A stretch of DNA of 33,858 bases from Candidatus Faecousia faecigallinarum (GTDB taxonomy: Bacteria > Bacillota > Clostridia > Oscillospirales > Oscillospiraceae): the NCBI GenBank assembly GCA_018712145.1, contig DVHJ01000025.1, forward strand, positions 1-33,858. The letters run 5' to 3'. Below, piece after piece: positions 1 to 33,858 of this stretch. Each line of letters starts with the position of its first letter. Within the stretch, counting starts at the first letter, position 1. Position numbers and translations under genes: made by a program. The notes under the pieces are model-generated. The model saw nothing but the letters and a program-made list of their open reading frames with translations, ran no database searches and was not told where the DNA came from.

Positions 1-290
1 CAATGACATGCAGAAGGTGGGCAGGTGTGCGCGGGTGCAAGGACGCAATGACATGCAGAAACTTGCCGGGTGTCTGCGTGTGCAAGAGGGTGGTACCGGG
101 GTGAACGCGCAGGCAGTTGCGGATTCGCCACAGGCGCTGCTTTTCGTTCTGTGCTGCCGCAGGAGTACGGATTGCCACACCAGTGTGCGCACTGGTTCGC
201 AATGACATGCAGAAACATGCGGCGCGCCTGCGTGTGCAAGGACGCAATGATATGCAATAACTTGCCGGGTGTCTGCGTGTGCAAGAACGT
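1..290. repeat. 45-bp tandem units with a half MITE-like element
   Basis: Units beginning CAATGACATGCAGAA start at 1 and 46, and again at 200 and 245, so the spacing is exactly 45 bp in each pair. Each unit ends in a GCGTGTGCAAGGACG-like string. Between the pairs, roughly 120-209 is the right half of the composite element described at 8071: a core remnant, then GGATTGCCACACCAGTGTG, ending CAATGACATG at 200-209. No gene is supported here. Open frames through this stretch are translations of the repeat. Confidence 0.85.
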
Positions 291-299
291 GCTACCATG

Positions 300-415
300 G
301 CAAATTTGCAGTGCTTTTCATATTCGCCCAAAGGATTGCTTTTCGTTCTGTGCTGCCGCAGGAGTTACGGATTGCCACGTCGCGGGGCGGCTGCCCCGCT
401 CCTCGCAATGACATG
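300..415. repeat. Half (right-end) MITE-like element
   Basis: This is the right half of the composite repeat. It has a core with ATTCGCCCAAAG, then GCCGCAGGAGTTACGGATTG, then a terminal hairpin in the G-rich version (CGGGGCGGCTGCCCCG), ending CAATGACATG at 406-415. The matching left half is absent. It is followed by one more 45-bp-type unit to about 450. Confidence 0.8.
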
Positions 416-449
416 CAGAAACATGCGGCGCGCCTGCGTGTGCAAGAAC

Positions 450-715
450 GCACTGCCGGTATACTGCCGGAACTGGCCCTTGTACCCGCAGAAGGGGGCA
501 GGGTGGCGGCAAAGCAAGGGCGTTGCGGCCCTGCCGGCCGGTGACATCAGCATACCCCAGGCCGGGGGGGAAACACAAGGCCTTTTTCCTCACCGGGCGG
601 AAAACCGGCCCCACCGGGGGATTTTCCGCCGTAACCGAACCCTGCACAGTTTGCGCCAGAAACCCGGCCTACCCATAAACCGTAGGCCGGGTTTCCCGAC
701 GGACCGAACGCCGCC
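450..715. other. Gene-free stretch with hairpins
   Basis: I see no convincing coding sequence. It holds an inverted repeat, GGCGGAAAA at 596-604 against TTTTCCGCC at 622-630, with a further CCCC/GGGG pairing inside. The two terminator-like hairpins listed separately follow. All lie downstream of the minus-strand operon that ends at 716. Confidence 0.5.
650..694 (-). terminator. Hairpin terminator of the 716-7719 operon
   Basis: There is a perfect 10-bp stem, CCCGGCCTAC (663-672) with GTAGGCCGGG (682-691), starting about 25 nt beyond the stop of the last minus-strand gene. On the minus strand it is followed only by a short TTTCTGG, so the T-run is weak. On the plus strand it is followed by TTT, so it may work in both directions. 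Confidence 0.55.
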
Positions 716-738
716 TTAACAAGGCGGCGGCGTTTTTT
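709..738 (+). terminator. Plus-direction terminator overlapping a minus-strand stop codon
   Basis: CGCCGCCTT (709-717) pairs perfectly with AAGGCGGCG (721-729) around a 3-nt loop. A run of six T follows on the plus strand (733-738). It would stop plus-strand transcription coming out of the repeat region. It lies inside the last codons of the minus-strand flavoprotein gene, whose stop is at 716-718. Confidence 0.6.
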
Positions 739-1795
739 CCTCCGGGATCAGCAGGGTATCCAGGATTTGGCCGGCCCAGCGGGACAGCCGGGCTTCCATC
801 CCCGGCGAGGCCATGGCCTCTCCAGGGTCGTTGGCCGTCTGGAACAGGCAGAACCGGGGGGGCAGCATCATGGTTTTGTTCAGGCACAGAGCCCCCAGCA
901 CCTGCCGGGCCACAATGTCCCCGCCGGAATAGCCGGAGACCACAATGGCATACAGGTACTTGTCATACAGGGTGCTTTGCAGCAGCAAACTGGTCATGCG
1001 GTTGATCAGGGCCATGATGTTGGCGCTCACCGAATCGTTATAGTTGGGGCACAGCAGCAAAATCCCGTCGCTGGCCAGGATGGCGGGGAACACCTCCGTG
1101 GGCAGGGCGCCGCCGTAGTAGCAGGTGCCGCTTTTGGAGTAGTGCAGGCAGGCGGTGTAGGAGCAGCCCCGGCAGTCATAGATCGCCCCGTTTTGCAGGC
1201 TGATGGTGGACAGGTTGCAGCGGGCCGACAGCCGTTGGCAGACGGCGCTGCCCATGGCCACGGTGTTGGACCGGCGGTTATCCGAGGCGTGGAGCATCAG
1301 CAGGTTGGGCCGGGAAAACCTGGGGGGCTGAAATTCCGCCAACCGGTCTGCCAGCGCCCTGGCTTGGCGGAAATAGGCCTCCTCCGGGGAGCAATTCATC
1401 CGCTCTGCGGAAACCCGGTGGTTGTGGAGAGAACCGGTGCCCTCCACCAGGGGTTTGCCGGGAAACAGGCATCCGGTCAGGTTGGCCGCCAGGCAAATGG
1501 CCTGGGCCGCTTGCTTGGTGTACAGTTCCCCGGCGCCGTCAACAATGATGCTCCCGATGGCCCCTGCCAGAGCGGCGGTGGTTTGGCGAAGGGTCCGCAG
1601 CATGCCCAGGGTATCCGGGCCCATGCCCCCAAGATCCACCGCCAGGGCAAACAGCACCCGCTTGCCGGCCAAATTCCCCCCGGACAATTCCGCCGGACCG
1701 GCGGAGAACACCCGGCGCCCTGCCAGGGCAAAGGCCAGCAGCCGCTCCAGCCGGGGGCTGCTCTCGGTTTTCAGCAGGTAAATTGGTTCACCCAT
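716..1795 (-). CDS. NADPH-dependent FMN reductase-like flavoprotein
   Basis: A 359-residue protein. Residues about 163-345 look like the flavodoxin-fold NADPH-dependent FMN reductase / iron-sulfur flavoprotein family: LLMLHASDNRRSN (phosphate loop position), a cysteine cluster C208-x2-C211-x4-C216-x8-C225, then ASDGILLLCPNYNDSVSANI and VVSGYSGGD. The cysteine spacing resembles, but does not match exactly, that of iron-sulfur flavoproteins, so cluster binding is only possible. Residues about 45-125 look like a second, degenerate flavodoxin-like half. The start at 1795 is chosen because its ATG overlaps the stop of the upstream gene by 8 bp, indicating translational coupling. It is the third gene of an operon with a dehydrogenase-like protein and a large multidomain protein. 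The substrate is unknown; an electron-transfer or reductase role is inferred. Confidence 0.75.
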   Translation of the reverse strand: MGEPIYLLKTESSPRLERLLAFALAGRRVFSAGPAELSGGNLAGKRVLFALAVDLGGMGPDTLGMLRTLRQTTAALAGAIGSIIVDGAGELYTKQAAQAICLAANLTGCLFPGKPLVEGTGSLHNHRVSAERMNCSPEEAYFRQARALADRLAEFQPPRFSRPNLLMLHASDNRRSNTVAMGSAVCQRLSARCNLSTISLQNGAIYDCRGCSYTACLHYSKSGTCYYGGALPTEVFPAILASDGILLLCPNYNDSVSANIMALINRMTSLLLQSTLYDKYLYAIVVSGYSGGDIVARQVLGALCLNKTMMLPPRFCLFQTANDPGEAMASPGMEARLSRWAGQILDTLLIPEEKTPPPC

Positions 1796-3005
1796 GGGCA
1801 AACCCCTGCAATTCCCGGAGGGCGGTGTCCAGCCGCTGCTGCAGCCCGGGGGCCAGGGCTTCCCGGACGGCGGCGGGACCAAGGGGGGTCATGGTGTTCA
1901 GGCAGCCGAAGTAGGCGCCCCCCAGGGGCACGGCCCCATAGTGGGGCAGGCCCCGGATCAGGCGGAGGATGGAGACGGCGGCGGAGGACAGGCCCGGGGC
2001 GATATAGGGCTTAAAGCCCAGGGCCCGCACTTCCAGGTTCATCTCCCGGGTGCGGGCGGTGAGGCGGCGGGAAATCTCCCCGTCATACCCCGCCAGGGGC
2101 GCATTGGCCACCACCAGCCCCGCCCCGTGGGGGCCATAGACCCGGAGCGGGGCGGTGGGCAGTCCTTCTTCCCCGGCGGCATACGCTGCCCGGGCCGCCA
2201 TCACCCCCAGGCCAAAGCCCTGAATTTGCTCCGGCGCCAGGCCCCGGAAGTCCAGTTTCCCCGTTTCATCCCGGTTGCTTTCCAGAAACACGCTCCGGCA
2301 CAGGTGATCCACCGGATCGGAAATCTGACAAAACAGGCCGGAAAACCCGGCGTTTCTGGCCATCCGGGCGTAGGTTTTCAGCATCTGCCGGTTGGCCTCG
2401 TACTGGGCCATCCGCACATCGCCCCCAGCCCCCAGGGGCGGCACCCCCCGGGAAGCGGTGAAGAGGAATAAATCGCAGTCAAACAGCTCCCCCTGGGGGC
2501 AGACGGCGACCTGGGGCAGGGGCTTATCCTCCAGGGAAAGCACCTGGTTGAGCTCCAGGGCATACCGTTGGCACAGGGCCTGGTTGGGGTCGTAAATCCG
2601 GATTTCGGACAGTTCCGTGCCCAGAAGCTTCAGCCCGGTGAGCACTGTCCCCCCCACATCCCCCAGGCCCACCAGGGTGACCCGGAACTTCTCCGGCGGC
2701 GGGGCCTGGAAGCGGTCCAGGTAAGACCAGCACCGGGGAAACCCGGTGTTCAGCACACCGGCGCCGTTGGCCCGGATAAACCGGGCCAGGGAACTGCCGC
2801 CGCCGTCGCCGGTGGGCAGCAGGGCGGCAATGGACTCCTGGCCCACCTGCTCCAGGCTGTCCACCGGGTACAGGCAGCGGCTGGTCAGGGGGTCCCGGTT
2901 TTGCAGCAGGATCAGGGGGGCAAAGGGACCCTCCACCGGCCGGGCCCGGCCGGGGAAATCCCCGCTGCCCGCCAGGCAGTAGGGGCCGAATCGTTTATAG
3001 ACCAT
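1788..3005 (-). CDS. Malate/lactate dehydrogenase-like NAD-binding protein
   Basis: A 405-residue protein with an extra N-terminal region of about 105 residues. A Rossmann domain follows: VTLVGLGDVGG at 109-119 is the dinucleotide loop and IYDPN (D139) the likely ribose-binding acid. Further on are QISDPVD (227-233), matching the PVD segment of malate/lactate dehydrogenases, and YGPHG (290-294), matching the catalytic-histidine GEHG motif with H293 kept. Overall similarity to true malate or lactate dehydrogenases is low and the protein is longer than their usual 310-330 residues, so the substrate is uncertain. Its start overlaps the stop of the preceding gene by 11 bp and its stop overlaps the next start by 8 bp, so it is the middle gene of a translationally coupled operon. 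A redox enzyme or NAD(H)-binding sensor would both fit. Confidence 0.75.
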   Translation of the reverse strand: MVYKRFGPYCLAGSGDFPGRARPVEGPFAPLILLQNRDPLTSRCLYPVDSLEQVGQESIAALLPTGDGGGSSLARFIRANGAGVLNTGFPRCWSYLDRFQAPPPEKFRVTLVGLGDVGGTVLTGLKLLGTELSEIRIYDPNQALCQRYALELNQVLSLEDKPLPQVAVCPQGELFDCDLFLFTASRGVPPLGAGGDVRMAQYEANRQMLKTYARMARNAGFSGLFCQISDPVDHLCRSVFLESNRDETGKLDFRGLAPEQIQGFGLGVMAARAAYAAGEEGLPTAPLRVYGPHGAGLVVANAPLAGYDGEISRRLTARTREMNLEVRALGFKPYIAPGLSSAAVSILRLIRGLPHYGAVPLGGAYFGCLNTMTPLGPAAVREALAPGLQQRLDTALRELQGFAHG

Positions 3006-6000
3006 GGATTACCTCCGACATGGAAATCCGCTGCAGCTGGGTCAGGTCGTCCGACACGTAGCTGGAGGCGGGAACGGTGAAATCGTACTGCAAGTGCCGC
3101 CCCCGGTCAGGCAGGCGGGGCCGGAACAGGGCCTCCGGCAGGCGCTCCAAGGTGAGGTTGGTGGAGAAGGCGGCCAGGTGCCGCCGCTCCAGGGCCAGGA
3201 GAATGTCCCGGGCGTTTTCCAAGGCGGCCAAGGACAGGCGCAGCCTGGCGCTGCCGTCTGCCCCGGGGATAAAGGTGGGGTTGACGTAGGGCAGCACCAG
3301 ATTGATGGAGGGGCGGTTCCAGCCCAGCTCCTCCGGCCGGTCCATGCTGTCGCCCCCCAGGAAGGGGTAGAGGCCGCTTTCCGTCAGCCAGTGGTTCAGG
3401 TTGGGGATAAAGTATTCGCATTCCACATGACGGCCCTGGGTCTGCATCAGATCCTGGCCGTGGCCGGAGATCAGGCCAACCACCAGGCTGCGGATTTCCA
3501 CATGCTCCTCTTTAAAGATATGATCCATGGCGTGGATACGATGCCCGTTGTGGAGCAGATCGTCCACCAGAATCACCGGCCGGCGGAAAGACTTGATGGT
3601 GCGCACCTGGCCGGACAGGGAGGAATACCCGGGGGCCTCCAGAATCCGGAAATCCGACATGTCCGCCTGGTATACCTTGTCGGCGTGGAGGGTTTTGGTG
3701 ACGGTGTTGGGCACCACCTCGTCGGAGAGGATTTTGCCGTAGGGCACGCACATGTATGGCCCCAGCTGCCGGACGCCCGGCGGCACATGGTCCACCTGAT
3801 TCAGGCGCTGCACCTTCCGGGACAGGCTTTGGTTCAGGGTTTCCGCGTCAAAGCTCAGCAGGAGCCGGCCGGGGAACAGGGCGGCCAAGGCGCCGCGGAG
3901 CTTCAGCCGGGTTTGCTCCACCGCCCGGCCCACCGCCTTGTCGCTGCGCAGGGGTTCTTTGATCCACAAAAACACGTCCTGCACCAGCACCATCGGCGAG
4001 CGCATGTCCACCGACAGCAGGTCCGGCTGGCCGGGAATGGGCAGGAAGCCCAGCTGCAGCAGCTCGCCGTACAGCTCCCCGGCGCCGCTGCACCGGCACA
4101 AAGCATAGGTGTGATCCGTCTCCAAACTCCGGGCCAGCAGTTCGTTGACCAGCTGCCGGCGGACCCCCAGGTCGGCGTGGGAGACGCAGGACACGTGATC
4201 CACCATCATGATTTTGCCGGAGGTGTGCCGCCGGACATAGGCGGCGGCGTCCCGGGAGCCCAGGGTTTCCAGCAGCCGGGAGCTGGTGACGGTGTGGCCG
4301 CAGACCCAGCCCAGGGGTTCCTGGGCGGAGTGGGCCGAGAGGAAAATCCCCAGGCCCTCCGGCTCCCGGCGGAGAAAATCCTGGAGCAGCGGGGGCAGCT
4401 TTGGGGTATCCGGGGTTGCCCGGGAGAAGTACAGGTCCCCGGGCTTGAGCTCGTTTTTGAACTGGGGGGACCGGAGATACAGGCCCCGCTCGTAGATAAA
4501 CGCCTGGACAATGGGGTCCACCAGCATGGAGATATCCATGTCCTTGTCCACGTATTCCCGAATCCGGGTGGAGCTGACCCCCTCGCACCAGGCCGGCAGG
4601 GACATGACCTTCCACTTGCCCCGGAGAATCTTGTCCAGATGGCCGGTTTTGCTGCCGGCCCGGCGGAAGATCACGTGGTTGTAGTCCCGGGCCGAGCCGG
4701 GCGCCTCGGTGCGGTAGGCGGAGGCGCCTTCGATCACATCGCTGCCGGCGGCCAGGTACAGCTCCCGGCCGGGGAACATGGCCGCCAGGGCGGCCAAGTC
4801 CTCCGGGCAGGCGATATTCACCGGGCAGTTGTCCGGGAAGAGGTACACATCCCACAAATCGGCGGTGGAAATGGCGGCAATTTTCCGGCGCAGCAGCTTG
4901 GGGATGGTCCGTTTGCTCCAGGAGAATTCGTCGATGGCCAGATACACTTCAAACCCCAGGGCGTGAATGTCCCGGACGATTTGCTTGTGCCCGGCGGAGA
5001 AGGGGTCAAAGGTGCCGGGGAAGAAGGCCACCGGCCGGGGCGGGGGGAAACGCAGCCGGTCGCCGCTGACCTCGCAGGAGACAATCAGCCGGTACAGGTG
5101 GTTGAGCATGGCGGCATGGTTGTAAAAGGTCAGCTGATCCTTGGTGGGCTCGGACAGCAGGCACAGCAGCTTTTTCCCGGTGCGCACCAGGCAATCCCGG
5201 CGAACGGCCTGGGCAATGTTGGGATTGCCGAATATCCCCCGGCACAGGACCGACAGGGCGGTTTGATGAATCACCGGCTCATAGTGGGCAACGCCGGTGA
5301 GCAGCAGGCCCAGCACCCGGTCAAACACCGCCGCCCGGGCGCAGCACTGCTCGGTCATCATGGCCCCCAGGGTGTGCAGGGCGGCGTTGGCCGCCCGCAG
5401 GGAGCCGGAGCTGCCTGCGTGGATCAGATCGTCCAGATAGTCCACCCCCTCGGCCAGCTCCTTGTCCGGCATCTGGCACAGCAGCCGGCCCAGGAAGGGG
5501 GGAATGTAGTAGGAGATCTGCTCCTGGCCGGTTTCCAGCTCCCGGGTCAGGTCAACCAGAATTTCATTTTTCTGATCTACCGTCAGGTATTGGGTCAGCT
5601 GCAGCAGCACATACCCGGCGTATTCCCGGACGGTGAGATGTTCGCTGACGGACAGCAGGTTGGACAGGTGCATGGCGGTGTGAAACGCCCCGGCGGGATC
5701 AGCCCGCACCTGGTCCCAGAGAAAGTCGATCTGCACCAGCTTTACCGTCCAGGGCACCACGTTTTTCAAATTGCTGAGGAACAGCTCCCCGGCCCTGGCC
5801 TGGGGCAGGGGGTCATGTCCCCCAAAGAAGCGGTTTAAGATCCGGGTTTTGGCATAGCTGACGGCGAAGGAGTCCCCCGGGTCCAGCCGGCGCAAGGCTT
5901 CGGCCATGCCGGCGCCAATTGCCGGGTCCTGCTCCATGAGCCGGGACAGGCAGCGGATCACCGTTAAGCGCAGGGGAATATCCGGCTGGGCCAGGCAGCG

Positions 6001-7719
6001 GCCCAGGCACCGGGCCAGCTCCGGCCGGTCCTCCGGCAAAATGGCCTGGGCGGGCACATAGGCCAGGGCGCTGGCCAGCGCCTCCCAGTGGCTGCTTTCC
6101 CCGGACTTCAGCAGCCGGAGCAGGGGCCGGGCCATCACCTGGGCGTCGTAGGCCGAGCATACGGAAAACAGGCTCTCCGCGATCCCCTTCAGGCTGTTGG
6201 AGATTCGCTGGGCATGCTTGGCGGAAATCTTCCGGTCCGGGTACAGGCACAGGCGGATCTGCTCTTCCCACAGCCGCTCCGCTTCGGCAAAATACCCCAT
6301 CAGGGTGGGGGCATAGGCGGTGGCCGGAGCGTCGGCAGGCAGCTCTTTGCGGTAAGACGGCCCGCTGTTGGCCAAAATCTGGCCCATGATTTTGGCCGCC
6401 CGGCGGCGGATATCCCCTTCCCGGTGCATCAGCAGCTCATACAGGAAAGACAGGGTCATGCCCTTGCTGTGCTTGGGCATGTAGCTGTTGTACTCCTCAA
6501 ACAGCAGCAGGTACGTGCGGATCCGCTGGAGGTTTTTCTCGCTTCTGGCCTGCTCCAGGAGCTGCTCAAAAGAGGCGTCGGTGCTGAATGTGTCCATCAG
6601 CCGGAGACTGTTGTCAAAGGTGAGATGGCGCAGGCCGGTAATGGACCCCTTCTCGCTACACAAAGCCGGCCGGAAGGGGGCCACCGGCTGCAACCGGGTG
6701 ACCTCCATCCGGGGACAAACCCCCCGGGCGGACAAGAAGCTTTCAAAATCCCGGAGCTTGGCATACACCGTGGCATAGCGCCGCTGCTTTTCCGGGGTGA
6801 CGTCCGCCAGCTTGGACAGGATGATGGCATAGGAATCCGCCAGGGAATAGATTTTGGTGGTTTCCTTCCCGTCCGGGCCACGGGTACCCCGGACGCGGAA
6901 ATCGGCGTAGATCAGCAGCAGGGACTCCACCGGCAGGTTTTCAAACTCCAGATCCCAGGTGGAGTGGTTGGCGGCCACGTGGGCGATGTGGGGCAGCTCC
7001 CGCTCCGCCAGGTACTGCCAGGTAAAATAGTAGTGCAGGTACGGCGTCCGGGGGGCGGATTTTCCCCGGCAGCCAAATTTTCCGATGTCGTGGCTCAGGG
7101 AGGCGGCGCTCACCAGGGGGATATCCACGCTCAGCCCCGCCAGCTTGGCCAGCCGTGCCCCGTGGACCGCCACATTATTCACCCCGATGGTGTGGCTGGC
7201 CGGGTCAAAGGGCATACATTCCCGGCCAATGCGCAGCAGGGCGGGGAAGTGGTCCCGCCGGACGGCTTTCTGGAAGTTCAGGTACTCCTGCCGGATCCGG
7301 CTGTCCTCCAGCTCCTGGCCGGTGGCCCAGTGGGGGTCCAGCAGGGGATCGAAGGGGCAGTTTTCCCCCTCCTGATCCAGCAGCCACTCCAGCACCTGGA
7401 GGTAGAAGGCCATGGCCCGCTCCTGGGCCTGGGTGGCGGGGGGCCGGTTGGGGTCGGGGAACAAAACCGCGGCCAGGGTGTCATAAATAAAGCGCAGCCA
7501 CCCTTCCTGGGGTTCCGGACAGAGCCGCTGCAAAATCGGGGCACAGGCCTGGACCGCCTGGGCGCAGCCGGTGCGCTGCCCCTGGAAGGCCGCCAGACCG
7601 TCGGAAAACCGGTTGGCGTGGAGCAGCTGGGCAAAGCCCCGCCGGCTCAGGCCCAAGTACCGGGAAAAGGAAACGCAGAGGTTGTCCACCAGCGGGGACG
7701 GATCAAAACGGGCGCCCAT
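2995..7719 (-). CDS. Giant multidomain protein: HD, helical repeats, NadD-like, GNAT-like, PRTase-like
   Basis: A 1574-residue protein that I recognise only by its parts. Residues about 180-310 are an HD phosphohydrolase-like domain (H186, then SLSHDIGKFG with H210-D211). About 380-880 is helical and resembles HEAT/ARM repeats. About 896-1075 is a NadD-type nucleotidyltransferase: FPGTFDPFSAGH at 900-911 has SxGH in place of HxGH, and the C-terminal GVSSTRIREYV and FIYERGLY match the family. About 1090-1240 resembles a GNAT acyltransferase. About 1310-1440 looks like a type I phosphoribosyltransferase, with VILVDDLLHNGHR (1382-1394) at the PRPP loop but without its usual Ser/Thr. About 1460-1574 is unassigned. 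The start is set by AAGGAGG at 7727-7733 and by the promoter just upstream; longer frames run into repeat DNA. It is first in an operon with two redox-type proteins. Nucleotide or cofactor chemistry is inferred. Confidence 0.85.
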   Translation of the reverse strand: MGARFDPSPLVDNLCVSFSRYLGLSRRGFAQLLHANRFSDGLAAFQGQRTGCAQAVQACAPILQRLCPEPQEGWLRFIYDTLAAVLFPDPNRPPATQAQERAMAFYLQVLEWLLDQEGENCPFDPLLDPHWATGQELEDSRIRQEYLNFQKAVRRDHFPALLRIGRECMPFDPASHTIGVNNVAVHGARLAKLAGLSVDIPLVSAASLSHDIGKFGCRGKSAPRTPYLHYYFTWQYLAERELPHIAHVAANHSTWDLEFENLPVESLLLIYADFRVRGTRGPDGKETTKIYSLADSYAIILSKLADVTPEKQRRYATVYAKLRDFESFLSARGVCPRMEVTRLQPVAPFRPALCSEKGSITGLRHLTFDNSLRLMDTFSTDASFEQLLEQARSEKNLQRIRTYLLLFEEYNSYMPKHSKGMTLSFLYELLMHREGDIRRRAAKIMGQILANSGPSYRKELPADAPATAYAPTLMGYFAEAERLWEEQIRLCLYPDRKISAKHAQRISNSLKGIAESLFSVCSAYDAQVMARPLLRLLKSGESSHWEALASALAYVPAQAILPEDRPELARCLGRCLAQPDIPLRLTVIRCLSRLMEQDPAIGAGMAEALRRLDPGDSFAVSYAKTRILNRFFGGHDPLPQARAGELFLSNLKNVVPWTVKLVQIDFLWDQVRADPAGAFHTAMHLSNLLSVSEHLTVREYAGYVLLQLTQYLTVDQKNEILVDLTRELETGQEQISYYIPPFLGRLLCQMPDKELAEGVDYLDDLIHAGSSGSLRAANAALHTLGAMMTEQCCARAAVFDRVLGLLLTGVAHYEPVIHQTALSVLCRGIFGNPNIAQAVRRDCLVRTGKKLLCLLSEPTKDQLTFYNHAAMLNHLYRLIVSCEVSGDRLRFPPPRPVAFFPGTFDPFSAGHKQIVRDIHALGFEVYLAIDEFSWSKRTIPKLLRRKIAAISTADLWDVYLFPDNCPVNIACPEDLAALAAMFPGRELYLAAGSDVIEGASAYRTEAPGSARDYNHVIFRRAGSKTGHLDKILRGKWKVMSLPAWCEGVSSTRIREYVDKDMDISMLVDPIVQAFIYERGLYLRSPQFKNELKPGDLYFSRATPDTPKLPPLLQDFLRREPEGLGIFLSAHSAQEPLGWVCGHTVTSSRLLETLGSRDAAAYVRRHTSGKIMMVDHVSCVSHADLGVRRQLVNELLARSLETDHTYALCRCSGAGELYGELLQLGFLPIPGQPDLLSVDMRSPMVLVQDVFLWIKEPLRSDKAVGRAVEQTRLKLRGALAALFPGRLLLSFDAETLNQSLSRKVQRLNQVDHVPPGVRQLGPYMCVPYGKILSDEVVPNTVTKTLHADKVYQADMSDFRILEAPGYSSLSGQVRTIKSFRRPVILVDDLLHNGHRIHAMDHIFKEEHVEIRSLVVGLISGHGQDLMQTQGRHVECEYFIPNLNHWLTESGLYPFLGGDSMDRPEELGWNRPSINLVLPYVNPTFIPGADGSARLRLSLAALENARDILLALERRHLAAFSTNLTLERLPEALFRPRLPDRGRHLQYDFTVPASSYVSDDLTQLQRISMSEVIHGL

Positions 7720-7752
7720 GGGTAAGCCTCCTTGGGAGAAATTGGTGGTTAC

Positions 7753-7781
7753 ATTATCGCCGAGAAACCGGCGAAAGTCAA
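7753..7781 (-). promoter_or_regulatory. Sigma-A promoter of the 2995-7719 operon, with a dyad in the spacer
   Basis: On the minus strand TTGACT (7781-7776), a 17-nt spacer and GATAAT (7758-7753) form a near-consensus promoter. Transcription should begin near 7746, leaving a leader of about 27 nt before the ATG at 7719. The spacer holds a short dyad, CGCCG-N6-CGGCG (7758-7773), that could be an operator; that part is inference. Confidence 0.75.
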
Positions 7782-7840
7782 TCCGGCGCAGGGGAAAGTT
7801 CTGCGCCTGCCCCGGTTTCCTGGCGATTTGTGATATGCTG

Positions 7841-7951
7841 CTTGGGCGAATTCGTAGCATTTTTTCGTATTCGCCCAAAGTACTGCTTTCTGCGATGTTG
7901 TACTGCAAGGAGAACGGATTGCCACGTCGCTACGCTCCTCGCAATGACATG
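7841..7951. repeat. Half MITE-like element
   Basis: The right half of the composite element, starting at the core hairpin (TTGGGCGAAT near 7842 pairs with ATTCGCCCAA near 7869) and ending CAATGACATG at 7942-7951. The terminal hairpin is the GTCGCTACGCTCCTC version. It is nearly identical in sequence to the right half of the complete copy at 8071-8257. About 110 bp of 45-bp-type units in both orientations link the two. Confidence 0.85.
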
Positions 7952-8070
7952 CAGAAACATGCGGCGTGTCCGCATAGGCAAGGACGTTGTACCAGGCAAA
8001 ACTGCCACCGTCTACGCACTTTCCCTCGCGTCCCACCGCCTTGCACTCGCTGACGCGTACCCGTCTTTTG

Positions 8071-8257
8071 CATGTCATTGCGAACCAGTGCGCACACTGG
8101 TGTGGCAATCCGCATCCCCGCAGGGAAAGGCAACGATAAATGCGCTTTTGGGCGAATTTGTAGCATTTTTTCGTATTCGCCCAAAGTACTGCTTTCTGCG
8201 ATGTTGTACTGCAAGGAGAACGGATTGTCCCGTCGCTACGCTCCTCGCAATGACATG
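8071..8257. repeat. Complete MITE-like composite element, copy 1
   Basis: 187 bp. It starts CATGTCATTG and ends CAATGACATG. The left terminal repeat carries the CCAGTGCGCACACTGG hairpin and the right one the GTCGCTACGCTCCTC hairpin. The centre has the TTGGGCGAAT/ATTCGCCCAA hairpin. It lies between the divergent promoters at 7753-7781 and 8374-8402. Confidence 0.85.
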
Positions 8258-8373
8258 CTGAAGGAAAACCGTTTCTGCGGTTGCAAGAACGTAGTTCGCA
8301 ACGGCATGCAGAGACTTGCCGGGTGCCTGCGCTTACCACTGCGCCTTCCCGGGTCCGGTTTCCTTTGGTTTTG

Positions 8374-8402
8374 TTGACTTTCGGTGGGTTATGGCATATA
8401 AT
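8374..8402 (+). promoter_or_regulatory. Sigma-A promoter of the topoisomerase operon
   Basis: TTGACT at 8374-8379, a 17-nt spacer and a perfect TATAAT at 8397-8402. The predicted start of transcription near 8409 excludes an ATG at 8401 and supports translation from 8436. Confidence 0.85.
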
Positions 8403-8435
8403 GAACACAAATTACCAACCGGCAATGGGGGAACT

Positions 8436-10412
8436 ATGGCAAGAAAAAAAGCGTATGACAATACCTCAATCTCTATGCTGAAAGAGGAAGAGCGGGTCCG
8501 TAAGCGTCCCGCTGTTATTTTCGGTTCCGACGACCTGGAGGGCTGCAAGCATGCGGTGTTTGAGATTCTGTCCAACGCCATTGACGAGGCCCGGGAGGGC
8601 TATGGCGACCTGATTACCGTCACCCGGTATGCGGATCTGTCGGTGGATGTGGAGGACTTCGGCCGGGGCTGTCCGGTGGATTGGAACGAGAAGGAGCAGC
8701 GGTATAACTGGGAGCTGGTGTTCTGCGAGATGTACGCCGGGGGAAAATACGACGCCGGGGGAGAAAATTACGAGTATTCCCTGGGCCTCAACGGCCTGGG
8801 CTCCTGCGCCACCCAATATGCTTCGGAGTACTTTGACGCCGTCATCCGCCGGGACGGCTACACCTATACCCTCCATTTTGAGAAGGGGAAGAACATTGGC
8901 GGCCTGCACAAGGCCCCTGCCGACCGGAAAAAAACCGGCTCCTATTTCCGGTGGCGGCCGGACCGGGAGGTGTTCACCGACATTGACATCCCGGCGGAGT
9001 ACTACCGGGATGTGATCCGCCGCCAGGCGGTGGTGAATCCCGGGGTGCGGTTCCGGTTCCGCAACCAGGTGGACGGGAAATTCCAGGTGGAGGAGTTTTG
9101 CTATGAACGGGGCATTGTCCAGTATTTGGAGGAGCTGACCGGGGACGACGCGTTTACCATGCCCGCCTATTTTGAGGCGGAGCGCCGGGGCCGGGACAGC
9201 GAGAACCGGCCGGAGATGAAGCTGAAAATTACCGCCGCGTTCTGCTTTTCCAAGAAAATCAGCCATATCGAGTATTACCACAACTCCTCCTGGCTGGAGC
9301 ACGGCGGCGCGCCGGAAAAGGCGGCCCGCTCCGGCTTCGTGGCGGCTTTTGACAAATACATCCGGGACACCGGGAAGTATGCCAAAAATGAGAGTAAGCT
9401 CACCTTCCAGGATATCCAGGACTCCCTGGTGCTGGTGACCAACTGCTTTTCCACCATTGCCAGCTTTGAAAACCAGACGAAAAAATCGGTGAACAGCAAA
9501 TTTATCCAGGAAGCCATGACCGCCTTTTTCCGGGAGAATCTCCAGGTCTGGTTCTTGGAAAACAAGGCGGAGGCCGACCGGGCGGTGGAGCAGATCCTGG
9601 TGAACAAGCACAGCCGGGAATCGGCGGAAAAGGCCAAGCTCACCATGAAAAAGAAGCTGTCCGGCGCCATGGACATCAGCAACCGGGTGCAGAAGTTTGT
9701 GGACTGCCGGAGCCGGGACGCGGCAAAGCGGGAGCTGTATATTGTGGAGGGCGACTCGGCCCTGGGCTCGGTCAAGCTGTCCCGGGACGCGGAATTTCAG
9801 GGCATTATGCCCATCCGGGGCAAAATCCTAAACTGCCTGAAGGCGGACTACAGCCGGATTTTCAAAAGCGAGATCATCACCGACCTGGTGAAGGTGATCG
9901 GCTGCGGGGTGGAGGTCACCGGCAAGCGGGGCAAGGACCTGACCGCCTTTGACTTGGGCAGCCTGCGGTGGAACAAGGTGGTCATTTGTACCGACGCCGA
10001 CGAAGACGGCTTCCAGATCCGCACCCTGGTGCTGACCATGCTCTACCGGCTCATGCCCACCCTGATCCAGGGGGGATATGTGTATATTGCCGAATCCCCC
10101 TTGTTTGAAATTATCTACAAGGACAAGACCTGGTTTGCCTACAACGAAGGGGAGAAGGCCAAAATTCTCAAGGAATTGGCGGGGAAAAAGCCCACCATCA
10201 ACCGCTCCAAGGGCCTGGGGGAAAACGACCCGGAAATGATGTGGATGACTACCATGAACCCGGAAACCCGGCGGCTGATCAAGGTGATGCCGGAAGACGC
10301 CCAGCGGACGGCCTACTATTTTGACATGCTGCTGGGCAACGGCCTGGCGGCCCGGAAGGATTTTATCGCGGAAAACGGCCAGCGGTATCTGGACCTGGCG
10401 GATCTGTCCTAA
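8436..10412 (+). CDS. parE: Type IIA DNA topoisomerase subunit B (ParE/GyrB family, divergent)
   Basis: A 658-residue ATPase and TOPRIM subunit that works with the A subunit encoded next to pass one DNA duplex through another. The GHKL ATPase region has SNAIDEA (46-52), DFGRGCP (74-80) and GLNGLGS (117-123, normally GGLHGVG). The TOPRIM metal site is EGDSALGS (438-445, normally EGDSAGGS) and DADEDG (520-525). RSKGLGE (590-596) matches the family's RYKGLGE. Several near-invariant positions are changed, so this is a divergent paralogue rather than the canonical GyrB; the symbol is by family and pairing only. The ATG at 8436 follows GGGGGA at 8427-8432 and a consensus promoter. The A-subunit gene begins 14 nt after the stop. 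Confidence 0.88.
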   Translation: MARKKAYDNTSISMLKEEERVRKRPAVIFGSDDLEGCKHAVFEILSNAIDEAREGYGDLITVTRYADLSVDVEDFGRGCPVDWNEKEQRYNWELVFCEMYAGGKYDAGGENYEYSLGLNGLGSCATQYASEYFDAVIRRDGYTYTLHFEKGKNIGGLHKAPADRKKTGSYFRWRPDREVFTDIDIPAEYYRDVIRRQAVVNPGVRFRFRNQVDGKFQVEEFCYERGIVQYLEELTGDDAFTMPAYFEAERRGRDSENRPEMKLKITAAFCFSKKISHIEYYHNSSWLEHGGAPEKAARSGFVAAFDKYIRDTGKYAKNESKLTFQDIQDSLVLVTNCFSTIASFENQTKKSVNSKFIQEAMTAFFRENLQVWFLENKAEADRAVEQILVNKHSRESAEKAKLTMKKKLSGAMDISNRVQKFVDCRSRDAAKRELYIVEGDSALGSVKLSRDAEFQGIMPIRGKILNCLKADYSRIFKSEIITDLVKVIGCGVEVTGKRGKDLTAFDLGSLRWNKVVICTDADEDGFQIRTLVLTMLYRLMPTLIQGGYVYIAESPLFEIIYKDKTWFAYNEGEKAKILKELAGKKPTINRSKGLGENDPEMMWMTTMNPETRRLIKVMPEDAQRTAYYFDMLLGNGLAARKDFIAENGQRYLDLADLS

Positions 10413-10426
10413 CAGGGAGGTAAGCA

Positions 10427-12655
10427 ATGGCGAAAAAGAAAAAAGACCAGCAGGTGGTTGGCCTCCGGGGCACGGTGCAGGAGCAGCCCATCACCGAAAC
10501 CCTGGAGCTGAACTACATGCCCTATGCCATGAGCGTCATTGTCTCCCGGGCCATTCCGGAGATTGACGGCTTCAAGCCCTCCCACCGGAAGCTGCTGTAC
10601 ACCATGTACAAAATGGGCCTGCTCACCGGCGGCAGGACGAAATCCGCCAATATTGTGGGCCAGACCATGCGGCTCAACCCCCACGGCGACGCGGCCATTT
10701 ACGACACCATGGTGCGGCTGTCCCGGGGCTACGGGGCGCTGCTGCACCCCTTCGTGGACTCCAAGGGCAACTTCGGCAAGGTCTACTCCCGGGACATGGC
10801 CTATGCCGCCGCCCGGTATACCGAGGCCAAGCTGGACGGCATCTGCGCCGAGCTGTTCCGGGACATGGACTACAACACCGTGGATATGGTGGACAATTAC
10901 GACGGCACCATGGAAGAGCCGGTGCTGCTGCCCACCACCTTTCCCAACGTGCTGGTCTCGGCCAACACCGGCATTGCCGTGGGCATGGCCAGCAACATCT
11001 GCGGCTTTAACCTGGCGGAGGTGTGCCGGGCCGCCATCGCCAGAATCCAGAATCCGGACAGCGACCCGTTGGCGGTCATGCCCGCCCCGGATTTCCCCAC
11101 CGGCGGGGAGCTGCTCTATGACCCGGCGGAAATGGGGGCCATCTACCAAACCGGCCGGGGCAGCTTCCGCCTGCGGGCAAAGTGGCGGTATGTGAAAGCG
11201 GGCAACCTGATTGAAATCGGCCAGATTCCCTACACCACCACCGTGGAGGCCATTATGGACAAGGTGGCGGAGTTGATCCGGGCAGGGAAAATCCGGGAAA
11301 TCGGGGACATGCGGGATGAAACGGACCTGTCCGGTCTGAAGCTCACCATCGACTTAAAGCGGGGGGTGGACCCGGAGAAGCTGATGGCCAAGCTCTTCCG
11401 CCTGACCCCCCTCCAGGACACCTACCCCTGCAATTTCAACATTCTCATTGCCGGCATGCCCAAGGTGATGGGGGTGGGGGAGATCCTGGATGAGTGGATC
11501 GCCTGGCGGCAGCAGTGCGTCAAGCGGCGGGTGTTTTACCGGCTGGGCAAGAAGCGGGACAAGCTCCACCTGCTCCGGGGCCTGGAGCGGATTTTGCTGG
11601 ACATCGACAAGGCCATCGCCATTATCCGCCAGACCGAGCTGGAGGCGGATGTGGTGCCCAACCTGATGATTGGCTTCGGCATCGACCAAATCCAGGCGGA
11701 GTTTGTGGCGGAGATCAAGCTGAGAAACATCAACAAGGAATATATCTTGAAACGCACCGCCGAAACCGGGGCGCTGGAGAAGGAGATCCGGCAGCTGGAG
11801 GCCACCTTAAACAGCCCCCGGCGGATCAAAACCCTGATTGTGGGGGAACTGGAGCAGGTGATCAAGGGCTACGGCCAGCCCCGGAAAACGGAACTGGTGT
11901 ACCAGTGGGACGACGCCGCGGCGGAGGAGGAAGAGGCCCCGCCGGACTACCCGGTGACGGTGTTTGTCTCCCGGGAGGGGTACTTCAAAAAAATCACCCC
12001 CCAGTCCCTCCGGTCTTCCGGGGAGCAGAAGTTTAAAGACGGGGACAGTCTTGCTTTCTCCCGGCAGGTGACCAACCAGGCGGAGCTATTGGCCTTTACC
12101 GACAAATTCCAGTGCTACAAAGCCCGGGTATCGGACTTTGCCGGCGGCAAAGCCGCCCAATTGGGGGATTACCTGCCCACCAAGCTGGGCTTTGACCCGG
12201 GGGAAACCCTGCTGCAGGTGGTGCTGCCCGGGGATTACGGCGGCTTTGTCCTGTTCTGCTTTGAAAACGGCAAGGTGGCCAAGGTGCCCCTGTCCGCTTA
12301 CGGCACCAAATCCAACCGGAAGAAGCTCACCGGCGCTTTTTCGGACAAGTGTCCGGTGCGCACCATCCTGGCCATGGCGGAAGACGGCCAGGTGGCGGCC
12401 TATTCCAGCGACGGCCGGGCCATGATTTTCTCCACCGCCCAGCTGACCCCCAAAGCCACCCGCACCACCCAGGGCGTGGCGGTGCTCACCCTGCGGAAGA
12501 AGGCCGCCTTAGACCGGGTGGTGCCGGTGGAGGAGAGCGGCATTGTCCAAACCGCCCGGTATAAGGGGCGGAGCCTGCCGGCGGCGGGGGCAATCCTGCG
12601 GCCGGAGGATGTGGCCCAGATGACCCTGGCCCTGGACGGAGAGGAACCGCAATAA
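10427..12655 (+). CDS. parC: Type IIA DNA topoisomerase subunit A (ParC/GyrA family)
   Basis: A 742-residue DNA breakage-rejoining subunit. The N-terminal region has NYMPYAMSVIVSRAIPEIDG (29-48), typical of GyrA/ParC, and the active-site pair R130-Y131 in AAARYTEAKL, where Tyr131 should form the covalent link to DNA. A long coiled-coil region follows (about 370-480). The C-terminal third contains blade-like repeats such as VFVSREGYFKKI and VAAYSSDGRAMIF, expected of the DNA-wrapping beta-pinwheel. A GyrA-box is not obvious, which favours ParC over GyrA. The RBS is GGGAGG at 10415-10420. It is cotranscribed with the B subunit upstream and probably with the YitT gene 30 nt downstream. Whether the complex supercoils, relaxes or decatenates cannot be read from sequence. 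Confidence 0.88.
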   Translation: MAKKKKDQQVVGLRGTVQEQPITETLELNYMPYAMSVIVSRAIPEIDGFKPSHRKLLYTMYKMGLLTGGRTKSANIVGQTMRLNPHGDAAIYDTMVRLSRGYGALLHPFVDSKGNFGKVYSRDMAYAAARYTEAKLDGICAELFRDMDYNTVDMVDNYDGTMEEPVLLPTTFPNVLVSANTGIAVGMASNICGFNLAEVCRAAIARIQNPDSDPLAVMPAPDFPTGGELLYDPAEMGAIYQTGRGSFRLRAKWRYVKAGNLIEIGQIPYTTTVEAIMDKVAELIRAGKIREIGDMRDETDLSGLKLTIDLKRGVDPEKLMAKLFRLTPLQDTYPCNFNILIAGMPKVMGVGEILDEWIAWRQQCVKRRVFYRLGKKRDKLHLLRGLERILLDIDKAIAIIRQTELEADVVPNLMIGFGIDQIQAEFVAEIKLRNINKEYILKRTAETGALEKEIRQLEATLNSPRRIKTLIVGELEQVIKGYGQPRKTELVYQWDDAAAEEEEAPPDYPVTVFVSREGYFKKITPQSLRSSGEQKFKDGDSLAFSRQVTNQAELLAFTDKFQCYKARVSDFAGGKAAQLGDYLPTKLGFDPGETLLQVVLPGDYGGFVLFCFENGKVAKVPLSAYGTKSNRKKLTGAFSDKCPVRTILAMAEDGQVAAYSSDGRAMIFSTAQLTPKATRTTQGVAVLTLRKKAALDRVVPVEESGIVQTARYKGRSLPAAGAILRPEDVAQMTLALDGEEPQ

Positions 12656-12685
12656 AACGAGACAGAACGAAGGGAGCGCGACAGT

Positions 12686-13549
12686 GTGAAAAAATTCTGG
12701 ATGCAAGTAAAATGGCTTCCCACCGTAGTGCTGGGATGCGCGGTATTTTCCCTTGGCTTCGATCTTTTCCTCGCCCCCCACGAGATTAACTGCGGCGGCC
12801 TGTCCGGCCTTGCCCAGGTACTGGTGGAGTGGTTCGGCCTGGGCACGGTGGGCCAGGTGACGGCGCTGATCAACGTGCCCCTGTTTATCCTGGGGGGCAA
12901 GAAAATCGGCAAGCGGTTTTTCTTCGGCTCGTTTGTGGGCATGATGGCCATGTCCGGCTTTTTGGATTTGTTTACCGCCATTCCCGTGCCCCAAACCGAG
13001 CCGCTGCTGGGGTCCCTGTACGGCGGCCTGATTTCCGGCGTGGGTATGGGCCTGGTGTTTTTGTCCGGCGTGTCCTCCGGCGGTACGGATATCATTGTCC
13101 GGCTGATTAAGCGCCGCCACCGGAATGTGCCCATCGGCAGGATTTCCCTGTGCCTGGACGTGGCGGTGGCCCTGCTCACCGGTATTGTCTTTGAAGATTT
13201 CAGCAAAACCCTGTACAGCGGCGTGACCCTGTATGTCAGCTCCATGATCATCGACGGGGTGATCTACCGGTTCGACTATTCCAAGGTGGCGCTGATTATT
13301 TCCGGCAAGTATGAGAAAATTGCCCAGGCCATCACCCAGAAGCTGGGCCGGGGGGTGACCCTGCTGGACGGGGCGGGGTACTACAGCCGGAAGGAAACCC
13401 AGGTTGTTCTCTCGGCCATCAAGCGCCAGCAGGTGGCGGAGCTGAAGGAGCTGGTGGTGGCCATTGACCCGGACGCCTTCATCATCCTCCAGGAGGCCCA
13501 CCAGGTGCTGGGGGACGGCTTCGGCCATTACTCCGAGGACGAGCTATGA
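12686..13549 (+). CDS. YitT family membrane protein
   Basis: A 287-residue protein starting at a GTG preceded by AGGGAG (12671-12676). Five to six hydrophobic segments occupy about residues 10-175, including LPTVVLGCAVFSLGFDLFL and LISGVGMGLVFLSGVSSGGT. The motif GLSGLAQVL near residues 37-45 and SSGGTDII are typical of YitT. The C-terminal roughly 80 residues (YYSRKETQVVLSAIKRQQVAELKELV, split over residues about 230-255) form the soluble DUF2179 domain, which in related proteins binds nucleotide-like ligands. The transported substrate is unknown. It probably belongs to the topoisomerase operon. Its stop overlaps the ATG of the next gene (ATGA), so the lipoprotein downstream is translationally coupled to it. 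Confidence 0.88.
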   Translation: MKKFWMQVKWLPTVVLGCAVFSLGFDLFLAPHEINCGGLSGLAQVLVEWFGLGTVGQVTALINVPLFILGGKKIGKRFFFGSFVGMMAMSGFLDLFTAIPVPQTEPLLGSLYGGLISGVGMGLVFLSGVSSGGTDIIVRLIKRRHRNVPIGRISLCLDVAVALLTGIVFEDFSKTLYSGVTLYVSSMIIDGVIYRFDYSKVALIISGKYEKIAQAITQKLGRGVTLLDGAGYYSRKETQVVLSAIKRQQVAELKELVVAIDPDAFIILQEAHQVLGDGFGHYSEDEL

Positions 13550-14790
13550 GGGCCGCCGCTTGGGGCATCCTGCTGCTGCTCCTGCTGCTGCCCGGCTGCA
13601 CCGGCTGGACCAGCGGCAGCTATGTCTCCGTGTCCCCCCACATGGAGGCCTATGCCCAGACCAACCCGGTGGATACGGTGACCGTCGGGGATTACCAGGA
13701 ATTGGTCAGCGCCCTGACCGGTCTGGTGGAGGAGCATGTGGAGGAGGCCTCCGTGGATGTGAGCCGCTACGGGGAAAATCTGGAGACGGATTTGGACAGG
13801 GCGGTGGCCGAGGTGCTCCGGGAAGATCCCCTGGCCGCCTATGCCGTGGAGGACATGGTTGTCCAGGCGGCAGAGGTGGGGGCCCGGCGCATGGCCTCGG
13901 TGACCATTGCCTACAGCCGGACCCAGGAGCAGATCCGGCAGATCCAGCCGGTGTGGGGCCAGGACGGAGTGCGGCAGAAAGTGGCCCAGGCCCTGGATGA
14001 GGCGGAACCCAGGGTCACCCTGCGGGTGTCCAGCTACCGCCCCCTGGATATTGCCGGCTATGTCCGCCAGTACTATGCCCAGCACTTGGATACCATCATG
14101 GAGTGCCCGGAGGTGGAGGTGTCGGTCTATCCGGAGACGGGCAGCGCCCGGATTTTGGAGATTTCCTTTACCTACACCACAGCCCAGGCCACGCTGCTGA
14201 ACATGGGCAGAGAGGTGCAGATTATGCTCACCTCCGCCGCCGGGTATGTCCGGGGACAGAGCAGCCAGCAGGCCGTGGCAGAGCGGCTGTATTCCTTCTT
14301 GCGGCCGCTGTATACCGAGGAAGGCACAACCGCCACCCCGGTGTTCAGCCTGTTGTGCCAGGGGATTGGGGACAGCCAGTCCCTGGCCCAGGTCTATGGG
14401 CTGCTGTGCAGCCAGGTGGGGGTGGAGAGCCAGGTGGTTTCCGGCACCCGGGACGGGGAGCCGTGGTACTGGAATATTCTGCTGCTGGACGGGCTGTATT
14501 GCCACGTGGACCTGCTGGCGGATTGGGACGGCGGCGCCCTCCGGATGCGGTTTGACGGGGAAATGGCCGGCTATCAGTGGGATACGGCGGCCTACCCATC
14601 CTGCCCGGAGCCCCAGATTCCCGATAACCCGCCGGTGGAAACCGAACCGGTGGAGACCACCCGCCCCACAGAGGAGGCCACCGGGCCGGCCGAGACCCAG
14701 CCGCCGCCGGAGGAGTCTGCCCCGCCGCCGGAAACGGAAACCCAGCCTGAAGTTTCTCTTTACAAACCCGGGGCAGTTTGGGTATACTAG
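13546..14790 (+). CDS. Lipoprotein with inactive transglutaminase-like domain
   Basis: A 414-residue predicted lipoprotein. A short hydrophobic leader ends in LLLPGC, with lipidation cysteine C18. Residues about 40-250 are unassigned. Residues about 268-328 resemble the transglutaminase/protease-like fold: GDSQSLAQVYGLLCSQVGVES aligns with the catalytic-cysteine helix, and WYWNILLLDG then CHVDLLADWD align with the His and Asp strands. The catalytic Cys position is Ser277 and the His position is Trp307, while Asp322 is kept, so the domain is probably not an active transglutaminase and may bind peptide or cell wall. The last 60 residues are rich in Pro, Glu and Thr. Its start overlaps the yitT stop, and the prfB promoter lies in its last codons. 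The fold assignment is by pattern and is moderate. Confidence 0.7.
   Translation: MRAAAWGILLLLLLLPGCTGWTSGSYVSVSPHMEAYAQTNPVDTVTVGDYQELVSALTGLVEEHVEEASVDVSRYGENLETDLDRAVAEVLREDPLAAYAVEDMVVQAAEVGARRMASVTIAYSRTQEQIRQIQPVWGQDGVRQKVAQALDEAEPRVTLRVSSYRPLDIAGYVRQYYAQHLDTIMECPEVEVSVYPETGSARILEISFTYTTAQATLLNMGREVQIMLTSAAGYVRGQSSQQAVAERLYSFLRPLYTEEGTTATPVFSLLCQGIGDSQSLAQVYGLLCSQVGVESQVVSGTRDGEPWYWNILLLDGLYCHVDLLADWDGGALRMRFDGEMAGYQWDTAAYPSCPEPQIPDNPPVETEPVETTRPTEEATGPAETQPPPEESAPPPETETQPEVSLYKPGAVWVY
14759..14788 (+). promoter_or_regulatory. Sigma-A promoter of prfB inside the lipoprotein gene
   Basis: TTTACA at 14759-14764, an 18-nt spacer and TATACT at 14783-14788. The -10 box overlaps the stop codon of the upstream gene. 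The start of transcription should be near 14795, giving a leader of about 28 nt to the ATG at 14823. Confidence 0.65.
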
Positions 14791-14822
14791 GAAGAAATCA
14801 TGACAGAATGCGAGTGGGTCAT

Positions 14823-15947
14823 ATGATCGAATTTGAAGAGTACAAAGTAAAATTAAATGACCTTCAGCCCAAGCTGGAGGCGTTGGCCGGATCGTTGAAC
14901 CTGGAAGGAGCCAAGCAGGAGCTGGAGCGGCTCCACGCCATGCAGGAAGCCCCCGGGTTTTGGGAAAACCCGGAAAAATCCCAGAAAATTGTGGTGAAGG
15001 CCAAGCAGCTGGAGTCCAAGCTGGAAAAGTTCCGGAAAATGACCGCCCAGTGGGAGGATTTGGCCACCATTTGCGAGATGGCCCTGGAGGAAAACGACGG
15101 CTCCATGCTGCCGGAATTGAAGGAGGGCTTTGCCCAGCTCACCCAGCAGATGGATGAGGCCCGGCTGGAAACCCTGCTCACCGGGGAGTACGACGGGAAC
15201 AATGCCCTCATGTCCTTCCACGCCGGGGCCGGCGGCACGGAGGCCCAGGATTGGTGCCAGATGCTCTACCGGATGTATACCCGCTGGGCGGAGGCCCACG
15301 GCTACACCTACCAGATCCTGGACTACCAGGAGGGGGAGGAAGCCGGGCTGAAATCGGCGGACATCGCCGTGGTGGGGGAAAATGCCTACGGCTTTCTGAA
15401 GGGGGAAAACGGGGTGCACCGGCTGGTGCGGGTGTCTCCCTTTGACGCCAACGCCCGGCGGCAGACCTCTTTTGCGGCGGTGGAGGTGATTCCGGAAATT
15501 GAGGACACCTCCAACGATGTGGAGATCCGGGACGAGGACATTGAGATGCAGGTTTACCGTTCCTCCGGCGCCGGCGGCCAGCACATCAACAAGACCTCCT
15601 CCGCCGTCCGGTTGATACACAAGCCCACCGGCATTGTGGTGGCCTGCCAGACAGAGCGCAGCCAATTCCAGAACCGGGAAACCTGTATGCGGATGCTCCG
15701 GTCCAAGCTGGTGGAGATCAAGGAGCGGGAGCATTTGGACAAGATTTCCGACATCAAGGGCGTCCAGCAGAAGATTGAGTGGGGCAGCCAGATCCGGAAC
15801 TATGTGTTCATGCCCTATACCCTGGTGAAGGATACCAGAACCGGCTGCGAAACCGCAAATGTGAACGCGGTGATGGACGGGGCCCTGGATCCCTTCATTA
15901 ACGCCTACCTGACCTGCCTGGCCACCGGCAACTGGGTGACCAAATAA
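14823..15947 (+). CDS. prfB: Peptide chain release factor 2
   Basis: A 374-residue release factor that recognises UGA and UAA and triggers peptide release on the ribosome. The stop-codon reading motif SPF is at 205-207 and the peptidyl-transferase motif GGQ at 251-253, within SSGAGGQHINKTSSAVR. The length matches full-size RF2. I chose ATG 14823 because the protein then begins MIEFEEYKVKL as expected for clostridial RF2; ATG 14808 is an in-frame alternative and neither has a strong RBS. Unlike many bacteria there is no internal UGA near codon 25, so this gene lacks the autoregulatory programmed frameshift. It has its own promoter, and secG follows under a separate one. Confidence 0.95.
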   Translation: MIEFEEYKVKLNDLQPKLEALAGSLNLEGAKQELERLHAMQEAPGFWENPEKSQKIVVKAKQLESKLEKFRKMTAQWEDLATICEMALEENDGSMLPELKEGFAQLTQQMDEARLETLLTGEYDGNNALMSFHAGAGGTEAQDWCQMLYRMYTRWAEAHGYTYQILDYQEGEEAGLKSADIAVVGENAYGFLKGENGVHRLVRVSPFDANARRQTSFAAVEVIPEIEDTSNDVEIRDEDIEMQVYRSSGAGGQHINKTSSAVRLIHKPTGIVVACQTERSQFQNRETCMRMLRSKLVEIKEREHLDKISDIKGVQQKIEWGSQIRNYVFMPYTLVKDTRTGCETANVNAVMDGALDPFINAYLTCLATGNWVTK

Positions 15948-15970
15948 GCGGTAGATTTTGAAAAAATCAC

Positions 15971-15999
15971 TTGCTATCCGGCAAATCCTGTGGTATAAT
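15971..15999 (+). promoter_or_regulatory. Sigma-A promoter of secG
   Basis: TTGCTA at 15971-15976, a 17-nt spacer and a perfect TATAAT at 15994-15999, in the gap after prfB. The predicted leader of about 86 nt contains a stem (TTTGCCG 16044-16050 with CGGCAAA 16073-16079) that ends directly before the GGAGGT ribosome binding site. Confidence 0.75.
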
Positions 16000-16091
16000 C
16001 AACAGGCTTGTGTAATCCTGCGGGGTGTAATCTCGGCTCGCCGTTTGCCGGAAATACGGCTGCCGCCTGTGTCGGCAAATGGAGGTACCAT

Positions 16092-16331
16092 ATGAATGCT
16101 TTGGAAATTGTGTTGGCCGTTTTGCTGTGCCTGGTTAGCGTTTTGCTGATTGTGGTGATTATGCTGCAATCCGGCAAGGAAGCCGGTTTGTCCAGCGCCT
16201 TGGCCGGCGGCAGCAAGGACAGCTATTTGAATAAGTCCAAGCGGGGCAACAAGGATAAGCTGATGGCGTCCTGGACCAAGTGGATCGCTCTGGTGTTTGT
16301 CCTGCTGACCCTGGCGCTGAATCTGGTGTAA
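16092..16331 (+). CDS. secG: Preprotein translocase subunit SecG
   Basis: A 79-residue membrane protein of the SecYEG translocon. It has two hydrophobic helices (about 5-24 and 61-78) separated by the family's conserved loop: MLQSGKEAGLSSALAGG at about 24-40, then a short polar stretch. The start is ATG 16092, six nt after GGAGGT at 16081-16086; an in-frame extension upstream lacks any such site. It has its own promoter and is followed 10 nt after the stop by a strong terminator, so it is a single-gene unit. Confidence 0.93.
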   Translation: MNALEIVLAVLLCLVSVLLIVVIMLQSGKEAGLSSALAGGSKDSYLNKSKRGNKDKLMASWTKWIALVFVLLTLALNLV

Positions 16332-16341
16332 CGGCAAAAGT

Positions 16342-16389
16342 GGCTGTAATCCGCGCACTGCGGCCAGTGTGCGCTTTGCAGCCCTTTTT
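16342..16389 (+). terminator. Rho-independent terminator after secG
   Basis: A 19-nt arm at 16342-16360 pairs with 16365-16383 (closing GGCTG/CAGCC at the base, GCACTG/CAGTGT-type pairing at the top, three internal mismatches) around a CGGC loop. It is followed by C and five T at 16385-16389. Confidence 0.85.
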
Positions 16390-16424
16390 CATCATGCTTT
16401 ACCTGTTTGGAAAGGGGTTTGCCA

Positions 16425-16880
16425 ATGGAGTCAACTGGGTGCTTTTCGTATTTTACCATTTGCAGCAAGGAGGAGAGCGGCGCCTTCGCGCCGGAGGCCA
16501 TGACGGCGAAACTGGGCATCCGCCCGTTTTCCGGGTGGAAGATGGGCCAGCCCAACCCGGAGGGCGGCGGGTGCTATTCCAATTCCCGGTGGGATGCCTG
16601 CCGGGAGGAAAGTGCCAACGCCGGTACGCAGTGCATGAACATTGTCCGCCGGTTAAAGAGCAAAATCCCCGCGCTGCTGGATATTCGGGAGAAATGGAAT
16701 GTGGATTTCTTCCTGTGCGTGCAGGCCAATGTGGAAGCCGAGCCGCTGCCGGAGCTGGTGTTTGACCGGGATGTTTTGGCCTTTTGTTACTTAACCGGCA
16801 CAAAGGTGAAGGTGGAGCTGTGCCACCCTGCCCCGGAAATTCCGGAAATCCAGGATGCTGCGGCGGAAGGGGAGGAATAA
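16425..16880 (+). CDS. DUF4279 domain protein
   Basis: A 151-residue soluble protein. The order of features fits DUF4279: an early strand (CFSYFTI), then FAPEAMTAKLGIRPFSGWKMG with the conserved 'lgi.P...w..G' pattern, a middle helix around NIVRRLKSKIPALLDI, and late strands FFLCVQANV and VKVELCHP. No enzymatic motif is visible and the family has no settled function; members are often found as immunity-like or stress-associated proteins. ATG 16425 follows AAAGGGG (16411-16417). The gene lies between the secG terminator and a 49-residue gene with which it is probably cotranscribed. It has no clear promoter that I can identify. Seven cysteines in 151 residues is high for its size. Confidence 0.75.
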   Translation: MESTGCFSYFTICSKEESGAFAPEAMTAKLGIRPFSGWKMGQPNPEGGGCYSNSRWDACREESANAGTQCMNIVRRLKSKIPALLDIREKWNVDFFLCVQANVEAEPLPELVFDRDVLAFCYLTGTKVKVELCHPAPEIPEIQDAAAEGEE

Positions 16881-16932
16881 CTTCCAGGGTTTTTGCCGGT
16901 TTTCCGGGCAAACTGTCCGGGGAGGGATCCGG

Positions 16933-17082
16933 ATGGAAAAAACCACGGATTTCCGGCTGGAGCCGGAGAAACGGCTGTGTCCGAAGTTTGATGAAACCAG
17001 CATCGCCCTGTTCCCGGTGGCCAAGCCCGGGGAAATGGGGGTGCGGGTGGTGGACAACTGCGCGGAAGAGCATATGATGTGA
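16933..17082 (+). CDS. Small 49-residue hypothetical protein
   Basis: I do not recognise this protein. It starts at ATG 16933 behind a good RBS (GGAGGG, 16920-16925), 52 nt after the DUF4279 gene, and its stop touches a strong terminator, so the context supports a real gene. The sequence is charged and soluble: MEKTTDFRLEPEKRLCPKFD at the N-terminus and VRVVDNCAEEHMM at the end, with two cysteines and no membrane segment. It could be a small partner of the DUF4279 protein; that is inference. Confidence 0.55.
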   Translation: MEKTTDFRLEPEKRLCPKFDETSIALFPVAKPGEMGVRVVDNCAEEHMM

Positions 17083-17124
17083 AAACGCCGGGGGGTATGC
17101 CCATTACCCCCGGCGTTTTCTCTT
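17081..17124 (+). terminator. Terminator after the small hypothetical gene
   Basis: A perfect 14-bp stem, GAAAACGCCGGGGG (17081-17094) with CCCCCGGCGTTTTC (17107-17120), has a 12-nt loop and is followed by TCTT. The A and T tracts at the base suggest it can work in both directions. Confidence 0.85.
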
Positions 17125-17163
17125 GCCTCATTGTGGATGTGCCGGAGGGCGGCAAGTTTAGGG

Positions 17164-17210
17164 ATGTCATTGTGAGGAGCGAAGCGACGTGGCAATCCCC
17201 GGCCCCGCAG
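17164..17210. repeat. Left-end fragment of MITE-like element
   Basis: ATGTCATTGTGAGGAGCGAAGCGACGTGGCAATCC (17164-17198), then CCCCGCAG. This is the left terminal repeat without the remaining body, lying between convergent genes. Confidence 0.75.
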
Positions 17211-17311
17211 AGACGGGTAGAAATAAGCAGGACGTAGGGCCAATTCGTGGGCGGTTGCGGGCTTGCCCCGGCAGCACCCTCTTGCACACGTAGCAACGCG
17301 ACAATCTTTTG

Positions 17312-17500
17312 CATGTCATTGCGAGGAGCGAAGCGACGTGGCAATCCGCATCCCCTGCGGCAGCACAAAGCAGAGAGCAGCGCCTAAGGCGAATACGGGG
17401 AAGTGCCACGGATTTGCCTAAAGTAGTGCCAACTGGCCAGGTTTCCATGCGGGGAGAACGGATTGCCACGCCAGTGTGCGCACTGGCTCGCAATGACATG
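17312..17500. repeat. Complete MITE-like composite element, copy 2
   Basis: 189 bp from CATGTCATTG to CAATGACATG. The left terminal hairpin is the GAGGAGCGAAGCGACG version and the right is the CCAGTGTGCGCACTGG version, the reverse of the arrangement in copy 1. The centre is more diverged (GGCGAATACG against GGATTTGCC). Confidence 0.85.
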
Positions 17501-17610
17501 CAGAAGGAAGGACGTGTACGCGGGTGCAAGGGCGCTCCTCGCAATGACATGCTGAAATTTGCAGCGTGCCAGCGCTTGCAAGGACGCAATGACATGCGAT
17601 AACTTGCGGT
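17491..17610. repeat. Array of 45-bp units
   Basis: CAATGACATG-led units begin at 17491, 17542 and 17587. The last two are 45 bp apart; the first is 51 bp away because CTCCTCG has been inserted before the second. The array runs almost to the end of the hisS gene at 17631. Confidence 0.75.
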
Positions 17611-17630
17611 GTGTCTGCGGGGTATCCGGC

Positions 17631-18989
17631 TTACCGCTCCAGGATAATGGGGCCTTGGTTTTTCTCCGCCACGCCCTGGGCAATCCGCTGGGCGGCCTCT
17701 GCCAGGCTCACCGTGACCTGCTGGCCGGTGGCCATGTCCTTCACCGCACAGCCGCCGGCGGCAATCTCATCCTCCCCCAGCACCACGGCGTAGGGGATCC
17801 CCAGTTTATCGCAGTAGCTCATCTTCTGCTTAAATTTCTTCTGTTCCAGGTAGATCTGGGTGCGGATACCCGCTTCCCGCAGGTAGGTGGCGGCGGCAAT
17901 GGCCGGGCCGGGGTCTTCCGTCATGGGCAGCACCAGGGCATCCGCCGGGGCGGTAGGCAGGGCGGGATTCAGCAGCCCCTGCTCCTGCAGCACGTAAAAC
18001 AGCCGGGTCAGGCCGATGGAAATGCCCACCCCGGGCAGCTGCCGCTGGGTATAGTAGGCGGCCAAATTGTCATACCGGCCGCCGGAGCACACCGAGCCAA
18101 TCTCCGGATGATCCAGCAGGGTGGTTTCGTACACCGTGCCGGTGTAGTAGTCCAGGCCCCGGGCAATGGTGAGATCCACGGCAAAGTTTTCCTCCGGCAC
18201 CCCAAACTGGGCCAGATATTTGGTTACCGCCTCCAGCTCCGCCAGGCCCTGGTCAAAGCCCGGGTCCCGGCCGGCAAACCCCGCCAGGGCGGAGAGCACC
18301 TGGCTGTTGCTGCCGGAGATCCCGGTGAAGTCCAGCACCTCGTCCCGCTGCCGGCGGGTGAGGCCGCAGTCCTCCTCCAGGAGTTGGCCCACCTTCTCCC
18401 GGCCGGCCTTGTCCAGCTTGTCCACGGCGTGCATAATCTCCCCGGCCTTGTCCGCCAGACCCAGCATGGCGTAAAACCCGTTGAGAATTTTCCGGTTGTT
18501 TACCCGGATCTGGAACCGGGTCAGGCCAAGGGCCCGGAAGGTGCGGTAGATGATGGCGGGAATCTCCGCTTCATTCAGAATGTCCAGCTTCCCATCGCCG
18601 ATGATGTCAATGTCCGCCTGGTAAAACTCCCGGAACCGGCCCCGCTGGGCCCGCTCTCCCCGGTAGACCTTGGCAATCTGGTACCGGCGGAAGGGGAAGG
18701 CCAGCTCCCCGGCGTGGAGGGCCACATATTTGGCCAGGGGAACGGTCAGGTCAAACCGCAAGGCCAGATCCGCATCCCCCTTGGTGAACCGGTAAATCTG
18801 CTTTTCCGTTTCGCCGCCGCCCTTGGCCAGCAGCACCTGGGCCGACTCGATGGCGGGGGTGTCCAAGGGGGCAAAGCCGTACAGGCTGTAGGTCTGCCGG
18901 AGCACGGCCATGATCCGCTCCATCTGGGCCTGGGGCCCAGGCAGCAGCTCCATGAATCCGGACAGGGTCCGGGGTTTAATACAATCCAA
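17631..18989 (-). CDS. hisS: Histidyl-tRNA synthetase
   Basis: A 452-residue class II synthetase that charges tRNA-His. Motif 2 is visible as YRGERAQRGRFREFYQ (near 108-123), and the histidine-specific motif as ARGLDYYTGTVYE (near 275-287). A C-terminal anticodon-binding domain occupies about 345-440. The start is a TTG at 18989, preceded by AAAGGA at 19005-19000; the in-frame codon one earlier is ATT, and a stop lies two codons before the TTG. It is last in a minus-strand operon behind the MinD-like and MgsA-like genes, and no T-box leader is visible. No terminator is seen; the transcript runs into repeat DNA. Confidence 0.96.
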   Translation of the reverse strand: MDCIKPRTLSGFMELLPGPQAQMERIMAVLRQTYSLYGFAPLDTPAIESAQVLLAKGGGETEKQIYRFTKGDADLALRFDLTVPLAKYVALHAGELAFPFRRYQIAKVYRGERAQRGRFREFYQADIDIIGDGKLDILNEAEIPAIIYRTFRALGLTRFQIRVNNRKILNGFYAMLGLADKAGEIMHAVDKLDKAGREKVGQLLEEDCGLTRRQRDEVLDFTGISGSNSQVLSALAGFAGRDPGFDQGLAELEAVTKYLAQFGVPEENFAVDLTIARGLDYYTGTVYETTLLDHPEIGSVCSGGRYDNLAAYYTQRQLPGVGISIGLTRLFYVLQEQGLLNPALPTAPADALVLPMTEDPGPAIAAATYLREAGIRTQIYLEQKKFKQKMSYCDKLGIPYAVVLGEDEIAAGGCAVKDMATGQQVTVSLAEAAQRIAQGVAEKNQGPIILER

Positions 18990-19055
18990 AATGGGTCAAT
19001 CCTTTCTCCATTGACAAGATTACCGGCAAGGCGGCCCCGCCAGAGAGCCGCCCCG

Positions 19056-19469
19056 CTAAATCAGCCGGCGGGTGTGGACCATCTCCCGCCAATCCAGATC
19101 CCCCCGCTGCAGGCCCAGAATCAGCATCTCCGCCGAGGCCAGGCCGGTGGCCACCGGCACGTTGTGCTTGTCGCAGAAGCGGATGGTTTCCAGCATCTGC
19201 TGGCCGTCCCAGGGGTCGATGGCGTCGGGATTGGTAAACATAATCACCAAATCAATTTCATTGTAGACAATCCGGGCGTTGATCTGCTGGTGGCCCCCCT
19301 GTTTGTGGGACAGCAGCAGGGTCACCGGCAGGCCGGTGTGGTCCGCCACCAGCCGGCCGGTGGTGGCGGTGGCATAGATATTGTGCTTGGACAGGATGCT
19401 CTTGTAGGCGGTGCAAAATTGCACCATCAGTTCCTTTCGCTTGTCGTGGGCCATAATCGCAATATTCAT
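19056..19469 (-). CDS. Methylglyoxal synthase-like protein, catalytic residues altered
   Basis: A 137-residue protein with the size and fold pattern of methylglyoxal synthase, which converts dihydroxyacetone phosphate to methylglyoxal. MNIAIMAHDKRK at the start and TTGRL at 36-40 (phosphate-binding) are kept, including H8. Elsewhere the active site is rewritten. The family's GGDQQ is GGHQQ (H60 for the catalytic Asp), the DP acid is N80, and the PHD motif is PWD (W87 for His), with Q90 for the following Asp. It is therefore unlikely to be a normal methylglyoxal synthase. The start is ATG 19469 behind GGAG. Its place beside a MinD gene matches the usual clostridial mgsA locus, so it is probably a diverged orthologue. 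A ligand-binding or other lyase role is possible. Confidence 0.75.
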   Translation of the reverse strand: MNIAIMAHDKRKELMVQFCTAYKSILSKHNIYATATTGRLVADHTGLPVTLLLSHKQGGHQQINARIVYNEIDLVIMFTNPDAIDPWDGQQMLETIRFCDKHNVPVATGLASAEMLILGLQRGDLDWREMVHTRRLI

Positions 19470-19532
19470 TATATTATCACTCCATCCGGTGTTACTTTTT
19501 CCGGTAACCGCTGAAGGCAAATCCAATCCCCG

Positions 19533-20252
19533 CTAGCGGTATTCTTTGGACAGGGGAACCGGCTGGCCCAGCAGGCGGCGGGCCATCCGGCGGAAGGCGG
19601 CGGCAGCCCCGCCCCGGGCGAAAGCGGTCAGGGGCTTGTCCGCCATGGCGGCCAGGGGGACGTTTTTGTCCTCCGGCACCAGGCCCAGCAGAGGATAGCC
19701 CACCATGTCCATCACATCGTCCACGGTCAGGCCCATGGCCCGGTAGAGCCGGGGATTCACCCGGTTGACCACCAGGCGCACGTCCGGCTTGCCCATGAGC
19801 TCCAGAATCTCCCCGGTTCTGGCCCCATCCCGCAGGGCGGCGGGGTCCGGCCCTGCCACCAGAAGCTGGCGGGAGGCCAACCCGGCGGCCAGGCGGAAGC
19901 CTTCCCCCACCCCGGCCGGGGCATCCAGGAGGCAAACATCCACCTCCTGCCGGATATTCTCCACCAGGCGGCGGGCCGCTTCCGGATCCTCCTGCCCCAC
20001 CGGCGCGGTGAAAAAGCCCAGAGTAGGGTAAAGGGGGTGCCGGGCGGCGTCCGCCAGGCGCCCGGCCTCCGTAAAGGCCAACGCCGGCACCTGGGCCATG
20101 CCCAGGGCGATATCCAAATTCCGCAGGCCCACGTCCAGATCGATGCACAGCACACGCAGGCCAAGCTCCGCCAATGCAGCGCCCAAACCGGCGCAGACTG
20201 TGGTTTTCCCGGTGCCGCCTTTGCCGGACAGCACCGCCATCACAGTGCCCAT
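19533..20252 (-). CDS. minD: MinD-like septum-site ATPase
   Basis: A 239-residue ATPase of the MinD/ParA family. The deviant Walker A motif is SGKGGTGKTT (9-18), with signature lysine K11. DLDVGLRNLDIALG follows and is diagnostic of MinD rather than chromosome-partitioning ParA. DAPAGVGEG matches Walker B. The C-terminus carries a basic amphipathic stretch, FRRMARRLLG, which could be the membrane-targeting helix. ATG 20252 has AAAGGAGGGG upstream. No minC or minE is beside it, so how it would act in division-site placement is open. The next genes are mgsA-like and hisS on the same strand. Confidence 0.82.
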   Translation of the reverse strand: MGTVMAVLSGKGGTGKTTVCAGLGAALAELGLRVLCIDLDVGLRNLDIALGMAQVPALAFTEAGRLADAARHPLYPTLGFFTAPVGQEDPEAARRLVENIRQEVDVCLLDAPAGVGEGFRLAAGLASRQLLVAGPDPAALRDGARTGEILELMGKPDVRLVVNRVNPRLYRAMGLTVDDVMDMVGYPLLGLVPEDKNVPLAAMADKPLTAFARGGAAAAFRRMARRLLGQPVPLSKEYR

Positions 20253-20280
20253 TGGCTCCCCTCCTTTCCAGAATACATTC

Positions 20281-20309
20281 ATTATACTGGAAGAATCTAG
20301 GGAATGCAA
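20281..20309 (-). promoter_or_regulatory. Sigma-A promoter of the minD-mgsA-hisS operon
   Basis: On the minus strand TTGCAT (20309-20304), a 17-nt spacer and a perfect TATAAT (20286-20281). Transcription should start near 20274, leaving a leader of about 22 nt containing AAAGGAGG. Confidence 0.75.
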
Positions 20310-20442
20310 CAGGCCAAACCGGTTTTTCTTGTGAAATTTAAGCAAATGTCCGGTGATTTTCCAGCATTTTTCCCAAAGGCTTTGTGGAATATGCCGAAAT
20401 GGACGGGAGGCGGCGGTCACAAAAAATTCACGAAATTTCCCC

Positions 20443-20493
20443 TTTACAAAGGGGCGGAAATGTGGTATCCTAAAAACGCAAATGAGAATCATT
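20443..20493 (+). promoter_or_regulatory. perR promoter with Fur/PerR-type operator
   Basis: TTTACA at 20443-20448, a 17-nt spacer and TATCCT at 20466-20471. Immediately downstream, AATGAGAATCATT (20481-20493) is a dyad resembling the TGAnAAT-n-ATT core of Fur and PerR boxes. It sits just after the predicted transcription start (about 20478), a position suited to autorepression by the encoded regulator. Confidence 0.65.
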
Positions 20494-20513
20494 CCTAAAA
20501 AGAGGTGAGTCCC

Positions 20514-20921
20514 ATGGAGCGCAAGCGCAGCAGAAAGCGGGAGGCGATTTTGGACTGTCTCCGGCAAACCGATGTTCATCCCAGCGCCGAGTGGGTCTAC
20601 CGCCGGTTGAAGCCCCGGATTCCGGATCTGTCTCTGGCAACGGTGTACCGGAATCTGGCCCTGTTCAAGCAGGAGGGCCTGATCTGCTCTCTCGGCGTGG
20701 TGCAGGGTCTGGAGCGGTTTGACGGCGATACGTCGCCTCACGTCCATTTCATCTGCACCGGCTGCGGCAGAATTCTGGACCTGCCCGGCCTCCAGCTCCC
20801 GGCGGAGCTGGCGTCGCAAGCTGTCCAGATCACCGGCGGTCAGGTTACCGGCGCTTCCCTGCGGTTTCACGGGGTGTGCCGGCACTGCGCAACCCCATCC
20901 CCCGCAGAAGCTGCGGGATAG
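20514..20921 (+). CDS. perR: PerR-like peroxide-sensing repressor (Fur family)
   Basis: A 135-residue metalloregulator. The winged-helix DNA-binding domain includes LSLATVYRNLALFKQEGLI (39-57). The structural zinc site is C81-x2-C84 and C122-x2-C125. The five PerR metal-sensing positions appear present: H22 (VHPSAEWVY), D70 (ERFD), H76 and H78 (SPHVHF) and D89 (RILDL). The Asp at the last position, where Fur has Glu, favours PerR. Two facts point the same way: a Fur/PerR-type dyad overlaps its own start site, and the next two genes encode peroxide-defence-type proteins. ATG 20514 is preceded by AGAGGTG. No gene for catalase or ahpC is nearby. Confidence 0.82.
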   Translation: MERKRSRKREAILDCLRQTDVHPSAEWVYRRLKPRIPDLSLATVYRNLALFKQEGLICSLGVVQGLERFDGDTSPHVHFICTGCGRILDLPGLQLPAELASQAVQITGGQVTGASLRFHGVCRHCATPSPAEAAG

Positions 20922-20963
20922 CAAATCTGACAAAACATTTTACACATTTGGGAGGAAAAAATC

Positions 20964-21557
20964 ATGAAGAAGTTTGTTTGCCCCGTTTGCGGTTACGTGT
21001 ATGAAGGCGAGTCCATTCCGGAGGGCTTCAAGTGCCCCGTGTGCAAGGTGGACGGCTCCAAGTTTGTGGAGCAGAAGGGCGACATGAAGCTGGCCGCCCA
21101 GCACGAGTTCGGCATCTATGACAAGACCGTGGCCAACAACCCGGACGTCTCGGATGCGGACAAGGCTTACATCCTGGAGCAGCTGAAGGCCAACTTCTCC
21201 GGCGAGTGCAGCGAAGTGGGCATGTACCTGTGCATGGCCCGGATTGCCCACCGGGAGGGCTATCCCGAAATCGGCCTGTACTGGGAGAAGGCCGCCTATG
21301 AGGAAGCCGAGCACGCCGCCAAGTTTGCCGAACTGCTGGGCAGCCATTGCGAGCCCAACATGAAGGCTGACACCAAGGCCAACCTGGCCTGGCGGGTGGA
21401 CTGCGAGTTCGGCGCTACCCAGGGCAAGGTTGATCTGGCCGCCTGCGCCAAAAAGAACGGCCTGGACGCCATCCACGACACCGTCCACGAGATGGCTCGG
21501 GACGAGGCCCGCCACGGCGTAGCCCTGAAGGGCCTGCTGGAGCGGTACTTTAAGTAA
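20964..21557 (+). CDS. Reverse rubrerythrin
   Basis: A 197-residue non-haem diiron peroxidase of anaerobes. Unlike classical rubrerythrin, the rubredoxin domain is at the N-terminus (C6-x2-C9 and C24-x2-C27). The four-helix ferritin-like domain follows, with the iron ligands expected among [10 protein letters not shown] (79-88), [12 protein letters not shown] (110-121), DCEFG (146-150) and ARDEARHG (178-185). This order defines reverse rubrerythrin, which in clostridia reduces hydrogen peroxide using NADH via other electron carriers and is repressed by PerR. The start ATG has GGGAGGAAAA upstream. It lies 42 nt after perR and 29 nt before a desulforedoxin-like gene, probably in one transcript. 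Confidence 0.93.
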
Positions 21558-21586
21558 GAAAACCGCCGGGATAAGAGAAATCTGTC

Positions 21587-21916
21587 ATGAAAATTCGCAT
21601 CAATAAAGATATTGTGGAATTCACTCCGGAGCATGCGGCTGAGGCGGCAGAGCTGGAAGCCCTGTGGATTAAGATGGGAAACTGCATTGGCGGTACCAAG
21701 TCCCTGCAGCCCATTGGCGTGTATGTCCCCGCCCAGAATAAGACGGCCACCTTTCACATTGAGGGCTTGAGCCAGGCGGAAAAGGACGATGTGCCGGTGA
21801 TCCGGGCGCCCTATGACACGGACGTGTACTGCGTCACCTGCAACAAAACCCTGCACGTAAAAGCCGGTGAGCCGATCCCCTTTTGCTGCGGCAGACTGAT
21901 GGAGATCCTGGACTGA
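21587..21916 (+). CDS. Small desulforedoxin-like cysteine protein
   Basis: A 109-residue protein. Its C-terminal third, YCVTCNKTLHVKAGEPIPFC followed by CGRLME, carries C82-x2-C85 and the adjacent pair C100-C101. This is the pattern of the desulforedoxin Fe(Cys)4 site found at one end of some superoxide reductases. The superoxide-reductase domain itself is absent; the N-terminal 75 residues are unassigned and include an isolated C33. Its place behind reverse rubrerythrin suggests it passes electrons in peroxide or superoxide defence, which is inference. The RBS is weak, so translation may depend on coupling to the upstream gene. A zinc-ribbon role is an alternative. Confidence 0.7.
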   Translation: MKIRINKDIVEFTPEHAAEAAELEALWIKMGNCIGGTKSLQPIGVYVPAQNKTATFHIEGLSQAEKDDVPVIRAPYDTDVYCVTCNKTLHVKAGEPIPFCCGRLMEILD

Positions 21917-21928
21917 CAAAACACCCCG

Positions 21929-21955
21929 GGGGGAGCGGAGGCATTCCGCTCCCCC
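21929..21955 (+). terminator. Hairpin after the perR operon
   Basis: A perfect 11-bp stem, GGGGGAGCGGA (21929-21939) with TCCGCTCCCCC (21945-21955), starts 12 nt past the stop. There is no T-run, so it may stabilise the 3' end rather than terminate by itself. Confidence 0.5.
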
Positions 21956-21959
21956 TCGC

Positions 21960-22103
21960 GCTACCTTCCTTGCACCCGCAGACACCTGGCAAGTTTCTGC
22001 GCACCCTACGCGCCCACCTCCTTGCACCCGCTGACACGCTTCTGTCTTCAGCATGTCATTGCGAACCAGTGTCTTTCACCCGCGCACACCTGCCCACCTT
22101 CTG
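21960..22103. repeat. Inverted-orientation 45-bp-type units
   Basis: Units in the opposite orientation read CTTGCACCCGCAGACACC... and CTTGCACCCGCTGACACGC, the second leading into GCATGTCATTGCGAACCAG near 22051-22070. They are degenerate and lead into the complete element at 22104. Confidence 0.65.
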
Positions 22104-22291
22104 CATGTCATTGCGAGCCAGTGCGCACACTGGCGTGGCAATCCGTCTTCTCCACAGAGGGACTTTGCAAGTTGGTACTACTTAGGGCGAATTCGTACCC
22201 ACCTACGAATTCGCCCTAAGTACTGCTCTTTTTTACGCCCTGCCGCAGGGGTTACGGATTGCCACGTCGCTTCGCTCCTCGCAATGACATG
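22104..22291. repeat. Complete MITE-like composite element, copy 3
   Basis: 188 bp from CATGTCATTG to CAATGACATG. The left hairpin is the CCAGTGCGCACACTGG version and the right is CGTCGCTTCGCTCCTCG. The centre is the most regular in the window: TTAGGGCGAATTCGTA (from 22178) and TACGAATTCGCCCTAA form a 16-bp stem. Confidence 0.88.
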
Positions 22292-22452
22292 CAGAAACTT
22301 GCAGCGTGCCTGCGTGGGCAAGGGCGCAATGACAGGCCAAAACCTGCGCCGGTCTACGCTTGCAAGTATGTCCTGCCGGGGGAAACTTGCAGCCGCCTAC
22401 AAATTCGCTTGGGAGCACGTCTTTGTATCCGCGCACACCTGCCCACCTTCTG

Positions 22453-22639
22453 CATGTCATTGCGAGCCAGTGCGCTTAAGTGGCGTGGCAATCCGTTCTC
22501 CTTGCAGTGGGACAGAATGAAAAGCATTACTTAAGGCAAATCCGCAACCGTCTGCGAATTTGCCCTAAGTACTACCTTTTCTTACCCTTTTCTGCGGGGA
22601 TGCGGATTGCCACGTCGCTTCGCTCCTCGCAATGACATG
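22453..22639. repeat. Complete MITE-like composite element, copy 4
   Basis: 187 bp from CATGTCATTG to CAATGACATG. The left hairpin is a variant, CCAGTGCGCTTAAGTGG, of the CCAGTG version. The right is CGTCGCTTCGCTCCTCG. The central stem pairs TTAAGGCAAAT-type and ATTTGCCCTAA-type arms. Confidence 0.85.
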
Positions 22640-22764
22640 CAGAAACTTGCAGCGTGCCTGCGTGGGCAAGGGCGCAATGACAGGCAGAAACTTGCAGCGT
22701 GTCTGCGTGGGCAAGGGCGCAATGACAGGCAGAAACTTGCCGGGTGTCTGCGTTTGCCAGGGGC
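22630..22764. repeat. Three 45-bp tandem units
   Basis: CAATGACA-led units start at 22630, 22675 and 22720, exactly 45 bp apart. They read CAGAAACTTGCAGCGTG then TCTGCGTGGGCAAGGGCG with few changes. This is the most regular array in the window. The 75 bp between it and galM holds nothing I can identify. Confidence 0.85.
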
Positions 22765-22838
22765 ACTGCCGAAGTGCTGCCGGAAAGCATCCTTTTCATA
22801 CCGCACTGCCCCCTGCTCTGCCGCCCCCTTACCCCACT

Positions 22839-23867
22839 TCAGCCTTCCGGCTCCACCGAGAAGCGGAACTCCGTCACCGACTGGGCAACCTGCCCGGCAT
22901 GAACCAGGGGTTGAGGCCACTGGGGATGGTTGCAGCTGTCCGGATAAAACTGGGTCTCCAGGCAGACCCCGCTGCCCCGGCCATAGTACACCTTGCCCTG
23001 GGCGTCCAGCCCGTTGGCGCAGTACACCTGAATCCCCGGCCGGTCGGTGTGCACCGTCATCACCCGGCCGGTGGCCGGGCAGCTCAGCCGGGCCGCCGGT
23101 TCTGCAAACGGCCCCGGGGTCAGGACAAAGTTGTGGTCAATGCCCCCCTGGGGCGCCAGCAGCGGGTCGTTCTCCAGTCCCCGGCCCAGGGGCCGGGCCT
23201 GCCGGAAGTCCAGGGCAGTGCCCGCCACCGGCTGGATCCGGCCGGTGGGGATGGATTCCCCATCCACCGGGGTGAAGTACGCCGCCCGGAGCCACAGCCG
23301 CTGATCCATGGCCGCCTCCGGCTTGTCCTGGCCGGCCAGATTAAAGTAAGCGTGGTTGGTCATGTTAAACACCGTGTCCCGGTCAAACCGGCCCTGGTAA
23401 GTGATCCGCAGGGCGCTGCCCAGGGCCTGATAGGTGACCCTCACCTCTCCCCCGCCGGGGAACCCCTGATCCCCGTCCGGGGTAACCAGGGAGAAGCAAA
23501 GGGTATCCGCCGTGGCCGGCTCCACCGTCCACAGCCGGTGGTACCAGTAGTCCGGGCCGCTGTGCAGGTTGTTTCGCCCCTCGTTGGCCCCCAGGCGCAC
23601 CGCCCGGCCGGAGATGGTCATGGCTGCGCCGCCGGTGCGGTTGGCGTTCCGCCCCACCGTGGCCCCCAGGCAGCCGCCGTGGGTCAGGTAGTCCCGGACG
23701 CAGGAAAACCCCAGCACCACATCCCCCATGACCCCCTGCCGGTCCGGGACCATGAGGCGCACCAAAGTGGCGCCAAAATCGGTGACGGCGGCGGTAATTC
23801 CCCCGCCGGTGATGGTGTAAAGCCGGGCCGCCTGGCCGTTGGGTAAACTGCCAAACTGTTCTGCCAT
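22839..23867 (-). CDS. galM: Aldose 1-epimerase (mutarotase)
   Basis: A 342-residue cytoplasmic enzyme that interconverts the alpha and beta anomers of galactose, glucose and related sugars. NEGRNNLHSG carries H102, TNHAYFNLAG carries the catalytic histidine H172, and the catalytic glutamate is E304 in LETQFYPD. The length is normal for the family. ATG 23867 has AAGGAGG (23874-23880) and a near-consensus promoter upstream; longer frames run antisense through nrdD and are not credible. No other sugar gene is adjacent, so it is probably a one-gene transcript facing away from nrdD. No terminator is evident; the transcript ends in repeats. Confidence 0.94.
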   Translation of the reverse strand: MAEQFGSLPNGQAARLYTITGGGITAAVTDFGATLVRLMVPDRQGVMGDVVLGFSCVRDYLTHGGCLGATVGRNANRTGGAAMTISGRAVRLGANEGRNNLHSGPDYWYHRLWTVEPATADTLCFSLVTPDGDQGFPGGGEVRVTYQALGSALRITYQGRFDRDTVFNMTNHAYFNLAGQDKPEAAMDQRLWLRAAYFTPVDGESIPTGRIQPVAGTALDFRQARPLGRGLENDPLLAPQGGIDHNFVLTPGPFAEPAARLSCPATGRVMTVHTDRPGIQVYCANGLDAQGKVYYGRGSGVCLETQFYPDSCNHPQWPQPLVHAGQVAQSVTEFRFSVEPEG

Positions 23868-23895
23868 GGATTGATCCTCCTTGTTTTTTTGGCTT

Positions 23896-23924
23896 ATTAT
23901 ACCGCCGTTGGAGGGCAAAGGCAA
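23896..23924 (-). promoter_or_regulatory. Sigma-A promoter of galM
   Basis: On the minus strand TTGCCT (23924-23919), a 17-nt spacer and a perfect TATAAT (23901-23896). The short leader contains AAGGAGG. Confidence 0.7.
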
Positions 23925-23987
23925 GGGAAATTGCCCCGGCAATTTCCCGGGGCGGCGGGACCGCCACAAAATTTTGTGCCGGAGGTC

Positions 23988-24015
23988 TTGCATTATCCAC
24001 AAGATGTTGTATAAT
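23988..24015 (+). promoter_or_regulatory. Sigma-A promoter of nrdD
   Basis: TTGCAT at 23988-23993, a 16-nt spacer and a perfect TATAAT at 24010-24015. The spacer holds a dyad, ACAAGATGTTGT (23999-24010), which could be an operator. It does not match the usual NrdR box well enough to name. Confidence 0.7.
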
Positions 24016-24025
24016 AGACCCCGCT

Positions 24026-24047
24026 GGCCCCAGCCATGGCTGGGGCC
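24026..24047 (+). promoter_or_regulatory. 22-nt perfect palindrome in the nrdD leader
   Basis: GGCCCCAGCCA (24026-24036) is followed directly by its exact reverse complement (24037-24047). It falls just downstream of the predicted transcription start and 33 nt before the nrdD ATG. It would form a stable RNA hairpin with no T-run, or a symmetrical DNA-binding site. Confidence 0.65.
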
Positions 24048-24080
24048 TAGGTTTCGCAATGACCAGAGAGGAGAAACACC

Positions 24081-26258
24081 ATGAAGATCATCAAGCGCAA
24101 CGGCACAGAGGTCGTCTTCGATTTGGAGAAAATTGTCTCCGCCATCACCCGGGCCAACGCCGCAGTGGACGAGCAGTTCCGCATGACCCCCACCCAGATC
24201 AGCCGCATTGCCCAGAGCGTGGAGCTGAGCTGCCAGGAGATGGGCCGCAGTCCGGCAGTGGAGGAAATCCAGGACCTGGTGGAGAAGGCCATCATGGCCC
24301 ACGGCGCCTTTGAAGTGGCGAAGCAGTACATTACTTATCGATATACCCGGAGCTTGATCCGGAAATCCAACACCACCGACGACCGCATCCTCACCCTCAT
24401 TGAGAGCAACAATGAGGAGGTCAAGCAGGAAAACGCCAACAAAAATCCCACCGTCAACGCCGTCCAGCGGGACTACATGGCCGGGGAGGTGTCCAAGGAC
24501 ATCACCCGCCGGATCCTGCTGCCCAAGGAAATTGTGGAGGCCCACGAGGCGGGGATTATCCACTTCCACGATGCGGATTACTACGCCCAGCACATGCACA
24601 ACTGCGACCTGGTGAATCTGGAGGACATGCTGCAAAACGGCACCGTGATCTCCGGCACCATGATCGAGAAGCCCCACTCCTTCTCCACCGCCTGCAACAT
24701 TGCCACCCAGATCATTGCCCAGGTGGCCTCCAACCAGTACGGCGGCCAGTCCATCAGCCTGACCCACCTGGCCCCCTTCGTCCAGGTGAGCCGGGAGAAA
24801 ATCCGGGCCGCCGTGGAGCGGGAGCTGGAGGCCTTCGGCGTCCGCCCGGCGGAGGAGACGGTGGCCAAAGTGGTGGAGGACCGGCTGCGGGAGGAGATCC
24901 GCCGGGGGGTGCAGACCATCCAATACCAGGTGGTCACCCTGATGACCACCAACGGCCAGGCCCCCTTCATCACCGTGTTCATGTACTTGAACGAGGCCAA
25001 AACCCCCCAGGAAAAGAAGGATCTGGCGGTCATCATTGAGGAAATGCTGCTCCAGCGGTATGAGGGAGTAAAAAATGAGAAAGGCGTGTGGATTACCCCC
25101 GCCTTCCCCAAGCTGATCTACGTGCTGGAGGAGGACAATGTCCGGGCCGGTACCCCCTACTGGTACCTGACCAGGCTGGCGGCCAAATGCACCGCCAAGC
25201 GCATGGTGCCGGACTACATCTCCGAGAAGAAAATGCTGGAGCTGAAGGTGGACAAAACCGGCCGGGGCAATTGCTACACCTGCATGGGCTGCCGCTCCTT
25301 CCTCACCCCCTATGTGGACGAAAACGGCCGGCCCAAATACTACGGCCGGTTTAACCAGGGGGTGGTGACCATCAACCTGGTGGACGTGGCCCTGTCCTCC
25401 GGCAAGGATATGGACAAATTCTGGCAGATTTTTGACCAACGGCTGGAGCTGTGCCATCAGGCGCTGATGTGCCGCCACAACCGGTTAAAAGGCACACTGT
25501 CTGACGCGGCCCCCATTTTGTGGCAGTACGGCGCCCTGGCCCGGTTGGAGAAGGGCGAGCCCATTGACAAGCTGCTGTACGGCGGCTATTCCACCATCTC
25601 CCTGGGGTACGCGGGGCTGTATGAGTGCATCAAGTACATGACCGGCCACTCCCACACCGATCCGGCGGCCACTCCCTTTGCCTTGGCGGTGATGCAGCAC
25701 ATGAACGACGCCTGCGCCGGGTGGAAGAAAACCCACAACATTGACTTCAGCCTCTACGGCACGCCCCTGGAATCCACCACCTACAAGTTTGCCAAGTGCC
25801 TGCAAAAGCGGTTCGGGCTGATTCCCGGCATCACCGACAAGAGCTACATCACCAACTCCTACCACGTCCATGTGGCCGAGCCCATTGATGCGTTCACCAA
25901 GCTGGCCTTTGAGGCCCAGTTCCAGCGGCTCAGCCCCGGCGGCGCCATCAGCTATGTAGAGGTGCCCAATATGCAGAACAACATCGATGCGGTGCTGGAG
26001 GTGATGCAGTTTATCTATGAGAATATTATGTATGCCGAGCTGAACACCAAGTCCGACTACTGCCAGGTCTGCGGCTTCGATGGGGAAATTGAGATCCAGG
26101 AGGACGAAGACGGCAAGCTGGTGTGGACCTGTCCCCAGTGCGGCAACCGGGACCAGAGCAAGATGAATGTGGCCCGGCGCACCTGCGGCTACATCGGCAC
26201 CCAGTATTGGAACCAGGGCCGCACCCAGGAGATCCGGGACCGGGTGCTCCACCTGTAA
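24081..26258 (+). CDS. nrdD: Anaerobic ribonucleoside-triphosphate reductase (class III)
   Basis: A 725-residue glycyl-radical enzyme that makes deoxyribonucleotides without oxygen. An ATP-cone regulatory domain occupies about 1-95 (MKIIKRNGTEVVFDLEKIV at the start). The catalytic body follows, with HNCDLVNLEDML near 173-184. Near the C-terminus a zinc site is formed by C661-x2-C664 and C684-x2-C687, and the radical is expected on G703 in RRTCGYIGTQYWNQGRTQE. The length is normal. ATG 24081 has AGAGGAG upstream. The activating enzyme NrdG, usually encoded next door, is not found in this window, so activation must come from elsewhere. It has its own promoter with a palindromic leader and a strong terminator. 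Confidence 0.96.
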   Translation: MKIIKRNGTEVVFDLEKIVSAITRANAAVDEQFRMTPTQISRIAQSVELSCQEMGRSPAVEEIQDLVEKAIMAHGAFEVAKQYITYRYTRSLIRKSNTTDDRILTLIESNNEEVKQENANKNPTVNAVQRDYMAGEVSKDITRRILLPKEIVEAHEAGIIHFHDADYYAQHMHNCDLVNLEDMLQNGTVISGTMIEKPHSFSTACNIATQIIAQVASNQYGGQSISLTHLAPFVQVSREKIRAAVERELEAFGVRPAEETVAKVVEDRLREEIRRGVQTIQYQVVTLMTTNGQAPFITVFMYLNEAKTPQEKKDLAVIIEEMLLQRYEGVKNEKGVWITPAFPKLIYVLEEDNVRAGTPYWYLTRLAAKCTAKRMVPDYISEKKMLELKVDKTGRGNCYTCMGCRSFLTPYVDENGRPKYYGRFNQGVVTINLVDVALSSGKDMDKFWQIFDQRLELCHQALMCRHNRLKGTLSDAAPILWQYGALARLEKGEPIDKLLYGGYSTISLGYAGLYECIKYMTGHSHTDPAATPFALAVMQHMNDACAGWKKTHNIDFSLYGTPLESTTYKFAKCLQKRFGLIPGITDKSYITNSYHVHVAEPIDAFTKLAFEAQFQRLSPGGAISYVEVPNMQNNIDAVLEVMQFIYENIMYAELNTKSDYCQVCGFDGEIEIQEDEDGKLVWTCPQCGNRDQSKMNVARRTCGYIGTQYWNQGRTQEIRDRVLHL

Positions 26259-26313
26259 ATTCCCCTGGGCGGAATCCTCAGGGGGGAATTCCCAAATCCC
26301 CGGTCAATGCATC

Positions 26314-26347
26314 GGGCCTGCTGCCAAGTTGGCAGCAGGCCCCTTTT
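26314..26347 (+). terminator. Rho-independent terminator after nrdD
   Basis: A perfect 12-bp stem, GGGCCTGCTGCC (26314-26325) with GGCAGCAGGCCC (26331-26342), has a 5-nt loop and is followed by CTTTT. Confidence 0.88.
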
Positions 26348-26393
26348 GCACGGCAGTCCCCCCTTGCCTAGCGTAAGCCCGCCAAGTCTCTGC

Positions 26394-26442
26394 CTGTCAT
26401 TGCGAGGAGCGGGGCGGCTGCACCGCGACGTGGCAATGACAG
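26394..26442. repeat. Solo palindromic end-hairpin of the repeat family
   Basis: A 49-bp near-palindrome from CTGTCATTGC to GCAATGACAG with the G-rich inner hairpin (GGAGCGGGGCGGC / GCACCGCGACG). It looks like one terminal repeat closed on itself, without the central body, and so may be the minimal unit of the family. Degenerate inverted-orientation units fill 26443-26560. Confidence 0.75.
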
Positions 26443-26560
26443 TGGGGAGGTGTCATCGCGCCCCGTGCCCTCACTCCCCTGCACCGCTGCCACGCAGCAA
26501 GTTTCCACGCACCCGACGCGCCCCACGGCCTTGCACCCGCTGACACGCCGCCGCCTTCTG

Positions 26561-26752
26561 CATGTCATTGCGAGGAGCGGGGCGGCTGCACCGCGACGTG
26601 GCAATCCGCGTCCCCGCAGGAGCACAAAACGAGAAGCAGTACCTAAGGCGAATTCCCAACCATCTACGAATTTGCCCAAACCGCAGCCAACTTGTCAAGT
26701 ATCTCTGCGGGGATGCGGATTGCCACGTCGCTTCGCTCCTCGCAATGACATG
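26561..26752. repeat. Complete MITE-like composite element, copy 5
   Basis: 192 bp from CATGTCATTG to CAATGACATG. The left hairpin is the G-rich GGAGCGGGGCGGCTGCACCG version and the right is CGTCGCTTCGCTCCTCG. The centre has AAGGCGAATTCCCAACC followed by ATCTACGAATTTGCCC. The body closely resembles that of copy 6 at 29361. Confidence 0.85.
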
Positions 26753-26917
26753 CAGAAATATGCGGCGTGTACGCATGGCAACTACGTGGTGCCGGGGCAA
26801 ATTCGTTACGCTTTCCGCATTCGCCAAGGGCACTGCCGGACAGCCCCTTCCGCCCTGTCCGCGCATTCACTACCAAGCGAATCAGTAACACAGCAGTGCA
26901 CAGAAACGCAGAGAACA

Positions 26918-26949
26918 GGGAAAGCGCCCCGCTGAGCGGGGCGCTTCCC
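26918..26949. terminator. Strong GC hairpin between convergent genes
   Basis: AAGCGCCCCGC (26922-26932) pairs perfectly with GCGGGGCGCTT (26936-26946) around a TGA loop, flanked by GGG and CCC that extend the stem. No T-run follows on either strand, so calling it a terminator is tentative. Confidence 0.45.
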
Positions 26950-27159
26950 TTGCGCATAAAACAGATAAAAGAGAGAGGTAGGAAGTCGTCCAAACTAGAA
27001 GGACAAACGAGGGATGCGGCAGTAAGGGATGCGGCTCACGGCTTCCGTATCACCTTACGCCCATATGATAAGCCATATATTTGAACAGATCATGAACAAA
27101 TAGAAAACAATGGATGAAAGAGATATGAACGCCTCCGCCGGCCGGGCAATCCGGCCTCT
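26950..27159. other. AT-richer block without a recognisable gene
   Basis: This stretch is visibly richer in A and T than its surroundings. It contains a direct repeat, GGGATGCGGC (around 27012 and 27028), a run CATATGATAAGCCATATAT (27062-27080), and an inverted repeat, CCGGCC/GGCCGG, just after the phosphopantetheinyl transferase stop. I find no convincing open frame with an RBS. It could hold a small RNA, a decayed gene or the 3' region of the minus-strand operon. Confidence 0.35.
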
Positions 27160-27726
27160 TCACGCCGGGTGGAAGCCCTCCGGCCCCGGCAGCCACAGCT
27201 CCGGCTGGCAATCCGGCAAGCAGGGGGCGCACAGGGCAATGGCATGGCCCTGCCAACGCCACAGGGAAAAGCGCAGGCCGCTTCCCGCCAACCTGGCCTG
27301 GGGATAGTCCAGGGCGAAGCTCAGGTGGTTGGGATAGCCGGCCAGGCCTTGGCCGGAATATTTCACCGCCGCTTCTTTCAAGGTCCAGTAGGTAAGCAGC
27401 AGCTCTCCCGGCGCCGGAGAGGCCTGCCACTGGGCAAATTCCTGGGGGGAAAGTACTTTTTTGGCCAGGTTCGGATTCACCCGGCGGTTCAGCGGCTCCG
27501 CGTCCAGCCCCACCGGCCAGGCAGCCAGGGCGCAAAACACCATTTCCCGGGTGTGGGAAATGCCACAGTGCCACGGTCCCTGGGCAAAATATGGCTTACC
27601 CCCAGGCTGCCGGGCCAGGGTTGGCATCCCCTGGCCGGTGTGGCGGCGGTACAGCGCCGCCAGTAATCCCCGGGCGTCGGCACTGCCCTGCCCGGGCCGG
27701 GTAGGGGCGGCGGCAAGCCAAACCAT
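27160..27726 (-). CDS. Sfp-type 4'-phosphopantetheinyl transferase
   Basis: A 188-residue enzyme expected to move phosphopantetheine from coenzyme A to a carrier protein. The family motifs are in order: GKPYF (43-47), CGISHT (54-59), VGLDAEP (72-78) with magnesium ligands D75 and E77, and WTLKEAAVKYSGQGL (114-128) with E118 and K122. It is shorter than typical Sfp (about 220-230), mainly at the N-terminus. ATG 27726 begins 10 nt after the stop of the NYN gene and follows a G-rich RBS, so the two are cotranscribed. No polyketide or non-ribosomal peptide gene is in the window, so its carrier protein is unknown; fatty-acid ACP or a remote pathway is possible. Confidence 0.85.
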   Translation of the reverse strand: MVWLAAAPTRPGQGSADARGLLAALYRRHTGQGMPTLARQPGGKPYFAQGPWHCGISHTREMVFCALAAWPVGLDAEPLNRRVNPNLAKKVLSPQEFAQWQASPAPGELLLTYWTLKEAAVKYSGQGLAGYPNHLSFALDYPQARLAGSGLRFSLWRWQGHAIALCAPCLPDCQPELWLPGPEGFHPA

Positions 27727-27736
27727 GGCCACCCCC

Positions 27737-29113
27737 CTACCTGGCCTTGAGGCGGATGGAGACGTTGCCATCCTTCTCAATTTCCAGGTGCATTGGTTTG
27801 ATAAACCGGTTGTAAAATTGTTCCTTCTCCGCTTCTGACAGGCCCGCCCGGGTAGTCTGGCAGGCAAACTCCAGCATGTCGTTGACGTTCAGCCGGAACG
27901 CCTGATCCAAATACCGGTACAGCTCCTGAAGTAATGCATTTATTTTAATATCATTTGTTTCTCCGGAATAAAAATCATCAATATAGCAATAGAATATCCC
28001 AGACTCTGCCAAAGCCGCCTTGATGGCCGGGCCGCACTTTTCATGCTCCACCATCACCAGAAACCGGGCCTCCGGCAGGGAGGAGATCAGGCCCCAGTAA
28101 TCCGAGTCGCTGGAGACCAAAACAAAGGAGTCCACATGATTTTTATAGTATTCGTGGCAGGTGCCGGCAGTGAGTTTAATGTCCACCAGGGACTTGTTCT
28201 GTTTGATCCGCTCGATTCTCACGTGTTCCACCGGCACATGGATATAGGTATTGAGAATCCCCCAGGCGGAAGCGGCATGCACATCGTCATAGAGAATAAT
28301 CTTGGAGATTTTGTCCAGGGCCAGGGGGTCCAAGCCCCGGAGGGTGGCGCACAGCTTATAGGGATCGGAATTTTCGCAGTCCACCACAACCACGGTTTTT
28401 CCGCTGCCATCCAAGAAGTCCCGGATGCTGCCCTTGGTGTAGCTGCCCGCGTCGGAGACCTTGCTTAAATCCTCAAATTCATCCCCGTTCCACTGGTACA
28501 GCAGGGTGACAAACTTCCGGTCGTTGTAGAGAATGTTCCCCTGCTCCTCCGCCGGCCAATTGAGATAGACCTGGTAAGGGTAGCAGTTGCGGTGGCTGTT
28601 GTAAAACCCGGCAGCTTGCCGGATACCGGCAGGGGTCAGCCCCTGGGGCATCAGGAAGGCTTCCCGCACATAGGGCCAACTGAGCCAAATGGGAAACAAT
28701 GCTTTGCAATTGTTGATTCGGTCCGAAATCAGGCGATTTACGTCAACCAAATAGTCGTTCAAGGTGTGTTTTGCCCGCAAAATATCCACCCCGTCCGCCG
28801 CCAGGCGGTCTATCGACTCCCGAGGAATCTCCCCAATGCCCATCAGGCCCCGGTATTCCCTGGTCATTTGCTGGGAAATCACCCGGTAGAACCGCACCAT
28901 GGCAGTGCGCAATATGCTCAGATTCCGAACAATCCGGGCATGCTTCTGCCGGTCCAGGGTCTCATACACCTCCAGTTTGGGCGGCTCCACCTCCAGCTCG
29001 AATATCCGCCGGGGCACGCCCAGCAGATACGCCATGGGGGAGACTACACTGTAGGTATTCCGGCTGTGGAATTGATCCAGAACCGCCGGGTTCTGGGCTG
29101 CTTCCAAGGCCAT
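27737..29113 (-). CDS. NYN-domain (PIN-like) putative nuclease
   Basis: A 458-residue protein. Residues about 238-385 form a NYN/PIN-like domain: TVVVVDCENSD with D245, LVDIKLTAGTCHEY with D311, and FVLVSSDSDYWGL with D336 and D338. Together these would give the acidic metal site of an RNA-cleaving nuclease. The N-terminal 230 residues are mostly helical and I do not recognise them; the C-terminal 70 (LLQELYRYLDQAF, then LEIEKDGNVSIRLKAR) are also unassigned. ATG 29113 is preceded by AAGGTGA. It is followed 10 nt later by a phosphopantetheinyl transferase gene. RNA processing or a defence role is possible; neither can be decided here. No promoter is clear. Confidence 0.75.
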   Translation of the reverse strand: MALEAAQNPAVLDQFHSRNTYSVVSPMAYLLGVPRRIFELEVEPPKLEVYETLDRQKHARIVRNLSILRTAMVRFYRVISQQMTREYRGLMGIGEIPRESIDRLAADGVDILRAKHTLNDYLVDVNRLISDRINNCKALFPIWLSWPYVREAFLMPQGLTPAGIRQAAGFYNSHRNCYPYQVYLNWPAEEQGNILYNDRKFVTLLYQWNGDEFEDLSKVSDAGSYTKGSIRDFLDGSGKTVVVVDCENSDPYKLCATLRGLDPLALDKISKIILYDDVHAASAWGILNTYIHVPVEHVRIERIKQNKSLVDIKLTAGTCHEYYKNHVDSFVLVSSDSDYWGLISSLPEARFLVMVEHEKCGPAIKAALAESGIFYCYIDDFYSGETNDIKINALLQELYRYLDQAFRLNVNDMLEFACQTTRAGLSEAEKEQFYNRFIKPMHLEIEKDGNVSIRLKAR

Positions 29114-29214
29114 GGTATCACCTTCTTCGCGTTATGTTAAAATCGTCATAATCATTTCCTGTTGTATTTTGTTGCGCCGGCAGGCGGTAGGCTTCGCCCG
29201 GCAGTGCCCCGGCC

Positions 29215-29360
29215 GTTTCCCGGCAGTGCGCTCTTGCACCCGCTGAAGCGTCCCCGCCTTCCGCCCGTCATTGCGTCCTTGCAAACGCAGAAGCGTCCCC
29301 GCCTTCTGCATGTCATTGCAAAACACGCCCTTGCAAACGCAGACACGCCTCCGTCTTTAA
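29215..29360. repeat. Inverted-orientation repeat units
   Basis: Three related units read CTTGCACCCGCTGAAGCGTC, CTTGCAAACGCAGAAGCGTC and CTTGCAAACGCAGACACGCC, each followed by CATGTCATTG or a variant of it. They are the reverse complement of the 45-bp units elsewhere and lead into the complete element at 29361. Confidence 0.75.
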
Positions 29361-29548
29361 CATGTCATTGCGAGCCAGTGCGCACACTGGCGTGGCAATC
29401 CGTTTCTCCTTGCAGCAGCGCAAAACGAGAAGCAGCACCTAAGGCGAACCCGCAACCATCTACGAATTCGCCCAAACCGCAGCCAATTTGTCAGGTTGCC
29501 CTGCGGGGATGCGGATTGCCACGTCGCTTCGCTCCTCGCAATGACATG
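29361..29548. repeat. Complete MITE-like composite element, copy 6
   Basis: 188 bp from CATGTCATTG to CAATGACATG. The left hairpin is CCAGTGCGCACACTGG and the right is CGTCGCTTCGCTCCTCG. The central part (AAGGCGAACCCGCAACCATC, TACGAATTCGCCC) is close to copy 5. It lies between two genes on the same strand. The 135 bp after it holds degenerate repeat only. Confidence 0.88.
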
Positions 29549-29683
29549 CTAAAACTTGCCGGGTGTCCGCACAGCACCAGGGTACTGCCGGGCTGAAGTT
29601 TGCCCCCTGTCCCCATAATACCGGCGCGCCACCGGAGTACTGCCGGAAAACGTCCTTACGGCAGGGACAGGCCCCCATCCAGT

Positions 29684-30403
29684 TTACGCCCGGGAATTGC
29701 CCGTCAAATTCAGCACCACGTGGCCGGCCATCATCAGCCCTGCCACGGAGGGGACCCAAGGCACCGAGGCGGGAATCCTCCGCCGGCCTGGCGGAGGCGC
29801 CTCCAGGGGCAGCGGCGTCAGGGCAGGCTCCGGACTGAACAGCACCGGGTGGTGCAGGATTCCTCTGGCCCGCAGTTCCCGGCGGATCACCCGGGCCAGG
29901 GGGCAGAAGGTGGTTCCGGCGATGTCCGTGATTTGGAAAGCCTGGGGATTTAGCTTGTTCCCGGTCCCCAGGGCGCTGAGGATGGGGATGTTCAGCCGGT
30001 GGGCCTGGACAATCAGGCTCAGCTTGCAGGATACCAGGTCAATGGCATCCACAATATAATCATAGGGTTGGTCAAAAAACCGGTCCTTGTCTTCCTCGGT
30101 ATACAGGGCCACCAGGGCCCGTACCTGGCAATCCGGGTTGATATCCGCCACCCGATTGGCCATCACCTGGGCCTTCGGCTGGCCCAGGGTGGAGGTCAGG
30201 GCGCACAGCTGACGGTTGAGGTTGGTGGAGGAAACCACGTCGCTGTCCACTAAGGTCAGCCGGCCTACCCCCGCCCGGGCCAGGGCTTCCGCCGCATAGC
30301 TGCCCACGCCGCCGATGCCGAACACCGCCACATGGCTGCCGGCCAGAATCTCCAGGGCCTTGCCGCCTAGGGCCATCTCGGTGCGGAGAAAAGGCCGGTT
30401 CAT
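29684..30403 (-). CDS. tcdA: tRNA threonylcarbamoyladenosine dehydratase
   Basis: A 239-residue E1-like (ThiF/MoeB superfamily) enzyme that uses ATP to cyclise the t6A modification at position 37 of ANN-decoding tRNAs. The nucleotide loop is FGIGGVGS (28-35). DSDVVSSTNLNRQ (53-65) is the ATP-contact segment typical of the family. The TcdA-specific pattern IAGTTFCPLARVIRRELR lies near 169-186. The length is normal for TcdA and shorter than MoeB or ThiF, and the zinc cysteines of those proteins are absent. The start ATG overlaps the stop of the IscR-like gene (ATGA), so it is the last gene of the larE-larB-larC-rrf2 transcript, translationally coupled. Confidence 0.9.
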   Translation of the reverse strand: MNRPFLRTEMALGGKALEILAGSHVAVFGIGGVGSYAAEALARAGVGRLTLVDSDVVSSTNLNRQLCALTSTLGQPKAQVMANRVADINPDCQVRALVALYTEEDKDRFFDQPYDYIVDAIDLVSCKLSLIVQAHRLNIPILSALGTGNKLNPQAFQITDIAGTTFCPLARVIRRELRARGILHHPVLFSPEPALTPLPLEAPPPGRRRIPASVPWVPSVAGLMMAGHVVLNLTGNSRA

Positions 30404-30873
30404 GCCTTTCCCTCCCCGGTGCAGCGGCAGATATTGCGCCGCTCCCCCGCATCCGGTAAATCCTGGGGAAGCCGCCCCTGGAGCAGGTCCGCCAGGCTCA
30501 CCTGGCGCAGGTAGCCGTCAATGATCCGGTCCAACTGCCGCCACATGGGATAGGTGATGCAGCTGCCGGTTTTGTCACAGGCGGCCCCCGGCTCCAAGCA
30601 GTACACCGGCGCCAGGCTGCCTTCGGTCAGCTGCAAAATCTCCCCCACGGAGCAGTCCTCCGGCGGCCTGGCCAGCTGGTAGCCGCCCCCCTTCCCCCGG
30701 AGGCTGCGCACCAAACCGGCCCGGTTCAGCATGGCCACAATACTCTCCAAATATTTCATGGAGATGTTCTGCCGCTGGGCCACCTCCCGCAGGGAGACAT
30801 AGGCTTGGGGGTCCTGCTGGGCCAGATCCAGGCAGACCATCAGGGCGTACCGCCCCTTTGAGGAAACCATCAT
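30400..30873 (-). CDS. Rrf2/IscR-type iron-sulfur regulator
   Basis: A 157-residue transcription factor. The winged helix-turn-helix occupies about 1-70 (MMVSSKGRYALMVCLDLAQ at the start; ISMKYLESIVAMLNRAGLV at 37-55; GKGGGYQLARP at 60-70). Three cysteines, C92, C99 and C105, in YCLEPGAACDKTGSC match the [2Fe-2S] ligands of IscR-type proteins, so it probably senses iron-sulfur status. ATG 30873 is preceded by GGAGGTGA; a second ATG follows at once. It lies between larC (22 nt upstream) and tcdA (overlapping). No iscS or iscU is near, so its targets may include this operon and unlinked cluster-assembly genes; that is inference. Confidence 0.87.
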   Translation of the reverse strand: MMVSSKGRYALMVCLDLAQQDPQAYVSLREVAQRQNISMKYLESIVAMLNRAGLVRSLRGKGGGYQLARPPEDCSVGEILQLTEGSLAPVYCLEPGAACDKTGSCITYPMWRQLDRIIDGYLRQVSLADLLQGRLPQDLPDAGERRNICRCTGEGKA

Positions 30874-30895
30874 TACACTCACCTCCGTGGAGCCA

Positions 30896-32068
30896 TTAGG
30901 GCAAACCGCCGTCCCGGCGCACCTGGCGCAGGGGCAGGCCCGTCTGCCGGGCAATCCGGGCCAGGTCCTCATACTCCGCCTTGGCATTCTCTCCGGCCAC
31001 CTTTACCGCCACCGGCCCCCAGGGGGTTTCGGCGGTTTCCTGCCGGCGGGGCAGGGTCACCCGCCTCAGCTCCGCCTGGCGGATGCCCAGGGTAGTGGTG
31101 TGGCGGAACATGGCCTGGGTGAGGGCGGGGCCGTCTTCCGGACGGCACAGGCAGGTAAGCAGTACCCCGGGCCGGTTCTTCTTCATCCCCACGGCGGTGG
31201 TGTACACCTCCAGGGCGCCGGCCTGCCACAGCTGCTCCTGGGCAAACCCAATCTCCTCCGGGGTCATGTCGTCTAAATTGCAGGACAGGCTCAGCACCCG
31301 GTTCCCGGTTCTCACCGCCGGGCCCAGGATTGCCCGGACGCAGTTGGCCGCCGGGAAATCCTTGCTGCCCATGCCGTAGCTCACCGCCTGAACCGCCATG
31401 CAGGGCTGGGAGCCGAAGCCGCCGACAAAGTGCCTCAGCAGGGCCGCACCGGTGGGGGTACACAGCTCGCCCTGGATTTCCCCGCCGTAGGTGGGGATGC
31501 CCTCAAGGAGCAGGACCGTGGCCGGCGCCGGCACCGGCAAAATGCCATGGGCGCAGCGCACCCGGCCGCTGCCCACGTGTACCGGGGAAGCGTACACCTC
31601 CCCCGGGGCAAGGGTGTGCATCAGCAGGCACACGGCGGTGACGTCCGCCACCGCATCCATGGTGCCCACCTCGTGGAAGTGGATCTCCTCCACCGGCACA
31701 CCGTGCACCTGACTCTCCGCCTGGGCCAGGGCGCCGTACACCGCCAGCACATCCCGGGCCACCGCCTCCGGCAGGGTCAGGCGATCCTTCACCAGGTGGC
31801 CGATGGCGGCCAGGCTGCCGCCGGGATGGTCATGGGGGTGATCATGATGGTGGTCATGGGGATGGCCTTCTGCCTGTCCATGGACGGCAACGGCCAGATG
31901 CAGGCCGGCAATGCCGCATTTCACCGATTTTTCCAAAGTGAACTGCACCCCCGGCAGTCCCAGGCCGTTGAGTTTTTCCACAAAGCCGGCAGGGTCCGGC
32001 AGAAGGCCCAGCAGGGCCGCCGCCAGCATATCCCCGGCGGCCCCCATGGACAGATCAAGATAAAGCAT
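30896..32068 (-). CDS. larC: Nickel-pincer cofactor nickel insertase LarC
   Basis: A 390-residue enzyme that inserts nickel into pyridinium-3,5-bisthiocarboxylic acid mononucleotide, the last step in making the nickel-pincer nucleotide cofactor. The N-terminus [20 protein letters not shown] is typical. A histidine-rich loop, [17 protein letters not shown] (about 68-84), is a likely nickel-binding stretch. [14 protein letters not shown] follows at about 129-142, and [14 protein letters not shown] near 265-278. In some lactobacilli LarC requires a ribosomal frameshift; here it is one uninterrupted frame. ATG 32068 is preceded by GGAGG and lies 14 bp inside the end of larB, so the genes are coupled. 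The rrf2 gene follows 22 nt after the stop. Confidence 0.93.
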
Positions 32069-32822
32069 GCTTTGCCTCCATATGGTTAATTTGGCTGGCC
32101 AGGTAGCCTGCGCCGAAGCCGTTGTCAATGTTCACCACGCAAATGCCGCTGGCACAGGAATTGAGCATGGACAGCAGGGCCGACAGGCCGTGGAAGGAAG
32201 CGCCATAGCCCACGCTGGTGGGCACGGCAATCACCGGGCAATCCGCCAGGCCCCCCACCACACTGGCTAAGGCCCCCTCCATCCCGGCGATGGCAATGAT
32301 CACCGAGGCGTCCATCACGTATTCCAGGTTGGCCAGCAGCCGGTGGACCCCGGCCACCCCCACGTCATACAGCCGGGTCACCTGGTTGCCCAGGGCCTGG
32401 GCGGTAACGGCGGCTTCCTCCGCCACCGGCACGTCGCTGGTGCCCCCGGTGGCGATGACAATGGTGCCCAGTCCGTCCGGCTCAGGCAGGGGGCCGATGG
32501 TGGCAATCCGGCCCAGGGAGTGGTAGGTCAGGGGATGGGTTTTCTCCACCTGTGCCGCCGCCTCCGGGGACAGGCGGGTGATGAGAATGGTCTGTTGTCC
32601 GGCCTCCCGCATGGCCGAGACAATGCCGGTGATCTGCTCCGGGGTTTTGCCCCCGCCGTAGATCACCTCCGGCACCCCCTGGCGCAGCCGCCGGTGGTGG
32701 TCCACCTTGGCATAGCCCAGGTCCTGGAAGGGCTCCAGTTTCAGCTGGAGCATGGCCTGCTCCACCGGCAGGGTGCCGGCCTGCACCTGCTGCAAAATTT
32801 CTTTGGTTCTCCGGTCGCTCAT
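32055..32822 (-). CDS. larB: Nickel-pincer cofactor biosynthesis protein LarB
   Basis: A 255-residue enzyme that carboxylates and hydrolyses nicotinic acid adenine dinucleotide to pyridinium-3,5-biscarboxylic acid mononucleotide, the first step of the pathway. The C-terminal half has the PurE-like fold: [17 protein letters not shown] (about 121-137), [13 protein letters not shown] (151-163) and [20 protein letters not shown] (197-216). [15 protein letters not shown] near the end is characteristic of LarB. Its start overlaps the stop of larE (ATGA) and its end overlaps larC by 14 bp, so the three are made together. Confidence 0.94.
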
Positions 32823-33559
32823 GGTCTAGCCTCCAAGTCTAGGAGTATTTCGGTGTAATGGGGGGCCAGGCAGGTCAGGATTTCCGCCCGCCGGGCCAGG
32901 GCCATGGGCATCTGCTCCGCCTTCAGCTGGAGCTTTGCCCGGCCGTCTAAATACCGGACCCGGAAGTCCCGGAAGCCCATGGCGGACAAGGCAGCCTCCG
33001 CCTTTTGGGTCTTGTCCAACAAAGCCGGGGTGATGGGGGTACCGGTGGGAATCCGGGTGGCCAGGCAGGCATAGGCCGGCTTATCCCAGGTGAACAGGCC
33101 CGCCGCCTGGGACAGGCGGCGAATTTCCCCCTTGGTCAGGCCGCACAACCGCAAGGGGGACAGCACCCCCAGCTCCTGCAAGGCCCGGTAACCGGGGCGG
33201 CCCGCAATGTCGTCAGAGGCGTTGGTGCCGTCAATCAGGCAGGCGCCGGGTCCGGCAGCCTGGGCGATGGCGGAAAAGATCACCTTCTTGCAGTGATAGC
33301 ACCGGTCGGGAGGGTTCTCCGCCACCTGGGGCAGGGCCAAGGGATCGGCCTGCAAAATTTGGCACTCCGCCCCCAGGCGTTGGGCCAGCCGGAGGGCGTC
33401 CTGCAACTCAAAATCCGGCTGGAAGGGGGAATGGACCACATAGGCCCCCACCGCCGCCCCGGCCTGGATGGCGGCATACAGCAGGTAAGCCGAGTCCACG
33501 CCTCCGGAAAATCCCAGGGCAACCTGCCGGTGGGTTTGAAAAAATTGGGTAAGGGTCAT
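32819..33559 (-). CDS. larE: ATP-dependent sulfur-transfer protein LarE
   Basis: A 246-residue PP-loop enzyme that adenylates and thiolates the pincer precursor made by LarB. The ATP loop is SGGVDS (18-23). Three cysteines stand out: C87 and C90 in DRCYHCKK, and C165 in [12 protein letters not shown]. The last matches the sulfur-donor cysteine of the Lactiplantibacillus enzyme. Having all three fits the [4Fe-4S]-dependent class described for Thermotoga maritima, in which the cluster carries the sulfur and the protein is not consumed. This class assignment is by residue pattern. ATG 33559 follows GGAGGAT. It heads the larE-larB-larC-rrf2-tcdA operon. The racemase gene larA is not in this window. 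Confidence 0.93.
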
Positions 33560-33576
33560 GGATAATCCTCCGTTGC

Positions 33577-33604
33577 GGCGTTGCCGCCCCGGGGGAACAA
33601 CGCC
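33577..33604 (-). promoter_or_regulatory. Leader hairpin before larE
   Basis: GGCGTTG (33577-33583) pairs with CAACGCC (33598-33604), with a CCCC/GGGG pairing inside, ending about 10 nt upstream of the larE RBS. On the plus strand it is followed by GTTTTCT, so it may instead end antisense transcription. I could not find a convincing promoter for larE between here and the repeats. Confidence 0.4.
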
Positions 33605-33659
33605 GTTTTCTCCGTGTCATTGGGGACCATAAAGCGTGCGCCGCCTTGCAGGCGGCAAG

Positions 33660-33781
33660 GTGGTACCACTTCGGGCAAATTCGTATACACTTTCCTGTAT
33701 TCGCCCGAAGTACTGCCCTAAGCCACGCCCCACCGCAGGAGAAGCGGATTGCCACGTCGCTTCGCTCCTCGCAATGACAGG
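33660..33781. repeat. Half MITE-like element
   Basis: The right half of the composite repeat. The core hairpin (ACTTCGGGCAAATTCG with ATTCGCCCGAAGT) is followed by CACCGCAGGAGAAGCGGATT and the CGTCGCTTCGCTCCTCG terminal hairpin, ending CAATGACAGG at 33772-33781. A 45-bp-type unit follows to the end of the window. Confidence 0.8.
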
Positions 33782-33858
33782 CAAAAATTTGCTTTGTGTC
33801 CGCGTTTGCCAGGAGGTACTGCCGGAAAGCGTTCTTGCACCCGCAGAAACGCATCTGT

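Follow-up and report, generated by a model that had tools for sequence, protein, structure and literature searches.

Among the closest described counterparts of the locus reported here is the NadD–YqeK fusion of mycoplasma (JCVISYN3A_0380), in which an adenylyltransferase and a six-ligand HD hydrolase are joined in one chain (PMC9426524, PMC8177086) and mis-made NadD dinucleotides are hydrolysed by the YqeK HD domain of the same chain (PMC9426524). NadD and YqeK are also found fused or adjacent in Firmicutes. The window, a stretch of 33,858 nucleotides from Candidatus Faecousia faecigallinarum (contig DVHJ01000025.1), contains a gene, here called A, that likewise encodes a NadD-type domain and a six-ligand HD domain in one chain. 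The NadD–YqeK fusion has two domains with NadD first and about 400 aa in the window's relatives, whereas in gene A the HD domain comes first, a HEAT solenoid of ~540 residues lies between the two, and GNAT and PRTase domains are added. Furthermore, neither domain scores as a NadD or YqeK equivalog and the host keeps its own pair. No published description of the gene A protein was found in the open-licence literature.

Gene A encodes a multidomain protein of 1574 aa on the minus strand (2995..7719), with its ATG at 7719 and its stop codon at 2995–2997. The frame had been correctly recognized in the original prediction and is borne out by full-length relatives in many genomes; that prediction mentioned neither the strand nor two linked redox-type genes downstream. 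A plus-strand frame was ruled out, being interrupted by stops. An AAGGAGG ribosome-binding site is located close 5′ of the ATG, and a consensus scan alone picked up a promoter-like TTGACT-17-GATAAT sequence (10/12 match) 5′ of the gene (7753..7781, minus strand). An Rfam scan gave no matches. The motifs quoted in the original prediction sit at the residues given there (HD, 210–211; FPGTFDPFSAGH, 900–911; GVSSTRIREYV, 1047–1057; VILVDDLLHNGHR, 1382–1394), and all five of its fold names were supported: the HD fold by Pfam and the six-ligand metal motif, and the HEAT/ARM, NadD-type, GNAT and PRTase folds by Foldseek searches of confident AlphaFold models against the PDB.

A genome scan returned at least 559 confirmed matches to this architecture. 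The family is thus present in hundreds of anaerobe genomes. Its single chain retains three active sites for nucleotide chemistry, two of them intact and the third modified. Because full-length relatives with 32–79% identity occur in many genomes, gene A is far beyond what chance would produce. The architecture is that of a real family, spread at full length across several clostridial families, but its occurrence is patchy: carriers are some, not all, of the gut and other anaerobic Clostridia. Wherever the protein was seen, its domain order was constant. A viral origin was rejected, as neither viral contigs nor phages gave a match, and so was a plasmid origin, since the lone ‘plasmid’ match lies in an Acetoanaerobium noterae record of 2.6 Mb that has no annotated genes there. 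Residue conservation was counted over 78 members and was highest in the NadD-type (0.61), HD (0.56) and PRTase (0.54) domains. The helical N-terminal region seen in the AlphaFold model (residues 1–139; 7303..7719, minus strand) is poorly conserved, with a mean pairwise identity of 0.29. The folds named in advance were recovered, and the key residues of the HD and NadD-type domains have not been lost in orthologues, being invariant among the 78 members.

The NadD-type nucleotidylyltransferase domain (residues 893–1084; 4468..5043, minus strand) was identified by Pfam, Foldseek and hhalign. Pfam CTP_transf_like was found in 70 of 70 members, Foldseek matched NadD with an E-value of 1.5e-8 (TMt 0.76–0.78), and hhalign aligned the domain with NadD over its full length (98.5%, E 3.7e-15). 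The HxGH-type signature in FPGTFDPFSAGH (4987..5022, minus strand) takes the form [ST]x[GS]H, with H911 present in 78/78 members, S or T at 908 and G or S at 910. The ATP-binding ISSTxIR motif appears as SSTRIR (4558..4575, minus strand) and reads SST[RQK]IR across the family. All nine residues of the NadD core (H911, K936, R944, R945, G992, D994, S1049, S1050 and R1054) are found in 78/78 members, as is an aromatic residue, Y1002, at the NadD Trp position. The full-length match and this aromatic residue, together with the proofreading precedent of NadD–YqeK, would fit a second enzyme of NAD synthesis or repair that forms NaAD or NAD from NaMN or NMN under special conditions while the HD domain proofreads. 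We consider such a role quite unlikely: canonical NadD and YqeK are encoded in the same genome, the NadD equivalog TIGR00482 was far from reached (26.4 bits for the window protein and 49 for the relative L055, at a cut-off of 112.45), the SWSK...RR and GSD...ASxY segments differ from NadD, and the PRTase-like, HEAT and GNAT parts would be left unexplained. As the host carries a separate canonical NadD, YqeK and XPRT, gene A serves a role other than housekeeping NAD synthesis. A housekeeping function as NadD or CoaD was likewise rejected in view of the host's own NadD, besides which there is another weak match at C79.

The HD metal-dependent hydrolase domain (residues 140–345; 6685..7302, minus strand) was recognized by the Pfam HD model at E ≤ 0.5 in all but one of 28 members (27), with a best value of 2.9e-6; the window's own protein scored 20.4 bits, below the 22-bit cut-off. 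Each of the six ligands, H176, H210, D211, H229, H252 and D273, is present in 78/78 members. The six-residue motif H...HD...H...H...D is diagnostic of a dinuclear metal site (PMC8177086), which the HD domain of gene A probably has, judging from its sequence. The suggested connection to YqeK did not hold up, since hhalign gave 17% for YqeK (COG1713) compared with 53% for an unrelated control domain. A search of the host genome with TIGR00488 (YqeK) gave no match on gene A.

Gene A is followed on the same strand by two further genes. Gene B (1788..3005, minus strand) overlaps the end of gene A by 11 bases and encodes a 405-aa protein of the lactate/malate-dehydrogenase fold with an N-terminal extension, identified by Pfam Ldh_1_N; its profile matched 2-hydroxyacid/lactate dehydrogenases in the PDB (E 4e-6). 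Gene C (716..1795, minus strand) encodes a 359-aa flavodoxin-like protein (Pfam FMN_red, 3e-12 to 4e-21), in whose alignment four cysteines, spaced C-x2-C-x4-C-x8-C, are invariant. Gene B comes after gene A in 103/113 loci and gene C after gene B in 91 of those 103, on the same strand. Genes A, B and C therefore form a conserved three-gene operon with A in first place. Nine loci, second copies among them, have gene A without B and C, so that A does not depend on its redox partners.

The type I phosphoribosyltransferase-like (PRTase-like) domain (residues 1239–1480; 3280..4005, minus strand) shares its fold with XPRT (Xpt) and with PurR-type PRT effector domains. Foldseek matched XPRT (E 2e-5), and so did hhalign over the half that contains the PRPP loop (83%, E 8.7e-6; controls 0.1–0.4%). 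Within VILVDDLLHNGHR, the predicted PRPP loop is present as DDLLHNGHR (3538..3564, minus strand), without the canonical TTGxT. Across the family it reads DDLLHxGxR, altered yet conserved: among 78 members D1386, H1390, G1392 and R1394 were each found in 77 and D1387 in 75, with E in two more. The loop is nearest to DDFLANG of XPRT, with which it shares DD-x-L-x-x-G, whereas the remainder is HxGxR in gene A, the E-x-S-G PPi loop is unrecognizable and a long C-terminal extension is added. With HxGxR in place of TTGxT, the domain may bind PRPP and not convert it. Given the missing Thr-rich 5′-phosphate contacts and a PPi loop unlike that of XPRT, it may be catalytically inactive. The only match to the XPRT family model TIGR01744 in the host genome was another gene, on C32.

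A loop altered in this way while DD, H, G and R are kept could also belong to a protein that is mainly a metabolic sensor. Its XPRT-like part would take up PRPP or (p)ppGpp as an effector and thereby switch the NadD-type and HD activities, the one forming and the other destroying a nucleotide signal by which B and C are controlled. The XPRT fold is known to bind ppGpp and PRPP, the Foldseek matches include the XPRT–ppGpp entry 6w1i, and a chain that unites a scaffold with two nucleotide activities working against each other is reminiscent of signalling enzymes. In Firmicute PurR, a PRT domain takes up an effector without enzymatic activity (PMC8789054). Gene A has no DNA-binding or receiver domain, however, no conserved transcription regulator adjoins it and its tightly linked partners have enzyme folds, which makes a predominantly sensory role possible but rather doubtful.

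Residues 346–885 (5065..6684, minus strand) form a HEAT/ARM-type helical solenoid in the AlphaFold model (pLDDT 90.4, pTM 0.89). The best Foldseek matches of this segment are HEAT/ARM proteins; the Pfam HEAT match is weak. The domain predicted as GNAT-like (residues 1090–1238; 4006..4452, minus strand) does have this fold according to Foldseek (TacT3/AtaT, E 5e-5 to 1.5e-4; TMt 0.53 for TacT3 at 5e-5) and is degenerate: it is among the least conserved parts (0.29), only 3 of 149 columns are near-invariant, and no conserved instance of the acetyl-CoA loop motif R/Q-x-x-G-x-G/A was found in the family, on which ground an active GNAT was rejected. The nearest folds, the TacT/AtaT acetyltransferases, are alike overall but differ from the gene A domain, which lacks the pyrophosphate-loop motif and has no antitoxin-like conserved neighbour. 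The similarity is one of fold only, with no sign of a toxin.

From the conserved sites, key parts of the gene A protein look active. The original proposal, successive steps in a single chain that build, charge and break down a nucleotide-like molecule, is plausible as a hypothesis, with three corrections: the PRPP loop is non-canonical, the GNAT is degenerate and the HD domain is not YqeK-specific. Our preferred reading, to which we assign a probability of roughly 0.4, is that the protein both forms a small adenylylated molecule resembling a dinucleotide and cleaves it by hydrolysis, while the PRTase-like part supplies or senses a phosphoribosyl ligand. It counts against this reading that the transferase fold might have been recruited to act on a different acceptor. 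We infer its substrates, the direction of its chemistry and the link of A to B and C as follows. The XPRT-like domain would make, hold or sense a phosphoribosyl ligand ahead of adenylylation. The NadD-type domain would then move AMP from ATP onto a small acceptor that carries a phosphate, an aromatic mononucleotide being the likeliest, to yield the dinucleotide-like product, and the HD domain would hydrolyse that product or faulty forms of it, as reported for the YqeK HD domain of the mycoplasma fusion. The HEAT solenoid may keep the hydrolase away from the transferase block or dock partners, and the GNAT-like domain may be structural or a relic. The product would probably serve, or report on, the NAD-binding dehydrogenase-fold protein B and the flavodoxin-like protein C. 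If so, this points to gut Clostridia using an as yet undescribed nucleotide as a cofactor or signal. A stricter version, a dedicated assembly line in which the XPRT-like domain forms a mononucleotide from PRPP and a base, the NadD-type domain adenylylates it and HD hydrolysis is controlled, giving an undescribed NAD-like cofactor or signal used by B and C, appears unlikely. Synthesis and hydrolysis of a small molecule by one chain are testable by single residues, namely H911, H210/D211 and H1390/R1394.

In GlnD, too, a nucleotidyltransferase shares its chain with an HD domain of opposite activity; its transferase fold differs and gene A has no ACT domains, so that the likeness is by analogy only. 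A protein-modifying pair like GlnD/GlnE, in which the transferase attaches AMP to a protein docked by the HEAT solenoid (B, C or glutamine synthetase) and the HD domain takes it off again, would accord with this logic, with the large solenoid and with the genes for asparagine synthetase (AsnB, 12/94 loci) and glutamine synthetase III (GSIII, 9/94) that adjoin the operon in two lineages. These genes are confined to the two lineages and are missing from the other 40 loci taken from whole genomes. They were therefore rejected as general operon partners, and no further conserved partner genes were found next to A-B-C. Moreover, the GlnD/GlnE fold is unrelated to the NadD type and NadD-type enzymes are known to adenylylate phosphates, not protein hydroxyls, which leaves protein modification very improbable. 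The contig also holds nickel-pincer genes, but a required link between these and gene A was rejected as well, because seven carriers have no LarC. LarC was present in 19/26 gene A carriers and in 156/367 non-carriers (Fisher p 0.004, relatedness ignored).

Gene A, which runs from 7719 to 2995 on the minus strand (1574 codons), is real and conserved. Judged by sequence comparison, its reading frame is not a product of chance, because a same-genus relative is 53% identical across residues 18–1574 and identity reaches up to 79% in loci of named assemblies. AAGGAGG lies directly 5′ of the ATG, and a sigma-70-like site, a consensus match only, is located upstream at 7781–7753. The original prediction had read the protein as a fusion of HD, helical-repeat, NadD-, GNAT- and PRTase-like domains, and the motifs it quoted were found at the residues it gave. 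Just 5′ of gene A, a repeat-like element, GCGAGGAGCGTAGCGACGTGGCAATC, is present at 7917–7942 (minus strand), with only two exact copies in this genome. Divergent from gene A, a type IIA topoisomerase pair (GyrB/ParE-type, then GyrA/ParC-type) occupies 8316–12655 on the plus strand.

Counting the window's own genome in each case, gene A was present in 2 of 37 genomes from the genus, 9 of 394 from the order, 26 of 393 from the class and 8 of 398 from a sample spanning the phylum. When 84,980 species genomes were scanned for the pattern, at least 559 relatives were confirmed. Among the named carriers are Oscillibacter, Anaerotignum, Anaerovorax, Clostridium sp. ASF356 and a Blautia candidate. 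Searches of viral contigs and phages returned no relatives, and no split form of the architecture was seen above the threshold used (E 1e-20). We found no published description of gene A in the open-licence literature searched. It is a new combination of folds that are themselves known.

With the single sequence, Pfam returned CTP_transf_like (0.00014), weak HD and weak HEAT matches and nothing else; among 28 relatives, the HD part had Pfam support in 27 (best 2.9e-6). Two AlphaFold models, N-terminal and C-terminal, built from 67–70 relatives, were confident (pLDDT 90.4 and 88.7, pTM 0.89 each). Against the PDB, the predicted C-terminal structure matched NadD (E 1.5e-8, TMt 0.76–0.78), xanthine phosphoribosyltransferase (E 2e-5) and GNAT enzymes (E 5e-5), and the predicted N-terminal structure matched HEAT/ARM solenoids. 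The NadD-type, PRTase-like and HD domains were also compared by profile with the relatives' own enzymes. The NadD-type domain matched NadD (98.5%, E 3.7e-15) and the PRTase-like domain XPRT (83%, E 8.7e-6; controls below 0.5%); the HD domain scored only 17% with YqeK, lower than an unrelated control. Mean pairwise identity was 0.61 (NadD-type), 0.56 (HD), 0.54 (PRTase-like), 0.41 (HEAT) and 0.29 (GNAT-like).

In 78 aligned members, the HD ligands H176, H210, D211, H229, H252 and D273 are invariant, a six-residue set reported to be diagnostic of dinuclear centres (PMC8177086). Equally invariant in the transferase domain are H911, K936, R944, R945, G992, D994, Y1002, S1049, S1050 and R1054, the HxGH signature taking the form [ST]x[GS]H. 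The PRTase-like loop differs from the usual TTGxT, as does that of XPRT (DDFLANG). This alteration is not random decay, since D1386, H1390, G1392 and R1394 are each kept in 77 of 78 members and D1387 in 75, plus two with E. In the GNAT-like domain, 3 of 149 columns are near-invariant, and the acetyl-CoA loop is absent.

Because one chain joins a transferase to an HD hydrolase of the dinuclear type, with the active sites of both intact, we infer that the protein would most simply make and break a pyrophosphate-linked product under joint control. The nearest precedent for this make-and-break step is the YqeK–NadD fusion of a minimal mycoplasma, whose HD domain hydrolyses the aberrant dinucleotides that NadD makes (PMC9426524). 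The PRTase-like domain may either supply the mononucleotide or sense PRPP/ppGpp, for which PurR is a precedent (PMC8789054); that gene A as a whole is a sensor is possible, if unlikely. The host carries separate NadD, YqeK and XPRT genes, which rule out gene A as a housekeeping enzyme. A second NAD enzyme is improbable, and a protein-AMPylation pair very improbable.

The original prediction was silent on the operon, which is added here. Gene B (1788–3005, minus strand; 11-base overlap with the end of A) has a lactate/malate-dehydrogenase fold. In an alignment by eye, the LDH-like Arg (R198, R272) and His (H293) residues appear to be kept, the Asn of NPVD to be replaced by Asp and the catalytic Asp by Met. 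Gene C (716–1795, minus strand) encodes an FMN_red domain; its four invariant cysteines are spaced C-x2-C-x4-C-x8-C, which points to a possible iron-sulphur site. An N-terminal region of about 160 residues precedes its flavodoxin-like domain and includes the conserved stretch AGCxFPGKPLVEGTGSLxN. Among loci with room to show each gene, 103 of 113 have B next after A and 91 of 103 have C, on the same strand. When all neighbours in 80 named loci were grouped by single linkage, no other gene occurred in more than 11. Nine loci carry gene A without B and C (L059, L061, L068, L069, L078, L087, L191, L195 and L203); of these, L191 and L195 each represent a second copy, their genomes holding another. 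The tie of gene A to B and C is purely one of genomic context.

Asparagine synthetase, often with type III glutamine synthetase, adjoins the operon in two distantly related lineages of Clostridia (loci L016, L017, L021, L029, L035, L037, L040 and L044; L071–L073, L084 and L085), the sole hint of a nitrogen link; neither gene lay beside the operon in 40 separately fetched whole-genome loci. Within the window, LarE-, LarB- and LarC-like genes for nickel-pincer cofactor synthesis are located at 30896–33559 (minus strand), LarE and LarB assigned by eye and LarC by PF01969 (E 7e-131). The known substrate of LarB is NaAD, a product of NadD. LarC is not required alongside gene A and was enriched there, occurring in 19 of 26 carriers compared with 156 of 367 non-carriers.
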